Positions 1 to 64,000 of a DNA stretch of 64,000 nt are shown piece by piece. The translations under genes were made by a program, and so were the position numbers. The notes under the pieces were generated by a model, which saw nothing but the letters and a program-made list of their open reading frames with translations, was not told the origin of the DNA and did no database searches. The DNA lies in contig MVQI01000041.1 in assembly GCA_002067795.1 (NCBI GenBank), positions 1 to 64,000 on the forward strand, in the 5' to 3' direction. Position 1 is the first letter of the stretch; every line of letters starts with the position of its first letter. The stretch comes from Methanosaeta sp. PtaB.Bin039. Lineage in GTDB: Archaea; Halobacteriota; Methanosarcinia; Methanotrichales; Methanotrichaceae.

Positions 1-48
1 GCATTTGCCAAAACAAAGTCGATATCATTCGCCACAACATGGAAAATC

Positions 49-95
49 GGTTGCCAGAAGTTGGCAGTCGATTCAACTGCCAACCTCTGGCAACC
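49..95. repeat. long near-perfect hairpin (20-bp arms)
   Basis: The arms 49-68 and 76-95 are reverse complements with one mismatch (A59 opposite C85) around a 7-nt loop. There is no T-run after either arm and no gene within 490 bases downstream. It could be a transcription terminator for a gene left of the window, a dyad operator, or a small mobile-element end. The structure is seen directly; the role is unknown. Confidence 0.75.
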
Positions 96-586
96 ATGAG
101 ACAACAACCATTTCCTGAAGTCCAGAAGTCCTTCTAGGTCCGTCTCGAACCGGGACTGGATCTTCTGGCCATCTCGGGAAAGGATCGTCGCTACCAAGAA
201 CCGCTTATGAATATCCGCTCCGCAAACTACTTCCCTTTCCATCGATATCATAGTCTCTGTCCTGGTATGGGCAGATGTAGCATGTGAGGCAAATTACCAT
301 CCGCGTTCCTAAGACGCATTCAGGCGCTCACGAAGAGTAGGCCAGTTTTTTATCGGGATCGAAGGTCCCAAAAAATAACACGGCCCGCACTGCCCATATC
401 AGAACATCTTAGCGTCGATTTAGGCTTTCATATTTCCGGCGCGATTTTCAGGGAATCATGAGTGGTTTTTTGGCTTGCATCTTATGGGAAAAAAATTTAT
501 ACTACTACAACATACTCATATCTAAAATGTATTACAAAATAATATTAAAAATAAGGGCCTATTAAATAACATAGGACGGATATAAT
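96..586. other. intergenic, no gene recognised
   Basis: No reading frame here looks protein-coding on either strand. The last 110 bases turn strongly AT-rich (around 480-585) and contain several TATA-like stretches, such as one near 490-500 and one near 561-568. These probably form the promoter region of the cysteine-rich protein that begins at 587. Confidence 0.5.
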
Positions 587-1051
587 ATGGAAACGCGTCA
601 TATAGCAACTGTGGTGTGTTTACTATTACTCTTTGGAAGTACCCATACCTTGGACGCGAATGAATATGGGCGGCCTGAATGTAGTATAGCATGTGTCGAA
701 TCACGGGAAGAACTTCTGGATTATCTTAATTCTATTAGCGATTGTATCGCCTGCCTTCTGACAAATATGTCTACTGATTCAGTCGAGGAGAACATTTCTG
801 CAATTGTCAAGGAAATATCTGGAAAAGATGATGATACTAACTGCACTATGAAATCAAACGAGACCTGCAAGGGAGATGTGCTGATCTATTGTGCCTGCGA
901 TACTGAATATACCAATCAACCATACTCCAATTCGTGCTGCAATCCAGATTGTTACATACAGCATCCAAACACATGCGAATGTAATGATTGTGTTTGGGAT
1001 GTCACAAATAAGAGATGGATACACAATAGATGCAAAACATGTTGGGAGTAA
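587..1051 (+). CDS. small cysteine-rich exported protein, function unknown
   Basis: I do not recognise a family. The 154-residue product begins with a basic n-region and a hydrophobic stretch (about residues 7-21) that looks like a signal peptide. The mature part holds 16 cysteines, most in CxxC-, CC- and CxC-like groupings in the last 60 residues, which suggests either multiple disulfides outside the cell or a metal-binding knot. Several NxT/NxS sequons are present. The ATG follows an AT-rich promoter region. The next gene starts 4 bases after its stop, so the two are probably co-transcribed. Codons are AT-richer than in the core genes of this window, which may mean recent acquisition. Confidence 0.7.
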   Translation: METRHIATVVCLLLLFGSTHTLDANEYGRPECSIACVESREELLDYLNSISDCIACLLTNMSTDSVEENISAIVKEISGKDDDTNCTMKSNETCKGDVLIYCACDTEYTNQPYSNSCCNPDCYIQHPNTCECNDCVWDVTNKRWIHNRCKTCWE

Positions 1052-1054
1052 TAG

Positions 1055-2635
1055 GTGCTAGTTATGAGAACGCTATTGATAATATTGGCATTACTCTTTG
1101 TCTCATTAGGAATGTCCCAAAGCGAGCAGAATGATGTCGGCATGGATGTAAGGAACTATGAAGAGCTTCAGAATTTCTGCGGCGAGGTCATCACAAGCAT
1201 CGAGGGCATCGATTTCAAATATCTCCCTGCCCAGAATGCTTCTTTGCAAAGTCTCATAGACGATGCCGAAGATGGGGATATTGTCCATCTGCCTTTGGGG
1301 TATTATAATCTAACTGGGCCTGTAAGAATCACTAAGAACCTTACGCTCATTGGAGATGCGATAGTTGTCCTTGATGCAAAGCGACGCTCCAATATACTTG
1401 AAATTGGCGTGAATGAATCAAACATATCTGTAGAGATATCAAATGTGATCTTCGTCAACGGAAAGGGATTGAGCGGGGCTTCTATCTCCAGCAGAGCGAG
1501 ATCTCTGTCGGTAGATAAATGCGGTTTCTTCAATAATATAGCTGTGATTGGCGCCAGCATAAGCCAAACAGGTGGAGAGTTGCGTATCAAGAATAGTTCA
1601 TTTAGAAGAAATGCTGCAGATACCGGAATCATCGATTGTCAATATTGCAGATTGTTCATGGAAAACGATGTTCTGGCAGATAATGTCGCATTGAGTAGCA
1701 GGTGCGTACTCAATTTTACCGGAGTTGGGATGCTAAATCCTGAGAATAGATGCGAGATTATAGATATCTATTCAAAATATAAACGAGGCGATGATATAGA
1801 TTGCCTGGATCTGGCCATGAGAAATTGTACCATTGAGCACAACAGAGGACTTAGAGGCAGATTTGGACTCAGCATGGTCAGCGCGGCGGGGAATTCGCTT
1901 ATAGATAACTGCGATTTCCGCTCAAATGATGCTGCTCAATATGCCGGCGCCCTATCAGTCGGGGGAGACGCAGTAATCATAGCAAATTGTACGATTGAAT
2001 ACAATACTGCGATCAAGCCAGGACTAACTCCAGGCCTCTGGATCATGGGAAGCAGCAACGTTTTGATTGACAGATGCTTGATCGCAGACAACCATTATCT
2101 TCACTTATCTCCCGGATCATGTTCTGGCGGCATTTTCATAGCTTCGGACTCAAATGTAACCATGCATGATTGCACCATAAGCAACAATTGGGCAGCGAAC
2201 GGTGGAGGAATTTACATTCAGCCAGGTGCGATATTAATTGTTGATGGGGGTGAAATCCTCGGAAATATCGCACGCTCTAGCAATCGTCACAGAGATGGTG
2301 TAGGACTTGGTGGAGGGATCTACAACGATGGGACCCTTATTCTGAGGGATTACGCAATAATAGCAAGGAACATGGCAGATGCTGGTGCAGGCATATACAA
2401 TACCGAAGGCGGTCGGGTACGTGCTGAGGGCAATTCCTACTTCATAGGCAACGAGGCCAAAGATAAGGGCGGAGCCATCTTCAACAATGGATCTGTGGCC
2501 CTTGAATGTGCCACCTTTGCAGACAACGAGGCCTTCTTTGGAGGCAGCATATACAACCTTGGCGACCTTACCGAGGCAGACAGCCGCTTCTGCAAGAATA
2601 TCGGCTTGCGCCAGAATACTTCCTTTAGCAGATGA
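1055..2635 (+). CDS. exported right-handed parallel beta-helix repeat protein
   Basis: The product is about 526 residues with an N-terminal signal-like hydrophobic segment (about residues 5-20). From about residue 90 on it consists of irregular repeats containing N-C-T-I, G-G-G-I-Y and G-G-A-I-F-N-N-G-type turns. These are typical of Pfam beta_helix and chlamydial polymorphic outer-membrane-like proteins. Such proteins sit at the cell surface and often bind or cleave polysaccharide; no catalytic residues can be assigned here. The start is a GTG at 1055 with GGGAG six bases upstream; an in-frame ATG at 1064 is the alternative. It follows the cysteine-rich gene by 3 bases, probably in one transcript. 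There is no C-terminal anchor or sorting signal, so the protein may be secreted, or the gene may be shortened at its 3' end. Confidence 0.8.
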   Translation: MLVMRTLLIILALLFVSLGMSQSEQNDVGMDVRNYEELQNFCGEVITSIEGIDFKYLPAQNASLQSLIDDAEDGDIVHLPLGYYNLTGPVRITKNLTLIGDAIVVLDAKRRSNILEIGVNESNISVEISNVIFVNGKGLSGASISSRARSLSVDKCGFFNNIAVIGASISQTGGELRIKNSSFRRNAADTGIIDCQYCRLFMENDVLADNVALSSRCVLNFTGVGMLNPENRCEIIDIYSKYKRGDDIDCLDLAMRNCTIEHNRGLRGRFGLSMVSAAGNSLIDNCDFRSNDAAQYAGALSVGGDAVIIANCTIEYNTAIKPGLTPGLWIMGSSNVLIDRCLIADNHYLHLSPGSCSGGIFIASDSNVTMHDCTISNNWAANGGGIYIQPGAILIVDGGEILGNIARSSNRHRDGVGLGGGIYNDGTLILRDYAIIARNMADAGAGIYNTEGGRVRAEGNSYFIGNEAKDKGGAIFNNGSVALECATFADNEAFFGGSIYNLGDLTEADSRFCKNIGLRQNTSFSR

Positions 2636-3414
2636 AGGTCACGATGATAGGATCTGGCAGGGAATAAAGGGTGAGTTAGGTCGACGTTTACCGAAAATGC
2701 GATCAAGGTTACGCGATGAAGGTTCTGCATCGATGAAAACGCTCGTATTGGCGTGCCTCCGAGAGTGGATGGCGGTATCGAGGTGCAACTGGGCCTTTTC
2801 TCCTCGGTTCTTAGCCTGAATCTCGGAGGCCAGGCGCAAAAAATCCCTCGGTTATGCCAAAATCACAGACGGGCAGAGCTGGGGCTGTAAAATCTTCTGG
2901 ACAGTGGTGGTGTTTATTTGCGCCGCAATCTCCAGCGGCAGGTATCTCGAATAAATGAGACTATTTTATCGGCCTCTCACCTCTGGCTTGTGCTCTTTGC
3001 CTCCGCTCATCGTGCTTCTCCTTTCTCTCCTTCGTCTTTGCTGTATTCTCTGTCCTCTTCTTGAACGGATTGATCATGACTCTCCCAGCCCGAGTATCAC
3101 TATTGATAGTATACATCATCTACTCGTTTATCTAATTTCTCGAAAAAGGCCATGTGTCCGTATCTGTTTGACCGCTGAGGCGTCCAGGATATTGCATGAG
3201 CTGGACGGACCTAGGGCGGACATTCGAAGCGAAGGGCAGCAGGCTGGCCTTAGAGGAAATCTCGGCAGAAATCCCGAAACATTCTTATCATGATTGTGAG
3301 CATTAAACGACATGTTTCTGCAGCCAGACATGTCTGAAGCTCAATAATGCCTCACAAAGAACCAGGTGGTGGATATTATCGGGCATCTGGCATCTCCGTC
3401 GGGCGGTGACGATC
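2636..3414. other. gene-poor interval with no supported gene
   Basis: About 780 bases lie between the beta-helix gene and the Cache-domain gene. The open frames here (for example 2487-2819 and 2955-3293 on the plus strand) have no recognisable motif and an amino-acid composition typical of chance frames. Bases 3000-3066 are pyrimidine-rich. The stretch could be decayed sequence from a lost gene, but I see no family signature to name one. Confidence 0.5.
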
Positions 3415-4278
3415 ATGAAAGATGAAGCGAGGAGTTTGGGGAAGGGTATCTCAATAACCCTCTTGGTCCTGTTTGGAGCAACCTGCATATTCCCGGCATC
3501 ATGCGAAGATATGTCCTTTGGGCCGCAGACGACTGGTGGAGAGCCTTTATGGGGGCTTCTCACAGCAGCAGATGCTGCCAGTTCGAACCTGTCTGCAATC
3601 GAAGCCGCCCTTGTAGATGCCAGCATTGCTCTATCGGGATCTGGCATCGATGGGCCCGCTGCTGTGGGGATTCTCTCAAACCTGACCATGGCAGACGCTT
3701 CTGTGATTGATTGCATAACAATCGATGCCAATGGCACGGTTCGTGAGGTCCAGCCAGCGTCGTTTGAAGCAATTAAAGGCGTGAACTTGAAGCGGCAAAG
3801 GCATGTGAACGATACGATCAATTCCAGGCTGTATTCGGGATTCCACTTCATAATGTCGGTTGAAGGTCTGAATGCCATCGATTCGGAGATGCCGGTGTTC
3901 GACAAAGATGGGACCTTTATAGGCACGGTCAGCTTTATGTTCAATAGCAGCGATTTCTTCGAGAGGATCTTGGCGCCGTATCAGCCTGCCGGTGATTCCA
4001 AGATATGGGTGATGACGGCTGATGATGGGACAATCCTGTACGAGACCGATCCTTCCCAGCAGTTTCTCAACAAGAGCTCTGACGTGTACCAGCCCTATCC
4101 CTCCATTCTGGAACTGATTAATAGGATTAGCTCTGAGAGGACCGGCTATGGAACCTATGAGTTCCTGGACCAGTCCCACCAGGAGACGATACATAATGGG
4201 TGCTACTGGACCACAATTCCCAATATGGGTACGGAGATCAGGATTCTGCTCACTCTAGAGCTTGATCCAAAGATCTGA
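3415..4278 (+). CDS. exported solo Cache (PDC-like) sensor-domain protein
   Basis: The 287-residue product has an N-terminal hydrophobic segment (about residues 10-28) followed by an alpha/beta region resembling extracellular Cache/PDC ligand-binding domains. Features include a long N-terminal helix, a mid-domain block P-V-F-D-K-D-G-T-F-I-G-T-V, and a late W-V-M-T-A-D-D-G-T-I-L-Y-E strand. Cache domains normally sense small molecules for kinases or chemoreceptors, but no output domain is present, so it would act as a binding protein or a partner for another receptor. The ATG at 3415 is chosen because GGGCGG lies about 8 bases upstream; an in-frame GTG occurs at 3406. It appears to be a single-gene unit. 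Confidence 0.7.
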   Translation: MKDEARSLGKGISITLLVLFGATCIFPASCEDMSFGPQTTGGEPLWGLLTAADAASSNLSAIEAALVDASIALSGSGIDGPAAVGILSNLTMADASVIDCITIDANGTVREVQPASFEAIKGVNLKRQRHVNDTINSRLYSGFHFIMSVEGLNAIDSEMPVFDKDGTFIGTVSFMFNSSDFFERILAPYQPAGDSKIWVMTADDGTILYETDPSQQFLNKSSDVYQPYPSILELINRISSERTGYGTYEFLDQSHQETIHNGCYWTTIPNMGTEIRILLTLELDPKI

Positions 4279-4365
4279 AATGCATATACGGGCGAGATAG
4301 GCATCTTGGGATGCCGTATGCCCGCGCTTTTCTCTTTATCTCTATGGGTCGGAGAGGGCGCAGAG

Positions 4366-4465
4366 GTAAGACCCCACCCTTCAGGGTAGCCTCCCGAACT
4401 GCGAATCCGGGGGAGTTGCGACGAAGTCGCAACAGGATGAAAGCGAAGCCCTGCCCTTAGTTTCT
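4366..4465. repeat. three-hairpin repeat element, copy A
   Basis: This segment has a second copy at 46318-46416. Positions 4406-4445 are identical to 46358-46397, with weaker similarity on both sides. It contains a small ACCCT/AGGGT hairpin, an imperfect stem at about 4391-4413, and a perfect 8-bp stem GTTGCGAC/GTCGCAAC (4415-4422 with 4426-4433, GAA loop). No open frame spans it. It may be a small structured RNA, a mobile-element end or a miniature transposable element. Strand is unknown because the hairpins read on both. Confidence 0.75.
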
Positions 4466-4574
4466 GCGGCATCCAACAATCTAACAATGATGTCATCATA
4501 GCTTTCACCCTTTGAGCCATACCTCTTCAAGCGATCTCTTGTTTCCGTTTTCAATCTGACATTAGTATATCACA

Positions 4575-4656
4575 TATAGCGTAATACACTGTTATAATAC
4601 TTAATGTTAGCGCTTTTGCATATAGCTTAAATACTATTAAGTCATATTACGCTATA
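4575..4656. repeat. 12-bp perfect inverted repeat in AT-rich DNA
   Basis: TATAGCGTAATA at 4575-4586 is the exact reverse complement of 4645-4656. The 58 bases between them are AT-rich, in contrast with the GC-rich surroundings. The unit sits immediately upstream of a highly folded segment and includes a plausible TATA box (CTTAAATAC, about 4626-4634). It could be a regulator binding region or a mobile-element end. Confidence 0.65.
4626..4634 (+). promoter_or_regulatory. candidate TATA box for the folded RNA
   Basis: CTTAAATAC resembles an archaeal box A. About 27 bases downstream is position 4655-4660, where the first stem of the structured segment begins. The spacing supports a transcript starting near 4657, but this rests on one motif in an AT-rich tract. 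Confidence 0.4.
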
Positions 4657-4983
4657 GTTCCCTGGCGCTGATCGGCCAGGAAACAGTCTTTCGCCGTGCT
4701 TTCGAGAGATCGAAAGCTGGTAGGGCAATGCAAGATCTGCTTGCAGAAAAGACGGTGAACGAAAGACAATCGCTTTTGTGTGGCATGATTCCCTTAAGGG
4801 AATGATCTGAGTCAAGTGGAAAGACTTGGCAACAACGACGTCAAGATCTCTCGCGCAAGGCAGGTCGCCAGGGTAAGAGAGATCTATGACCCTCAGAGCT
4901 TCGCTAGCTTTGTGTCAACCGGCCAAACCTAGCGCGACTTTTTGCGCAGCTACAAGCCACCCCGTTCACGGGGTGTAGTTGAC
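4657..4983 (+). ncRNA. candidate large structured RNA with IS200/IS605-like terminal hairpin
   Basis: No long frame spans these 327 bases, but stems are dense. They include 4657-4666 with 4675-4684; 4686-4693 with 4760-4767, enclosing 4698-4705 with 4710-4717 (GAGA tetraloop) and 4729-4734 with 4740-4745; a 16-base palindrome at 4788-4803; 4813-4817 with 4824-4828; 4844-4852 with 4877-4885; 4930-4952; and 4958-4964 with 4969-4975 (TTCA loop). The last hairpin, flanked by AAGC before and TAGTTGAC after, resembles right ends and omega-RNA 3' hairpins of IS200/IS605 TnpB elements. No tnpB or IscB frame is adjacent. It may be an orphan omega-RNA-like molecule, a non-autonomous element, or an unrelated RNA. 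Confidence 0.6.
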
Positions 4984-5053
4984 TATGGGTGTTCTTCCCG
5001 GATGGGTGTGGTCTCTCGATCCTCCTGGGTGATGGAGCTCTGTGGCCATGATC

Positions 5054-5308
5054 TCACTCAAGGATCTTGGAAAGCGACCTTCGGGCCTTGTCGTAAGCCA
5101 TCCGGATCTCCTCTTCGGTCGGATCCGAAACTGTGGCCAGGATGCGTCCGGCTTCGGCCTCGATATAGGATTCCCGAAGCTTCAACAGCTGGTTCTCAGA
5201 TATCGGGGCCATCTTCGGCAACATCCAAAGAGGATCCTGTCTGCGTTTGCCTCTCTTCATTGCACTTTGGCCAGTCGGGCCTCTCCTGGCTCCCAATCCA
5301 CGTGCCAT
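5054..5308 (-). CDS. small basic hypothetical protein
   Basis: I do not recognise a family. The frame encodes up to 84 residues. The N-terminal third is rich in Arg/Gly/Lys and may not be translated; an internal ATG at 5260 would give 68 residues. The C-terminal 50 residues look like two amphipathic helices with regular charge spacing, typical of a real small protein. No clear TATA box or strong ribosome-binding site was found upstream. It is a stand-alone gene next to the structured segment, so a link to that element is possible but unproven. Confidence 0.4.
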   Translation of the reverse strand: MARGLGARRGPTGQSAMKRGKRRQDPLWMLPKMAPISENQLLKLRESYIEAEAGRILATVSDPTEEEIRMAYDKARRSLSKILE

Positions 5309-5552
5309 GGTCAGGAGACCCGGCTCTGCAGGGTGCGCGGAGTCTGACCGCGCTGAAACGCGGCGCCGTCTGTGATATGTCTTGCGAGGACATGGCTACC
5401 ATCTATGTGAGAGCTGTTATTTAATCGCAATCCAGCAAGTTTAAGAAGCCCGGGACGGTGGTGCAGAAAAACTACCTTTCGATCGACACCACCCCCTCCT
5501 CCACCAGGCTTTCAGATAATCGGCCGCTTGCTGGGCACCGCTCCCGCCCTAA

Positions 5553-5560
5553 CTATAAAT
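5553..5560 (+). promoter_or_regulatory. TATA box for the small helix protein
   Basis: CTATAAAT lies 24-31 bases before the ATG at 5584. That distance places transcription initiation at or just before the start codon, as in leaderless archaeal mRNAs. Confidence 0.55.
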
Positions 5561-5583
5561 ACTGCGAGTGGGAAGTGCCTCTC

Positions 5584-5742
5584 ATGCCCAGAGTGGATGC
5601 TGATATCAGCCCGGAGCTGTGGCAGAGGCTCAAGCTTTACATTTCCCGAACCCGCGGCGCCCTCTTCATCCAGGAGTCGGACGTGATCGCTGAGGCCATC
5701 GCGGAGTATCTGGATCGCCACGAGAGGCGGCTCGGCAGATAG
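5584..5742 (+). CDS. 52-residue ribbon-helix-helix-like protein
   Basis: The frame is open from 5458, but the TATA box at 5553-5560 makes the ATG at 5584 the likely leaderless start. The product begins with a short strand-like segment (R-V-D-A-D-I), followed by S-P-E-L-W-Q-R-L-K-L-Y-I and a second helix S-D-V-I-A-E-A-I-A-E-Y-L-D-R-H. That strand-helix-helix order matches MetJ/Arc-type DNA-binding proteins. It could be a local repressor or an antitoxin, although no toxin gene adjoins it. The neighbour on the other side is the convergent permease operon. The family assignment is inference from pattern only. Confidence 0.55.
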   Translation: MPRVDADISPELWQRLKLYISRTRGALFIQESDVIAEAIAEYLDRHERRLGR

Positions 5743-5829
5743 GCGGAGCTTAAAAGAATTGTGAGGCCAGCCCACCCGAGCATCCGGTATCGTCGGCAGA
5801 AAATACGTCACGCCGATCCTTCATTCCTT

Positions 5830-7542
5830 TTAGTGATCGAAGTGCAGCAGCAGCTCGGTCATCCCGTCTTTTGAAGAGAACGCAACCCTGTCGGCATACC
5901 GGCCTATCATATAGGCAGCCAGATGCAATGGGGCTGTACGATCTTCTGCCATGGAGGCCGGCGGCATACGGGGGATCTCAAACGGCTCCCCCCGGTAAGA
6001 AGCCCTTGCATCGAGGTTGAACTCGTCGAACTGCACATCCACCTCCACTTTATCCTTGATCCCAATGATCTCGGCTGCCTCCAGCATCTCGTTTAAGGCA
6101 GCGATGGCGTTGTAGATCACTTCCTTTCTGGCTCCCCAGGCCCCGCCCTGCTTCTCCATGAATTCGAAGATCGCCTGGGACGAGTCTACCCCCGGCTGCA
6201 GCTGCAGCTTAGCCCGCTTGCTCACCCCCAGACGGAACAGCAGGTTTAGGGATACAGCGCATATGGTGGCCACGGCCAGAGATGAGGAGAATAGAGATGA
6301 CCATGTGGGCGGCAGCCCGGCGTAAAGGCCGGGAATGAAGTCGAAGGAGAGCCCGAATATCATGGAAAATCCGATCACGAACGTCTTTCGGGCGTCGATC
6401 ATCCTGGAGGTGATGATCTGTATCCCGGCCAGGATCATGAAGCAGACGGCGAATATCAGGGACGCGCCCATCACCGGGGTGGGCATTATAACAAATATCG
6501 CCGCCAGCTGAGGGAAGAACGCCAGGAGCATGAGCAGGCCTCCGGCTGCATAGCCGATCCGGCGCGATGTGGCCCCAGTGGCAATGGCAAGCCCGATATT
6601 GCTGGAGGAGACCGACTGGCCCAGGGCTCCCAGAAGCCCTGAGGCGATATTTCCGGCACCGCAGGCCAGCAACCCCTTGCTTATCGATATCATGTCTATG
6701 CGCTTCCAGTCGGCATCGTTTATCTTCTGGCAGGTGGTCAGGTCTCCCATGGTCTTAAGTGCGGAGGAGAGGGCTGCTACCAGGAAAGGCATGGCCAGGG
6801 CCAGGTCGAAAGAGATGCCGAACCGCCCAACCTGGGGGACTCGGAAAGGCGGGGAACTGGTGATTACCTCGATGTTCTCCATGCTCAACAGCCCGCATCC
6901 AAACGAGACGGCGTAGCCTATTGCCATCCCAATCAACAGCGAATAGAGCCGCAGCTTGCCGCGTCCCCACACGTTGAATGCGGCCATGGCCATGAGGGTG
7001 ATCACTGCAACAAGCAGGGATAGTGGATGTATCGCGGGATGAGCCTGATCAACTCCGAAGAACTTGGGGATAGCGATTGGGATGACCTCCACCCCCACCA
7101 TCAGCACAACAGTGCCGGTCACCTCGGGCGGGAAGAACTTGCGCATTCGGGGAACCAGGCGGGAGAACAGCACCTCGAACAGACCGGCAAAAGCAGTCAT
7201 GCCGAATATAAGGGCTAGGCCACCGGCTTTTCCTGCGAGCAGGGATGCGGGCACGAATGCCGGGCCGTTTACCAGCGGACAGAGGTATCCGGAGCCTATA
7301 GGCCCCCGGTTGACCGACTGGATCATGGTCGCAAATCCGGTGGCCAGCATGGCCATGCAGATCAGGTTCTGGGCGTCGTTTGGGGTTCCGCCTATCTCCC
7401 CTACGATGACCACGGGGAAGATGAAGGCGATCGATAAGATGAAAATATGCTGAAGGCCCAGAATCAGGGTGGTGGCCAGGGACGGCTGGTCCTCAATGCC
7501 ATAGATCAGGTTGGATGGTTTTCTGGCCATGCGGGTCATCAT
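5830..7542 (-). CDS. NCS2-family (xanthine/uracil) permease with degenerate RsbW-like C-terminal domain
   Basis: Residues about 25-440 form a polytopic membrane protein with NCS2 hallmarks, including the Q-x-V-x-R-G-P-I-G substrate region and G-x-L-G-A-L-G-Q-S-V-S. It is probably a proton symporter for a nucleobase or related compound. Residues about 450-570 are cytoplasmic and follow the layout of RsbW-like GHKL kinases: an N-box-like helix A-A-L-N-E-M-L-E-A-A, paired strands, then A-A-Y-M-I-G-R-Y-A-D-R-V and a terminal strand. The metal-binding Asn of the N-box and the DxGxG loop are missing, so ATP binding is doubtful. It is the last gene of a STAS-phosphatase-permease operon, which suggests transport is gated by the STAS protein. 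Confidence 0.85.
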   Translation of the reverse strand: MMTRMARKPSNLIYGIEDQPSLATTLILGLQHIFILSIAFIFPVVIVGEIGGTPNDAQNLICMAMLATGFATMIQSVNRGPIGSGYLCPLVNGPAFVPASLLAGKAGGLALIFGMTAFAGLFEVLFSRLVPRMRKFFPPEVTGTVVLMVGVEVIPIAIPKFFGVDQAHPAIHPLSLLVAVITLMAMAAFNVWGRGKLRLYSLLIGMAIGYAVSFGCGLLSMENIEVITSSPPFRVPQVGRFGISFDLALAMPFLVAALSSALKTMGDLTTCQKINDADWKRIDMISISKGLLACGAGNIASGLLGALGQSVSSSNIGLAIATGATSRRIGYAAGGLLMLLAFFPQLAAIFVIMPTPVMGASLIFAVCFMILAGIQIITSRMIDARKTFVIGFSMIFGLSFDFIPGLYAGLPPTWSSLFSSSLAVATICAVSLNLLFRLGVSKRAKLQLQPGVDSSQAIFEFMEKQGGAWGARKEVIYNAIAALNEMLEAAEIIGIKDKVEVDVQFDEFNLDARASYRGEPFEIPRMPPASMAEDRTAPLHLAAYMIGRYADRVAFSSKDGMTELLLHFDH

Positions 7543-7672
7543 CTGCCCATAAGCTCTGTCACTGGGCGATTTTCGGTATCCTCATCTCGGCTTTCTTCCT
7601 ATTTGTTTATTATTCTTTCAATCTCCGACAGCTGGGCAGGGTTTTCGGGCATGGGCTCTTTTTGGCAGCATC

Positions 7673-9061
7673 TCAGGCTTGGTCTGCCTTAACCACCAGG
7701 ATGGTCAGGTCATCGAACTGAGGCTGGCCTGAGCAGAAGGCCTGCCAGTCCGAGATGATCCCATCCAGGATCTCGGCTGCTGGGAGATGGGCATACGACG
7801 CGATTGATCTGCGGACCCGATCTGAGCCGTACTGCTCGCCGCCGCCGTTCAAAGCCTCGGAAAGCCCGTCGGTGTACAGCACCAGGGCATCGCCTGTCAG
7901 GAGCCTTGTATTCCTCTCCTCGTACCGTCCTGCCAGAGAGAGGCCTAGGGCGATTCCCGTAACCTCAAGGCTCACCACCTCCCTTGAGCCTGACCGAAAC
8001 AGAAGGGAATGCGGATGTCCTGCGTTCGCATACCTCAGATGCCCGTCGCTCTCCAGTGATCCCAGGAACATGGTCAGAAACATCCCCGCTCCAGCCTCAG
8101 GCTCTATGAGCCGGTTGGCCAGCGCCAGGGCATCGGCCGGGCCTGATGCCTGGCTTATGCATGCCCTGACCACCGTTCGGCTATGCGCCATGAAGATCGC
8201 GGCCGGAACGCCTTTTCCAGCCGTATCAGCAATGGCGAGCCCCAGGGATTCCTGTCCCGGATGTGCTTCAGGCTGCCCGATCTCCCATGGCGGGAAGTCA
8301 TAGAAATCCCCTCCCACCTCCAGGGCCGGTCGGATGGCCGCAGCCATCGAAAATCCTGGGATTTCGGGCAGGCTTTTCGGTATGAAGCCCATCTGGATCT
8401 CCGCAGCCACCTCCCTCTCTGCCCTTTCCCTCTCCAGATCCGCGAGGTAGCGGTCTCGCTCGGCCTGCGTGCGTCGCTCTGCCAGATAGTTGGAGAGGAC
8501 AATGGCGAATACGAGCATCCCTGCCCCGTTGGCGAGGACCATCGGCCCCATGCTGGCCTCTACAGCCTGCATGGCCAATGGGAAGGGCCTTGCAAGGATC
8601 AGGGTCAGAACCATGTGTAACACCTCGAAAAGCACGGCCAGACCCACGAGGGTGGGCACCCCCAAAAACCGCCTGGTCCTCATCTGTATCAGCCCTCCGA
8701 GCAGGCCTGCAGCCAGCGTGGCGACCGCGCATGGACCGGCAGTGAATCCACCCTGGCTCAGGCGGAAAGCCGCGCCGATCAGGCCGGCCCCGGTCCCCAC
8801 CACAGGCCCGCAGAACAGCCCACCCGCCAGCGGCCCCAGATCTCGCACGCTTGCAATGGCCTGCATCATCCTGATCCCCATCAGGCTTCCGTAGATGGAG
8901 ACCGCCCCGAAGAATAGGGCGAGGACCAGCAGGCTCTTTTTGCTTGGCGTCTTATCCAGGGTCTCTGCGAAGTAACGGCTGCGGATGATCAGGTAGGCAG
9001 ATAGGACAATCACACAGGCCGCTTGAAGCAGCTCCAGATAGCTGTCGATATCGATTGACAT
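7673..9061 (-). CDS. membrane PP2C-type phosphatase, LytS-like 5TM sensor plus SpoIIE domain
   Basis: Residues 1-195 contain about six hydrophobic segments, with the R-D-L-G-P-L-A-G-G-L and G-P-V-V-G-T-G-A-G-L-I-G pattern of 5TM-LYT receptor domains. A short coiled coil (about 196-222) leads into a SpoIIE/RsbU phosphatase domain: G-G-D-F-Y-D-F (250-256), I-A-D-T-A-G-K-G-V-P-A-A near 281-292, N-A-G-H-P and L-Y-T-D-G-L-S-E-A. The metal-binding Asp residues are present, so it should be active. Enzymes of this type dephosphorylate STAS antagonists; the upstream gene encodes one, 44 bases away. What the membrane part senses is unknown. Confidence 0.9.
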   Translation of the reverse strand: MSIDIDSYLELLQAACVIVLSAYLIIRSRYFAETLDKTPSKKSLLVLALFFGAVSIYGSLMGIRMMQAIASVRDLGPLAGGLFCGPVVGTGAGLIGAAFRLSQGGFTAGPCAVATLAAGLLGGLIQMRTRRFLGVPTLVGLAVLFEVLHMVLTLILARPFPLAMQAVEASMGPMVLANGAGMLVFAIVLSNYLAERRTQAERDRYLADLERERAEREVAAEIQMGFIPKSLPEIPGFSMAAAIRPALEVGGDFYDFPPWEIGQPEAHPGQESLGLAIADTAGKGVPAAIFMAHSRTVVRACISQASGPADALALANRLIEPEAGAGMFLTMFLGSLESDGHLRYANAGHPHSLLFRSGSREVVSLEVTGIALGLSLAGRYEERNTRLLTGDALVLYTDGLSEALNGGGEQYGSDRVRRSIASYAHLPAAEILDGIISDWQAFCSGQPQFDDLTILVVKADQA

Positions 9062-9105
9062 ATCCGGTTTGAGCCGTTATCCTTCTGCAGATCGGGTGTT
9101 TATAT

Positions 9106-9447
9106 CTACGTGTGAAGCAGTGCCGTGATGGCCTCTTTTCGATCCGGGTGGATTGTGAACAGCCCTGCAATGCCGGTCGCCTCCATGACCTCCCGGACCA
9201 TCGGCTGCAGGCAGGTCAGGCAGATCTCGCAACGAAGCGGCCTTAGGCTCTTCTGAGCTGCCATGAGCACCCGCAGCCCGGAGCTGCTGATGTAATCCAC
9301 TCCTTTTAGGTCAAGCACCATGGTGGCGGCCTTCTCCTTGATAATCCCGCAGATGGCCGAATCAAGCTCCTTGGCGGTGACTGCGTCGATGCGGCCGGTT
9401 ACAGCCAATACTGGTATTCCCTGGATCGATGTATTGATGATCTCCAA
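9106..9447 (-). CDS. STAS-domain anti-sigma-factor-antagonist-like protein
   Basis: The 113 residues form a single STAS domain: N-terminal strand I-P-V-L-A-V-T-G-R-I-D, the central D-Y-I-S-S-S-G-L-R-V-L loop, and a C-terminal T-G-I-A-G-L-F-T-I-H strand-helix. Ser55, in the S-S-G position, aligns with the serine that RsbW-like kinases phosphorylate and PP2C enzymes dephosphorylate. It is the first gene of the operon with the SpoIIE-type phosphatase and the permease. Archaea have no sigma factors, so its target must differ from the bacterial paradigm; the RsbW-like tail of the permease is the obvious candidate. Confidence 0.9.
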   Translation of the reverse strand: MEIINTSIQGIPVLAVTGRIDAVTAKELDSAICGIIKEKAATMVLDLKGVDYISSSGLRVLMAAQKSLRPLRCEICLTCLQPMVREVMEATGIAGLFTIHPDRKEAITALLHT

Positions 9448-9696
9448 TTCCTACCACCTAGTAATCTCATTGAGGTCGGTGGACATATATCAATGTCCTT
9501 TTCAAGGGCTCGCTGCAAAAGGCGGCAAAAAATCCCGGCCCATTGCCAGATGGACATGGGCAGACTTGAGCCGCCCCCAGGTGCTGGACCTGGGGACTGA
9601 GGCCAGTATCCTGTGAGTTGGCAGGAAAAAGCCGCGGGGGCAAAAAAAGGGATGGCGGATAAATCAGAGGTGGGCTATTGCGGGCATGGGCTTTCT

Positions 9697-10548
9697 TCAC
9701 AAAAGCCCGCGTATCGTCATATAGTGTGCCTTTTGCTTCCCCTCGGTGCTCTGCTCTTCTGCCAGGTCGGTCTGGTCCTGGACAGAGGTCGTGTCCTGCG
9801 GCGTCATCTCGATTGCCTGGGCTGCCGCCTGCATCTGGACCTCGTCTGCCTGTGGCGGCGCTGTCTCGTTCGCCGACCAAAAGATCATCTCCCCGATCTC
9901 AGCATAATGGACCTTGAGCGAATCCCCCTCGATTACGAAGCTGTTGGCGTTCTCGAGAGCTGAGAAGAACCTCCTCTCCATGTCCACAACCGCTTTGGGG
10001 CAGGTCTTCTTGGTGACCTCGGGAGTTGATATGGAGATCTTGTTTCCGTCGGTTGCCATGGCGGCTGAGTATCTGTCGCATCCTGCCAGGCCGCTGATCG
10101 TGCCCTCGTTCAGGTCGAAATCCGCGCTGAAACGCCCGTCATCCATCGGCGTGCTCTGCTCTCCGAGCCGTATTGAAACAAGTTTCCAGGTGCGGCCGTC
10201 CAGTCCTGAGGCCGGGGTCTCCAACTTGTCCAGGACCTCAACCAAGGTCCATTGAGGCGCCCGAGAATCGCCCGAGGCGTCGCCTATCCCTTCTTCTTCT
10301 TTGATCTTCAGGGTGTACTGAAAGCCTGGCTGAAAAGCAAACCTTTCAATAACCCCTTGAAATAGGGTCCAGTTGCCTTCCGAATCCTCCCTCACCATCA
10401 GGCACTTCTGCATGCCGTCTCCGGTGCAGTCCACGAGGCTCGGCCCCACGTAAACGGTCTTCTCAACGGCCAATCCGGCACATGCCAGCACCAGAAGGGC
10501 TATTACTGCTGTCTTTGCAGGCAAAAGGAATCCTCTATATCTCCCCAT
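9697..10548 (-). CDS. exported DUF4377/META-domain (HslJ-like) protein
   Basis: The start is placed at the ATG at 10548, giving 283 residues that begin with a basic n-region and a clear signal peptide (about 10-28). Residues about 30-105 resemble DUF4377 (E-x-x-x-W-x-L-F-x-x-x-I-x-x-F-x-x-x-P-G). Residues about 125-230 form a META domain with W-K-L-V-S-I, G-L-A-G-C-D-R-Y-S-A and the T-K-K-T-C motif. META proteins are exported and linked to stress or heat resistance in bacteria; biochemical activity is unknown. The acidic, Gln-rich tail (about 240-283) looks disordered. It faces away from the gene at 10830 and shares the intergenic region with it. Confidence 0.75.
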   Translation of the reverse strand: MGRYRGFLLPAKTAVIALLVLACAGLAVEKTVYVGPSLVDCTGDGMQKCLMVREDSEGNWTLFQGVIERFAFQPGFQYTLKIKEEEGIGDASGDSRAPQWTLVEVLDKLETPASGLDGRTWKLVSIRLGEQSTPMDDGRFSADFDLNEGTISGLAGCDRYSAAMATDGNKISISTPEVTKKTCPKAVVDMERRFFSALENANSFVIEGDSLKVHYAEIGEMIFWSANETAPPQADEVQMQAAAQAIEMTPQDTTSVQDQTDLAEEQSTEGKQKAHYMTIRGLL

Positions 10549-10829
10549 GATTACCCCTCGACATTGACATCTCAAGGCTTCATTAACGTCCAATAGGTTG
10601 AATGTCCAAGTATAAGTAACTATTCCGGGGACTATTTGGCCATTTCTGTCCCCTTTATCAGCTTCTTTGAAATGGTCTCTTTGATATATTGCTGTCAGAA
10701 ATATGAGCGTTGATATTTCACGCATCTCTTTGCCCAGGCCCCAGCCACCTCCCTTAGAAAAGGGGCCTTCGACGGCCGACATTTTCCACTGCCGCGACTT
10801 ATAAATCCCACAAGGCCACATATTTCAAA

Positions 10830-11387
10830 GTGATACGCATGGCAAATGGAACCTGGCAGCAATCGGCTATCTCGTCATCGATTGAGCCTTTGGGCAGGTC
10901 TCCTGCCAGGACGCTTCTTGCTGCATCGATCCTCCTCCTACTGATATGCGACGCCCACGGGGATCCCTCATCTGCGCGCCCTCCCGCTCCGGACGCCCAG
11001 CCGTTCCAGGGCAGCTTTCAGGGATGGATAGACGGGGACTCTTCCAGCCGGGCATCCATATACATGAACCTCAGCCAAAGCGGCAGAAATATCTCCGGCT
11101 GGGCCGAGCTCGGATCAGGGCTGCGGGTGAACACAGGCGGCTTCCTGTGCCCTGGAACGATATCAGTTCCCGCGTCCCGCTTCGCAGTCGGCGGCTCAGT
11201 TCGGGATGGCCAGCCAGGCATGCTGCAGGCCTCGTCTCAGATCCCGGTCTCGAGGAGGGCTGTCAAGGTCGAGATCTCAGGGGATGCATCGTCAGGCGAC
11301 GGCAGCATGAGGCTGGATATCAGGCTGAACCTGCCATGGCCCTGCCGCAGCAGCCGCCTTTCTGCATCGCTTTCCAGGCTTGCCTGA
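10830..11387 (+). CDS. exported hypothetical protein
   Basis: I do not recognise a family. The product is 185 residues with a hydrophobic segment at about residues 28-44 ending in D-A-H-G, probably a signal peptide. A Pro-rich linker follows, then a Ser/Gly-rich beta-strand-like domain. A TATA-like TTATAAAT at about 10799-10806 places initiation near the GTG at 10830, so a leaderless start is likely; ATG 10839 is three codons inside. It probably lies in the cell envelope. No neighbour indicates a function. Confidence 0.6.
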   Translation: MIRMANGTWQQSAISSSIEPLGRSPARTLLAASILLLLICDAHGDPSSARPPAPDAQPFQGSFQGWIDGDSSSRASIYMNLSQSGRNISGWAELGSGLRVNTGGFLCPGTISVPASRFAVGGSVRDGQPGMLQASSQIPVSRRAVKVEISGDASSGDGSMRLDIRLNLPWPCRSSRLSASLSRLA

Positions 11388-11517
11388 AAATCCGAGAGTC
11401 CCCCAGCCACCGGCGTTTCCTGGAAAGCTGCCACACGCTCTCCAGCCATGCTTTGATCTGGGCAAGGCTTATACCGTATCCTCTAAGAAACTCTCCCTAA
11501 TCCCGGAGCTGATATCC

Positions 11518-12861
11518 ATGAGCCAGCCGCCAAACGACGTTGGAATCGACGATGTGGCAGTTCACTTCCCCCGCCTGTACCTGAGCACCACCGGCCAGTT
11601 TGCGGCAGCCCGTGGCTTAGAGCCGGCAAAGCTGGTTCGTGGCATCGGTGTCGAGCAAATGGCAGTGCCGGACCGACACGAGGACGCGGCCACAATGGCT
11701 GCCAGCGCGCTTTTAGAGCTGATGCAGAGAAACAGGCTTGGCCCAGGGGACATCGGGCGGATCTACATTGGCACCGAGTCATCTGTTGACGAGGCCAAGG
11801 CCATGGGCACCTATGTTATAGGAATGCTGGAGAGGATCTACGGCCGGGGCAGCTTCTCGGAGTGCTCCACTGTTGAGCTCAAGTCAGCCTGCATAGCCGC
11901 CTCCTATGCCCTGGAAAACGTATCCTTATGGGCAGGCAATAAGGAGGGCAATATAGGAGTGGTTATAGCCACCGACATCGCCAGATACAGCCTGAACTCG
12001 CCCGGCGAGTACACCCAGGGGGCAGGTGCGGTGGCCCTTCTGGTTAAGAGGCAACCACGCATGATAAGCCTGGACCAGGAGGCCGGCTTCTTCACCCGCG
12101 ACGAGAACGATTTCTTCCGCCCTCTCGGGATGAAGACCGCCGTTGTCAATGGAAAGCACAGCAACCAGTGCTATCTGGATGCTGTAGAGGGCGCCTTTGC
12201 CTCCTACTGCCGATCAGCCAGGGGAGGCCCAATCTGCCCGCCGCATGGCAGCGCAGTCACCGATGCATTCGATCACATTCTGATGCACATACCATATCCC
12301 CGCATGGTTGAGTATGCGGCAGCGTCGTTATTCTGTCAGGAGTGGCAGGGACTTGATCGCTGGAATTCGGTGGAGGCCCAGATAGGCCCGCTGCCCAGGC
12401 CAGGGGACTTTCCGGGACCGGCCGAGTATCAGGAGGCGTCATCTCAGTATCAGCGCCGGTTTGCCAGGACTCCTGAGTTCATCCGGGCTTTCTCAGCCAA
12501 GGTCGAGCCCTCCACCCTTCTCTCCCGTCGCATCGGAAACATCTATACCGGTTCCCTCTACCTCGGGCTGGCCAGCCTGGCGGAGTCCGGGCATCTCTTG
12601 GCCGGCCAGAGGTGTGCATTCCTATCCTATGGCAGCGGCTGCTCGGCTATGGTCTTCTCTGGCCGGGTGAGCCGGCAGATCGGGGATGTGCCATTGCGAG
12701 GTCTGTTGAAGAGGCTGCAGGAGAGAAGCGAGCTTTCGCTGACCGATTACGAGCTGCTCCACGAGGGTGCCAGGTCAGAGAGCGCAATTCCCCCAAGCGG
12801 CGAGTTCGCCCTTCTTGGCGAAGACGAGCAGGGCTACCGGCATTACGACTGGGTGAAGTGA
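11518..12861 (+). CDS. mvaS: hydroxymethylglutaryl-CoA synthase
   Basis: This enzyme condenses acetyl-CoA with acetoacetyl-CoA to give HMG-CoA, the entry to isoprenoid lipid synthesis. The Glu of G-T-E-S-S-V-D-E-A-K, the nucleophile Cys in L-K-S-A-C-I-A-A and the His of H-I-P-Y-P-R-M are present, with N-G-K-H-S-N-Q-C-Y-L-D-A-V-E and I-G-N-I-Y-T-G-S-L-Y-L downstream. At about 447 residues it is longer than the usual archaeal enzyme of about 350 and resembles the bacterial/eukaryotic form. The ATG at 11518 follows a GGAG motif; the frame is open further upstream but overlaps the previous gene. Confidence 0.85.
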   Translation: MSQPPNDVGIDDVAVHFPRLYLSTTGQFAAARGLEPAKLVRGIGVEQMAVPDRHEDAATMAASALLELMQRNRLGPGDIGRIYIGTESSVDEAKAMGTYVIGMLERIYGRGSFSECSTVELKSACIAASYALENVSLWAGNKEGNIGVVIATDIARYSLNSPGEYTQGAGAVALLVKRQPRMISLDQEAGFFTRDENDFFRPLGMKTAVVNGKHSNQCYLDAVEGAFASYCRSARGGPICPPHGSAVTDAFDHILMHIPYPRMVEYAAASLFCQEWQGLDRWNSVEAQIGPLPRPGDFPGPAEYQEASSQYQRRFARTPEFIRAFSAKVEPSTLLSRRIGNIYTGSLYLGLASLAESGHLLAGQRCAFLSYGSGCSAMVFSGRVSRQIGDVPLRGLLKRLQERSELSLTDYELLHEGARSESAIPPSGEFALLGEDEQGYRHYDWVK

Positions 12862-12960
12862 GCCTCGTGGCAGGGACTGCCTCTATATTACGATCCTCTT
12901 GATCCAGGCAGCCAGCCGCACAAACCTCATTCTCCATTCGGATAGTCAACCAAAAAAGAT

Positions 12961-12969
12961 ATATTTATA
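12961..12969 (+). promoter_or_regulatory. TATA box for the acidic exported protein
   Basis: ATATTTATA ends 19 bases before the ATG at 12988, and the preceding A-rich tract could serve as a BRE. The spacing implies a leaderless or near-leaderless mRNA. Confidence 0.5.
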
Positions 12970-12987
12970 ATAAACAGACCAGTCTTC

Positions 12988-14235
12988 ATGAATATCAGAT
13001 CTCTACTTCTGCTGGCCTGCCTGCTTTGCATGGCCGCCTCTTCAGCCGAAGGCGGGTCAGATCCTGCCGATCTGGCAGGAGATCAGAACGACACCCCGAC
13101 GGCATCCGATCTCAACGCTTCGTCATCTCAGTTGCCTTCCGGCAATGGCAGCTTGGACCAGGCTGAGGCAGAGCAGACAGCGGCGTCTGTGGAGGCGGCT
13201 GGCAAGCCGGCGACAGACGGCGAGCCGGTTGCCGAGGAAGTGGCCGCAGGAGCCTCTCCCATGGAGTCGAGCGAACCAGCCATGGACGAGATGAATGCCT
13301 CGACGATCAAGTCCATGGTCCTGGCTGCCAGCGCCAACACCACCTCCTACCGCCTGGCAATGGATATGGATTTTGAGATGGTTCTCACCCCGCTTGATCC
13401 GGACGGCGCCGACCTTGAGATACTGCAGGGCCGCAGCCTGGCAATGGGGGCGATGAACGTCACGGGTCGTTCCATGAAGATGGTCATGGCAACTCTGGTC
13501 TCCCCACTGGAGCAGTGGGACGAGTCGGTGGCCACTGCAGTCGAGACATATTTCATCAACGACAGCATGTACACCCGGGCAGATGGGGAATGGACCGTCC
13601 TTAAGCTGGACGATCCGGATGTCATGTGGAGCAACCAGGACCAGCTTGCCCAGGAGGCAGACGATCTGAACATGTCGGAGGTCACCCTCATGGGGGTCGA
13701 TGAGGTGGATGGTCAGGACTGCTACCTGCTCTCCGTTCGGCCCAACCTCACCGCTGCCTCAAACCTGAGCGACAAGCTTCTCACCAACATCACCGAGATG
13801 ACCGGCAACGCCACGCTAAACCTGACAGCCCTGATGAGCGGAATGAACATAAGCTACCTTCAGTGGATCTCCCAGGAGAGCTTCCAGCCGCTTAAGACCG
13901 AGATCGTCTTCACGATCTCCCTGACACCTGAGATCCTCGGTCTGGATAAGGAGAACGACTCCGAGGCGGTTCGGATGGATATGTCGGTCGAGGAGACCCT
14001 GTACTTCAAGGACTTCAATCAGGACATAGTGATTGTGTTGCCAGAGGAGGCCACGAAGGCCGTGCCTCTGGAGTCGGCCTCCGCACAGGCAGCAGGTACA
14101 GAGGCAGACGGCTCCGATCTTGCAGTTGCTGAGGATGCCGCCCTCAATAAGACCGGCCAGGAAGCCAGCCAGGGCTGCATAGTGCAGGTCGACCAGAGCA
14201 AGGAGAGCGAAGCCCAGCCTGTAGCCTCAGTCTGA
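12988..14235 (+). CDS. exported acidic protein with LppX/LolA-like pattern
   Basis: The 415-residue product has a signal peptide (about residues 1-22) and then a low-complexity, acidic Ala/Glu/Ser linker to about residue 105. The folded region (about 105-350) alternates strands and contains M-Y-T-R-A-D-G-E-W-T-V near residue 190 and an L-Q-W-I-S-Q-E-S-F-Q-P-L-K segment. That order is reminiscent of outer-membrane-carrier-like or DUF6612-type lipoproteins, in which a half-barrel binds a hydrophobic ligand; this is a weak inference. The tail (about 350-415) is again acidic. A leaderless TATA promoter lies just upstream. Confidence 0.65.
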   Translation: MNIRSLLLLACLLCMAASSAEGGSDPADLAGDQNDTPTASDLNASSSQLPSGNGSLDQAEAEQTAASVEAAGKPATDGEPVAEEVAAGASPMESSEPAMDEMNASTIKSMVLAASANTTSYRLAMDMDFEMVLTPLDPDGADLEILQGRSLAMGAMNVTGRSMKMVMATLVSPLEQWDESVATAVETYFINDSMYTRADGEWTVLKLDDPDVMWSNQDQLAQEADDLNMSEVTLMGVDEVDGQDCYLLSVRPNLTAASNLSDKLLTNITEMTGNATLNLTALMSGMNISYLQWISQESFQPLKTEIVFTISLTPEILGLDKENDSEAVRMDMSVEETLYFKDFNQDIVIVLPEEATKAVPLESASAQAAGTEADGSDLAVAEDAALNKTGQEASQGCIVQVDQSKESEAQPVASV

Positions 14236-14255
14236 GTCGGCCGGGCGAAATCCAC

Positions 14256-14281
14256 GCCTTGACCCGTGTCCGGGTCAAGGC
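14256..14281. terminator. perfect 10-bp hairpin between convergent genes
   Basis: GCCTTGACCC (14256-14265) pairs exactly with 14272-14281 around a 6-nt loop. It lies 20 bases past the stop of the acidic exported protein and about 125 bases past the stop of the convergent riboflavin synthase gene. There is no adjacent T-run, so it may stabilise 3' ends rather than terminate. Confidence 0.45.
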
Positions 14282-14404
14282 CATAACAACCAGTTCGCTC
14301 TTGCGGTCGAGGGGCTTTTGGACAGCTCCAGGTGCCGCAGCAGCTGAAAAACTCATAATGGGGCTGTAATTCCCCCCTTTCCTTTTCCAGTACTTCCCAA
14401 GAGA

Positions 14405-14914
<510 letters not shown>

Positions 14915-14934
14915 TCAGGGCTTATGCCTGTCGC

Positions 14935-16965
14935 TCACCCGCAATACCGGCAGCCGTTGGCCCGTGCACCCGGCTCTCCCAGGTAGAGGACCTGGTCCCG
15001 GGACCCATAGCGGTAAACGGTTATCCCCTTGCACCCCATGCGGTAGGCCAGACGGAAGACCTCGGCCACATCGGCCACCGAGGCCGAGTGTGGGAGGTTG
15101 ACCGTCTTGGATACGGCGTTGTCGGTATGCTTCTGAAATGCTGCCTGGACCTGCACATGCTGCTGCGGCGGCACGTCTAGCGCCGTTACGAATAGCTCCT
15201 TCAAGTCGTCGGGCACGCCGGCGACATCCTGGACAGAACCTTTTGCAGCCACCTCGGCCCGAATAGCTGGGGTGAGTATGCCCCGCTGCCCTGCCATCTG
15301 CTCGAAGAAGGGCGAGCTCTCGATGAGCTGGGCCCCTTCCAGCACGTTTCTCACAAACGAGATGGCGAAGAGCGGCTCTATCCCCGAAGAGGTGCCTGCG
15401 ATTATGCTGATGGTCCCGGTGGGTGCCACGGTGGTCACGGTGGCGTTTCTCATGGCCCGGTAGCTTCGAAGCCGAGAGCTCTCGAAGAGCGGAAAAGAGC
15501 CCCTCTCCTCTCCAAGCCTGGCCGATGCCTCCCTAGCCTCTCTGCTGATGAACGACATGACAGCCTCTGCGACCTGCAGTGCCTCCGGGCTTTTGTACGA
15601 GACGCCCATCTGTATCAGCATCTCTGCAAATCCCATGACGCCAAGCCCGATCTTCCTTGTGCGAAGCGTGGCCTGGCGTATCTGATCCAGGGGAAATCTG
15701 TTCACCTCTATTGCGTCGTCAAGGAAGCGCACTCCCAGACGGACCAGTGACCCCATCTCCTCCCAGGCCACCTCCCCCTTGCTGACCAGCCGGCTCAAGT
15801 TGATGGAGCCCAGGTTGCAGGACTCAAAGGGCAGCAGAGGCTGCTCACCGCACGGATTGGTGGCCTCCACAAGACCCGGCACTGGGTGCGACCGGTTGAT
15901 CCGGTCGATGAACACCATTCCAGGGTCTCCACGCTGCCAGGCGGATGTGGCAATGAGGTTGAACAGCTCATGGGCGCTGATTTGGCTTGTCACCCCACCG
16001 TTGCGCGGATTGATCAGCTCCATCTCACTTCCGATCTCTGCCAGCTGCATGAACCGGTCGGATGCTGACACCGAGATGTTGAAGTTCTCCAGGCTGCCGC
16101 CCTCCTTTGCCGTCACGAACTCGAGTATGTCCGGATGATCGGCTGCCAGGATCCCCATATTGGCCCCTCTTCTGCGGCCGCCCTGCTTGATCACCTCCGT
16201 GGCCGAATCGAAGACCCTCATGAAAGATACCGGCCCGGATGCCACCCCGCCGGTGCTGGCAACGGCGTCGCCTTTAGGCCGAAGCCGGGAGAAGGAGAAG
16301 CCTGTGCCACCGCCGCTCTGATGGATCAGAGCCATATACTTGAGTGCGTCGAATATCCCGGCGATGGAGTCTTCAACCGGCACCACGAAACAGGCCGAGA
16401 GCTGGCCGAGCGAGAGGCCGGCGTTCATCAGCGTCGGCGAGTTCGGCAGGAAAAGCAGGCCTGACATTGCACGGAAGAACTCCCGGCCCCAGGAATCCAC
16501 GTCGCCTCCCAGCCGGCCTTCGGCCGAGGATACGCATGAGGCCACCCTCGTCAGCATCTCGCCAGGCGTCTCGACGACCGCTCCCAACTCGTCCCGCTTC
16601 AGGTAGCGTTTCTTCAAGACCTCCGCTGCATTCACGCTGAGCTTGAGGTCGTCGGCCACTCCCAGGTATTGTTTGGCCTGCCGCACCTCCGACCGCCTCT
16701 GCCGGTAGAGTATGTAGGCCTTGGCCACCTGGGCGTAGCCGCTGTCTATCAGCACCTCTTCAACCAGGTCCTGTAACTGCTCAACCGTGGGCACCTGCCC
16801 TGCGGCCCGCTCCTCCATCACGGCAGCCACACGGCCGGCCAGCTCGTCCGGAGTCCTGGCATCCTCTATTCCCAGGGCAGCAAAGGCTTTGCCGATGGCT
16901 GTAGAGATCCGATTGACGTCGAATCTCTCGATGCGTCCGTCCCTTTTAACGATCTCTTTTATCAT
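14935..16965 (-). CDS. nrdJ: adenosylcobalamin-dependent (class II) ribonucleotide reductase
   Basis: Reduces ribonucleotides to deoxyribonucleotides using a cobalamin-generated thiyl radical. The 676 residues begin with an ATP-cone (about 1-90, R-D-G-R-I-E-R-F-D). The catalytic barrel follows, with redox Cys in S-A-C-F-V-V-P-V, the N-P-C-G-E active-site motif, S-C-N-L-G-S-I-N-L, and the G-S-R-D-Q-V segment. The protein ends in C-x-x-C (C-R-Y-C), the usual shuttle pair for thioredoxin reduction. The Met start at 16965 gives a family-typical N-terminus. A class II enzyme works without oxygen, as expected in a methanogen. Confidence 0.93.
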   Translation of the reverse strand: MIKEIVKRDGRIERFDVNRISTAIGKAFAALGIEDARTPDELAGRVAAVMEERAAGQVPTVEQLQDLVEEVLIDSGYAQVAKAYILYRQRRSEVRQAKQYLGVADDLKLSVNAAEVLKKRYLKRDELGAVVETPGEMLTRVASCVSSAEGRLGGDVDSWGREFFRAMSGLLFLPNSPTLMNAGLSLGQLSACFVVPVEDSIAGIFDALKYMALIHQSGGGTGFSFSRLRPKGDAVASTGGVASGPVSFMRVFDSATEVIKQGGRRRGANMGILAADHPDILEFVTAKEGGSLENFNISVSASDRFMQLAEIGSEMELINPRNGGVTSQISAHELFNLIATSAWQRGDPGMVFIDRINRSHPVPGLVEATNPCGEQPLLPFESCNLGSINLSRLVSKGEVAWEEMGSLVRLGVRFLDDAIEVNRFPLDQIRQATLRTRKIGLGVMGFAEMLIQMGVSYKSPEALQVAEAVMSFISREAREASARLGEERGSFPLFESSRLRSYRAMRNATVTTVAPTGTISIIAGTSSGIEPLFAISFVRNVLEGAQLIESSPFFEQMAGQRGILTPAIRAEVAAKGSVQDVAGVPDDLKELFVTALDVPPQQHVQVQAAFQKHTDNAVSKTVNLPHSASVADVAEVFRLAYRMGCKGITVYRYGSRDQVLYLGEPGARANGCRYCG

Positions 16966-17080
16966 TAATCAAGAGGCCCCCTGTGCCACTATCGGCTTTC
17001 TTGCCCAGGAATTCGGAGACGCAGGGCAGTTATGAGACGGGCTTTTAACCCGGTCATACATTACATTTGGCCCTGGAAAC

Positions 17081-17088
17081 GATATATA
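17081..17088 (+). promoter_or_regulatory. TATA box for the CooC-like gene
   Basis: GATATATA predicts initiation near 17108-17112. This lies after the in-frame ATGs at 17067-region codons and at 17094, so those ATGs are probably not translated. Confidence 0.5.
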
Positions 17089-17126
17089 CTTGCATGTCCG
17101 TAATCTCTTTTCAGGAAATTTACATC

Positions 17127-17131
17127 GGGGG
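17127..17131 (+). promoter_or_regulatory. ribosome-binding site pointing to an AUA start
   Basis: GGGGG ends seven bases before the ATA codon at 17139. No ATG, GTG or TTG in frame lies at a usable distance. It is the only good SD-like site between the TATA box and the P-loop. Confidence 0.45.
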
Positions 17132-17138
17132 TTTTTCA

Positions 17139-17900
17139 ATAAAATTAGCAGTATCCGGCAAAGGCGGCGTGGGAAAGACCACATTATCCGGCACCCTGGC
17201 CCGGCTTTTCGCACGTGATGGGTACAAGGTCCTGGCCATAGATGCAGATCCTGATATGAACCTGGCTTCATCTCTTGGGGTCAAGCAGAATCCCCGGCCA
17301 ATAAGCGACTACAAGGACATGATCCAGGAGCGTGCAGGTATGCCCATGGGCATGTTCAAGCTCAATCCAAAGGTTGACGACGTCGTGGAGAGCTGCGGGT
17401 GCGATGCCCCGGATGGTGTCAGGTTTGCGGTAATGGGCACGCTGGACTCAGGCGGAACCGGCTGCATGTGCCCGGCAAGCTCTTTTTTAAAAGCCCTGCT
17501 GCGGCACGTCATATCCCGGGAGCGTGAGGTAGTGATACTGGATATGGAGGCCGGCATCGAGCATCTGGGCAGGGGAACAGCCCGTGGGGTGGACGCGATG
17601 ATCGTCGTCGTGGAGCCTGGCCTGCGGTCGGTCGAGACGGTCGAGCGGATCAAACGACTGGGCGAGAACATCGGCATCACCAACCTGATGGCAGTCATCA
17701 ATAAGACCGACGAGCCCGGCCTGATCCAGGAGAAGCTGGAGGAGATGGGAATTCCGATACTTGGCACCATCCCCTACGATCCCAGGCTTGTCCAGGCCGA
17801 TCTCCACGGCCAGGCCCCGATAGATCTCGGCGGGCCGGGTGTCGAGGCGATGAAGAGGATAAAGGATCGCCTGGTGGAACTGCTCGAGAAGAAGGCCTGA
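17139..17900 (+). CDS. cooC: CooC-type nickel-insertion ATPase (MinD superfamily)
   Basis: Members mature the nickel-iron-sulfur C-cluster of carbon monoxide dehydrogenase, central to acetate cleavage in methanogens. The protein has the deviant Walker A G-K-G-G-V-G-K-T-T right at the N-terminus, D-A-D-P-D-M-N-L, a C-M-C motif matching the metal-binding CxC of CooC, and D-M-E-A-G-I-E-H-L-G-R-G. Homologues start with a residue followed by K-I/L-A-V-S-G-K-G-G; here that position is an ATA codon with GGGGG seven bases upstream, so I place the start there (254 residues). Upstream ATGs in the same frame precede the predicted transcription start. No CODH genes adjoin it. Confidence 0.85.
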   Translation: MKLAVSGKGGVGKTTLSGTLARLFARDGYKVLAIDADPDMNLASSLGVKQNPRPISDYKDMIQERAGMPMGMFKLNPKVDDVVESCGCDAPDGVRFAVMGTLDSGGTGCMCPASSFLKALLRHVISREREVVILDMEAGIEHLGRGTARGVDAMIVVVEPGLRSVETVERIKRLGENIGITNLMAVINKTDEPGLIQEKLEEMGIPILGTIPYDPRLVQADLHGQAPIDLGGPGVEAMKRIKDRLVELLEKKA

Positions 17901-18123
17901 GATCAGGGAATTGGCAGGCCAGGGAGATGACCGTCTCTGGCCTGCCAATATCAGGCCCATATTGCCGGCGATTTGGATCTCTGGTCGTGCATCGATTGCC
18001 TGGTCCTAGCCTGGAGAGTAGCCCTGCTCCCAGTTGCCGTATCAGTGCGCTGGACCCGTCAATGCCGCTCGTCTGAAAAAAGTCAGATCGAGGCATTTTT
18101 CGGAGCAGTTCTCAGCTGTATCC

Positions 18124-19113
18124 TCAAAGGTCAAGAAGTCCGGTCTTCAGCCCACGGGCAACTATCCTGCCAACCACCTTTCCGCCGGTGATGCGGCAGG
18201 CAGCAGACGCATCGTCCTCAGGCACCACGGCGACCATCCCCATCCCCATGTTGAAGGTCCTGTACATCTCTGCCTCCTCCACATTGCCCAGCTCCTGAAG
18301 GAACCCGAAGATCGGCTGGGGCTCTAAGGGATCGGTCATCTCAAAGCCAAACGGAGTAATGCGGCGCAGTTTCAACAGCCCGCTTCCGGTGATATGGGCA
18401 AGTCCATGTACGTCGCATCTCTTGATCAGCTCGAGGACCTCCATATAGATCCTCGTCGGCTCCAGCAGCACCTCGCCGATGGTCTGGTCAGAGTCCGGCA
18501 TCTGGTCGAAGTATGTGTACCGGGACTCTTCTATGATCCTTCTGGCAAGGGTGTAGCCGTTGCTGTGCAGCCCGGAGCTGGGGATGCCGATCACGGCGTC
18601 GCCCACGCTTATCCTCTCTCCAGTCACCACCCTGTCTTTGGCGACGTAACCGATAGCGGTTCCAGCCAGGTCGAATCCCCTGATGATCTCGGGAAGAGAG
18701 GCCGTCTCCCCGCCGACGATCGACATATTGCAGATCTCGGCCCCTCTCTCCAGCCCGACAGCGATCTGGGCCGACATCTCTGGATCAACCTTCTCGAGCG
18801 CCAGGTAATCCACGAAGGCAAGCGGCTCGGCGCCTATCGCCAGCAGGTCGTTGACGTTCATGGCGATGCAGTCGATTCCAACGGTATTCCACTTCTTTAG
18901 CACATTGGCTATCAGCACCTTGGAGCCGACTCCATCCGTGGTCATCGCCAGGGCAAACTCGCCCATATCGATCAGGCCAGCGTAATGGCCGATCTCGGTT
19001 ATTGGGGCCCCGAATCCCTGTCGGCGGCACTTCAGCACGCCTTTCATGGCTGCAATGGAGCGGTTCTCCTCATCTATATCCACGCCGGCCTCGGCGTAGG
19101 TCATGCGCCTCAT
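18124..19113 (-). CDS. purM: phosphoribosylformylglycinamidine cyclo-ligase
   Basis: Fifth step of purine synthesis, ATP-dependent closure of FGAM to aminoimidazole ribotide. The 329 residues show Y-A-E-A-G-V-D-I-D, the M-T-T-D-G-V-G-S-K substrate loop, I-A-M-N-V-N-D-L, V-G-G-E-T-A-S-L-P and G-I-P-S-S-G-L-H-S-N-G. The start at 19113 overlaps the stop of the aspartate kinase gene by ATGA, so the two are translationally coupled; the frame extends further upstream inside the kinase gene. The C-terminus is family-typical, with no truncation. Confidence 0.93.
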   Translation of the reverse strand: MRRMTYAEAGVDIDEENRSIAAMKGVLKCRRQGFGAPITEIGHYAGLIDMGEFALAMTTDGVGSKVLIANVLKKWNTVGIDCIAMNVNDLLAIGAEPLAFVDYLALEKVDPEMSAQIAVGLERGAEICNMSIVGGETASLPEIIRGFDLAGTAIGYVAKDRVVTGERISVGDAVIGIPSSGLHSNGYTLARRIIEESRYTYFDQMPDSDQTIGEVLLEPTRIYMEVLELIKRCDVHGLAHITGSGLLKLRRITPFGFEMTDPLEPQPIFGFLQELGNVEEAEMYRTFNMGMGMVAVVPEDDASAACRITGGKVVGRIVARGLKTGLLDL

Positions 19114-20531
19114 GAGGTCTCTCCCCCGGATCCCCCGGCCCAACCCTGGTTAAGGCCGAACTCGAGGTGGATCTCCTGAACAGCCCGCTTGGCGTCGCCC
19201 GAGTCCACGACGAAGGATATATTGTGCTCGCTGGATCCCTGGCTGATCATCTGCACGTTGACGCCGGCGCGGCCCATGGCGTTGAAGAGCCTCCCTGCCA
19301 CGCCTGGAGTTCCAACCATTCCAGACCCTACTATCGCCACAGCGGTAACATCCCGGTTCTGGGAGATCTCCCGGACCATCTCCTTTGGCAGATCCCTCTG
19401 CAGGGCTTCGACCGCCTTATCCAGGTGCTTATCCTCCACGACAACGGATATATTGGCCTCGGAAGACCCCTGGCTGATCATTATTATGTTCACCCCGGCC
19501 CGAGCCAGCGCGGTGAAGACCTGGGCAGCCACTCCCGGCGTGCCTATCATCTCCGCCCCGGAGATGGTCAACAGTGCAACATTGGATGATATGGTCACGG
19601 CCTTTATGATGCCGTTTTGGTTGAGCTCGTCCTTGACTATCCTGGTGCCGGGGCTTTGCGGATCGAACGTGCACTTGACCCTCACAGGTATGCCCTTCTT
19701 GATGGCGGGCTCGATAGCTCTGGGATGAAGCACCTTGGCGCCGAAGTAGGAGAGCTCCATTGCCTCCACATAGCTGATGCTGGGTATGGTTTTGGCAGAC
19801 GGCTCGATCTTCGGATCGGTGGTAAGCACTCCAGGTGTCTCTTTCCAAAACCAGATCTCGTCTGCGCCGATTGCCGAACCGATTATGGATGCGCTGAAGT
19901 CCGACCCTCCCCGGCCAAGGGTGGTGATTACACCTTTCTCGTCCTGAGCGATGAAGCCCGTGACGATCGGGACGCCTCTGATAGGGGTCAGCCTCTCGGC
20001 GATCAGCTCGTAGGTCTTTTCCAGAGGCCGGGCATTTCCGTAATCGCTATTGGTTATGATACCTGCGTCTCCTCCGGTGTAATGCCTGGAATCCATCCCA
20101 AGGTCACGGAAGGCTCCTGAGAGGATTGGCGCAGCCAGCTGCTCGCCGAAGCTGGATATGTAGTCTATAGACCTGGCGGTCAGCTCCCCAAGATAGCAGA
20201 TCCCTATGTACGCCTTCTCCAGGTTGCTGAGCTTCCTGGCCACCTCTGCCCTGACCTCGGCTCGTATCTGGGGGCTCTTAATCGCCTCATCGATGGCTTG
20301 ATTGTGCCTCTCGGTGAGCCGTCCTATAAAGGCGGTCACGTCATCCACACGGCCGTCCTTGGCCGAGGCCCTAGCGCACTCCAGCAGCTGGTCGGTGACC
20401 CCCTGCAGCGCCGAGGTGACAACCACTACCTCATTGTCCGGCCGAAATCCGGAAACCAGCTCCGCCACCCCTCTGAGACGGGCCCCATCAGCAACGGATA
20501 CTCCGCCAAACTTCATTACCAAGCGTGTCAT
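19110..20531 (-). CDS. lysC: aspartate kinase
   Basis: Phosphorylates aspartate, the first step toward Lys, Met, Thr and Ile. The start at 20531 gives 473 residues beginning with the family motif M-K-F-G-G-V-S-V; the frame is open upstream but without conserved sequence. The kinase core includes G-R-G-G-S-D-F-S-A-S and T-D-P-K-I-E. Residues about 310-470 hold two ACT domains (the V-N-I-I-M-I-S-Q-G-S-S-E-A-N-I and V-N-V-Q-M-I-S-Q-G-S-S-E-H-N-I repeats), which normally bind the feedback inhibitor. It overlaps purM by four bases. Confidence 0.93.
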   Translation of the reverse strand: MTRLVMKFGGVSVADGARLRGVAELVSGFRPDNEVVVVTSALQGVTDQLLECARASAKDGRVDDVTAFIGRLTERHNQAIDEAIKSPQIRAEVRAEVARKLSNLEKAYIGICYLGELTARSIDYISSFGEQLAAPILSGAFRDLGMDSRHYTGGDAGIITNSDYGNARPLEKTYELIAERLTPIRGVPIVTGFIAQDEKGVITTLGRGGSDFSASIIGSAIGADEIWFWKETPGVLTTDPKIEPSAKTIPSISYVEAMELSYFGAKVLHPRAIEPAIKKGIPVRVKCTFDPQSPGTRIVKDELNQNGIIKAVTISSNVALLTISGAEMIGTPGVAAQVFTALARAGVNIIMISQGSSEANISVVVEDKHLDKAVEALQRDLPKEMVREISQNRDVTAVAIVGSGMVGTPGVAGRLFNAMGRAGVNVQMISQGSSEHNISFVVDSGDAKRAVQEIHLEFGLNQGWAGGSGGETS

Positions 20532-20873
20532 CGTGAAAACCCTGGCTCTCCTTCTGTCCAATTGATATAAGCTTTCGCCACGCTCATCAGCGGTGTTCGC
20601 AAAGATGATGTATTGACGATACCCCATGGCACGGTCGCCTGATGATGAGGATGCAATTGTCGTATCTCTTCGGCGTTTTTCAGACGGCTGGCCTGGCACG
20701 GCTCCGGCGGCGGCTGTGGTGGCTGATCGGTTTTTTTGTATCAGCATCAGCTCTTGGGAAAAGGCCGCCGCTTGTGCCCAAGGCTTATATACCTGTAGTC
20801 CGAGGGTGGTGAGTCCTAAATCGGGATTAGATCAATTAGATCATATTCACCACAAATATTCGCGGGGCGTGTT
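20532..20873. promoter_or_regulatory. divergent regulatory region between lysC and EF-2
   Basis: No gene is seen in this 342-base gap. A TATA box, CTTATATA at about 20784-20791, is well placed for a transcript starting near 20810 that would give EF-2 a leader of about 65 nt. The kinase promoter on the other strand is not obvious. Confidence 0.55.
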
Positions 20874-23063
20874 ATGGGCAAGAGGAAGAAGATAGCAGAG
20901 CGGGTTACGGCTCTGATGGACAAGCCCGAGATGATCAGAAACATCGGGATTGTTGCGCACATTGATCACGGAAAGACCACGCTTTCCGACAACCTGCTGG
21001 CAGGCGCAGGCATGATCTCCATGGATCTGGCTGGCAAGCAGCTGTTCATGGACTTCGATCCCCTGGAGCAGGCCAGAGGCATTACCATAGACGCGGCAAA
21101 CGTCTCCATGGTCCACGAGTTCGATGGAACGGAGTATCTGATCAATATGATCGATACGCCTGGACACGTCGACTTCGGCGGCGACGTCACCAGGGCCATG
21201 AGGGCCGTGGACGGAGCGGTAGTTGTGGTGGATGCAGTTGAAGGTGCCATGCCCCAGACCGAGACGGTGCTGCGGCAGGCTATTCGGGAGGGAGTCCGCC
21301 CGGTTCTCTTCGTCAACAAGGTCGACCGGATGATCAACGAGCTCAAGGTGGAGAAGAAGGAGATGGCAGTCCGCCTGGGCAAGGTCATAGACAACGTGAA
21401 CAAGCTCATCCGCGGGATGGACGAGGAGAAGTACAAGGCCGGCTGGAGGGTCGACGCAGCCAACGGATCTGTGGCGTTTGGCTCAGCCCTCTACAACTGG
21501 GCGATCAGCGTTCCCCAGATGAAGAAGACGGGAATCGGCTTTGAAGAGGTCTTCGACTACTGTCGGGCCGGCAAGATGAAGGAGCTGGCAGAAAAAGTCC
21601 CACTCTACATGGCGGTCAACGATATGGTCATCCGCTTCCTGCCCAGCCCCATGCAGGCTCAGAAGGAAAGAGTCAAGGTCATATGGCACGGCAATTGGGA
21701 CAGCAAGGTGGGCAAGGCAATGGCCATCTGCGATCCGAATGGCCCTGTTGCCTTCATGATCACCAAGATCAAGGTCGATCCCCACGCCGGCGAGGTGGCC
21801 ACGGGCAGGCTCTTCTCCGGGACACTTGAGCGTGGCATGGAGCTGCAGATATCTGGAATGCCAGGGACCAACCGCATTCAGCAGACTGGAATCATGATGG
21901 GAGCTGAGCGTGTTGAAGTGGAGAGCATTCCGGCCGGAAACATCGCAGCTGTAACCGGTCTGCGCGACGCCATAGTGGGTTCCACAGTCTCTTCCGAGGA
22001 GATGACCCCCTTCGAGGTAATCAAGCACGTCTCCGAGCCGGTCATGACTGTCGCGGTCGAGGCCAAGAACATGCGCGACCTGCCAAAACTGATCGAGGTC
22101 CTGAGGCAGGTTGCCAAGGAAGACCCCACCCTTCAGATCAACATCAATGAGGAGACCGGCGAGCATCTGATGGCAGGGATGGGCGAGCTGCACCTGGAGA
22201 TCGTGGCCTACCGCATCACCAGGGACAAGGGCGTTGAGATCAAGACCACTCCGCCAATCGTTGTATACCGTGAGTCCATTGTGGGATCGGCCGGGCCGGT
22301 AGAGGGCAAGTCCCCCAACCATCACAACCGATTCTACATCGAGTTCGAGCCACTGGAGCCTGGCGTGATAGACCTCCTAAAAGAGGGCAAGGTCAACATG
22401 AAGATGGAGGAGATCGAGCGCCGCAAGCTCCTCATCGACGCAGGCATGGACAAGGAGCAGGCCCGCAATCTGGTATCCTACTCCGGGACCAACATGTTCC
22501 TGAACATGACCAAGGGCGTCCAGTACCTGAGGGAGACCATGGAGCTGATCCTGGAAGGATTCGAGGAGGCCATCACCAACGGGCCGATCTGCCGCGAGCC
22601 GGTGCAGGGCATAAAGGCCAAGCTGGTTGACGTCAAGCTGCACGAGGATGCTATCCACCGCGGTCCGGCCCAGGTCATTCCCGCGGTACGACAGGCGGTA
22701 CAGGCCGGCATACTCATGGCAAGCCCGACACTGCTTGAGCCCATGCAAAACGTCTTCATCCAGGCACCACAGGATCAGATGGGAGGCGCCATGTCCGAGG
22801 TCCAGGCCCGTCGCGGCATCATCTTGAACATGGAGACCCAGGGCGACCTTATAATCATCAAGTCCAAGATGCCTGTCTCAGCCATGTTCGGCTTCGCAGG
22901 TGCCATCCGGTCAGCCACCGAGGGCCGGGCCATGTGGTCCACAGAGTTCGCAGGATTTGAGCCCATACCCTCCAACCTCATGGCGGAGACGGTCAAGCAG
23001 ATTCGCAGCAGGAAGGGCCTCAAGGCCGAGATGCCCACTCCAGCTGATTACCTGAAGGCATAA
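20874..23063 (+). CDS. fusA: translation elongation factor EF-2
   Basis: GTPase that drives ribosomal translocation. The 729 residues contain the G domain (A-H-I-D-H-G-K-T-T near residue 28, [19 protein letters not shown]). The later domains end in [12 protein letters not shown], whose second His is the diphthamide-modified residue of archaeal and eukaryotic EF-2. Length and order are standard. It is preceded by a clear TATA promoter and followed after 118 bases by EF-1 alpha on the same strand. Confidence 0.97.
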
Positions 23064-23181
23064 ACGAAAACGACGACTTCCCTCCTGCCGAAAGACCCCT
23101 GGAAAAGGTTTAAAGGCAGGAGAGAATATCCACAGACCAAAGTGTCAAAGTCACTACATCAAAATTCGGAGAAGATAAATT

Positions 23182-24456
23182 ATGGCAGAAGCTAAGCCTC
23201 ACCTAAACCTGGCATTTATTGGCCACGTTGACCACGGAAAGTCGACGACGGTCGGCAGGCTGATGTTCGAGACCGGTGCGGTGGACCCGCACGTAATCGA
23301 TGAATACAAAAAGGAGGCCGCCACCAAGGGCAAGTCCACCTTCGAGTTCGCCTGGGTCATGGACAGCCTGAAGGAAGAGCGGGAGAGGGGCGTAACCATC
23401 GATATAGCACATCAGCGGTTCGACACTGACAAGTACTACTTCACCGTGGTGGACTGCCCCGGTCACCGGGACTTCATCAAGAACATGATCACTGGAGCCA
23501 GCCAGGCAGATGCAGCCGTGCTGGTAGTGGCAGCCCCGGACGGGGTAATGGCCCAGACTAAGGAGCACGTATTCCTGTCCAGGACGCTGGGCGTTGGCCA
23601 GCTGATCATAGCCGTCAACAAGATGGACGCAACTGAGCCTCAATACAGCGAGAAGAGGTTCAACGAGGTCAAGGAGGAGGTCGGCAAGCTCCTGAAGATG
23701 GTCGGCTACAAGGTAGAGGAGATCCCCTTCATACCGATATCCGCCTTCAACGGGGACAACCTGCTCAAGCCGAGCGCCAACACCCCCTGGTACAAGGGCC
23801 CATCCATCATTGAAGCCCTCAACAACCTCAAGATGCCGGTCAAGCCAACCACCCTTCCGCTGCGCGTACCGGTGCAGGATGTCTACACGATCTCCGGCGT
23901 CGGCACCGTTCCTGTGGGCAGGGTCGAGACCGGGGTCATGAAGAAGGGCGACAAGATAATCTTCGAGCCAGCCGACGTTACCGGCGAGGTCAAATCCATC
24001 GAGATGCACCACGAGGAGGTTCCCGAGGCCTTCCCCGGCGACAACATCGGATGGAACGTGAGGGGCATAGGCAAGAACGATATCCGCCGCGGAGATGTCT
24101 GCGGACATGTGGAGAAGCCGCCGACCGTTGCCAAGGAGTTCACAGCTCAGATTGTGGTCCTGCAGCATCCAAGCGCGATTTCCGCCGGATACACCCCGGT
24201 CTTCCACTGCCACACATCGCAGATAGCCTGCACCATCACCGAGATCAAGGCCAAGCTCGATCCCAGAACCGGGTCGGTCAAGGAGCAGAATCCAGCCTTC
24301 ATCAAGGCCGGCGATGCTGCCATCATCACCGTCAGGCCGAGCAAGCCCATGGTCATCGAGAAGGTCAAGGAGATCCCCCAGCTGGGACGCTTCGCCATCC
24401 GTGATATGGGGCAGACCATCGCTGCCGGCATGTGCCAGAACGTGACCCCCAGGTAA
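23182..24456 (+). CDS. tuf: translation elongation factor EF-1 alpha
   Basis: Delivers aminoacyl-tRNA to the ribosome. The 424 residues carry G-H-V-D-H-G-K-S-T, the D-C-P-G-H-R-D-F switch region, N-K-M-D and the archaeal/eukaryal insertions. GGAGAAG lies upstream of the ATG, and a TTTAAAGG box at about 23108-23115 suggests a promoter of its own in addition to read-through from EF-2. The S10 gene follows after 20 bases. Confidence 0.97.
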
Positions 24457-24476
24457 GACGATTCCGGTGTTCATAG

Positions 24477-24785
24477 ATGCAGAAGGCTAGAATACGGCTC
24501 TCCGGGACCAATCCCGCAATGCTGGACGATATATGCAACCAGGTGCGTGGGATAGCCCAGAGGACCGGAGTGCATATGGCTGGCCCCATCCCGCTTCCAA
24601 CCAAGAAGATGGTGGTGCCCTGTCGCAAGAGCCCCGACGGCGAGGGCTCTGCCACCTGGGATCACTGGGAGATGAGGGTCCATAAGCGCCTTATCGATCT
24701 GGACGCCGATGAGCGGGCCTTGCGCCAGCTCATGCGGATTCAGGTCCCTAAGAACGTCAACATCGAGATCGTACTGGAAAGCTAA
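24477..24785 (+). CDS. rpsJ: 30S ribosomal protein S10
   Basis: The 102-residue protein has the S10 pattern: [11 protein letters not shown], the P-L-P-T-K-K loop that binds 16S rRNA, the [12 protein letters not shown] segment, and a C-terminal V-N-I-E-I-V-L strand. The last gene of the EF-2, EF-1 alpha, S10 series, an order conserved in many archaea. A tRNA gene begins 8 bases after its stop, so the tRNA may be processed from the same transcript. Confidence 0.96.
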
Positions 24786-24792
24786 GTGGGCT

Positions 24793-24866
24793 GGACTCGT
24801 AGTATAGTCTGGATAGAACGGAGGCCTCCGGAGCCTCAAACCCGGGTTCGAATCCCGGCGGGTCCG
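24793..24866 (+). tRNA. tRNA-Arg (anticodon CCG)
   Basis: The acceptor arms GGACTCG and CGGGTCC pair with one G-T wobble. The anticodon stem is GAGGC/GCCTC around CTCCGGA (anticodon CCG), and the T arm is CCGGG-TTCGAAT-CCCGG. The D stem is weak (GTA against AAC at its ends), but loop signals are present. There is no encoded CCA and no intron. It begins just after the S10 stop codon. Confidence 0.9.
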
Positions 24867-25133
24867 CTACTCTTTTCTTTATTCTCGGCCAGCCCAATGG
24901 CCGGGCGGTTTGGCCGTGGTATTTCCTATCGCTGACTTTCCTGCCACGCAGCAGATATTTTCACTCACATCCTGAAGCCCTGGCGAAAATAACCGTCATT
25001 TCGGAGGGACCAGCGTTTGGCTCAGCGTGCCGTTTACGGCTTATCGGATATCTGACGGGATCTCGCTGTGAAATCTGGAAAAGCAGCAAATGAAATACGA
25101 TGAGATCAATAGTAGCCTTATGGTGAGACTACC

Positions 25134-25472
25134 ATGAAGATAACCCCTGTAGCTTCTGCGGTCTCGAAGCCCAATCCGCACGGCGTGGATGCGAGGAAGA
25201 TCTACGATTCCCAGGCAGGCGAGGTCATGCACCTGATGCTTGAGCCCGGCCAGGAGATGAAGAAGCATGTGACTCCGGTTGACGTCTTCTTTTATGTCCT
25301 TGAGGGGACGGGGACGGTTGAGATCGGCGACGAGCAGAGGGAAGTGGGACCCGACACACTTGTGGAGAGCCCCAAAGGCATCCCCCACCGATGGCTCAAC
25401 AATTCCGAAGGAAGGGTAAGGGTGCTTGTGGCCAAGCTGCCAAAGCCCTCGGAAAAGACGCGGATGCTCTGA
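25134..25472 (+). CDS. small cupin-domain protein
   Basis: The 112 residues contain one cupin barrel: the first motif P-G-Q-E-M-K-K-H-V-T-P-V-D-V-F-F-Y-V-L-E-G and the second P-K-G-I-P-H-R-W-L-N-N. His residues at the metal-binding positions are partly present (H in each motif). Small stand-alone cupins bind a metal or act on small molecules; the substrate cannot be inferred. It precedes the hemerythrin-like gene by 39 bases on the same strand, so the two probably form a pair. Confidence 0.85.
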   Translation: MKITPVASAVSKPNPHGVDARKIYDSQAGEVMHLMLEPGQEMKKHVTPVDVFFYVLEGTGTVEIGDEQREVGPDTLVESPKGIPHRWLNNSEGRVRVLVAKLPKPSEKTRML

Positions 25473-25511
25473 GAATGATGGTGTGAGACCCGTCTATATG
25501 AGGTGGATCGT

Positions 25512-25949
25512 ATGCCACTTGAGATCCCGGATGCCTTGAGAAAGGAGCATCACTCCCTGCACTCGCAGCTCTCCCACCTGCTATCAGGATCCGGCAAGGT
25601 GAAGGAGGCGGCGGCTCTGATAGAGCGCTCGCTATCCCCACACTTTCGCAAAGAAGAGAGCTATGCTCTGCCCCTGCTAGGCCTCCTCCCCGACCTGGCG
25701 GAGGGGAGGGACTTGCCTGACCTGGAGGCAGCTGCAACGATGGCCCGGCTGCTGGAGCAGGAGCTGCCGGGGATGCTGGCAGATCATGCGGAGATAGTTG
25801 GGCTGCTGAAAGGGCTCGTGGACGGCGCCGCAGCTGAGGAGGACCCGGATGCCTTCTCCTTCTCAGTGGCACTGAAGGATCACGCCCTCTTCGAGGAGGC
25901 GGTTCTCTATCCGGCAGCCCGGCTCGTTGGGCGCAGCCTGAAGAAGTGA
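25512..25949 (+). CDS. hemerythrin-like HHE-domain protein
   Basis: The start is the ATG at 25512 because AGGTGG lies five bases upstream. The 145 residues look all-helical, with metal-ligand spacing typical of HHE cation-binding proteins: L-R-K-E-H-H-S-L-H in the first helix, H-F-R-K-E-E in the second, L-A-D-H-A-E-I in the third and D-H-A-L-F-E-E-A-V in the fourth. Such proteins hold a di-iron site and sense or scavenge oxygen or nitric oxide. Pairing with a cupin suggests a redox or oxygen-defence role; this is inference. Confidence 0.75.
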   Translation: MPLEIPDALRKEHHSLHSQLSHLLSGSGKVKEAAALIERSLSPHFRKEESYALPLLGLLPDLAEGRDLPDLEAAATMARLLEQELPGMLADHAEIVGLLKGLVDGAAAEEDPDAFSFSVALKDHALFEEAVLYPAARLVGRSLKK

Positions 25950-26156
25950 TGAGGGTGCCGGGAGGTCTCTCAACACTTCCGCCTATTCGCCCTTTTTTCC
26001 CCAAAGCTGCGGGACAGATTTGCGGTTTTTCACGATGATTGAGCTTTGCATCACGTGGACCTTCCTTCGCCCATCAGCCGGAGCATAAGCATCACTTAAA
26101 TAACTCCGGTGCATAGGCGTGGGACATAAGACCTTTCAGTAAGCGTTGGGAATTCC

Positions 26157-26438
26157 ATGATCACCAGCAAGGATGTGGATCACATAAGCTGGCTAGCCAG
26201 CATCAAGTTGGGTGAGGACGAGCTAGAGCAGTTCGTCGCCCAGTTCAACTCCATCCTGGAGTACTTCCATGAGCTGGACGGGGTGGATACAGAAGGCGTA
26301 GAGCCCACATACCGAGTCGTCGACCTGGCCAATATCTTCCGGGACGACTCGGTTAAGGCTTCCCTCAGTCAGGAGGCGGCGCTCAAGAACGCTCCCAAGA
26401 GGGAGGAAGGCTACTTCAAGAGCCCGAGGATCGTGTGA
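26157..26438 (+). CDS. gatC: Asp-tRNA(Asn)/Glu-tRNA(Gln) amidotransferase subunit C
   Basis: The 93-residue stabilising subunit has the standard layout, with D-V-D-H-I-S-W-L-A-S-I-K-L at the start and L-E-Y-F-H-E-L-D-G-V-D-T-E-G-V-E-P-T in the middle. It is the first gene of the gatCAB operon, with gatA 3 bases downstream. A TTAAATAAC box lies near 26096-26104, about 55 bases before the ATG. Confidence 0.92.
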   Translation: MITSKDVDHISWLASIKLGEDELEQFVAQFNSILEYFHELDGVDTEGVEPTYRVVDLANIFRDDSVKASLSQEAALKNAPKREEGYFKSPRIV

Positions 26439-26441
26439 GCC

Positions 26442-27863
26442 ATGCTGGCACAGCTGAGAGAGCAGATCCTGGCAGGCTCGGCAGAGGAGTATCTAAGTCG
26501 CCTGTTCGACCGCATAGACCGCAGCAAGCTCAACGCTTTCACGACCCTCGACCGTGAGAACGCGCTTGGCCAGGCCCGGGAGTTCGACCGCTCTCCAAGA
26601 AAGGGTCTCATGGCCGGCATCCCAATCGCCATAAAGGACGGCATATCCACCATGGGGATCGAGACCACCTGCAGCTCTCGAATACTGAAGGGCTACATCC
26701 CGCCCTACGATGCCCACGTGATAGAGCGGCTCAAAGCGGAGGGAGCCATTATCATGGGCAAGACCAACATGGACGAGTTCGCAATGGGCACATCCACCGA
26801 GACCTCGGCCTTCGGGCCGACAAGAAATCCCTGGGACCTTCAGCGTGTGCCTGGCGGCTCCAGCGGTGGGAGCGCCGCCTGCGTGGCTGCCGGTGAGGCA
26901 CCATGCTCCCTGGGGTCGGACACCGGCGGCTCAGTCCGCTGCCCTGCCTCGTTTTGCGGCGTCGTCGGGCTCAAGCCCACATACGGGCTGGTCTCCAGAT
27001 ACGGATTGATCGCTTATGCCAACTCGCTTGAGCAGATCGGGCCCATTACCAGGACTGCGGAGGACTCTGCGTTCCTGCTGGATGTCATCGCTGGTCACGA
27101 CCCGCGGGACTCGACATCCGCTCCGGCCGCTGCCAAGGGCCGGTACCTAGATGGCCTGGACGGCGGCGTGAAGGACCTGCTGATCGGCGTGCCTGACGAG
27201 TACTTCGGAGAGGGCGTCGATCCGATGGTGGAGAAGGCTGTCTGGGACTCCGTATCGGTCCTCGAAGGCCTGGGGGCGACCTGGCAGCGGGTCAGCCTGC
27301 CTCATACCCGCTATGCCCTGGCAACCTACTACATAATCGCCATGTCTGAATGCTCGTCCAACCTCGCCCGCTTCGATGGCCTGCGGTATGGGCGCCGCCC
27401 TGGCGACGACAAAGACTGGCACACCACCTTCTCGGAGATCCGGTCAGCTGGCTTTGGGCCGGAGGCAAAGAGGAGGATTCTGCTTGGAACCTACGCGCTA
27501 TCCGCCGGTTATTACGGCAGATACTACCTGAAGGCCCTGCAGGTGCGCACGCTCATCAAACAGGACTTTGAGCGGGCACTCGAGAAGGTGGACCTGCTGG
27601 CCTCAGCCACGATGCCGTTTCCGGCATTTCGCATAGGGGAGCGCATATCCGATCCGCTTTCGCTCTACATGGCCGACATATTCACGGTCCCCGTGAACCT
27701 GGCGGGCGTTCCGGCGATATCGATCCCATGCGGGTTTGCCGACGGCCTGCCGATTGGGCTGCAGCTCATCGGCCGCCCGTTCCAGGAATCGCTTCTTCTT
27801 CGGGCTGCACAGGCTTACCAGGCGACCACGCCCCATCATCTGAGGACTCCGGAGGTGGCCTAG
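26442..27863 (+). CDS. gatA: Asp-tRNA(Asn)/Glu-tRNA(Gln) amidotransferase subunit A
   Basis: Amidase that releases ammonia from Gln or Asn for transfer to misacylated tRNA. The Ser-cisSer-Lys triad is visible: I-A-I-K-D-G (Lys), P-G-G-S-S-G-G-S-A-A, and G-S-D-T-G-G-S-V-R (nucleophile). At 473 residues the length is standard. It sits between gatC and gatB with almost no spacing; the gatB ribosome-binding site GGAGGTGG lies inside its last codons. Confidence 0.95.
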   Translation: MLAQLREQILAGSAEEYLSRLFDRIDRSKLNAFTTLDRENALGQAREFDRSPRKGLMAGIPIAIKDGISTMGIETTCSSRILKGYIPPYDAHVIERLKAEGAIIMGKTNMDEFAMGTSTETSAFGPTRNPWDLQRVPGGSSGGSAACVAAGEAPCSLGSDTGGSVRCPASFCGVVGLKPTYGLVSRYGLIAYANSLEQIGPITRTAEDSAFLLDVIAGHDPRDSTSAPAAAKGRYLDGLDGGVKDLLIGVPDEYFGEGVDPMVEKAVWDSVSVLEGLGATWQRVSLPHTRYALATYYIIAMSECSSNLARFDGLRYGRRPGDDKDWHTTFSEIRSAGFGPEAKRRILLGTYALSAGYYGRYYLKALQVRTLIKQDFERALEKVDLLASATMPFPAFRIGERISDPLSLYMADIFTVPVNLAGVPAISIPCGFADGLPIGLQLIGRPFQESLLLRAAQAYQATTPHHLRTPEVA

Positions 27864-27865
27864 AT

Positions 27866-29338
27866 ATGGACGACGTCATAATCGGGCTGGAGGTGCACGT
27901 CCAGCTCAACCGGCTCAGCTCGAAGCTGTTCTGCGGCTGCTCTACTGACTACCATAACGATCCCCCAAACAGCCATACATGTCCGGTCTGCCTGGGCCTG
28001 CCAGGATCGCTTCCGGTGATCAATCGCAAGGCTGTGGAGTTCAGCATCCGGGTCGGCCTGGCGCTCAACTGCCGCATAGAGCAGCAGACGATGTTCTATC
28101 GGAAGAACTACTACTACCCCGACCTGCCAAAGGGCTTTCAGATCAGCCAGTACGACTTTCCCCTTGCCACCGGCGGCCACATCATGATCAAGGGCGAAGA
28201 CGGCGAGCGGAATATCCGCATCACCCGGGCGCATATGGAGGAGGACCCGGGCAGGCTCGTCCATGCCGGCACCATCGACCGGGCCAAGTACACAATGGTT
28301 GACTACAACCGCTGTGGCATGCCTCTTTTAGAGGTGGTCACCGAGCCAGATCTCCGGTCGCCCAAGGAGGCCAGGGCTTTCCTGGACAAGCTGCGCACGA
28401 TCCTCGAGTACCTGGACGTCTTCGACGGTTCGCTTGAAGGCTCCATGAGGGTCGATTCCAACATATCTCTCGCCGGAGGAGACCGGGCCGAGGTAAAGAA
28501 CATATCCAGCTTCAAGGGTGTGGAAAAGGCCCTCTCGTACGAGATCACCAGGCAGAGGAACCTGCGCCGCAGAAACATCAGGGTTGTGCAGGAGACGCGC
28601 CACTTTGACGAGCTGCGCAATGTCACGGTCTCGATAAGGTCGAAGGAGGAGGCGCACGACTACCGCTACTTCCCGGAGATGGACCTTGTGCCGATACGGG
28701 TGGCTGACTGGGTGCCAAATGTGCAGGCCAGCCTGCCTGAGCTGCCTGACGCCAGGAGAGATCGGTTCCGGGAGCAGTACGGAATATCGGACGACCACGC
28801 CAAGTCCCTCACCTCGGAGATCAAGGTGGCAGATTTCTATGAGCAGGTGGCCTCGCGGACCGATCCGCGGCTGGCGGCTGTCTGGATTGCTGACGTTCTC
28901 AAGGGGGAACTCAACTACCGCAGCCTGGGAATAGACCGCTTCTCGCCCGATCACATGGTGGAGATCGTCTCGATGCTGGCGTCCCAGGAGATAACCGAGG
29001 ATGGTGCGGTGATCCTTTTGCGGACCCTCCTGGACCGAAAGATACCTTCTTTGGTGGATACGGAAAAGCCGGGGGCAACCAAGGCTGGCGGCCAGCTCTC
29101 CGTGCGCGTCTGCGATCTCGTTGGGTCACTGGGCCTGGCCAGGGCAGGGGATCAGGCTGTGAGAGCGGCTGTCCGGGATGCCGTGGCCGAATGCGCCTCT
29201 GCGGTCAGCGACTACCGCAGCGGAAACGAGCGAGCCATCAACTTCGTGGTGGGAGTTGTCATGAAAAAGACACGAGGTCGGGCTTCTCCAGCCGAGGCCC
29301 ACCGCATGGTGCAAGAGGAGATCGAGAAGGGGTCCTAG
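27866..29338 (+). CDS. gatB: Asp-tRNA(Asn)/Glu-tRNA(Gln) amidotransferase subunit B
   Basis: Binds the misacylated tRNA and activates its side chain with ATP. The ATG at 27866 is two bases after the gatA stop and is preceded by GGAGGTGG; the frame is open upstream but is inside gatA. Residues include I-G-L-E-V-H-V-Q-L, the zinc-site region C-G-C-S-T-D-Y and C-P-V-C-L-G-L-P-G, and the D-Y-N-R-C-G-M-P-L-L-E-V-V motif. The C-terminal YqeY-like tail is complete (490 residues). It works with the AspRS encoded at 41885 if that enzyme is non-discriminating. Confidence 0.95.
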   Translation: MDDVIIGLEVHVQLNRLSSKLFCGCSTDYHNDPPNSHTCPVCLGLPGSLPVINRKAVEFSIRVGLALNCRIEQQTMFYRKNYYYPDLPKGFQISQYDFPLATGGHIMIKGEDGERNIRITRAHMEEDPGRLVHAGTIDRAKYTMVDYNRCGMPLLEVVTEPDLRSPKEARAFLDKLRTILEYLDVFDGSLEGSMRVDSNISLAGGDRAEVKNISSFKGVEKALSYEITRQRNLRRRNIRVVQETRHFDELRNVTVSIRSKEEAHDYRYFPEMDLVPIRVADWVPNVQASLPELPDARRDRFREQYGISDDHAKSLTSEIKVADFYEQVASRTDPRLAAVWIADVLKGELNYRSLGIDRFSPDHMVEIVSMLASQEITEDGAVILLRTLLDRKIPSLVDTEKPGATKAGGQLSVRVCDLVGSLGLARAGDQAVRAAVRDAVAECASAVSDYRSGNERAINFVVGVVMKKTRGRASPAEAHRMVQEEIEKGS

Positions 29339-29679
29339 GGCGGCACGATTTTGCCGCTCTCGGGCATTCCTGGTCGGAAATGTTCGAGGGGCGAAGAAAC
29401 GGCTCTCGCAGTGGTGGACGGGAAGATAGCAGCCCGGGGCCGTCGATGGCCCACTCATGCCAGGGCTTTGGCCAGCGATAGAGCAGTCATTTTCGCCTGC
29501 AGCTTGCGGCTACCGGCATAGATAAGCCCGCACTACCTATCATTTCATATATCTGGTCTTTTGACTGGACGTCGCGGATACTGCCATGCTTTTGCAGAGC
29601 CATGCCCAAGTCCCATATCCCAAGAGCGATCGATTCTCTTTTATCCCACTTGACCACAATTAAGCGCGGTGGATCGTTA
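29339..29679. promoter_or_regulatory. intergenic region upstream of the PaaK-like ligase
   Basis: No gene is seen in these 341 bases. An AT-rich stretch around 29541-29555 includes CATATAT, and a second TTAA-containing patch lies near 29660. Either could be the promoter of the ligase gene. Confidence 0.4.
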
Positions 29680-30984
29680 ATGTCTGGATACTGGGATCCG
29701 CAGATCGAGCGTATGCCGGTCAAAGACCTGCAAATGCTACAGCTAGACCGTCTCAAGGCCATGGCTCGTTACGTCTATGATCATTCCGAGTTCTACAGGC
29801 AGCGGTTCAATGAGGCCAATGTGAGGCCCGACGACATCAAGGAGCTTTCAGATGTAACCAAGCTTCCATTTACCAGGAAGGTGGATCTGCGGAACACCTA
29901 CCCTACAGGCATGTTCTGCCTGCCAAAGAACTGGGTGGTGCGCTATCACGTCTCCAGCGGCACCACCGGCAAGCCCACCGTGGTGGGCTATACCCAGGGA
30001 GATATTCAGACCTGGACCGAGTCGCTCGCCAGGGCTCTGACGTCAATCGGCCTGGGTCGGGCCGATACCGTTCAGGTGGGCTATGGATACGGCCTTTTCA
30101 CCGGGGGCCTGGGGCTTCATTACGGGGCCGAGCGGATAGGCGGGGCGGTCGTTCCCACAGGCACAGGGAATACCGAGCGTCAGATCGAGCTTATGCAGGA
30201 CCTGGAGAGCACCGCAATAGCTTGCACGCCTTCTTACTTCCTGCACATGATCGAGGTTGCCGAGAGGATGGGCATATCCATTAGAGACGACACCAAGCTC
30301 AAGACCGGCGTCTTCGGGGCAGAGCCCTGGTCTGACGAGACCAGAAAAAGGATAGAGGAGGCCACCGGGATCAAGGCCTACGATATCTACGGCACGTCAG
30401 AGATCAGCGGTCCGTTGTGCACCGAATGCCACATGCAGCAGGGCATCCATATGTGGGCGGATATGTTCCTGATCGAGATCATCGATCCGGCTACAGGCGA
30501 GCAGGTTGAGGACGGGGAGCGAGGGGAGCTGGTGGTCACCACCCTCAACAAGTGGGCCCTGCCCCTGATAAGATACCGCATAGGCGACCTGACCGTCAAG
30601 GACTCCGAGCCCTGTGAGTGCGGCCGAACCCACCCCCGCATCATGCGCATACTTGGCCGGACCGACGACATGCTGATCATCCGGGGCATAAACGTCTTCC
30701 CAAGCCAGGTCGAGTCGGTCCTGATGAAGATACCCGAGGTGGCCAGCCATTATCAGATCGTCGTCAGCCGCAAAGGTCCTCTTGACGTGATGAAGGTGCG
30801 TGTGGAGCTGACCGAGTCGGGCTTCAGCGACAAGATCGGCGACCTGATGAGCCTCAGCAAGAAGATAGGAAAAGACCTGAAGAGCGTGCTGAATATCGCG
30901 GCTGAGGTCGAACTGGTGGAGCCAGGTGTCATACCCCGCTCCGAGGGCAAAGCCAAGCGAGTCATCGACAACCGGAAGATCTGA
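29680..30984 (+). CDS. paaK: phenylacetate-CoA ligase-type adenylate-forming enzyme
   Basis: Activates an aryl acid as the adenylate and transfers it to CoA. The 434 residues show the phosphate loop S-S-G-T-T-G-K-P-T, the Y-D-I-Y-G-T-S-E motif, R-I-G-D-L-T and the C-terminal hinge G-R-T-D-D-M-L-I-I-R-G-I-N-V-F-P. In methanogens PaaK-like ligases are thought to serve aromatic amino acid salvage from aryl acids. The ATG at 29680 follows GGTGGA; the frame is open 26 codons upstream without conserved sequence. An ACT-domain gene follows, a common pairing. Confidence 0.9.
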   Translation: MSGYWDPQIERMPVKDLQMLQLDRLKAMARYVYDHSEFYRQRFNEANVRPDDIKELSDVTKLPFTRKVDLRNTYPTGMFCLPKNWVVRYHVSSGTTGKPTVVGYTQGDIQTWTESLARALTSIGLGRADTVQVGYGYGLFTGGLGLHYGAERIGGAVVPTGTGNTERQIELMQDLESTAIACTPSYFLHMIEVAERMGISIRDDTKLKTGVFGAEPWSDETRKRIEEATGIKAYDIYGTSEISGPLCTECHMQQGIHMWADMFLIEIIDPATGEQVEDGERGELVVTTLNKWALPLIRYRIGDLTVKDSEPCECGRTHPRIMRILGRTDDMLIIRGINVFPSQVESVLMKIPEVASHYQIVVSRKGPLDVMKVRVELTESGFSDKIGDLMSLSKKIGKDLKSVLNIAAEVELVEPGVIPRSEGKAKRVIDNRKI

Positions 30985-31003
30985 GGCCCGGGAAAACCCA
31001 GCC

Positions 31004-31012
31004 TCTATAAAT
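31004..31012 (+). promoter_or_regulatory. TATA box upstream of the ACT-domain gene
   Basis: CTATAAATA lies 20 bases after the PaaK stop and about 40 bases before the ATG of the ACT gene, which also has AGGAGG at 31035-31040. The ACT gene thus appears to have a promoter of its own. Confidence 0.5.
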
Positions 31013-31050
31013 AATATACAATCCGATAATCGATAGGAGGAAGCGGGCAT

Positions 31051-31485
31051 ATGAGCGAGATAAAGCAGATATCACTATTTGTCGAGAACAAGCCGGGCCG
31101 CATGGCCAAGGTGTCGAAGACCCTCTCGGAAGCCGGGGTCAACATACGGGCAATGACCGTAGCCGAGGCCGGGGACTTCGGCGTCATCCGCATGGTGGTT
31201 GACGTCCCGGAGAAGGGGTATCAGGTGTTGAAGGCAGCCGGATTTACCGTATCCATGACCGACGTCCTGGCCGTGGAGATGAAGGACAGCCCCGGCGGTC
31301 TATACGAGATCGTGGACACCCTGGGCACCAATAACATCAACGTGGATTACGCCTACGCCTTCGTGACTGCAAAAGCCGAGCGGGCCATGCTGATCCTGCG
31401 GGTGGACGACCTGGCCGGAGCCAGGCGTGTGCTGGGGGAGAAGGGGATAAAGATCGCCACCCCCGGGGAGATCCAGAAGATCTGA
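31051..31485 (+). CDS. tandem ACT-domain protein
   Basis: The 144 residues form two ACT domains: the first starts I-S-L-F-V-E-N-K-P-G-R-M, the second M-K-D-S-P-G-G-L-Y-E-I-V. Such small proteins bind amino acids and are often found next to PaaK or indolepyruvate oxidoreductase genes, where they probably regulate aryl-acid or amino-acid metabolism. Good AGGAGG site and TATA promoter upstream. The next gene begins two bases after its stop. Confidence 0.9.
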   Translation: MSEIKQISLFVENKPGRMAKVSKTLSEAGVNIRAMTVAEAGDFGVIRMVVDVPEKGYQVLKAAGFTVSMTDVLAVEMKDSPGGLYEIVDTLGTNNINVDYAYAFVTAKAERAMLILRVDDLAGARRVLGEKGIKIATPGEIQKI

Positions 31486-31486
31486 G

Positions 31487-32092
31487 ATGACTTGCGGGAG
31501 ATGTCGATTGCCGATGAGACTCCTGGCCGCAATTCTGGCCGTATCGATCTTGCTGATGCCTTTTGCGGCTGCTCTTGAAGGAGAGCTCTTCTCTCTTCAG
31601 GAGAGCAGGCTATTCCTGGACCCCGGCCCGGGCTTCGAGCTGGTCTCCGAGGGCTCCAACCTGAGCCGGGGAATTCTCAGCCACGAATATGCCCTGACTG
31701 CGGGAGAGAATTTGACTGCTGGCTACGCCTACCTCTCGGTTGCAGATGTAGCTGACCGCAATATGCGTCTGATCGATCCTGGCAGCCTGGTGCGTCTGAT
31801 CTCTGCCGGAGCCCTGGAGTCTCTCCAGGATGAAGGCGTAGTGGTGGTTGGCAACTGGTCTGCCTCAGGCAGCATGGGCCAGAATGTGCCAGTTCATATC
31901 CTCGGGCGCAAGAGTTCGGAAGCCAGCGGGACGTGGGACGAGATACTGGCCATCTATCCGACCGGCCATCTGGCAGTATGGGACCTGGGCAACCACCAGT
32001 ATGCGGTACTGATATCGTTTTTTGACCAGGCAACCACCAGGCGCATCGTGGAGACGCTGGCCATCCGCCCAGGGCCTCCCTCTCCTTTTTAA
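31487..32092 (+). CDS. exported hypothetical protein
   Basis: I do not recognise a family. The product is 201 residues (192 if the in-frame ATG at 31514 is used, which has GGGAG 13 bases upstream). Either form carries a signal peptide, with L-L-A-A-I-L-A-V-S-I-L-L-M-P-F as the hydrophobic core. The mature part is mixed alpha/beta, with one Lys-poor N-terminal half and few cysteines. It starts right after the ACT-domain gene, so is probably co-transcribed; a functional link is not obvious. Its 3' end faces the dUTPase gene 17 bases away. Confidence 0.6.
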   Translation: MTCGRCRLPMRLLAAILAVSILLMPFAAALEGELFSLQESRLFLDPGPGFELVSEGSNLSRGILSHEYALTAGENLTAGYAYLSVADVADRNMRLIDPGSLVRLISAGALESLQDEGVVVVGNWSASGSMGQNVPVHILGRKSSEASGTWDEILAIYPTGHLAVWDLGNHQYAVLISFFDQATTRRIVETLAIRPGPPSPF

Positions 32093-32109
32093 TCGGTCCG
32101 GGCGACCTT

Positions 32110-32598
32110 TCAGATGTTCTCTCCCTGGTAGATCCCCTCGTAGCTCTTCTCCGCAGGGCGGTCCAGGCGCAGGAAGAGCAGCTGCATCAGGCGGGCATCA
32201 CGCCGCAGATCGAGCCCGCAGGGGTTGTGGACTACCAGCAGGGATTGCGATCGTCCACGGTAACCGGGGTCCCACAGCGCCGTCTCGATCGTAGCCCCGC
32301 AGCGCAGAAGGCTTGAGCGGGGTCTGGCCAGGGCGCAAAGATCGCCAGGCAAGCAAACGACCTCGTTGAAGATGATAAGGTAGGAACCTGGTCCCAGATG
32401 CACCCAACCATCGCCGTCGAATGGCAGCTCCTCGGTCTGAGCCAGCGTCCTCTCCTGGTTGCTGTAGGCCACCTTGCCGGCAGAGGAGAAGCGTTCAGCT
32501 CTTCGCAGGGTAAGCTCGATTCCGCACATCTGCTGCTGCTCAGGGCCGATGCAGCCCTGGACGTATCTGGCGGCCTGCCCGCCGGAGAGAACACTCAT
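32110..32598 (-). CDS. dut: dUTP diphosphatase (dUTPase/DCD fold)
   Basis: Hydrolyses dUTP to dUMP, keeping uracil out of DNA. The start at 32598 gives 162 residues beginning M-S-V-L-S-G-G-Q-A. Family features include G-I-E-L-T-L near the N-terminus, the A-R-P-R-S-S-L-L-R-C-G motif (R-S-S-L), and A-L-W-D-P-G-Y-R-G-R-S, typical of archaeal dUTPase/dCTP deaminase relatives. The longer frame up to 32649 lacks conserved sequence. Because dUTPase and bifunctional DCD-DUT share these motifs, the exact activity is open. Confidence 0.85.
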   Translation of the reverse strand: MSVLSGGQAARYVQGCIGPEQQQMCGIELTLRRAERFSSAGKVAYSNQERTLAQTEELPFDGDGWVHLGPGSYLIIFNEVVCLPGDLCALARPRSSLLRCGATIETALWDPGYRGRSQSLLVVHNPCGLDLRRDARLMQLLFLRLDRPAEKSYEGIYQGENI

Positions 32599-32810
32599 AT
32601 AAGGACACCTGCCCAATTTCCAATGTGAAACAGCCCCTGCATTTATCACTTGCTGCCAGATGAGGCATTATATACCTCCCCATCCTTGCTGCGGCAGGAT
32701 GTATCGCCTCTCTGGCAGCCTGCTCCAGGCAGACACTTTCTCCACCCAACCGAAGAAGGCATCACGGCTGTTAGATATCCTCACTCTCCTCACATCTTGG
32801 CACCTTCTTC

Positions 32811-32819
32811 TTATATAAC
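32811..32819 (+). promoter_or_regulatory. TATA box for the conserved hypothetical gene
   Basis: CTTATATAA lies about 27 bases before the GTG at 32844 and suggests leaderless initiation there. Confidence 0.45.
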
Positions 32820-32843
32820 GAACTGAAATTCACTGAACCGTAT

Positions 32844-33311
32844 GTGCAGGGCTCCTCAATTGTCTCACCCCTTGGCACCCTCCCAAAGGTTAATGGCCGA
32901 AGACCGGCATCTCCTATTGTGGGCCTGGACATTGGGCAGTCTCTGACCATCCCAGGTTCAAAAAACAAGACCGGAGATGACTGTCTTATGGAAGGAATGG
33001 TTCGGTTGGAGGTGGAGATCCGGGACTTCACCACCATGAGATCGAGGATAGTCTGGCCGGAATCGGTCGGGCCGTGGATAGTCGGTGGAGTTGATGAGCT
33101 CATGGTCCACTTCACCTACGCCGGCTGGTCCGCCTATAAGACCGGAAATCCCATCTCACTGGTCCTCACGAGCACCGTTGAGGAGCTTGGCATAGCCGTG
33201 GCCGAGATGTTGTCCAGGACCATTCAGTCCATGGGTGCCGTTCAGGTCTCGGAGGTCCGCATGAACAAGGAGGCCCTGGACGCTATGAAGCGGGACCGGA
33301 TAGATCCCTGA
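32844..33311 (+). CDS. conserved-looking hypothetical protein
   Basis: I do not recognise a family. If translation starts at the leaderless GTG 32844 the product has 155 residues; from the ATG at 32988 it has 107. The second part, beginning M-V-R-L-E-V-E-I-R-D-F, is well structured, with a strand-rich region (V-D-E-L-M-V-H-F-T-Y-A-G-W) and two helices (T-V-E-E-L-G-I-A-V-A-E-M-L and N-K-E-A-L-D-A-M-K). The first 48 residues look unordered, so the shorter form is possible. No signal peptide. It stands alone between dUTPase and a convergent phosphatase gene. Confidence 0.6.
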   Translation: MQGSSIVSPLGTLPKVNGRRPASPIVGLDIGQSLTIPGSKNKTGDDCLMEGMVRLEVEIRDFTTMRSRIVWPESVGPWIVGGVDELMVHFTYAGWSAYKTGNPISLVLTSTVEELGIAVAEMLSRTIQSMGAVQVSEVRMNKEALDAMKRDRIDP

Positions 33312-33480
33312 AGGATGGCGAATACGCAGGCTTGTCTGGCAGCACAATTCCAGCCCGGCCCATCAGGGGCCACTGCATCCCCTCCACGGATTTTTGGGTC
33401 CGGGAGTAGTCGCTGTCCGGTAAATGGCGATTCACGCCGTTGCGGCTTGGTCCACAACCTTTTTTTTCGTCTGCCTATTG

Positions 33481-34803
33481 TCAGCCGCCACGCCATACCC
33501 TCCAGACGACGAGCAGGCCTGCCAGGTTGATCAGCACGATCAGGGCAGAGCCCACCATCCAGCGGGGGACGAATGGCTCACCGTCCTGTCTGGCCGAAGC
33601 CTGATCAACTCTTCGCAGGTCGAGGACTTGGTCGGAGATCACGTCCACGCGATGGGACGCATCCAGGGCCTTCACCGTGTAGGTTCCGCGTTTAAGCCCC
33701 TCGAACCGGTAGGCCGAAGAACCTGAGCCTTTAATGGCCTTCAAGTCTGTCCCGTTCAGCTCGACGCTTTGTGGCCCCTGCAGAAGGACCGTAAGGCGGG
33801 CCAGCCTTGCAAGAGGCAATGCCCTGTCTGCAGGAAATCTTGGATCGTCGATTCCCAGCAGCCGGAGGAGGGTTGGGGCAACTGCGGTCTGTGACCAGAT
33901 CCCGTCAAGGATCAGGTCGTCTGCTGGATCTCCCACGAAGACGAGGGGGATGCGCAGGCTCTCCAGGCGCTCGGCATACTGGGCGGAGGCATGCCCACCT
34001 CTGTTGGAAAAGGACATTCCATGGTCCGCAGTCACACCAAGGAGCACGCCCTTCTCCTGACAGGCCTCCATCAGCCTTCCCAGGGGGGCGTCCAGCGCTG
34101 ATATAGTCTCAAGGTATTGGTCTGCTCCGCGGGCATGGGCGGCGCTGTCGGCCCCTCCGATGTTCACCAGCAGAAAAAACGGCTGGTCCAGACGGCCGAC
34201 CATGTCTGCTGCGGCATCCAGCCCCCAGCGGTTGTATCGGGCGTAGCTGGATCCCGCGTAGGCGGCAAATGCGTTCCTCCACTGCTGCAGCATGAGCTGA
34301 ACTGAAGGCGGGAGATCTGCTCTCGCTCCCAGTGTCGGGTCTCCGCAGAGGGAGTTGTCCTCGAAATACACCACACCATCCTGCTCTTCGAGCATGTTCT
34401 GAAAGTCCCCCCTCTGCAGCAGGGCCAGGCAGAGGAACCCTTCCTCCCGGAGAGTGTCGAATACCGTGCTGCCTGTCCCTACAAGAGCCTCATCCGCATC
34501 TCTTTGGCCGGTCACAAGCACGCTGTGTGCGGGAGAGGTGGACGGGACCGGCACCCGTAAATCCAATACCCTGGCCCCTCTGCTGGTCAGGTTGAGAAGC
34601 TTTATCCCGGGAATTGGCCGGCCAGTGATGCTATAGGCCTGGAACTCCGGGTACACATAGGACGCCCCCACTCCGTCCATCACAAGGAGAACCGCCCCGG
34701 GTGGCGCAGCAGCATTCTCTGCCGTCAGTATGGCCATCTCGCCATGCGCGGCACAATTGCCAGAAGAGGCTGAGAGGAGGATTAAAAAAAGTGCCAGGAT
34801 CAT
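33481..34803 (-). CDS. membrane-anchored alkaline-phosphatase-superfamily protein
   Basis: The 440-residue product has an N-terminal signal peptide and a C-terminal transmembrane helix (V-G-S-A-L-I-V-L-I-N-L-A-G-L-L-V-V-W) followed by basic residues, so the catalytic part should face outside. Phosphatase/sulfatase-superfamily motifs are M-D-G-V-G-A-S-Y with a T-S-P-A-H-S nucleophile region, and T-A-D-H-G-M-S, with the G-G-A-D-S-A-A-H segment between them. It could be a phosphodiesterase or phosphoglycerol-type transferase. An extra strand-rich domain (about 320-400) precedes the anchor. It starts 13 bases after the Fae-Hps stop and may belong to that transcript. Confidence 0.8.
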   Translation of the reverse strand: MILALFLILLSASSGNCAAHGEMAILTAENAAAPPGAVLLVMDGVGASYVYPEFQAYSITGRPIPGIKLLNLTSRGARVLDLRVPVPSTSPAHSVLVTGQRDADEALVGTGSTVFDTLREEGFLCLALLQRGDFQNMLEEQDGVVYFEDNSLCGDPTLGARADLPPSVQLMLQQWRNAFAAYAGSSYARYNRWGLDAAADMVGRLDQPFFLLVNIGGADSAAHARGADQYLETISALDAPLGRLMEACQEKGVLLGVTADHGMSFSNRGGHASAQYAERLESLRIPLVFVGDPADDLILDGIWSQTAVAPTLLRLLGIDDPRFPADRALPLARLARLTVLLQGPQSVELNGTDLKAIKGSGSSAYRFEGLKRGTYTVKALDASHRVDVISDQVLDLRRVDQASARQDGEPFVPRWMVGSALIVLINLAGLLVVWRVWRGG

Positions 34804-34816
34804 TGGGCTTTTCTGT

Positions 34817-36004
34817 TTAGAAGTCGGTCATGATCCGGTACTGATCGATCTCGCTCTGTTTCAGCTGGGTTAGGAACTGCTCAGCCATGTCCCTGATGTC
34901 CTTGGAGCGGGTGATGGCCCTGCCTGCCACAACTATATCTGCCCCGGCGGACAGCGCGTCCTTGACTGTATCCGCCCGGATGCCTCCGGCAACCGCGACA
35001 AGCACGCGACCCCCATCCTTTTGCAGGGCCTTGATCTGGGGTATGTCCTGCCAGGCGTGTCCGCTGCTCTCCATATCGATGGCCCGGTGAAGCTCGACCA
35101 CATCTGGCAAGACCTCCAGGCCGCTCAGGACTGCCAGGGGATCCTTCACGTTGAGCATATCGATTATGGAGTATATCCCGGTCTTCTTGGCCTCTCTTAC
35201 CGCAAGCTCTATTGTCTTTACCGGAGCCAAGCCGGATATCACAACCGCATCGGCAGAGGCATCGGCAGCGAGCCTGACCTCCAGGTTTCCAGTATCCAGA
35301 GTCTTGAGGTCGAGTATGACGAAGGAGCCTGGACGGGCGGCCCTGACCTCCCTGACCACCGAGACGCCCAGCATCTTGACCAGCGGCGTGCCGACCTCGA
35401 TCAGGACGTGATCGCTATCCGGGATGCTGGACAGCACCCGGCGCACCTCGGAGAGGTCAACAAGGTCCAGGGCAACCTGCAGATATGGCGGGTCCCAGAG
35501 CCTGGTGACCCGAAATCCCATGATCGGGTGTGTGGAGCGGTCCTTCTCGTAAAGCACCTTCTCTATCTCCGGGAACCCTTCCATGGCCCTTCTCAGGGCA
35601 AGCTTGGTCGCACCGTAGTTGTAGCGGTAGAGCGCATCGTAATCCTTTGCCTCCGGGTGAATGAAGACCGATACCACCACTACCAGCTTCTCCACCTGGT
35701 CCCGGGGAATTATCCCCTCTGCCACGCAGTCGGCCACTGCCCTGGCCACGGCTGTCTGGGCCGGCCCGAAGATCTGGGCGGCCTGGTCCATGTTCTTTAC
35801 CGTCACTTTGGGTACGATCAGGGTGGCCGGCTTGGCCGGAAGGTTTGGCCGGATTACCGAGAGAAGCGGGGTGTGGCCGGCGGAGAGCTGGGTCAATCCG
35901 TTGGCGAATGCAGCGCCCACCGGGCCTTCCTTGTCCCCTATGATAAGGTCTATATGAGCGATCTCAGGCTCCTTGCCTATGAGAGCCTCTCCAATTAAAA
36001 ACAA
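34817..36004 (-). CDS. fae-hps: bifunctional formaldehyde-activating enzyme / 3-hexulose-6-phosphate synthase
   Basis: Residues 1-160 are Fae, joining formaldehyde to tetrahydromethanopterin (I-A-H-I-D-L-I-I-G holds the catalytic His). Residues about 165-395 are hexulose-phosphate synthase, with I-L-D-L-K-T-L-D and [10 protein letters not shown]. Fused Fae-Hps is known from methanogens, where the reverse reaction supplies ribose phosphate and the freed formaldehyde is captured. The start is a TTG at 36004 with GAGGTG six bases upstream and matches the M-F-L-I-G-E-A-L start of homologues. The domain order is standard and complete. Confidence 0.95.
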
Positions 36005-36363
36005 AATTACACCTCAGGAGGGGGACTACCGCCGACTTATTAATCCTTTGCCATGGTTCGGATAGAGGCGTCGGCCATGGCATCATGTTTTGGGCCTTTT
36101 TTTGCATCCGGCAAGAAATCAATTGCGATCAAGCCCACTCCTTTTCCGGGCGTATACGCCCTTTGAGATCAGACTCAAAAGCCCAGCTTCTTCCCGGCGC
36201 CAGCCAATATTCTCAAGCCACGTGGTGTCGAAAGAAAAAATGTGGCAGTCCCTCTCCTGCTCACCTCTGACGACCTTTGAAAAACCGAGATCCGGAAATG
36301 GCTGACGGCCTGGAATAATCCGAAAAAAACCCAGGAAAGGTCTATTAACCATCCATTCAACTC
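36005..36363. other. intergenic region with palindromes
   Basis: I see no gene in this gap of about 360 bases. It contains an exact 14-base palindrome GGGCGTATACGCCC (36148-36161), followed at once by a small TTTGAG/CTCAAA hairpin (36162-36179). It also contains CGGATTATTCC preceded by a T-run on the minus strand (about 36314-36331), which recurs near 56077-56093. Possibly regulatory; not assignable. Confidence 0.45.
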
Positions 36364-37149
36364 TTGGATGGGTGCAGACCGGTGTTCGAGTTCCTCCTGA
36401 TCCCTCTGGCTTTAGTCGGCCTCCTCCTGTTGATATCAACGCCGCTGATCGTAATCTACCTCTTCGTCAGGCTTACCGAGGAGGCTTTGGAGCAGGTCGG
36501 CTTCGGCCACTGGCATGCTTCGCTGATGGTCTTCGGATCTGTCCTGGGAAGCCTCGTTGACATTCCCATCCATTCCGGGGTGATCGAGGGTTATCCGTCC
36601 TGGTTCCTCGATATGATGAGCTCCATGTCCATTGCAGCTCCGGTCGAGTTTCATCCCATAGTCCTGTCGGTCAACCTTGGGGGATGCGTGATCCCACTGC
36701 TGATAAGCCTTGACATACTGCGCCGGGGCCGCACATCCCTATCAAAAGCGTCTGCAGCCACACTTCTGGTAGCGATCGTCACCTACCAGTCTGCGCTTCC
36801 GGTGGCAAACGAGGGTATAGTCCTGCCGGTCTATGTGCCTCCGGCCACAGCGGCGGTGGTCGCCGTCATACTCAGCCGGGGCTACAGGTCTGCGCCCTCT
36901 CTGGCTTATATCGGTGGAAGCATGGGCACGCTGCTTGGTGCGGATGTCTTTAATCTTCTTACCCCAGGAGTGCTTCCGGCCCTGGCACCGCCAGTTGAGG
37001 TCTCCCGTGCATTGCCGCTATCCATAGGGGGTGCAGGCGTATTCGACGGGATATTCCTGACCGGTATCCTGGCAGTCCTCCTGGCCTCACTGGTGGTCTG
37101 CATTCTCGGCGGGGCAACCTGCCGAAGAAATATCCCGCTTCTGAGATGA
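36364..37149 (+). CDS. DUF1614 family membrane protein
   Basis: Integral membrane protein of about 260 residues with seven or so hydrophobic segments and DUF1614 features, such as G-S-V-L-G-S-L-V-D-I-P, V-N-L-G-G-C-V-I-P and G-S-M-G-T-L-L-G-A-D. Function of the family is unknown. The start is uncertain: the frame opens with a TTG at 36364, and a GTG at 36382 is equally plausible. No neighbour suggests a role. Confidence 0.8.
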   Translation: MDGCRPVFEFLLIPLALVGLLLLISTPLIVIYLFVRLTEEALEQVGFGHWHASLMVFGSVLGSLVDIPIHSGVIEGYPSWFLDMMSSMSIAAPVEFHPIVLSVNLGGCVIPLLISLDILRRGRTSLSKASAATLLVAIVTYQSALPVANEGIVLPVYVPPATAAVVAVILSRGYRSAPSLAYIGGSMGTLLGADVFNLLTPGVLPALAPPVEVSRALPLSIGGAGVFDGIFLTGILAVLLASLVVCILGGATCRRNIPLLR

Positions 37150-37383
37150 GGCAATGACGCTATCCATGGCATATCCCCGGGAGTGGGCCAGAAAAAGGCA
37201 TCCTTTTCCTCGAGCCATGCATTTTCGCGTCCGGCTATTTCTGCTGGCCGGGCCGACACCGACAGAATAGTGATCCCCGGCTCATCGGATCCTCGGAGAT
37301 CAGCTTTCGGAAGGATTGCCTTTCTCAAGCCCGGCCCAGGTTATTTCTTCGATTGATCCGCCGAGATCGGCGTATATCCAGAA

Positions 37384-37626
37384 TCAGAGGTAGATGCCCA
37401 TAAGCCGCAGGACTATCACCAGAAGCGCTCCTAAGGCTCCGCCAAAGGCGCAGACCAGTATAACTACCCAGCTATAGCCTATCCCAAGCCCGGCCGCGGC
37501 GTTTGCCAGGTAGAGTATTATCAGCCCTACCAGCGCGTTTATGGCGAAGGTCTTGACCGACCTCCATATTATCAAGAGGCCGAGGATGACGGCCACGGCC
37601 ATGAGAAGAACTCCGATCTCAAGCAT
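37384..37626 (-). CDS. BofA-like small membrane protein
   Basis: The 80 residues are almost entirely hydrophobic, in two or three helices, with the N-A-L-V-G-L-I-I-L-Y-L-A-N block of the BofA (sigma-K processing inhibitor) family, which in bacteria restrains a membrane protease. Archaeal members exist without sporulation; their role is unknown. Its start is 27 bases after the stop of the symporter-DUF835 gene on the same strand, so it is the likely last gene of that operon. Confidence 0.75.
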   Translation of the reverse strand: MLEIGVLLMAVAVILGLLIIWRSVKTFAINALVGLIILYLANAAAGLGIGYSWVVILVCAFGGALGALLVIVLRLMGIYL

Positions 37627-37653
37627 TCTCCAAGCTCTCCTGTATCTTCTTTT

Positions 37654-40600
37654 CTAATCTTCCAGCGGCTCCATCTCGCTCTCCAGGCGGTGCAGCTCCT
37701 TGGTATCCAGTGACAGAGGATCTATATGAACCAGCAGCACTGCATCACGCAGCGCTATGTCGTCTCTCTGCGATTGGATGAACCGCAGCACGGTCTCGTA
37801 ATTGCTCTGGGTTATCAGGTAGCCCAGCCCCTCCATCAGCAGCACCGGGTCGGTGGCCTGCCGCAGGAACTCCGAGATCATGCTGCTGAGCCTGGGCAGA
37901 TTGGTGGGCTCGACCGTGCGAATCCCTCCCTCCTCAGACTTTTGGGTGAGCCAGATGACCCTGGACGGTTCTATGTCATACCTCTCCTCAAGTACCTCCG
38001 GATTGTACCTGGATATGCACAGGCCGTCCTGGCCGATCTTCACAAGCTCGGCGAATATCTCAAGGCTGCGGAAGGGTTTCTCATCCTCCAGCACGTAAGT
38101 GGTTCCGGGCGTCAACATCAGCTCGTACCTGGAGAATCCGTACTTCTCCATCAGATCCTTTAGCGCTCCTCTTATATCGAACTGGGATTCGCTTTTGTGG
38201 ATAGCTTTCCCAAGCTTGCGCAGGAAGGAGAACAGCTCTCTGCGGCCCAGCTTTATTGCCGGATCTATCTCAAGAGGAGCGACCCCCATCATGTCAGGGT
38301 CGCACGAAGCTGCCGAATCGGTGCTGCCGAGGATGCCTGACGCCAGGAGGTTATTCGTCTCCCGCAGCACGACCTCCGGATCGTCTGCACGGGCGGTCAG
38401 GGTGGCGACGAACACCTTGAGCAGGTAGGCTGGCAGGGGGATGTGGGTGAATAGCAGGGAGCTTACCGCATTTACGTCCCGTTCAAGCTGGACATGCAAA
38501 GCCTCCGGACGCGCGGTGAGCAGGATCCTGGTGCGCCCGGACCTGGCCAGCCTCTCCAGCTGGGAGACGAAGTCCAGCACCTCGCCCTCCGGCACCAGGC
38601 CGGCATTCTCCTGGATCAGGCTTTCCAGGCTGTCGAGCATAATTATGCTGCCTTTGCTGGACTCAACGAAGGCCTTGATGGTAACGAAGAGCAGTGGGAG
38701 GTTGGTCGGGGAGATCGTCCTCTCCTCTCCTCCCCGCTTGTGGCTCAGCTGGATGACCGGCGTCTGGGAAAATCCGCCCTCCAGCCGCACCTCTTCGGGT
38801 TCCCTGTATGTGATGCACAGCCCTTCTATTCCGTGGGTAACCTGGTCTGAAAAGACCTGGTAGCCCATGCTTGCGGAGAGGTAGATCTTGCCGATCTCCA
38901 GGCGGTAGGCTGGCTGCGATGGCCTGGCCGGTTCGGCCACAGGCCGCACTGCCGTTCGGTCCTGAACGATAATCCTTGTGGCAGACGGTCCCAGCGACCC
39001 GGTTAGGGTCTTCTCCACGTGATCCCACAGCTCCAGCATCTGCCTTGCGTCCAGTTTCTCCGGTCTCGCACCCAGCCTGGCCAGCTCCGTCTCTATGCTG
39101 CGTGCTGCCTTCTCCTCTCCGATGTAGCGCGCCAGCGTAGATTCAACCTCGGCAAGGGTACCGATGCGAATCGACCTAATCTCCTCGGGGATGACCGCTT
39201 TTCGCGGCTGGTAGGCATCGACAAAGCCATCTGCCTGGGCCTGCTCCTCAGGGGAGGGCCGGCTCATCAGCGATACAAGCACGTAAAGCAGCCCGTTGAC
39301 CAGCAGGCTCCAGAACACCGAGTTGCTCCAGATGTCCAGTTCCAGCCCCAGGAGCTGGGTTGGGCGGAGCAGGCCCAGGCCGAATGGCCCCTGATCGAGC
39401 AGGCTTTGGGATATCCAGCCGCCTTTGGCAAGGGTTGGCAGAAGGGCTGTGTATATCCAGATCAGAAATCCGGCCGACATCCCGGCAATTGCCCCTTCCC
39501 TGCTACCCCTCTTCCAGTACAGGCCTCCCAGGGCTGCAGGCGCCATCTGGCTTGCTGCCAGAAATGAGATTGTCCCTATATCGGCCAGGCTCTGATATCC
39601 AACTGCTCTCGAAAAGAGGTATCCAAGGGCCACCACCAGAAGTATGTTGAGCCTCTTTAAGTTGAGCAGCAGCCCCGGCAGGTCCCTGCCCCTACCTATG
39701 ACCCGCATAAGCCTGGGCATCTCCAGCTCGTTGAGCATCATGTTGCCGACCGCCACACTGTCGACCAGCACCATTGCAGTGGCTGCCGAGACTCCGCCGA
39801 TGAATACAAGAAATGCCAGGGCTGCCTGGTTCTGCTGGTAGGGTATGGTGATTATGAACATATCCTTGAGTCCGGGGGTCCCAAGCAACATGCCCGCTCC
39901 GGCGATGGCAGGCACGAAGAGGTTTATGAGCAGCAGGTAGAGCGGGAATATCCACATGGCCTTCAACAGGTGCGGCTCGTCTGAGTTCTCCACCACCATC
40001 AGGTGGAACTGGCGAGGTAAGAGAAGTATTGCGAAAAAAGAGATCAGAGTCAGCGAGAACCATGAGACGTACTCGATCTCTATCAGGTGAGAGTAGTCCT
40101 GGTTGGCCAGCACCTTTTCCACGATCTCCGAGTAGCCGCCGAATAGCTCCCAGGTGATGAATGACCCGACCGCCAGGAAGGCTATCAGCTTGACTACAGA
40201 CTCAAAAGCAACAACGGCCACCAGTCCCTCGTGCCTCTCCAAAGGATCCAGGTGCCTGGCCCCGAACATGACAGCAAACGCGCCCAATAGCAGGGCAACC
40301 ACCAGCTTGGTGTCGAGCCAGAGGGTCTGCCCCTCGCTTACGATATGAATGGAGGCGGATATGGCGATAAGCTGAAGGGCCACGTAGGGAGTTATGACCA
40401 TCAGGCTGACAACGGTGACCAGGGCGCCAATAGCGTAGCTGCGCCCATACCTGAAGCTGATGAAATCGCTGATGGAGGTCAGCCGAAATTGCTTTGATAT
40501 CCGGATCATCTTGCGGATCATCAGCCAGCCCAGCAGCATGGCCAGGGATGGGCCCAGGTATATCGGCAGAAATCCGAGGCCTGTGGTGGCCGCCCTGCCG

Positions 40601-40776
40601 ATGCTGCCGTAGAATGTCCAGGCAGAGCAATAGACGCCGAGAGATAGGGCATATACGTACGGATTTGAGACAATGCTCTGGCCTGCCTCCCGCTTCTTCT
40701 CAGCGTAATGTGCTATCCCGAAGAGCAGCAGCAGATAGACCACCATGGCCTCAAGGGCGAATATTGCGCTGCTCAC
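37654..40776 (-). CDS. sodium/solute symporter fused to two DUF835 domains
   Basis: Residues about 1-505 form a 13-helix SSS-family transporter (P-Y-V-A-L-Q-L, V-D-S-V-A-V-G-N-M-M). Residues about 545-600 are a linker with helical segments. Two DUF835 domains follow (about 620-770 and 880-1030), each with a S-x-x-x-x-x-F-x-x-x-x-x-x-G-x-x-C/L-C-I-x-x-x strand pattern and a W-L-T or H-K-R block before a P-T-N-L-P motif. DUF835 occurs in archaeal signal proteins and resembles KaiC/RecA-like chemistry. It overlaps the small membrane protein gene by ATGA. The architecture recalls CbrA-type transporter-sensors with a different output. Substrate is not shown; acetate is a guess. Confidence 0.85.
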   Translation of the reverse strand: MSSAIFALEAMVVYLLLLFGIAHYAEKKREAGQSIVSNPYVYALSLGVYCSAWTFYGSIGRAATTGLGFLPIYLGPSLAMLLGWLMIRKMIRISKQFRLTSISDFISFRYGRSYAIGALVTVVSLMVITPYVALQLIAISASIHIVSEGQTLWLDTKLVVALLLGAFAVMFGARHLDPLERHEGLVAVVAFESVVKLIAFLAVGSFITWELFGGYSEIVEKVLANQDYSHLIEIEYVSWFSLTLISFFAILLLPRQFHLMVVENSDEPHLLKAMWIFPLYLLLINLFVPAIAGAGMLLGTPGLKDMFIITIPYQQNQAALAFLVFIGGVSAATAMVLVDSVAVGNMMLNELEMPRLMRVIGRGRDLPGLLLNLKRLNILLVVALGYLFSRAVGYQSLADIGTISFLAASQMAPAALGGLYWKRGSREGAIAGMSAGFLIWIYTALLPTLAKGGWISQSLLDQGPFGLGLLRPTQLLGLELDIWSNSVFWSLLVNGLLYVLVSLMSRPSPEEQAQADGFVDAYQPRKAVIPEEIRSIRIGTLAEVESTLARYIGEEKAARSIETELARLGARPEKLDARQMLELWDHVEKTLTGSLGPSATRIIVQDRTAVRPVAEPARPSQPAYRLEIGKIYLSASMGYQVFSDQVTHGIEGLCITYREPEEVRLEGGFSQTPVIQLSHKRGGEERTISPTNLPLLFVTIKAFVESSKGSIIMLDSLESLIQENAGLVPEGEVLDFVSQLERLARSGRTRILLTARPEALHVQLERDVNAVSSLLFTHIPLPAYLLKVFVATLTARADDPEVVLRETNNLLASGILGSTDSAASCDPDMMGVAPLEIDPAIKLGRRELFSFLRKLGKAIHKSESQFDIRGALKDLMEKYGFSRYELMLTPGTTYVLEDEKPFRSLEIFAELVKIGQDGLCISRYNPEVLEERYDIEPSRVIWLTQKSEEGGIRTVEPTNLPRLSSMISEFLRQATDPVLLMEGLGYLITQSNYETVLRFIQSQRDDIALRDAVLLVHIDPLSLDTKELHRLESEMEPLED

Positions 40777-40985
40777 CGTCCAGTCCTCCTGTCGAAGAGG
40801 TAGGTGGCAAGGATGATTGAGAGCCAGATTATCCCCAGGTAGATAAGGCGGAGCGGAAAGCCCATGAGCATCTTATCGGGTCCTGTCATGGTCAGAAGTG
40901 GCCAGTTCAGGAGGAGGGCGGCCAGCAGCACCAGCAACATCCAGAACTCCTCCTGGTCTGCGAGCCCGTCACCTGGTGGGGTCAT
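40773..40985 (-). CDS. small DUF3311-like membrane protein
   Basis: The 70 residues hold two transmembrane helices: L-L-V-L-L-A-A-L-L-L-N-W-P and L-I-Y-L-G-I-I-W-L-S-I-I-L. The G-F-P-L-R-L-I-Y segment between them resembles DUF3311, a partner of SSS transporters. It is translationally coupled on both sides by 4-base overlaps, to the KaiC-like gene before it and the symporter-DUF835 gene after it. It is probably a subunit of that transporter. Confidence 0.75.
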   Translation of the reverse strand: MTPPGDGLADQEEFWMLLVLLAALLLNWPLLTMTGPDKMLMGFPLRLIYLGIIWLSIILATYLFDRRTGR

Positions 40986-41698
40986 AGTCCTGGAATCACC
41001 ACGAATCCGTTGCTGGAAATGTCAACAGCGTGCTTGCCGATTCTGTGAGCGCAGCCGGCCATCTTCAGGACCTCCAGGGAGCGGCGCCTGGCGCTTCCCA
41101 CCTCTGAGTTGAATAGCAGGATGACCCCGTCTGCCATGCAGGCCAGATCCTGCCTGTAGGGGCAACCCTCCCTGGCATCTGCCGTTATCAGGGTAACCGC
41201 TTTCCAGTCCTTGGCAGCATTGCGGAGCCGCAGCAAGAATCGGTGAAACTCGTTGTCCAGCGCAGCCTCGAGAAGCGGCAGCGAGTCTATGACTATTCGC
41301 ACGGGATGCCACTCTTCCACCTGGGATGTGATCAGATCCAGGACCTCCCTCGCCTCGCCCCGGTCCAGTGACGGTGTCAGGTCCACGAAGCGCAGCCGGC
41401 TCTCCATATGATCCATGTTGACGAACCGCAGCCCAGCCAGAACGCGCAGCTTCAGCTCCTCGGGATGCCCGAGCGCCGTAAAGTATATGCCCCGCTCGCC
41501 CCTCTCCGCTCCCCAGAACAGGTACTGAAGGCACATGATGGTCTTGCCAGTACCTGCTTCTCCAGACACCAGCACGCACGCTGGGGCAAAAATACCGCCT
41601 TTCAGCATCTCATCCAGGCCTTCTATGCCGGTGGGGATCTTCTCCAGGATGTCCGTCGAATCAACCCCTAGGAGGAGCCCCGGGAAAGCAGGGCGCAC
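40982..41698 (-). CDS. KaiC-like RecA-superfamily ATPase
   Basis: Single RecA-type domain of 238 residues. Motifs are I-P-T-G-I-E-G-L-D-E-M-L near the start, Walker A G-E-A-G-T-G-K-T (about residue 45), a Glu-containing block F-T-A-L-G-H-P-E-E and Walker B-like V-R-I-V-I-D-S-L-P. Archaeal KaiC-like proteins are signalling ATPases without circadian partners. It is first in an overlapping operon with the DUF3311-like, symporter-DUF835 and BofA-like genes. The frame begins with GTG at 41698; no better start is evident, although a TATA-like box nearby suggests a slightly later one. Confidence 0.85.
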   Translation of the reverse strand: MRPAFPGLLLGVDSTDILEKIPTGIEGLDEMLKGGIFAPACVLVSGEAGTGKTIMCLQYLFWGAERGERGIYFTALGHPEELKLRVLAGLRFVNMDHMESRLRFVDLTPSLDRGEAREVLDLITSQVEEWHPVRIVIDSLPLLEAALDNEFHRFLLRLRNAAKDWKAVTLITADAREGCPYRQDLACMADGVILLFNSEVGSARRRSLEVLKMAGCAHRIGKHAVDISSNGFVVIPGL

Positions 41699-41884
41699 TC
41701 TTCCATATACTTTGGGAGTGTCTCTTTTCTTATTTCATTTTTCTCATGATATTGCTGCCCGGGGTTTGGTGCCTGGAGAAAAAAGCGGGTATCCACTCGC
41801 CCGAGGGGGCTGTCAATAGCGCAGGCAGGGCCTCTCCGGACTGCTTTTATATGAGCAGTTCATCTTCCCCGGAGGTGACTTTAG

Positions 41885-43189
41885 TTGATCTTAAGGACTC
41901 ATTATTCAGGCCAGATCCGCCCGGATATGGACGGGTCGGAGGTGGTGCTGGCCGGCCATGCCCACGAGACGAGGGATCTTGGCGGCATTCTGTTCCTGGT
42001 GGTCCGTGACCGCGAGGGCCTATCCCAGGTGACGATGGTGGCCAAGCGCACGGAGCGATCCATCCTTGAGACGGTGCGGGGCCTCAGCCGTGAGAGCGTG
42101 GTCTCGGTACGGGGCAAGGTGAAGGCCGAGGCCAAGGCCCCGCGTGGATTTGAGATCATCCCGTCATCGGTGCAGGTGCTGGCCAGGGCTGACAGCCCCC
42201 TGCCTCTCGACCCGACGGGCAAGGTGGACTGCGAGCTCGATACACGTCTTGACTCCAGGTTCATGGACCTGCGCCGGCCCGCCTCAATGGCAGTCTTTCG
42301 GATCGAGTCGGCAGTCCTTCAGAGCCTGAGGCAGACCTTTTATTCCAAGGGTTTCACCGAGGTCTGCACGCCCAAGGTTGTGGCCACGGCCACCGAGGGT
42401 GGCACAGCCCTCTTTCCCATCAGCTACTTCGAGAAGGAGGCCTTCTTGAACCAGAGCCCCCAGCTCTACAAGCAGATACTGATGTCCACCGGCCTGGACA
42501 GGGTGTTTGAGATCGGGCCGATATTCCGGGCAGAGGAGCACGACACCCGCCGCCATCTCAACGAGGCCATCTCAGTGGATATCGAGATGAGCTACGCAGA
42601 CCACGACGACGTGATGGCGCTTCTGGAGAGTGCGGTGGCTGAGGCTTACCGCTTCGTTGGCGAGGTCTGCCAGCACGAGCTGTCGGTCCTGGGCTTAGAC
42701 CTGCATGTGCCCAAAACTCCCTTCCGCCGGGTCACCTATACCGAGGCCCTGGATATGGCCAGGGAGGCTGGCAGGGCAAGCATGGAGTGGGGCGACGATA
42801 TAGATACCGAGACAGAGCATTACCTTGGCTCCACCATCGGCGAGCATTACTTCCTGACCGACTGGCCTGCCAAGGTGAAGCCCTACTACACCCAGCCCTA
42901 CGATGACCGACCCGAGGTATCCAAGGGCTTCGACCTGATGCACCCGACAATGGAGCTGGCCAGCGGAGCCCAGCGGGTCCACGATTATGGCCTGCTAGTC
43001 GAGAGGATGAAAAGCCAGGGCCTGGACCCTGACGGCTTCGAGTTCTACCTGAAAGCCTTCCGCTACGGGATGCCTCCTCATGCCGGATGGGGGCTTGGTC
43101 TTGGCAGGCTTGTTCAGACAATGCTGGGGCTGGAGAACATACGGGATGCCGTCCTGTTCCCCAGGGACAGAAAACGCCTGGTTCCCTGA
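41885..43189 (+). CDS. aspS: aspartate-tRNA(Asn) ligase
   Basis: Charges tRNA-Asp and, in organisms that also have GatCAB and lack AsnRS, tRNA-Asn. Motif 2 is [11 protein letters not shown], motif 3 G-L-G-L-G-R-L, and the N-terminal OB-fold (about 1-105) binds the anticodon. At 434 residues it has the compact archaeal form. The start is a TTG at 41885 with GGAGGTGAC six bases upstream. Discrimination between Asp and Asn tRNAs cannot be read off, but GatCAB at 26157-29338 fits the indirect route. Confidence 0.94.
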
Positions 43190-43292
43190 AGGCTAAATTG
43201 GGCGGGCTTTTTTTCTCCGCCCAAGAAAAGAAGGAGTGCGCGTCAGAGGCGGCTCGCCCGGCCCCTATTTTCGCGTATTCTTTTTGGCCTGA

Positions 43293-43502
43293 TCATTGCC
43301 CGGCCGGCCGAAATCCTGTTGTCTGCCGCCCGTCCATCTGAAGATGGCGCACGATATCTCCAGCCTCCCGGGCATCATCCGCTCTGGCCAATATCAGGAC
43401 CTTTCCAAGGTCCAGGCGCCTGCCGCAGGGGCATGTGCGGGACTTGGCCTCTTCCCGGGCGTAGAGGTGCTGGCCGCACCGGCACCTGAAAACTATGAAC
43501 AT
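43293..43502 (-). CDS. DUF1922 zinc-ribbon-like protein
   Basis: The 69 residues open with F-I-V-F-R-C-R-C-G-Q-H-L-Y-A and continue T-C-P-C-G-R-R, giving two C-x-C pairs that can bind one zinc. This matches DUF1922, a small archaeal family of unknown role. It faces the end of the AspRS gene and is followed on the same strand, after transcription of S8e, so it may form a unit with it. Confidence 0.85.
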   Translation of the reverse strand: MFIVFRCRCGQHLYAREEAKSRTCPCGRRLDLGKVLILARADDAREAGDIVRHLQMDGRQTTGFRPAGQ

Positions 43503-43556
43503 CTGCTCTAAGCAACCAGCTATAGAGGATCTGCTATAAAATAGGGATGCAGGCGG

Positions 43557-43937
43557 TTACTGCGAGAGCAGAACCGCGTTTACAACGCCATCCTGGCCCG
43601 GACGGTTGGTCACCCTGGCTTCGCCAAATTCGGTCTTGATGATGGCGCCCTTGGTGATTATGTTTCTGCGCACGTAGTTGAGATTGGCCGGGTTGGATAC
43701 GGAGGTTTCGATCTTGCCCCGCTTGGTCTTTCCGGTGACCGGGTCGGCGACGGTGGCCACATCGTACTTCAAAGCTCGCAGCTTATGGCCTCCGCCCATG
43801 ATCTCAATCGATTTCACCTTGCCAGGACCAATTACCGTATCTGCAGAGTCCCTGCCGATCTCGTACTTCCTCTTTCCCCTGGCTGGAGCCAGCCTGCCGC
43901 CAGTGACCTTCCTTCCGGACTTGCCTTGCCACCTCAT
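43557..43937 (-). CDS. rps8e: 30S ribosomal protein S8e
   Basis: The 126-residue protein has the S8e signature R-K-V-T-G-G-R and K-R-K-Y-E-I-G-R-D, then I-K-S-I-E-I-M-G-G-G-H-K, and the N-P-A-N-L-N-Y-V-R-R-N-I-I-T-K-G-A-I-I segment. An archaeal/eukaryal ribosomal protein with no bacterial counterpart. Full length. It is transcribed toward the DUF1922 gene, 54 bases downstream. Confidence 0.96.
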   Translation of the reverse strand: MRWQGKSGRKVTGGRLAPARGKRKYEIGRDSADTVIGPGKVKSIEIMGGGHKLRALKYDVATVADPVTGKTKRGKIETSVSNPANLNYVRRNIITKGAIIKTEFGEARVTNRPGQDGVVNAVLLSQ

Positions 43938-44146
43938 AGATGATCCTCTTCCTTTAGCTCTGACCCCGCTCTGTCTCCTAAGCTCGCTATATAACCATTG
44001 TGGTCCTGGGCGCTCATCTGAGATGTAAGCGGCCCTTCTTGCTTTAATGCCGTTTCAGCCGGTTGGTATCCTTGTCTGCAATCGAGTCTTGGTCATGCCA
44101 TGGCGCCAAATCCTTCAGCTACCGCGGTTTTTCGGCAGTTCGTCCG

Positions 44147-45715
44147 CTAGATCCCGCGCACCATATACGGCCCTTTGAGGTGGTATCCCTGGTCCCTGTA
44201 GTACCCCCTGACCCCAAACCCGCTTGTGACCGATATCTCCCTGTACCCGGCGTCGCTTGCCAGCTCCTGGGCCCGGGCCAGCATCATAGAACCGTAGCCG
44301 CGATGCTGCCATCCCCCCCTCCTGCCAGGCGGCACCAGGGGGCCGTAGACGTGCAGCTCCCGCACCCTTGCTGCCTCGCCCAGCCTCAGCCGCAAAAATC
44401 CCACAAGCGTGTCGTCCACCGAGTCGCATGAGATGAATATCTCCTGGCCGCCGCCTGCCTGATAGCTCTCCTCGTTAAGCCTCACATCTCCTTCGGATAC
44501 GCCCCTTAGCCCCGCCTCCCGGCAGCGGATGCACTGACATCGCTTCCCCCTCTCCCGCAGCCTCTCCCATGCCAGCTGGCGCAGGTTGCTCTTCCTTACC
44601 CCCGCCTGGATCAGCTGGGCTGGTATGTCTCTTTGTACCCGCTGAAGCCTGACGTACCTGGGAAGGCACTCCTTCAGGATGGAGATCAGCTGGGCAGCCT
44701 CGTCGTCCTGGAGGGGCTGGTACTCCCCCCGCTTCCACATACTGTACAGCTCGGTCCCCTCCACAACAAGGGTCGGATAGATCTTCAGGTAGTCGGGGCG
44801 AAAGGCAGGGTCGGAGAAGAGCCGTAAGAAATCCCGGCGGTCCGTCTCCGGGCTGGAGCCCGGCAGCCCAGGCATCATGTGGTATCCCACCTTCAGCCCC
44901 GCCTCCCGCAGCAGACAGGTGGCCTGTGCCGCCTGCTGCGGGCCGTGGCCGCGCCGCATCTTATCGAGGACTGCGGTGTCTAGGCTTTGCACCCCCAGCT
45001 CGACCTTGGTGGCCCCCATGGACAGCATCTGTCGCACGGCTGCTGGGCCGCACCAGTCAGGCCTGGTCTCAAAGGTGATGCCCACGTTCTTGACCCGAGC
45101 TTGCTGGTTCTCACAGGCCACATTGGCGAGGCTACGCCACGGAGGCTCGCCGTCCTGGGGCTGGCCGCAATACTCGTTCATGGCCTGAAGGCAGCGCTTC
45201 ACGAACCAGTGCTGGTAGCCCAGTGGCCGGGCGGTTATTGTCCCTCCCATGATGATCAGCTCGGCCTTATCCACAAAGTGGCCGATCTCCTCGAGTTGGG
45301 ATAGCCTGGCAGAGACCTGCCTGTAAGGATCAAAGCCGTGCTGGGCTGCCCTCATCGCTGCTGGCTCCCTGCCAGTGTAGCTCTGGGGCGATGAGATGGT
45401 CAAGCCACCCGGGCATGGCACGCAGGTGCCGTGGGGGCAGCGGGCCGGAGAGGTCATCGCGGCGATCACCGCCACTCCCGAGAGCGTTCGCGTGGGCTTG
45501 CGCACCAGAAGCCTGAGGTCCTCGCGCCATGGCTCGTCCGCCGCTGCCAGGATGTCGGCGTGGGATGGCAGGGCGGAGAGGCGGAGAAGCATAGCGGCCT
45601 CCTTCTTCTTTGCTTCCAGCTCTGACTGGGTCCTGATCCGCCCTTTTCGGACATCTTCTGCGATGGCGCGCAGAACCTCGCGGTACCTTTCTGGATCGGG
45701 ATTCAGGTTATCCAG
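44147..45715 (-). CDS. elp3: Elp3-type tRNA uridine-34 modification enzyme (radical SAM + GNAT)
   Basis: Installs the carboxymethyl group on the wobble uridine. The radical SAM motif C-P-H-G-T-C-V-P-C-P-G-G (C-x4-C-x2-C), the long SPASM-like middle part with C-x-C-I-R-C, and the C-terminal acetyltransferase domain (about 400-522, G-Y-G-S-M-M-L-A) are all there. The frame overlaps the nitroreductase gene. The conserved part starts at a CTG (45715), seven bases after AGGAGG and 13 bases inside the end of the nitroreductase gene; no ATG, GTG or TTG lies near. That gives 522 residues. A longer in-frame start up to 45898 is possible but unconserved. Confidence 0.9.
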   Translation of the reverse strand: MDNLNPDPERYREVLRAIAEDVRKGRIRTQSELEAKKKEAAMLLRLSALPSHADILAAADEPWREDLRLLVRKPTRTLSGVAVIAAMTSPARCPHGTCVPCPGGLTISSPQSYTGREPAAMRAAQHGFDPYRQVSARLSQLEEIGHFVDKAELIIMGGTITARPLGYQHWFVKRCLQAMNEYCGQPQDGEPPWRSLANVACENQQARVKNVGITFETRPDWCGPAAVRQMLSMGATKVELGVQSLDTAVLDKMRRGHGPQQAAQATCLLREAGLKVGYHMMPGLPGSSPETDRRDFLRLFSDPAFRPDYLKIYPTLVVEGTELYSMWKRGEYQPLQDDEAAQLISILKECLPRYVRLQRVQRDIPAQLIQAGVRKSNLRQLAWERLRERGKRCQCIRCREAGLRGVSEGDVRLNEESYQAGGGQEIFISCDSVDDTLVGFLRLRLGEAARVRELHVYGPLVPPGRRGGWQHRGYGSMMLARAQELASDAGYREISVTSGFGVRGYYRDQGYHLKGPYMVRGI

Positions 45716-46215
45716 GAAACAGCCTCCTCTTGGCTGCCGCCGGGATCTGCCGGCTGCTGGTCGGGCCAGCCCAGGGATATGATAGCCACCGGCAGCACAC
45801 CCTTTTCGAGGGACAGCAGATCCCTGACCAGGGCATCGTCGAATGCTCCGTTCCAGCACGCCCCCAGCCCCAGGGCATGGGCTGCGAGGAGGAGGCACAT
45901 GCAGGCTGCGTCGGCGTCCTGTATGGCAAAGAGGCTTCCGCGGTCGCCGTAGCGTGCGGAGGATCGAGGGACGTCGGCGCAGATAACCACAAGAGCAGCT
46001 GCTTTGGAGAACTGAGGCTGGCTGTATGCTGCGAGTCCCAGGGCCTTCATGATCTGCGGATTGGTGACCACCAGGAACTTCCGAGATCGCAGATTTCCGG
46101 CCGAAGGTGCTGTCTTTGCAGCATCGAGCAGCGTCTTGAGTGTCTCTTCCGGGATGGGGCGCTCTTGATACCGCCGAATCGACCTTCTCTGCCTAAGGGC
46201 CGTCATCAGATCCAT
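45703..46215 (-). CDS. nitroreductase-family FMN protein
   Basis: The 170 residues begin L-R-Q-R-R-S-I-R-R-Y-Q, the FMN-binding N-terminal motif, followed by A-P-S-A-G-N-L-R-S-R, D-A-D-A-A-C-M-C-L-L-L-A-A-H-A-L-G-L-G-A-C-W and I-S-L-G-W-P. These enzymes use NAD(P)H to reduce nitro, quinone or other substrates; specificity is unknown. The 3' end overlaps the start of elp3, suggesting co-transcription. Upstream lies a repeat element (46318-46416). Confidence 0.88.
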   Translation of the reverse strand: MDLMTALRQRRSIRRYQERPIPEETLKTLLDAAKTAPSAGNLRSRKFLVVTNPQIMKALGLAAYSQPQFSKAAALVVICADVPRSSARYGDRGSLFAIQDADAACMCLLLAAHALGLGACWNGAFDDALVRDLLSLEKGVLPVAIISLGWPDQQPADPGGSQEEAVSWIT

Positions 46216-46317
46216 GCTCCCCCCTTCACCCCTGTGAGGATAATAATGCTTTTGCGGTGACGAGGCGGGATATGGGAATTGTCTCTTTTAACTCGTAGGA
46301 TCGCGAAGGACGAAGCG

Positions 46318-46416
46318 GGAAGTCCCCCTCATTCAGGGTGGTCTCCCGGACTGCGAGTCCGGGGGAGTTGCGACGAAGTCGCAACAGGATGAAAGCGGAG
46401 TCTTTTGCCCTAGTTT
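46318..46416. repeat. three-hairpin repeat element, copy B
   Basis: Second copy of the element at 4366-4465; 46358-46397 is identical to 4406-4445. Here the middle hairpin is better preserved: CCGGACT (46346-46352) pairs exactly with 46356-46362 around GCG. The third stem GTTGCGAC/GTCGCAAC (46367-46374 with 46378-46385) is perfect. It lies between the nitroreductase gene and the metallophosphoesterase gene. A TTTTAAC patch lies about 30 bases upstream on the plus strand. Confidence 0.75.
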
Positions 46417-46510
46417 CGATTTACAAGCGCGGCCAGCCACCCCGCGAATCCAGATCTTCCCGGCGCCTTTCCCGGGCCTTTACCCCTGTCCGGGGCACAG
46501 GGTTTGACTT

Positions 46511-47488
46511 TCAGAGACAGAAGCTGGCCAGCGGCTCGGGCAGGCCAAGCTGGCGCAGGGATATCCGATCTTCCTGAAGTACCAGGTATGTATTGACGGG
46601 GTCATTTGGCCCGACGTTTTCAGAGCTAAAGCAGCCTGCATTGGCCACCAGTGGCCCTTTTCCCTTCTTGAATATATCCGGCCTGTGGGTATCGCCGTAT
46701 ACGAAGCAGTCGACAGGCCCGATCTGCCGCTCATGCATGAACTCGAGTATAGATCCGTAATGCCTCTCAACCGGTATGAAGCGGAATGTCTTTCGTATTC
46801 CGGACCTGACCCTGTCAAGCACGGTTGAGGCCTTCCATATCCTCTCCTCAAGCTCCACAAACTCCCCCACGTAGCTGGACCGGTATATGCTCTCGTAAGC
46901 ATAGGTCATCAGCCTCTCCAGGTCGGCGGGGGATACCGGTTCGCCTGAGAGGCGGCGCAGGTTCTCCACAACCTGTAGCGAGAGCGCCTGAACCCCGTTG
47001 AGGTGATGGCCGTGGGTGAAAAGGAACCGGCGATCGCCTACCGACGCGGTATAAGTGGGGTAGGCCATATCCAGCTTCAGACCGTCTATGGTCTGGGACC
47101 AGGACAGGTGTGGGTAATAGATGCTGAAAAGGTCTCCCCTGGCCATGCGGTCCAAAAGCGCCCTCTCCTGGCGCATGACCATCATGTGATGGTCGTGGTT
47201 TCCGACCACATACCTGATGGGGACGTCCAGCTCGGCCAGCCGGCGAAATAGGTAGCTGGCCTGACGCAGGGCCTGCTCAGGCCTGGCCCTCCAGAGGTCC
47301 AGCACATCGCCCAGCAGCACCAGTTCGTCAAAGCCGTCGCCGTAGCGCCATATCTCCCATATCAGATAGTCCACCCTGCTCTCCCGGCAAAGGGTGGCCG
47401 ACCGCCCGCCGAAGTGGGTGTCGGAGATCACCACTATCGACCTAAATCTACCCCCTGTAGCTATCCAACCACCTATCTTATCGGGCAC
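46511..47488 (-). CDS. calcineurin-like metallophosphoesterase
   Basis: Metal-dependent phosphodiesterase of 325 residues with the five standard blocks: I-S-D-T-H-F-G-G, L-L-G-D-V-L-D-L-W, V-G-N-H-D-H-H, F-T-H-G-H-H and Y-G-D-T-H-R-P. The layout resembles the LpxH/UDP-diacylglucosamine hydrolase branch, but archaea lack that pathway, so the substrate is unknown. The GTG at 47488 is about 27 bases after a minus-strand TATA (TATTTATAC, near 47508-47517), consistent with a leaderless start. It diverges from hisG with a shared AT-rich promoter region (about 47500-47560). Confidence 0.85.
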   Translation of the reverse strand: MPDKIGGWIATGGRFRSIVVISDTHFGGRSATLCRESRVDYLIWEIWRYGDGFDELVLLGDVLDLWRARPEQALRQASYLFRRLAELDVPIRYVVGNHDHHMMVMRQERALLDRMARGDLFSIYYPHLSWSQTIDGLKLDMAYPTYTASVGDRRFLFTHGHHLNGVQALSLQVVENLRRLSGEPVSPADLERLMTYAYESIYRSSYVGEFVELEERIWKASTVLDRVRSGIRKTFRFIPVERHYGSILEFMHERQIGPVDCFVYGDTHRPDIFKKGKGPLVANAGCFSSENVGPNDPVNTYLVLQEDRISLRQLGLPEPLASFCL

Positions 47489-47586
47489 GGCTTATAAGAG
47501 TTGCTATGTATAAATATTCTGTCAATATATATTTCGCGGCATACGGGGAAGAATTATAAGCTCATATGGACTGCTTTTCGGCCATT

Positions 47587-48459
47587 ATGATCAATATCGC
47601 CATTCCAAAGGGCAGCTTGCAGAGCCAGACCCTGGAGCTCTTCGAGCAGGCTGGCCTGGAGATACGCCGGACCGAACGGGAATACAACGCTCGGATCGAC
47701 GATCCCCGCATCGGCAAGGTCAAGATCCTTCGCCCTCAGGAGATCCCGGGCTATGTGGCAAGCGGGTACTTCGACCTGGGCATATCGGGGACGGACTGGA
47801 TCGTCGAGTCAGGCTCAGATGTCGTCACAGTGGCAAACCTCAACTATGGAAAGCAGGGTCCAGGGACGGTCAAGGTTGTGGTGGCTGTGCCGCAGGCCAC
47901 CGCCATACGCTCGGCCAGGGACGTGCCCCCAGGCAGCCGCGTATCCACCGAGTATCCCAACCTGACCCGGGCTTTCTTCCAGCGTCTTGGAATCCCGGTG
48001 GAGGTTCAGTTCTCGTACGGGGCGACCGAGGCAAAGGTACCCGAGCTCACCGACCTCGTGGTGGACCTGACCGAGACAGGCTCTACCCTGCGCAAGAATG
48101 GGCTCCGGATCGTGGACGTCATCCTGCAGTCGACGTCTGAGCTGATCGCCAACGCGGAGAGCTGGTCAGATCCGGATAAACGTGAGGAGATCCTGGCAGT
48201 GGAGACCATGCTCTCGGCAGTCATCCGGGCCCGCGGTAAGGTGCTCTTAAAGATGAACGTGCCCGAGGAGCTGCTCGACGAGGTCATCTCCCGCCTGCCA
48301 AGCATGAAAAATCCCACGGTCTCCAAACTCTACAACTCAGGGCACTATGCGCTCGAGAGCGTCGTGGACAAGCAGGCAGTCAATCTGTTGATTCCGGGAC
48401 TCAAGAAGGCCGGCGCAACCGACATACTTGAGCTTGATATATCGAAGATAGTCCCTTAG
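47587..48459 (+). CDS. hisG: ATP phosphoribosyltransferase (long form)
   Basis: First step of histidine synthesis, joining ATP and PRPP. The 290 residues match the long HisG form with its C-terminal regulatory domain (V-L-L-K-M-N-V and K-K-A-G-A-T-D-I-L), so feedback by histidine is expected. Core motifs are I-P-K-G-S-L-Q, L-G-I-S-G-T-D-W and D-L-T-E-T-G-S-T-L. I take the ATG at 47587 because it starts the conserved M-I-N-I-A-I-P-K and lies about 30 bases after AATTATAAG (47552-47560). The frame also opens at 47566. Confidence 0.94.
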   Translation: MINIAIPKGSLQSQTLELFEQAGLEIRRTEREYNARIDDPRIGKVKILRPQEIPGYVASGYFDLGISGTDWIVESGSDVVTVANLNYGKQGPGTVKVVVAVPQATAIRSARDVPPGSRVSTEYPNLTRAFFQRLGIPVEVQFSYGATEAKVPELTDLVVDLTETGSTLRKNGLRIVDVILQSTSELIANAESWSDPDKREEILAVETMLSAVIRARGKVLLKMNVPEELLDEVISRLPSMKNPTVSKLYNSGHYALESVVDKQAVNLLIPGLKKAGATDILELDISKIVP

Positions 48460-48721
48460 GTCTGTCGCATTGGTCCGCAGTTCGGGCTTATCTGCTGCCC
48501 CCCAGGATTGGGGCGAGAATGAGAAAGCGGATGCCCGGCTGAAAATATCCGATCGGCAGCGGAGCCCCTTCTCGGTAGGGAGCAGGCCTTTTTCCCGGTC
48601 CGCTGCTCCTTCTTTCGGTGTCCCCTGAGTCCCAGAATACTTCTCGTAAGAAAAGAAGCTCGCTATTTGCGATTGGCAATAATGCCCCTCTGAGAGATGG
48701 GTCGTGGAAAACCGGATTTAG

Positions 48722-48836
48722 CGGGCGTGGAGGGATTCGAACCCTCGACCTACAGCTTAGGAGGCTGCCGCCATATCCTTTCTAGGGAGCCGGGCTTCTT
48801 TTTGCAAACCGCAGCTCCTGGCTAGGCCACACGCCC
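48722..48836 (-). tRNA. tRNA-Arg (anticodon CCT) with an apparent D-loop intron
   Basis: The acceptor arms GGGCGTG and CACGCCC, T arm GAGGG-TTCGAAT-CCCTC and anticodon arm GCAGC-CTCCTAA-GCTGT are intact. Between D-loop bases lies an extra 40 nt (48780-48819). Its ends form a bulge-helix-bulge: CTAG of the 5' exon pairs with CTAG at the end of the insert, bulges CCA and AAA flank it, and GGAGC pairs with GCTCC inside. Cutting after the second base of each bulge joins exons into a normal-length D arm. AGGA occurs at both junctions. There is no encoded CCA. Confidence 0.85.
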
Positions 48837-48899
48837 ACGCGGTCTTTCCCTTCGACCATCTGATATATCAACCTTTCTTGGGCTCAACCAAGAAAGCCG

Positions 48900-50549
48900 T
48901 CACTGGATAAGCACTCCGGCCAAGACCACCACGAATAGGCCCAGCAGGAACCATCCCAGTATGCCCTCGAGCATGGCCAGGTGGCGGTAGTACCCAACCG
49001 GGTATGTATTCACCGGAGCCTGGGACGTGGTGAACATCGCCACGCTGAAGTACAGGGCGTCCACGAGGGATACCCTCTGACTTGCCAGGTCCTCCGAATT
49101 GGCGCCGGACCTGGCCATCTCCTCGAGGTCGAAGTTACGCATCCCGTTTCCGGCCCATAATACCACCCCGAAGATCAGGATGGTGAATATGCACCAGAAT
49201 ATGGTGTAGCTTACCCGCACTCCGTAGCCGCAGGAGAGCCACGAGATTATGTCTATCGCCTTGTTCAGGCTCCAGGGCTCGGCTGCCTGCACAGCCCGAC
49301 GATACTGGTAATAGCAGTTGTTTGCGTCGTCACGCCACTCCAGGTTGCGGTAATTTCTGACGAGGCCGAGGTAGGCGGCGTTGTCGAAGGCCAGATGCTC
49401 TCTTATATCGTCCCAGCGGGCCAGCACCCTGGTTATATCGGCATCCCCCATCGAGATCCTCGTGCGCTCGCTGTACCTGGCTTCATCGAGCTGCAGCGTG
49501 TAGATCCGGGAGCTGTCCAGGATGAAGTCGCCCTCGAAGCTGGCATTCACGAAGCGGATAGTGTCGGCGGACTTCGCCACGGCGAATATGGCCACTCCGC
49601 CGAAGCGAGCTTTGGAGAAATCCGAAAAACCCGAGAAGCTTGCAAGTCCGAATATGGCAGCCCGCGAGAAGTTGGCCTGGCTGAACGTGGCGTCGGTCCT
49701 GTAGTTTGCCCCCATAAACGTCACATTGCCGCGGTACTGGGTCTCCAGGTAGTTGGCGATTCCGTCCACCTGCGAGTTTGCGAATATCGTCTCCCCGGAG
49801 AAGACCGCCCGCCAGAAGGAGACGAGTTGGGAAAAGCGGGCCAGCTGAAAGTCGGCCAGCTTGAGGAACTTGACTTTTTCGAAGCTGGCGTCTCCCAGGC
49901 ACTGCAGGCTCATAAATCCTGCAGGTTCCCAAAAAGTGGTCCCCTCAAAGCTGACCAGCTTGGAGAACTGGGCGTAGCCGAAGTCCGCCATCCCCTGAAA
50001 GCTGCTATCCCGGAATAGGGTTATGCCGGCGAAACGGGCAAACCTGAAGCTGGTGGGCCGAAGGAAGCGGGACTCTGCGAAGGACGTGTCCCCGTTCATG
50101 GTGACCCGGGCCAAATTGGACGCCCCGGCCACGGTTGTGCCGCTCAGATCCACTCCTTCCTCAAACGTGACGCCCTCCAGGATGAGGGAGCCGTTGATGG
50201 TTGAGTTGATTATATGAAATCCCTGCATGACAGGCCGGTCCAGGCCGGTCAGGTCAAGGTCGCCCGCTATGTAGGCCCGCTCGTACTCCACTCTCTGGCC
50301 TGATCTGACCTTGCCCACGATCTCAGCCGGCAGGATTCGCTGCATCCCTGTGGCAGCAGAGCTCTCATTGGCCAAGGCCCCGCTCACTTCCGCCGGCTGC
50401 TCGAGGCCATCTCCTGCATCGGTCAGCTGCCCCGTCTCTGCCGATCCAGCAGGCGAAGATGGCAGCTCGGTTACGTTCTGCCCTGCCGCCACAAGAATAA
50501 TCAGAAGGCCAGCTGATAGCAGGCCGATCCACCGATTTATCCGAACCAC
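48900..50549 (-). CDS. pentapeptide-repeat protein with 2TM channel-like C-terminus
   Basis: The 549 residues start with a signal-like hydrophobic segment (about 9-25). A pentapeptide-repeat-type right-handed quadrilateral helix covers about 90-360 (runs such as A-D-F-G-Y-A-Q-F-S-K-L-V-S-F). A short globular part with R-N-Y-R-N-L-E-W follows. The last 140 residues have two transmembrane helices around a re-entrant-like A-L-Y-F-S-V-A-M-F-T-T-S-Q-A-P-V segment, as in Ion_trans_2 channels, but the T-x-G-Y-G filter is absent. It is a tandem paralogue of the next gene upstream (50613-51998). Confidence 0.8.
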   Translation of the reverse strand: MVRINRWIGLLSAGLLIILVAAGQNVTELPSSPAGSAETGQLTDAGDGLEQPAEVSGALANESSAATGMQRILPAEIVGKVRSGQRVEYERAYIAGDLDLTGLDRPVMQGFHIINSTINGSLILEGVTFEEGVDLSGTTVAGASNLARVTMNGDTSFAESRFLRPTSFRFARFAGITLFRDSSFQGMADFGYAQFSKLVSFEGTTFWEPAGFMSLQCLGDASFEKVKFLKLADFQLARFSQLVSFWRAVFSGETIFANSQVDGIANYLETQYRGNVTFMGANYRTDATFSQANFSRAAIFGLASFSGFSDFSKARFGGVAIFAVAKSADTIRFVNASFEGDFILDSSRIYTLQLDEARYSERTRISMGDADITRVLARWDDIREHLAFDNAAYLGLVRNYRNLEWRDDANNCYYQYRRAVQAAEPWSLNKAIDIISWLSCGYGVRVSYTIFWCIFTILIFGVVLWAGNGMRNFDLEEMARSGANSEDLASQRVSLVDALYFSVAMFTTSQAPVNTYPVGYYRHLAMLEGILGWFLLGLFVVVLAGVLIQ

Positions 50550-50612
50550 TTCCAGTGGCCCTTTTCTGAAATCCCTTGGATTTAGGGTTTTTCCCTTTGA
50601 AAGAAGTCCTCG

Positions 50613-51998
50613 TCACCGGATCATGACACGGCCCAGAGTCACGAAGAGAAGCGCCATGAAGAGCCAGCCGAAGATTCCCTCCATTATGATCAGATAGCGG
50701 TATCTTCCAACCGGCAGGAACTCAAGCGGGCCTGTTGACAGGAAGATCAGGGCACTGAAATATATGCAATCCCGAATGCCGGGCCTGGTCGGAACTGCGA
50801 TCGGAGCCTCTTGATGCCGGTCCAAGTTGGGCTTCTCATCCTGGGCTGGTTGGCCCGAGCGCCTGATGCCTCCGGTAAGGAAGAACGCCAGGCCGAAGAG
50901 TGCTATTAGGGTCATCGACCATATCAGTGGATAGGATGGCCGCACCCCGTAGCCGCAGGAGAGCCAGGATAGGTAGTCTATGACCTTCTCCACGCCCCAA
51001 GCCTTCTGTCTCCTGTTCTCCTGCCGGTAATCGAAGTAGCACCAGTCGGCGTCGCCAAACCATTCGAGGTCCCTGTAGTTGCGTGCCAGGGCCAGATAGA
51101 CTGCCCCGTCATAGACCAGATGTCCTCGCAACTCCTGCCAGGGCGTTGTCATCCTGGTGAACTTGGCAGAGCGCAGGTTGACCTTCGCATCCCGGCCGAA
51201 GCTGACGTTTTCTAAAAGCAGCGACTCGATTGAGGCGCTCTTGAAGTTGACCTGCCCAGCCATAGTTGAGCCGTTGAACTCGGCCAGGTCCATCTGAGCC
51301 AGGCCGAATATGGCATCGCCGTCGAATGCAACATCCCGGAACTGAATGGCATCGACGAAATGGGCCAGGCCGAAGTAGGCTGTCCCGTTGAAGACGGCAT
51401 CGGCAAAGCTGCTGAAGCTCTCAAAGCTGGCCCCCATGAAGTTGGCTGAACCGTCGAACCTGCTGTCCAGGAAACCGGCTCCGTCGATAAATCGTGCCTT
51501 TATGAACAGGCATCCTTTGAGGAACCGGGCGTTTCCGAAGTCCGCAAACTCCTGGAAGTAGGCGTCGTAAAATGATGCCTCCTTCTCGAAAAGGGCTCCT
51601 GCAAAGTAGTTGTATCCCTCAAACCTCGTGTAATTGAAGTCCACAGGCCCGCGAAAATCAGTATCATAAAATCCGGCGTCATCGGCGAAGACGGCCTGCG
51701 AGAAGCTGGCAGCGTCAAGGGTGCTGCCGGAGAAGTCGGCCATGTCCTGGAATGTAACTCCTGTGAAGTCCGACGTGGCGACGGTGCAGTTGACCAGCGA
51801 GAATCGGGCCCTGACCAATGGCGGATCCAGGTTCGACAGATTCAGGTGGCCGGTGACGACGAAGTTCTCAAGCTGCACCGGCTCACCGGCAAAGACCTGC
51901 TGCCAGATCTCTGCGGCATCCACGGACCACATGGGCTGCTCCCCACTGCAGATCGGTGTCAGCAGGATGACCGCCGCCACGAAGAGCTCTTTGATCAT
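50613..51998 (-). CDS. pentapeptide-repeat protein with 2TM channel-like C-terminus (paralogue)
   Basis: Same architecture as the 48900-50549 product, with 461 residues: signal peptide (about 1-19), pentapeptide-type repeats (about 45-285), the R-N-Y-R-D-L-E-W block, the Y-L-S-W-L-S-C-G-Y-G-V-R-P-S-Y element shared with its paralogue, and a 2TM end with I-Y-F-S-A-L-I-F-L-S-T-G-P-L-E at the pore position. A potassium filter is again lacking. The genes are 63 bases apart on the same strand and probably arose by duplication. Because the repeats face outside if the N-terminal segment is cleaved, a surface-sensing or mechanosensitive role is conceivable. Confidence 0.8.
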   Translation of the reverse strand: MIKELFVAAVILLTPICSGEQPMWSVDAAEIWQQVFAGEPVQLENFVVTGHLNLSNLDPPLVRARFSLVNCTVATSDFTGVTFQDMADFSGSTLDAASFSQAVFADDAGFYDTDFRGPVDFNYTRFEGYNYFAGALFEKEASFYDAYFQEFADFGNARFLKGCLFIKARFIDGAGFLDSRFDGSANFMGASFESFSSFADAVFNGTAYFGLAHFVDAIQFRDVAFDGDAIFGLAQMDLAEFNGSTMAGQVNFKSASIESLLLENVSFGRDAKVNLRSAKFTRMTTPWQELRGHLVYDGAVYLALARNYRDLEWFGDADWCYFDYRQENRRQKAWGVEKVIDYLSWLSCGYGVRPSYPLIWSMTLIALFGLAFFLTGGIRRSGQPAQDEKPNLDRHQEAPIAVPTRPGIRDCIYFSALIFLSTGPLEFLPVGRYRYLIIMEGIFGWLFMALLFVTLGRVMIR

Positions 51999-52188
51999 CC
52001 ATTACAGTTCTTCCAGTATCCGTCTAATGCCTTCCGGTCCTTGGCGCAGGCATGGGCAATCGCAGCCGTCATGGTACGTTGCAGGCGGGGCAGTCAATAA
52101 TTGATGCCAGCGTTTTTCGCGGGCAGGGCCAACTCTTCGCGGGACGGACCAAGGTTAATTAGCCCGCAGATCTAAAGGGCGGGTTCTG

Positions 52189-53109
52189 ATGGAAGATTCC
52201 AGTGAACATACGGCAGCCCTGGTCAGGCAGGGATACCATATGGTGGGCCATGCCGCGGTCAAGCCGTGCCTCTGGCTCAATCGTTCGCTCCGGGGTGAGG
52301 ATCAGTGCTACAAGCACCACTTCTATGGGATCAGCAGCCATCGCTGCATCCAGATGACCCCGGTCCTGCATTGCAATCATCTCTGCATGCACTGCTGGCG
52401 GCCTGTGGATCAGCCGATAGCCCTGCCCCGTGAATGGCTTGAGCCGGATGATCTGCTGCAGCGTGTCGTCATGGAGCAGCGCCGCGTCCTGTCCGGCTAC
52501 GGAGGATCTCCAGTTTTGGACCGGGAGCGTTTCGAAGAGTCCAAAGTTCCCGCTCATCTTGCCATATCCCTCATGGGAGAGCCAACATATTACCCGATGC
52601 TAGATGAGCTCATAGATGCTGCACGCCGACGGAGCATGACCACATTCCTGGTTAGCAACGGCACAAGGCCGGAGGTCCTCGAACGCGTGCGCCCCACCCA
52701 GCTCTATCTTAGCCTGAGCGCGTCGGATAGGGAGCAGTATCTCCATGCAGCCCATCCTTCGCGAGACGACTGGGACCAGGTTCTTTCAAGCCTGCACCTC
52801 TTGGGGGACCACGCGTCCCGAACGGTTGTCCGGATCACCCTGGTAAAGGGATTTAACATGGATCCTGAGGGCTTTTTTAGCCTGTTGAAGGAAGCGGGGC
52901 CCGACTTCATCGAGGCCAAGGCTTATATGCATCTTGGCAAGTCTAGGGGGCGGCTGACAAGGGAAGCAATGCCGTCTCATGAGGAGGTCATGGCCTTCTC
53001 CCTGAGGCTGGCCGAAAACCTGGGCTATTCCCTGTCCGGCGAGGTGCCCTTGAGCAGGGTGGCCCTGCTCACAAACAATAGAAGGCCCAGGATCATAGAG
53101 GAACATTGA
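52189..53109 (+). CDS. taw1: 4-demethylwyosine synthase
   Basis: Radical SAM enzyme that builds the tricyclic base at position 37 of tRNA-Phe from N1-methylguanosine and pyruvate. The SAM cluster motif C-N-H-L-C-M-H-C-W and the upstream C-L-W, C-Y-K-H and H-R-C-I-Q Cys residues for the second cluster are present, as is A-I-S-L-M-G-E-P-T. At 306 residues it is a typical archaeal Taw1. It stands alone between the pentapeptide pair and a response regulator. Confidence 0.93.
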   Translation: MEDSSEHTAALVRQGYHMVGHAAVKPCLWLNRSLRGEDQCYKHHFYGISSHRCIQMTPVLHCNHLCMHCWRPVDQPIALPREWLEPDDLLQRVVMEQRRVLSGYGGSPVLDRERFEESKVPAHLAISLMGEPTYYPMLDELIDAARRRSMTTFLVSNGTRPEVLERVRPTQLYLSLSASDREQYLHAAHPSRDDWDQVLSSLHLLGDHASRTVVRITLVKGFNMDPEGFFSLLKEAGPDFIEAKAYMHLGKSRGRLTREAMPSHEEVMAFSLRLAENLGYSLSGEVPLSRVALLTNNRRPRIIEEH

Positions 53110-53292
53110 GCGATGGATGGTTGGACCGAAGAGACCTGCCGTGGAAGAATGCGGACATATGCCCAATTTTGCATCAGACGTTCGGTTTGCCAGCTAGCAG
53201 TTGCGCTTAAGTGGGGAAAGTATTTTTGCGAGTAATCCGAAACCTATTCATGGTTGGCTGATATGGTGACGACTGGCTTGGAAGGGCAACGT

Positions 53293-53670
53293 ATGAGCGT
53301 AATGCTGGTGGAGGACAATCCCGAGGACGTATTCTTCACCAAGAGGGTGCTGAAGCAGAGCGGCATCGAGCAGATAACCGTTGTTGGCGACGGTCAGGCT
53401 GCCCTGGTCACCCTCGAAGAGATGGCAGCAGACGGCCGTCTGCCCAACCTGGTACTCCTGGACATCAACTTGCCGGTCATGGGGGGAATCGCCCTGCTAA
53501 AGCGGCTCAAGAAGAACCCCCGGCTCTCGGGTATCCCTGTGGTGATGCTCACCGGCTCAAATGTCGACTGCGACATCCAGACCAGCTACGACCTGGGCGC
53601 CTCCAGCTACCTTGTAAAGCCGATATCCAAAGAGGCACTTCAGTTGGTATTGGCCTCCGTCTTCCCCTGA
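53293..53670 (+). CDS. single-domain response regulator (CheY/Rcp1-like)
   Basis: The 125 residues are one receiver domain: acidic pair V-E-D-N, phospho-acceptor Asp in L-L-D-I-N-L-P, Thr in M-L-T-G-S and Lys in L-V-K-P-I. It resembles Rcp1-like regulators used with phytochrome-type and PAS-containing histidine kinases in methanogens. No kinase gene adjoins it. The ATG at 53293 is chosen because GGAAGGG lies six bases upstream; earlier in-frame starts occur at 53254 (TTG) and 53263. Confidence 0.92.
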   Translation: MSVMLVEDNPEDVFFTKRVLKQSGIEQITVVGDGQAALVTLEEMAADGRLPNLVLLDINLPVMGGIALLKRLKKNPRLSGIPVVMLTGSNVDCDIQTSYDLGASSYLVKPISKEALQLVLASVFP

Positions 53671-53804
53671 GCCGATATCGCCGGCAGGCGTGCTTATTTT
53701 CCGTCGGGATTCCCACATCTCGGACATGGCAGCCGCAGTTGTGTCACTTGGCCACATGCAGCCGATTTTTTCAAAGCCGGCCCATCAGGGCATGCGTATC
53801 GTCC

Positions 53805-54647
53805 TTAACAGCTCTCGGATGATAGCCGCCGGGCGACATCAAGATTTCCCCGGTCGTCCCTTCCTTCATCGACCGGAGTCTCCAGGATTACCGGCAGGTC
53901 CTGTAGGGCTGGATGATGGAGCACGGCTCTAAGCCCATCCTCACCGATCCCGCCCAATCCCAGATGTTGATGACGGTCCCTCCCAGAGCCGAGCGTGCTC
54001 AGACAGTCGTTGAGGTGGATCAGGCGGATGTGGCCAGATCCGATCTCAGAATCGAACTGCTTCATGGTCTCGAAGAATCCTTCCCTGGTCCTCACCTCGT
54101 AGCCTGCCGCGAATATATGGCATGTGTCCAGGCAGACCCCCAGCCTGTCTGTTCCCGTTCGATCCATCACCTCGGCTATATCCCGAAACGTTCCTCCCAT
54201 GCTGTTCCTGGTGCCAGCGGTGGTCTCCAGAAGTATCATTGTCTGGCCCGGAAGATCTAGGGCAGAAGAGAGCGCCTGGATTATCTGGGCAAGGCCAGCC
54301 TTCCTGCCGGCTCCCAGGTGGCTGCCCATATGGGTGACCAAGTATGGTATCCCCAGGATCTGGCAGCGCGATAGTTCGCGGACCAGTACCTCCAGGGATT
54401 GGCGGTGTACATCAGGGCGCGGAGAGGCGAGATTGGGCAGATACGGCATATGGGCCACCGCCAGCTCCAGGCCAAAGACGGCCATCTCATCTCTGAAAGC
54501 TTCGGCTGATCTGGGCGAGATCTCTGCGGACTTCCAGCTCCGCGGATTGCTGGTGAATATCTGAAATACCTGGCAGCCGGCAGCTTTTGCTCTGCCCACC
54601 GATCTCTCGATACCGCCGGCGATGGAGACGTGAAATCCGAGCTTCAA
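53805..54647 (-). CDS. nfo: endonuclease IV (AP endonuclease)
   Basis: Cuts DNA 5' of abasic sites in base-excision repair. The TIM-barrel metal ligands appear in F-H-V-S-I-A-G-G, H-M-P-Y-L, L-E-T-T-A-G, C-L-D-T-C-H-I-F, I-H-L-N-D and H-Q-H-L-G-L-G-G-I-G. I prefer the TTG at 54647 because it is eight bases after AAGGGG and gives 280 residues, as in homologues; the frame continues to an ATG at 54713. Confidence 0.9.
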   Translation of the reverse strand: MKLGFHVSIAGGIERSVGRAKAAGCQVFQIFTSNPRSWKSAEISPRSAEAFRDEMAVFGLELAVAHMPYLPNLASPRPDVHRQSLEVLVRELSRCQILGIPYLVTHMGSHLGAGRKAGLAQIIQALSSALDLPGQTMILLETTAGTRNSMGGTFRDIAEVMDRTGTDRLGVCLDTCHIFAAGYEVRTREGFFETMKQFDSEIGSGHIRLIHLNDCLSTLGSGRDRHQHLGLGGIGEDGLRAVLHHPALQDLPVILETPVDEGRDDRGNLDVARRLSSESC

Positions 54648-54890
54648 GTCCCAAGCCCCTTCTTGCACTCCAAGAGCCGCTTCGTTCAAACAGACCGGCC
54701 ATTCGTCAAGCACTGGCTGGTCTGGAGAACAGATTTAATCCAGGACGCCTGATAGGTGCTGACGGGCTGGGCACAACGCGCCGATGATGACGCATGCTGC
54801 TGACAGATGCCATGATGAGCCCTATGAGTTCTGAGGCGCGCCTGGGTCCAGGCCCGATCTGTATCTTGTATCTTGAAGAATGCCGCTTCT

Positions 54891-55199
54891 TCAGCCTTCG
54901 GCTTTGGCAGATGCCCACTTGTCCACATGATCTATAAGCTGAAACTCCCGGATCTTCTTGGCATCGCTTAGCATCTTGGCCACCTCTTTCAGGGAGAATG
55001 CTCGGACCTTGCCGTCATGGTCCGTGACCTTGATCTCCTCGCCGGGATTGACCTGGTCAACCTGGGTGAGCATATCCCCCAGCTTGTGGCAGGCATCTCT
55101 CAGGTACTTTATCGAGTAATCTGATAGGGATTTTCGGTCGGACAGATTGCGGTTGACCTGCCGAATCGACCAGCATATGGTTATGATTTGCGAGTACAT
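54891..55199 (-). CDS. hypothetical helical protein
   Basis: I do not recognise a family. The product is 102 residues from the ATG at 55199; an ATG at 55226 is too close to the ATTAAATAG TATA-like box (about 55237-55245) to be likely. It looks helical and charged, with Y-S-I-K-Y-L-R-D-A-C-H-K-L-G and F-S-L-K-E-V-A-K-M-L-S-D-A-K-K-I-R, and a short strand pair (E-I-K-V-T-D-H-D-G-K-V) between them. No signal peptide. It is not linked to the neighbouring genes. Confidence 0.55.
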   Translation of the reverse strand: MYSQIITICWSIRQVNRNLSDRKSLSDYSIKYLRDACHKLGDMLTQVDQVNPGEEIKVTDHDGKVRAFSLKEVAKMLSDAKKIREFQLIDHVDKWASAKAEG

Positions 55200-55510
55200 C
55201 AGATCGCACCACACAGTGATTGCCATGGCCGCTATTTAATCCTCGCGGCGGCGGCCGTGAACCGGGATTTTAAGGCGAGAGCTCGATTACGATTGGGCCT
55301 TCATCGTCAACGATTTTGCCGGAGCCAGGGATCGGTGTCGTCATGGGATCAGGTCGAAACGCCGATGTCGTCGATGGGTTCCCAGTTTGACCGGCCGAGA
55401 GGTGCCTTTCAGCGGCCACTATGCTGCAAACAAGGATATCATCGTATAATAGGCAAGAATAGCGCTTTTCCATGGAAATGCTATCTGATCTTTGCCCTAA
55501 GGCAAAAATG

Positions 55511-55703
55511 TGGGGCTGGTGCGATTCGAACGCACGATCGACGGGTCTCTCCGATACTGAGAATCGGCAGGTTGAACAGCAACCATCTCAGTGCTCCAAC
55601 GGATCATCAACGGCCTCCCCGTCGAGAGGCCTCAGCAGACCCGTTGCTCATCATAAATTATACCGCTGGAGCCCGTCGCCCTACCTGGCTAGGCCACAGC
55701 CCC
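55511..55703 (-). tRNA. tRNA-Trp (anticodon CCA) with a 119-nt intron
   Basis: The acceptor arms GGGGCTG/CAGCCCC, the anticodon stem ACGGG/CCCGT and the T arm GTGCG-TTCGAAT-CGCAC are intact. The intron (55547-55665) sits after position 37. A canonical bulge-helix-bulge is visible: CTCC with GGAG as the 4-bp centre, bulges AGC and AGA, and the anticodon stem and GGTA/TATC as outer and inner helices. The mature tRNA is 74 nt. It lies 5 bases after the tRNA-Lys gene on the same strand. No encoded CCA. Confidence 0.95.
55547..55665 (-). ncRNA. C/D box guide RNA within the tRNA-Trp intron
   Basis: Reading on the minus strand: box C ATGATGA (55648-55654), box D' CTGA (55632-55635), box C' TGATGA-like (55604-55609) and box D CTGA (55588-55591). 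The sequence before D matches the anticodon loop so that the fifth base upstream of D pairs with C34. The sequence before D' pairs across the spliced exons so that its fifth base meets C39. This corresponds to the known archaeal tRNA-Trp intron that directs 2'-O-methylation at 34 and 39. Confidence 0.9.
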
Positions 55704-55708
55704 GAAAG

Positions 55709-55782
55709 CGGGCCGAGAGGGATTTGAACCCCCGACCTAAAGGTTAAGAGCCTTTCGCTCTACCTGACTAAGCTACCGGCCC
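55709..55782 (-). tRNA. tRNA-Lys (anticodon CTT)
   Basis: The anticodon arm AAAGG-CTCTTAA-CCTTT gives anticodon CTT. The acceptor arms GGGCCGG/TCGGCCC pair with one wobble, and the T arm is GGGGG-TTCAAAT-CCCTC. There is no intron and no encoded CCA. It is directly upstream of tRNA-Trp and probably co-transcribed. Confidence 0.95.
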
Positions 55783-56308
55783 GGCCCGTACTAGGACAAA
55801 GCTGATTATAAGGCTTTCGGGTGACAGGCCCGTCGAATCCGACCGCGATGCCTGAAAAATCCGGCGCGGCTGGACCTGTCAACAGGGGGTGCTTTGGTGA
55901 AGGTGGCGCTCCAGCGTGCCAGATGCGGGGATGCTCCTGAAAGGTTTTCCTGGGGAGATCGGCCACATCCCATATGCTGCTGCCGTCACCCATCCAGGCT
56001 CCCTCATGCTTCTTGCACCGAAACGGAAAAAGATTCAAATCCTTCCCTAAGTCGGGACAAAACCCCTTCCCGGAATAATCCGCAAAAAAATGGGTCCTGA
56101 CATGAGGTCGATCCGGCATTCTGGCGGAGAGCCTCGTTCTCGGGTACATGGACCTTTGGGAGAGATCTCGGCCTCTTTACAGCCCCAACGTTTCTGCCTG
56201 TCGATTTGAGGCGTATTCTGTCGCGGCAGAGGCGCCAGGACGGATCGAGGGGCGCAGATAGAAGCGTCCCCCAACCCATATCGGCTCAGATCACGTTTTT
56301 GCCAAACC
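55783..56308. other. intergenic region, no gene recognised
   Basis: The frames that remain open here (for example 56004-56279 on the minus strand) have no motif and unusual composition. The stretch holds CGGATTATTCC preceded by a T-run on the minus strand (about 56077-56093), a motif that also occurs in the 36005-36363 gap. The tRNA promoter should lie near 55783-55830, but I see no clear TATA box. Confidence 0.45.
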
Positions 56309-57631
56309 TCAGATTATGTTTATGTAGCGCTCGAGCTCCCAGGGGTGGACCATTGTGTTGTAGCTCTCCCATTCCATCTGGCCGAGCCTCACCAGGTTGC
56401 TGACAACGTGCTCACCAAGGGCATCGCGAATGACCCGGTCATCCTGCAGGCAGCTCAGGGCCTCGGGCAGGCTGCTGGGCAGCGTGCCGATTCCATAAGC
56501 CTCCCGTTCGGCAGGCGTCATATCGTAGACGTTCTTGTCCGTGGGCTCTCCGGGATCGATGCCGCGACGGACGCCGTCCAGCCCCGCTGCCAGAATAGCC
56601 GCGAAGGTCAGGTACGGGTTGCAGGAGGGGTCCGGGGATCGGAACTCCAGGCGGGTGGACATGCCCCTGCCAGACGGTATTCTGATCAACGAGGATCTGT
56701 TGGGGCCGGACCAGCTCACGTAAACCGGGGCCTCAAAGCCAGGAACCAGCCGCTTATAGGAGTTTACTATCGGGTTGGCAATGGCGGTAAGTGCGCTGGC
56801 GTGCTCGAGCACTCCTCCGACGAAGTACCGGGCAAGGTCGCTTATGTACATAGGCTTTTCCGGATCGTAGAATGCGTTTTCCCCTCCACGGAACAGGGAT
56901 ATATTCACGTGCATCCCAGATCCAGCCTGGCCATAGATCGGCTTGGGCATAAATGTGGCCCGCAGACCAGATTTGACGGCAATGGTCTTGGTGACGTATT
57001 TGAAGGTGACCACTTTGTCGGCATTCTTAATTGCGTCGTCATAGACGAAATCTATCTCGTGCTGTCCCCGAGCCACCTCATGGTGGGAGGCCTCGATCGT
57101 GAATCCCATCTGGATCAGCGCCCGAATGATCTCGCGCCTGATGTCCTCGGCCAGATCCACCGGTCCCAGGTCAAAGTATCCGCCGAAGTCCTGCGGGGTG
57201 GTGCTTGTGCCGTTTCCCTTCTCGAAAAGGAAGAACTCCAGCTCAGGGCCCACGTTCATGGAATAGCCCATCTCGGCCGCCTGACCGAGCATCCTCTTGA
57301 GAACATATCTGGGATCTCCCTCAAAAGGCCGTCCACTGGGGTGGTATACGTCGCATATAAAGCGGGCCTCGTTGGCCCCATCAAGCGTCCTCCAGGGCAG
57401 TATAGAAAACGTATCCAGATCGGGCTTGAGCACCATGTCCGACTCCTGGATGCGAGCAAATCCCTCGATCGATGAGCCGTCGAAGGATATGCCGCTCTTC
57501 AAGGCCTTCCCCAGCTGGGCGGCAGGCACGGCCACGTTCTTGACTATTCCCTGGATATCTGTGAACTGCAACCTGATGAACTCGACCTTCTTCTCGCGGA
57601 TCGTGTCTAATAACTTCTCCTGAGTCTGCAT
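56309..57631 (-). CDS. glnA: glutamine synthetase type I
   Basis: Makes glutamine from glutamate, ammonia and ATP; the main ammonia-assimilation enzyme. The start at 57631 gives 440 residues, preceded by GAGGTG. Seen motifs are the Asp-rich latch F-D-G-S-S-I-E-G-F, G-P-E-L-E-F-F-L-F, H-H-E-V-A-R-G-Q-H-E-I-D, P-K-P-I-Y-G-Q-A-G-S-G-M-H and the N-R-S-S-L-I-R-I-P arginine block. Length and lack of the adenylylation-site extension fit the archaeal GSI-alpha type. It diverges from purD. Confidence 0.96.
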   Translation of the reverse strand: MQTQEKLLDTIREKKVEFIRLQFTDIQGIVKNVAVPAAQLGKALKSGISFDGSSIEGFARIQESDMVLKPDLDTFSILPWRTLDGANEARFICDVYHPSGRPFEGDPRYVLKRMLGQAAEMGYSMNVGPELEFFLFEKGNGTSTTPQDFGGYFDLGPVDLAEDIRREIIRALIQMGFTIEASHHEVARGQHEIDFVYDDAIKNADKVVTFKYVTKTIAVKSGLRATFMPKPIYGQAGSGMHVNISLFRGGENAFYDPEKPMYISDLARYFVGGVLEHASALTAIANPIVNSYKRLVPGFEAPVYVSWSGPNRSSLIRIPSGRGMSTRLEFRSPDPSCNPYLTFAAILAAGLDGVRRGIDPGEPTDKNVYDMTPAEREAYGIGTLPSSLPEALSCLQDDRVIRDALGEHVVSNLVRLGQMEWESYNTMVHPWELERYINII

Positions 57632-57893
57632 CGCCAACACCTCACGGGTCAGGGACCACATCCCTCTTCCCGTTCTCATTTAGTCTGCCTATGATCCATC
57701 ATCTCCCGACGAGCTTGCTGCCTGATTGCTGCTCGCTCTCGTCCCCGGAACTTGTCCCAATGCCGGTACCTGCTGCCCGCGGTCCGGCGTTCACTTTTTT
57801 TAGCGGATTTTCGGCCTGTTTGGACCAATCATGTCGTCCCGGCCCACAGCATCGAGAGCATTTATGTGGACATGTGGGCAGGATGACGAGGGC

Positions 57894-57902
57894 CTATAAA
57901 TA
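57894..57902 (+). promoter_or_regulatory. TATA box for purD
   Basis: CTATAAATA lies about 46 bases before the purD ATG and predicts a leader of about 20 nt. Confidence 0.5.
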
Positions 57903-57947
57903 TGCTTATCTACCGGGCTGTCTCCTTCCCGATAAGGTTGAGATCCC

Positions 57948-59375
57948 ATGTCCGGTGCTAAGGTTCTGGTAATCGATTCTGGAGGACGAGGAAATGCCAT
58001 AGCCCATGCCTTCGCCAGGAGCCCTCTAGTGGAGAAGGTGTACGTGGCTCCAGGAAATGCTGGAAGCAGCCTTCTGCCCAAGTGCAGCCTGGCCTCTTCG
58101 GCCAACCGTCCACTAAAAAGCATGCAGGAGATGGCACAGTTCGCCCGCAAGAACGAGGTGGACCTGACATTCGTCGGCCCGGAGGGCTATCTCTCTGACG
58201 GAATCGTCGACCTATTCTTGGCAGAAGGGCTGTCCATAGTAGGTCCCCGCAAGGATGCAGCCATACTGGAGGGCTCGAAGTGCTGGACAAAGGACCTGCT
58301 AAGCAGTCTTGGGGTCCCAGTCCCGCCCTACATGAATTTCAGCGATGCCAAAGATGCCGCGTCTTTTGTCGAGCAGTTCTATTCGGCAAATCCGGGAAAG
58401 GACCTGGTGATAAAGGCCGATGGCCTGGCAGCCGGAAAGGGCTCTGTCGTATGCTCGTCTGTTGAGGAGGCTCTATCCACGGTTGAGCGGATCATGGTCT
58501 CGCCCCGCATATTCGGCCAGGCCGGCAGCCGGGTGGATGTAGAGGAGAGGCTGCACGGCCAGGAGCTGATGTTCTTTGCCTTAACGGATGGCGAGACGAT
58601 CCTGCCGCTGGAATCGGCCATGGATTACAAGCAGGCTTACGGTCCGGATGAGACGGTGGCCATCCGGCTCTTCAACCGTCTCTCTCTCAATCCAAACCTC
58701 GATAACAATCCAAATACCGGTGGCATGGGCGGCTTCTCTCCCCATCCGTGGCTTGACAAAGAATTGGAGGGGCGGATCATGGAGCGGATTGCCAGGCCAA
58801 CCATAAGGGGGCTGAAGGCCCAGGGGATCGATTACCGCGGATTCATCTACTTCGGGCTCATGATAGTGGAGGAGGGTGGCGAGAAGAACCCCTATGTCCT
58901 GGAGATAAACGTGCGGCTCGGCGATCCGGAGGCCGAGGTTATCCTGCCCCGGCTGAAGACCGACATGTATCAGCTCTCAAAGGCGGTAGTCGAGGGCAGG
59001 CTCGATGCCGTATCGCTTGAGTGGCAGCCCAATTTTTGCGCCGGGGTCTGCGCCGTCAGCGGCCGGGTGGTCAAGTCGCTCTCCAGCGGCCAGTGCGAGG
59101 AGCGTCCGGGCTATCCGGGCGCACATTACACAAATATGCCCATCCGTGGGTTAGATCTGGTGGACCCCGACGTCCTTGTGTATCACAATGGTACGGCTTT
59201 CGGCACCGAGCCTGCCAATGCGCAGACCATCTACACCACCGGCGGCCGGGTGCTTACCCTGGTGGCCTGCGGAGACACGCTTGGCGAGGCCAGGCAGAAG
59301 GCCTATGACAACATTCGCCGTATCGGATTCAACGGAATGCGCTACCGGCGGGACATCGGGGCGGGGTATCTATGA
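57948..59375 (+). CDS. purD: phosphoribosylamine-glycine ligase
   Basis: ATP-grasp enzyme for the second step of purine synthesis. The 475 residues start V-L-V-I-D-S-G-G-R-G-N-A-I-A and contain F-V-G-P-E-G-Y-L-S-D-G, V-I-K-A-D-G-L-A-A-G-K-G, G-G-M-G-G-F-S-P and E-I-N-V-R-L-G-D-P-E-A-E. It is about 40 residues longer than many bacterial homologues, mostly in internal loops. It is followed by kae1 on the same strand after 64 bases. A TATA box lies at 57894. Confidence 0.94.
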   Translation: MSGAKVLVIDSGGRGNAIAHAFARSPLVEKVYVAPGNAGSSLLPKCSLASSANRPLKSMQEMAQFARKNEVDLTFVGPEGYLSDGIVDLFLAEGLSIVGPRKDAAILEGSKCWTKDLLSSLGVPVPPYMNFSDAKDAASFVEQFYSANPGKDLVIKADGLAAGKGSVVCSSVEEALSTVERIMVSPRIFGQAGSRVDVEERLHGQELMFFALTDGETILPLESAMDYKQAYGPDETVAIRLFNRLSLNPNLDNNPNTGGMGGFSPHPWLDKELEGRIMERIARPTIRGLKAQGIDYRGFIYFGLMIVEEGGEKNPYVLEINVRLGDPEAEVILPRLKTDMYQLSKAVVEGRLDAVSLEWQPNFCAGVCAVSGRVVKSLSSGQCEERPGYPGAHYTNMPIRGLDLVDPDVLVYHNGTAFGTEPANAQTIYTTGGRVLTLVACGDTLGEARQKAYDNIRRIGFNGMRYRRDIGAGYL

Positions 59376-59439
59376 TCGGACCGGCGGCGTATTTTAGCGG
59401 GGCCAAGCTCTGCCTTCAAACGCGTGAGGTGAAGCTGCG

Positions 59440-60414
59440 GTGAATGTCCTGGGCCTTGAGGGCACAGCGTGGAATCTCAGCTGCGCCCTCGTAAACGAGA
59501 CTGATGTGCTTGTGGAGAGAGCGGCCACCTACGTTCCTGCCAGAGGCGGGATTCATCCCAGGGAGGCCTCCCAGCACCATGCCGATCATATGGAGGAAGT
59601 GGTTAGGGGGGTGATGGCCGAAGCCAGGCAGCTGGATCTATCGATCGATGCCGTGGCCTTCTCTCAGGGTCCGGGGCTGGGGCCATGCCTGCGCACGGTG
59701 GCAACCGCTGCCCGGATGCTATCCATGCGTTTTTCGGTGCCACTGGTGGGGGTCAACCATTGCATCGCTCACATCGAGGTCGGCAAGTGGAAGACTGGTG
59801 CGCAAGATCCGGCAGTGCTCTATGTCAGCGGTGGCAACTCCCAGGTACTGGCACTTCGACGTGGGCGTTACCGCATATTCGGGGAGACCCTGGATATCAG
59901 CGTGGGAAACGCCCTGGACAAGTTCGCCCGCTCGGTGGGGCTGCCTCACCCTGGAGGTCCGCGCATCGAGGAGCTGGCCAGATCATCCAATGAGTATATA
60001 CCGCTTCCGTATACCGTAAAGGGCATGGACTTCTCCTTCTCGGGACTTGCCACGGCAGCCACCGAGGCCGCCAAAAAGCACTCCCTTCCTGATGTCTGTT
60101 ACAGCCTGCAGGAGACCGCTTTTGCCATGCTGGTGGAGGTCACGGAGCGGGCGATGGCACACGCCGAGAAGGACGAGGCCATGCTGGTCGGAGGAGTCGG
60201 CGCCAACCGCCGGCTGGGCGAGATGCTGGACACAATGTGCGCCGAGAGGGGGGCCAGCTTCTTCTTGCCTGAGAGGAGGTTCATGGGGGATAACGGCTCC
60301 ATGATCGCCTACACCGGTCTGGTGATGCTGAAGAGCGGTGTCTTTACCCCTCTGGAGCTCTCCCAGGTCCGGCCGGGATACCGGACTGACGAGGTGCAGG
60401 TAAGCTGGGCATAA
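59440..60414 (+). CDS. kae1: KEOPS subunit Kae1 (tRNA threonylcarbamoyladenosine synthesis)
   Basis: Transfers threonylcarbamate to A37 of ANN-decoding tRNAs within the KEOPS complex. The 324 residues carry the iron/zinc motif N-H-C-I-A-H-I-E, Y-V-S-G-G-N-S-Q, G-E-T-L-D-I-S-V-G-N-A-L-D-K and F-M-G-D-N-G-S-M-I-A-Y-T-G. The start is a GTG with GAGGTGAAG upstream. Many euryarchaea fuse Kae1 to the kinase Bud32; here the kinase part is absent, so Bud32 should be encoded elsewhere. Confidence 0.94.
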   Translation: MNVLGLEGTAWNLSCALVNETDVLVERAATYVPARGGIHPREASQHHADHMEEVVRGVMAEARQLDLSIDAVAFSQGPGLGPCLRTVATAARMLSMRFSVPLVGVNHCIAHIEVGKWKTGAQDPAVLYVSGGNSQVLALRRGRYRIFGETLDISVGNALDKFARSVGLPHPGGPRIEELARSSNEYIPLPYTVKGMDFSFSGLATAATEAAKKHSLPDVCYSLQETAFAMLVEVTERAMAHAEKDEAMLVGGVGANRRLGEMLDTMCAERGASFFLPERRFMGDNGSMIAYTGLVMLKSGVFTPLELSQVRPGYRTDEVQVSWA

Positions 60415-60665
60415 GCATATCTGCTGGGCAAGGCTGCGGCAGATGGATTCGGCGCTCTCCTTTGTCCGGCAGATCGAATGGCTCTTTTTCGGATCATATC
60501 CGATTCTGCGAGTCTCACGTTTGGTCTTGTCAAAACCTGCGGGATTTGAGCGTCGTCTTCTTTTCGGGACCAACATCCGGGCTTGAGAATTCAGGCGGCA
60601 TTCTCCGATCCGCCCATGCTGAAAGTAGATGCTTTTTCAGTGAATCAATCATAACTTACAAAAAA
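60415..60665. other. intergenic region, no gene recognised
   Basis: Between kae1 and the small leaderless ORF I see no coding pattern. The final 20 bases become AT-rich and lead into a TATA box. Confidence 0.4.
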
Positions 60666-60673
60666 TTTATATA
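60666..60673 (+). promoter_or_regulatory. TATA box for the 16-codon ORF
   Basis: TTTATATA is 21-28 bases before the ATG at 60694, an ideal distance for a leaderless transcript. Confidence 0.6.
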
Positions 60674-60693
60674 ACATGGGGTAGAATATACCC

Positions 60694-60744
60694 ATGGGCA
60701 GAAACGTTCTCGCCATCGACCGGTTCAGCCCAAGCCTCCTCTGA
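60694..60744 (+). CDS. leaderless 16-residue mini-ORF
   Basis: The ATG lies exactly where initiation from the TATA box at 60666 is expected. The frame encodes M-G-R-N-V-L-A-I-D-R-F-S-P-S-L-L and stops at 60742-60744. Two bases later a strong GC hairpin begins (60746-60766). This arrangement looks like a discrete transcript of about 80 nt. It could encode a micropeptide, be a leader peptide for something now lost, or be a small RNA in which the ORF is accidental. No gene on the same strand follows for over 2 kb. Confidence 0.45.
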   Translation: MGRNVLAIDRFSPSLL

Positions 60745-60745
60745 A

Positions 60746-60774
60746 GGCCCCCTCCCGGCGGGGGCCTCTTCCTT
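60746..60774 (+). terminator. GC-rich hairpin and pyrimidine tract after the mini-ORF
   Basis: GGCCCCC (60746-60752) pairs with GGGGGCC (60760-60766) around a 7-nt loop, followed by TCTTCCTT. This resembles a factor-independent terminator. Confidence 0.6.
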
Positions 60775-60933
60775 ACCGCAAGCCTTCGAAAAAAACTGCT
60801 GTCTCCATCCGTTTGCCGCTTCTGATATCCAATGTACCGCACATTTTTTCAGCGGATCTGGGCAAGGTCTTTTTTGGCCCTCATCATGATGTCGCCACCG
60901 GTGCCATCTCCTGCTTATCGATCTCCTGCTTAT

Positions 60934-61773
60934 TCAGGTCACCACTGCTCTCTGAAACATCTTCCAGGCAACCAGGTACATGACGGCGGTGAAGGCTGAC
61001 AGTGTCGAAAGAGAGCTCATGATATCAGCGCCGCTGTAGATGTAATGGATCCCCAGAGCGTAGAAGTCGTCTCCTATGACGAAGTAGCGCACCCCGTTAA
61101 CCAGGTGGGTGAGCGGATTGATCATCGATATGGCCCTGGCCCAGCCAGGAAAGTAGTCGATGGGGTAAAGCGCGTTGCTGGCGAAGAAGAGGGGCAGAGT
61201 AAGCAGGGTTATCACAGCCTGCAGGCCTTCCGGAGTGTCCATGCTCATGGAGATGGCTGAGGAAAGGAAGAGGAACCCAAGGGAGAAGATGCCCACGAAA
61301 ACCAGAACTCCTATTACCGAAAGGGCAGTCCTTTCCGGGCCGAATCCTGAGAAGAACTCCACGCCTATCACAAGGCCGAATCCCATTATGACCAGGACCT
61401 GCAGGATGGACTTGGTGACGCCGCTAAGCCCGATGCCTATAATTATGTTGTAACGTGGCATGGGGCTGGCCAGCAGCTCGCGCATCAGCCCCCAGTTCTT
61501 GTCGAAAAGAAGGCTGATGCCGCCGAAAAGGCTGGTGAAAAGCGTGGTCAGAGCGATCACACCCGCCCCCATGAATGTGAGGTAGGTCACCTGGGCGATC
61601 CCGCCCGGCCCCGGAGCATCCCCGCCCAGACGGGAGAAGTTGCTTGACATGGCAGCTCCGTAGAGCGCCATCCAGAGTGCAGGCTGGATAAGGGAGGTGA
61701 ACAGGACCGCCCGAAAGCGCACGAATCGGATCATGTCCCTCCAGTAGATCGTGAGAAATTCCAGAGCCATCAC
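60934..61773 (-). CDS. ABC-2 type transporter permease
   Basis: The 279 residues show six transmembrane helices and the ABC-2 family core: F-T-S-L-I-Q-P-A-L-W-M-A-L-Y near the start, L-L-A-S-P-M-P-R-Y-N in the middle, and the Y-P-I-D-Y-F-P-G-W-A-R-A-I-S-M-I-N-P-L-T-H motif. It pairs with the overlapping ATPase gene upstream (4-base ATGA overlap). Together they would form a DrrAB-like exporter of unknown substrate. Confidence 0.92.
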   Translation of the reverse strand: MMALEFLTIYWRDMIRFVRFRAVLFTSLIQPALWMALYGAAMSSNFSRLGGDAPGPGGIAQVTYLTFMGAGVIALTTLFTSLFGGISLLFDKNWGLMRELLASPMPRYNIIIGIGLSGVTKSILQVLVIMGFGLVIGVEFFSGFGPERTALSVIGVLVFVGIFSLGFLFLSSAISMSMDTPEGLQAVITLLTLPLFFASNALYPIDYFPGWARAISMINPLTHLVNGVRYFVIGDDFYALGIHYIYSGADIMSSLSTLSAFTAVMYLVAWKMFQRAVVT

Positions 61774-62756
61774 CGACCACTCCTCTTCCCTTCAGATTCA
61801 GGCCCTGGCTTCTCCGTTCCCTCTCCTCGCAGCTCCCTGCCTGTATAATGGACGAAAACGTCATCGAGGCTTGGCTTCTTCAGATTGGCACCTGTAATGG
61901 ATATGCCAGCATCTGCGAGCCGGCTAATCAGGAGCGGCAGGCAGTGTGTGCCGTCTTTGTTGATATTGATGACCAGACCTCTGGATGTGGCCTTTGCCTC
62001 CCTGACGATCTGCATTCCCCTCAGGATCTGGAGTGCCTTCTCATCATCTCTGGTCTCCAGATAGATCATATCCCGACCGAGGGCGTCTTTGAGCCGGCTC
62101 GGCTCTCCACCGGCTATGATTCTCCCACGGTCGATTATACTGATGCGGTCGCTCGCCATGTCTGCCTCGTCCATATAGTGGGTGGTCAGGAATATGGTGG
62201 TGCCGGCGGCGTTCACCTCCTTGATATACTCCCAGAGGCGCCGACGGGTCTGGGTATCCAGCCCGATCGTGGGTTCGTCCAGGAAAAGCACCTGCGGCCG
62301 GGTCATGAGGCCCCGTGCAATCTCCAGGCGCCTCTTCATCCCGCCGCTCAGCCTTCGGGTCCTCACATCCCTCTTGCTCTCCAGCTCCACAAGGGCGATC
62401 ATCTCCTCTATCCTCTTCCTCCTCTCAGCCCTGGGCATTGAGTAGAGGCGGCCGTGGAACTCCAGGGTCTCCCAGACCGTCAGGTCGCGGTCCAGCGTCT
62501 CCTCCTGAAATACTATGCCTATTGCCCGGCGCACCGCCTCCGGCTCGGTGCCAACATCATGGCCACCCACCAGCACCGAGCCTTTCTGCAAGGGCAGAAG
62601 CGTGGTCAGCACATTGATAACCGTGCTCTTGCCAGCCCCGTTTGGCCCCAGGAAGGAGAATATCTCTCCCTTGCAGACCTCGAAGCTGATCCTGTCCACT
62701 GCCACGAAGTCCCCATATCGGTGCTCCAGATCTGCGACCTCGATCACATCTCTCAT
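61770..62756 (-). CDS. ABC transporter ATP-binding protein (DrrA-like)
   Basis: The 328 residues have Walker A G-P-N-G-A-G-K-S-T, Q-loop I-V-F-Q-E-E-T, signature L-S-G-G-M-K-R-R-L-E, Walker B V-L-F-L-D-E-P-T and H-loop T-T-H-Y-M-D-E. The C-terminal extension (about 230-310) is the DUF4162-like domain of drug-resistance and lipid exporters, with I-T-G-A-N-L-K-K-P-S-L-D-D-V-F. It is first in the two-gene operon with the permease. Confidence 0.94.
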   Translation of the reverse strand: MRDVIEVADLEHRYGDFVAVDRISFEVCKGEIFSFLGPNGAGKSTVINVLTTLLPLQKGSVLVGGHDVGTEPEAVRRAIGIVFQEETLDRDLTVWETLEFHGRLYSMPRAERRKRIEEMIALVELESKRDVRTRRLSGGMKRRLEIARGLMTRPQVLFLDEPTIGLDTQTRRRLWEYIKEVNAAGTTIFLTTHYMDEADMASDRISIIDRGRIIAGGEPSRLKDALGRDMIYLETRDDEKALQILRGMQIVREAKATSRGLVININKDGTHCLPLLISRLADAGISITGANLKKPSLDDVFVHYTGRELRGEGTEKPGPESEGKRSGR

Positions 62757-62998
62757 ATTCTGGCCAGTCCGTTTCAGCCATCGCGCTGATTGGATTTAAG
62801 CGGTTTGTCGCTTGCAGGCATTGGGCTGGCATTGGCCCTGTCTTTTTGCCTACCTGTGGCGGCCTTTGACGCGATCTCAGATCTCTCCTCTGGACGGCTT
62901 CTCTCATGCCATCACGCTCCAAATGCCTCGATCGTTCCCGCAATTATCAATAGGGAACAAAATTGTATATACTAAAAACCGGTACAGCCACAGATCTG

Positions 62999-63643
62999 AT
63001 GAGATGCGTAGACGCAAGAGCGCACATTGGGATTGGCCTTCTCTTGGTGGTGCTTGGTGCTGGGCTTGCATCAGCACAGCTTGAGGTGACTGCGATCTTT
63101 TCCCCTTCAGGCTCGGAAGGGGATTATGCCGATATCGGTCTGGATGATGCGTGGGCCGATCAGCCCATCTCTCCACCCTCCTGTATCAGGATTAGCTACT
63201 CGGCAGCCCAGTCACAGGGCCAGGGGTATGCGGGGATAATCTGGCAGTACCCGGACTCCAACTACGGCAGCCAGCCGGGTATGGACCTGAGCAGCTACGA
63301 CCGGCTGACTTTCTGGGCCAGGGGAGAGCTGGGCGGCGAGGTGGCGGAATTTTGGGCTGGACAGAGCGGCGATACTCTTCAGACGGTCTCGATGACCGTC
63401 ACCCTTTCCCGGCAGTGGCAGCAGTACTCCCTCGACCTCTCGGGCCAGGACAGAAGCAGCGTCTCAGGCGGATTTGCCTGGCGGGCCACCAAGGATCAGA
63501 ACCCTCTGGGCTCTACGATATACCTCGACGACATAATCCTTGAGGAGGTCGCCTCTCAGGAGCCGATTGGACCTGTCATCGAGACTGTAAACGACATCGC
63601 AGCCGAGATGCCTCCTGAGGTGTGGCCGTATGGATCTGGATAA
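62999..63643 (+). CDS. exported protein with a carbohydrate-binding-like jelly-roll
   Basis: The start at 62999 lies about 30 bases after TGTATATAC (62964-62972), which suggests a leaderless mRNA; the frame opens earlier at a TTG. Residues 1-27 form a signal peptide ending in A-S-A. The remainder resembles family-11/30-like carbohydrate-binding modules: S-Y-D-R-L-T-F-W-A-R-G-E, W-Q-Q-Y-S-L-D-L-S-G and I-Y-L-D-D-I-I-L. It probably binds a surface glycan or S-layer component. The next gene overlaps its 3' end by 14 bases. Confidence 0.75.
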   Translation: MRCVDARAHIGIGLLLVVLGAGLASAQLEVTAIFSPSGSEGDYADIGLDDAWADQPISPPSCIRISYSAAQSQGQGYAGIIWQYPDSNYGSQPGMDLSSYDRLTFWARGELGGEVAEFWAGQSGDTLQTVSMTVTLSRQWQQYSLDLSGQDRSSVSGGFAWRATKDQNPLGSTIYLDDIILEEVASQEPIGPVIETVNDIAAEMPPEVWPYGSG

Positions 63644-64000
63644 GGCAGTGACCGTACTCGTGGCGGTGGTCTCGCTTCTCTTGGGAGTCTACAACGCCTG
63701 GTCGATTCAGAATCCGCCGGACTCATCCGATCTTGTGAGCCAGGGAAATCTCTACTTCGCAGATGGCGATTATAAGAAGGCGATCGGCTTTTACGAGAAG
63801 GCCCTCAAGTATCATGGGACCTATAGCAATGCCCTGAAGTACAAGGGCTACGCGCTCTTCAACCTGGCAATGGACGATCCTGCTCAGCGGATCAAGATCA
63901 GCAGCCGGCTGCCACAGGATTCCCCTGCCATGGCAGCTCGCGCCCTGCTTGAGAAGGAGAACCAGACCCAGATTATTCTGGATGAGGGCCGCCTGAGCTA
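63630..64000 (+). CDS. TPR-repeat membrane protein (truncated by window end)
   Basis: An ATG at 63630 opens a frame that stays open to the last base. The N-terminus has one transmembrane helix (V-T-V-L-V-A-V-V-S-L-L-L-G-V), then a tetratricopeptide-like repeat (L-Y-F-A-D-G-D-Y-K-K-A-I-G-F-Y-E-K-A-L) and the start of a second (A-L-K-Y-K-G-Y-A-L-F). GAGGTG lies upstream, inside the previous gene, so the two are coupled. About 123 residues are visible; the C-terminus is outside the window. Confidence 0.75.
   Translation, partial: MDLDKAVTVLVAVVSLLLGVYNAWSIQNPPDSSDLVSQGNLYFADGDYKKAIGFYEKALKYHGTYSNALKYKGYALFNLAMDDPAQRIKISSRLPQDSPAMAARALLEKENQTQIILDEGRLS

Follow-up and report, generated by a model that had tools for sequence, protein, structure and literature searches.

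What could a partner-switching module control in a methanogen, which, as an archaeon, has no sigma factor? The question is raised by a window of 64,000 nucleotides (the whole stretch of DNA analysed here) from Methanosaeta sp. PtaB.Bin039, in which genes for a STAS protein, a SpoIIE-type phosphatase and an NCS2-fold permease lie side by side. In the literature covered, accounts of partner switching concern sigma factors, type III secretion, the control of biofilms and stress responses (PMC8256260), and archaeal SpoIIE domains are mentioned just in passing (PMC5847659); in a literature coverage that is incomplete and includes few subscription papers, we found no published description of a transporter under partner switching or of an NCS2 permease with an RsbW-type tail. 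The reading towards which we lean, and which we consider somewhat probable, is that the transporter itself is the output of the module, the STAS protein docking on a C-terminal tail of the permease and setting its activity.

Gene Content of the Locus

The three ORFs are transcribed from the minus strand in the order STAS, phosphatase, permease, with gaps of 44 bp between the first two and 130 bp between the last two, and their Pfam matches agree with the identities that an earlier note, made from the sequence alone, had given them. The first gene (9106..9447, with a TTG start) encodes a STAS-only protein of 113 aa of the RsbV/SpoIIAA type (PF01740, 75 bits), whose PDB relatives are SpoIIAA, RsfB and others. 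The same note had pointed to a serine in its loop, D51-Y-I-S54-S55-S56-G; indeed, S55 (codon 9283-9285) aligns with the phosphorylated serine of RsbV and SpoIIAA, which makes it the predicted phospho-acceptor, and it is kept in 42 of the 43 STAS proteins adjoining tailed permeases. Asp21 is found in all 43 and Tyr52 in 37, the other six having Phe. By motif alignment, D21, Y52 and S55 match Asp23, Tyr53 and Ser56 of RsbV; in the RsbV-RsbW crystal structure, the residue that becomes phosphorylated, Ser56, is contacted by Glu49 of RsbW, and the interface also includes Asp23 and Tyr53 (PMC7340262).

The second gene (7673..9061) encodes a membrane phosphatase with a 5TM-5TMR_LYT sensor at aa 30-191 (PF07694, 130 bits) and a SpoIIE PP2C domain at aa 271-459 (PF07228, 150 bits), which carries the metal-binding motifs GGDFYD, ADTAGKG, TDG and FDDLT; Rv1364c and a serine phosphatase are among its PDB relatives. 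Two parts of an Rsb/SpoIIA-type module are, thus, present, namely a STAS protein with the conserved serine and a SpoIIE/RsbU-type phosphatase with its sensor. No active RsbW/SpoIIAB kinase gene was found in the operon of the window, and inspection by eye of the 130-bp gap (7543-7672) revealed neither a kinase nor a kinase remnant; sister genera and many bacterial loci do have such a gene. The only HATPase_c_2 domain found in the genome belongs to a CHASE4-HAMP-PAS-SpoIIE-HATPase_c_2 protein encoded on contig C20, whose gene is followed by two STAS genes; as it holds the only RsbW-type kinase domain found, this protein is likely the kinase of the STAS protein.

The third gene (5830..7542) encodes a permease of 570 aa with an NCS2 profile (PF00860, 184 bits), which ends in the tail discussed below (aa 438-570, 5833..6231).

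A Kinase Fold without the Kinase Residues

Taken alone, the tail (about 130 C-terminal residues) matches no Pfam or NCBIfam family. Structure and profile comparisons are more telling: with an alignment of 27 tails collected from the family and phylum, AlphaFold models it confidently as a GHKL/RsbW fold (pLDDT 93.4, pTM 0.87), and 21 of its 23 best Foldseek matches against the PDB, down to E 1e-3, are proteins of the RsbW/SpoIIAB family. Among them are RsbV/RsbW (6m36, 6m37), SpoIIAB (1til, 1th8, 1tid, 1thn, 1l0o), UsfX (8ih8), an anti-sigma-F complex (8jzt) and Rv1364c (3ke6). The remaining two of the 23 are chains of LvrC from Leptospira (9qih). When the tails are compared by HHalign with 19 genuine RsbW kinases from the archaeal family of the window, they align over 127 columns (E 1.5e-6, probability 90), and more weakly when a smaller tail alignment is used (E 1.6e-4, probability 50). 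Sequence searches point the same way with less strength: RsbW 6m36 comes out on top of a PDB profile search with a weak E of 0.17, and two of the 27 tail homologues match HATPase_c_2 directly (best E 1.5e-4). On HHalign, AlphaFold and Foldseek together, we assign the tail to the Bergerat (GHKL) fold, RsbW class.

The likeness that the earlier note had seen to RsbW, thus, holds for the fold and does not extend to a working kinase. Across 99 tailed permeases, the Glu of the N-box is retained (Glu in 81, Gln in 15) while its Asn is present in only one; the Asp of the G1-box is never present (0/99), Tyr being found in 95 and the Gly that follows being kept in 94; and the glycine lid (GGxG) is missing from the tail alignments. 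The HHalign register of the N-box is one residue off the motif register used for these counts, and the Asn is lost in either. The tail of the window follows suit: Glu485 (codon 6088-6090), which corresponds to RsbW Glu49 by motif alignment, is kept, and the N-box Asn and the G1-box Asp are gone. By comparison, 24 RsbW kinases encoded beside tailed permeases keep the N-box, G1-box and lid motifs almost throughout. This loss of the ATP/Mg ligands and catalytic residues rules out the tail as an active kinase; without ATP-binding residues, it has the appearance of a pseudo-kinase for docking rather than of the kinase of the module. One has to count against docking that the best-conserved motifs of the tail, WGAR, FDExNLD and H-F-D-H, lie outside the surface by which RsbW is known to bind STAS.

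In the model of the full permease (pLDDT 87, pTM 0.78), the tail comes directly after the last helix (421-437), and R437 and G439 are invariant across 38 aligned permeases. A last helix running straight into the tail suggests, in this predicted structure, that a conformational signal would have a short way to travel.

Permease Core and Substrate

The permease has the fold and profile of the NCS2/SLC23 family: UapA, SVCT1 and UraA are its PDB relatives, and pbuX and ncs2 are its nearest NCBIfam models, both under their cut-offs. Its substrate residues are different. The substrate Glu of TM8 (E356 in UapA, E241 in UraA) is replaced with Lys263 (codon 6754..6756, minus strand, by alignment with UapA), and the Glu/Gln of TM10 (Gln408 in UapA, Glu290 in UraA) with Ser314. 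Among the 99 tailed permeases, the TM8 position is K in 87, R in 4, Q in 3, N in 3, I in 1, D in 1 and never E; among 20 tail-less NCS2 permeases, it is E in 13, K in 6 and N in 1. The six tail-less proteins with K are archaeal permeases in which the tail looks truncated. In UraA, a protein with three changes in the substrate site, E241A/H245A/E290A, serves as a negative control in transport assays (PMC11362169).

With Lys or Arg in place of the TM8 Glu in 91 of the 99, a classical nucleobase substrate is doubtful, and so is the nucleobase-type uptake that had been proposed for this locus; the xanthine/uracil label is probably a wrong substrate guess for tailed permeases. From the charge of this residue, one may guess at an anion as the substrate. 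Gene neighbours gave no hint of a substrate, as no metabolic gene recurs beyond the module and the Pfam matches of the neighbours are heterogeneous.

Genomic Linkage of Tail and Module

Within the same archaeal family, genus g8 shares the order STAS-phosphatase-permease; genera g7 and g11 have the gene of a true RsbW kinase (PF13581, 64-102 bits) between phosphatase and permease. In one genome of the family, the permease is inverted.

We scanned one genome per species, for 84,980 species, and kept 80 of the 135 stretches encoding the tail. It was found in methanogens and also in Thermodesulfobacteriota, Myxococcota, Bacillota, Armatimonadota, Pseudomonadota, Bacteroidota, Cloacimonadota, Nitrospirota and further bacterial phyla, with the proviso that many of these genomes are metagenome bins and that single phylum labels may be wrong. 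Matches across so many bacterial phyla rule out an archaea-only system, and the same linkage in these phyla also disposes of the idea that the locus is an archaeal replacement for sigma control.

Of the 99 tailed permeases, 49 (30 of the 61 with full flanks) have a gene for STAS, SpoIIE and/or RsbW kinase at a distance of at most 3 kb, against none of the 20 tail-less NCS2 genes, 13 of which come from bacterial genomes also encoding a tailed permease (Fisher p 7e-6, uncorrected for kinship). The earlier note had named the transporter as the apparent target of the module, a suggestion that is supported; two findings that could have counted against it, a tail without a GHKL-like fold and a gene order not conserved, are not borne out. 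Given this enrichment over the tail-less control and the gene order kept in relatives, the association is not due to chance. For about half of the tailed permeases, no gene of the module is located within 3 kb, which we count against a permease controlled by the module; in the archaeal genomes checked where the tailed permease is unlinked, STAS and SpoIIE are encoded elsewhere. At least eight gene arrangements occur among the linked loci, with varying sensors (5TM-LYT in the window, dCache in Armatimonadota, a response-receiver in Bradyrhizobium) and the permease as the constant element; parsimony on the permease tree requires at least 16 linkage changes. The sampled neighbours of tailed permeases include no sigma factor, the host of the window being itself an archaeon, and none of the tailed permeases was flagged as a natural fusion with STAS.

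Co-occurrence also extends to whole genomes: among 394 genomes of the phylum, each of the 17 encoding a full-length tailed permease has SpoIIE, as do 115 overall and 6 of the 51 with only tail-less NCS2, a comparison whose p values are overstated, the species being related.

For 40 permease-STAS pairs, we correlated pairwise distances. STAS distances correlate with those of the tail at r 0.77, as against 0.64 for the membrane part. When the remainder of the permease is controlled for, the tail has a partial correlation of 0.56, and the values of seven overlapping membrane segments equal to it in length lie between -0.40 and 0.31. With the membrane part controlled for, none of 500 permutations reached the value of the tail. 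As the pairs are few and non-independent and the distances simple, this covariation is supportive only.

Proposed Mechanism and Alternatives

A permease that carries a dead kinase and adjoins the other parts of the switch suggests that the switch acts on transport directly and not via a sigma factor. In the mechanism we propose, Ser55 of the STAS protein would be phosphorylated by a separate RsbW-type kinase and dephosphorylated by the SpoIIE phosphatase in the membrane, which its 5TM sensor would drive. The unphosphorylated STAS protein would dock on the RsbW-fold tail as RsbV does on RsbW; lacking the ATP-binding residues, the tail should fail to phosphorylate and release it. The tail would, in this way, read the state of the STAS protein and relay it via the last transmembrane helix to the transport core, the docked STAS protein setting the activity of the permease by either activation or inhibition. 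This hypothesis predicts that the tail binds the STAS protein only if the latter is unphosphorylated and that the tail does not bind ATP.

The same parts and the same contacts would also fit a transceptor, i.e., a permease that senses or transports its substrate while its tail binds or frees the STAS protein or the kinase, the module driving another output. Two tailed permeases per module at some loci (L188, L204) fit such a role, and the targets of partner switching are usually soluble (PMC8256260). We nevertheless find it rather unlikely, as every module already has a sensor of its own on the phosphatase, no other recurrent output gene accompanies the sampled permeases any more than a sigma factor does, and an archaeon offers no sigma factor that could be set free.

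Contacts of another kind are assumed if the tail binds no STAS protein and pairs with the RsbW kinase, tethering or inhibiting it at the membrane, which appears improbable to us: many linked loci, that of the window included, have no nearby kinase gene, and the distances of the tail track those of STAS, even though tail and kinase are homologous, some linked kinases match the tail profile and RsbW dimerises via helix 1 and strand 1 (PMC7340262). The tail could, at the other extreme, be a structural or oligomerisation leftover of an old fusion, with the neighbouring module regulating something unrelated. That the association recurs in varied gene orders and in distant phyla, and never in the sampled tail-less NCS2 permeases, makes this more improbable still, and genome-level co-occurrence and distance covariation weigh on the same side; tailed permeases without adjoining module genes are common, however, and the conserved motifs of the tail need not form a STAS surface.

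Relation to Known Systems

With RsbU-RsbV-RsbW and SpoIIE-SpoIIAA-SpoIIAB, the module shares a SpoIIE-type phosphatase, a phosphoserine STAS protein, an RsbW-fold partner and, at many linked loci, a kinase gene; it differs from them in that no sigma factor is seen and that an extra RsbW-fold domain, stripped of its ATP-binding residues, is fused to a transporter. Outputs other than a sigma factor have precedents. In SiaA-SiaB-SiaC-SiaD of Pseudomonas, partner switching has a diguanylate cyclase as its output, a likeness to our module that stops at the fusion, since no kinase-fold domain is fused to the target there. The SiaB-SiaC structure, 6kko, is found among the Foldseek matches of the tail; a SiaA model also appeared in the NCBIfam search of the locus proteins. 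BtrU-BtrV-BtrW (type III secretion) and SypE-SypA (biofilm) are STAS switches with outputs beyond classical sigma release (PMC8256260), and have neither a transporter nor a fused pseudo-kinase.

Among transporters, SLC26/SulP proteins likewise combine a 7+7 fold with a C-terminal cytoplasmic domain from the sigma-regulation toolkit; there, STAS itself is fused, whereas here the fused domain is of the STAS-binding type and the STAS protein is separate. PbuX, UraA and UapA (NCS2/SLC23) share the core fold and the PF00860 profile with the tailed permeases, which depart from them by Lys/Arg for the TM8 Glu, mostly Ser for the TM10 Gln/Glu, and the added tail. The tailed permeases define a transporter subfamily that resembles xanthine/uracil permeases and whose substrate is probably different.

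Were the proposed mechanism true, the same switch would act directly on transport in methanogens and in about twelve phyla of bacteria, and the role of at least some archaeal STAS/SpoIIE modules would be answered. Whether these loci amount to a widespread, undescribed signalling class of bacteria and archaea, with partner switching acting via a pseudo-RsbW on an NCS2-fold carrier that has lost its nucleobase-binding acidic residue and probably transports an anion, seems to us evenly balanced.

Phylogeny of the Tailed Permeases

In a FastTree phylogeny, the permease of the window and those of genera g4 and g8 group with permeases of Syntrophaceae, Smithellaceae and other deltaproteobacteria (support 100). 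From these sequences, it is likely that the gene was transferred between syntrophic bacteria and methanogens, although branches are long and other details of the tree uncertain; the permeases of g7 and g11 stand apart, with those of other archaea.

Genes beside the window's operon

Near the STAS, SpoIIE phosphatase, and NCS2 permease genes, the plus strand carries a gene (3406-4278 of the window) for a sensor-like protein matching PF22309 (HK-GC-Chemotax_sensor) and, weakly, dCache_1; its Pfam domains include no output domain. ORFs related to it occur near tailed permeases, i.e., those with a C-terminal pseudo-RsbW domain, at four further loci (L145, L184, L192, and L260), and the permease partner-switching system may have in this protein a partner outside the cytoplasm. 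Immediately upstream of the STAS gene, a minus-strand gene (9697-10821) codes for a DUF4377 and META domain protein; it is not repeated beside other tailed permeases among the neighbours of the sampled loci.

Apparent tail loss, tandem copies, and split frames

In family f18 (L092-L095, L097, and L098), the NCS2 permeases are 529-540 aa long and carry Lys at the TM8 substrate-Glu site; their tail looks truncated and diverged. One of their genomes, G254, was checked for both STAS and SpoIIE, and neither was found. These permeases would offer a natural case of tail loss, useful for comparison.

Tailed permeases occur as a tandem pair in family f25 (L089, L090, and L091): in place of the TM8 Lys, one member has Gln, and the other has Asn together with a shortened tail; this is possibly a specialised pair. 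The tandem tailed permeases at L188, L193, and L204 (Betaproteobacteria, Rokubacteria) lie 3' of SpoIIE-kinase-STAS genes and may form a heterodimeric carrier, with a single switch controlling both subunits.

At L043 (second copy in genome G028) and L042 (G009), the permease frame is split into two ORFs, reflecting either copies in decay or assembly errors.
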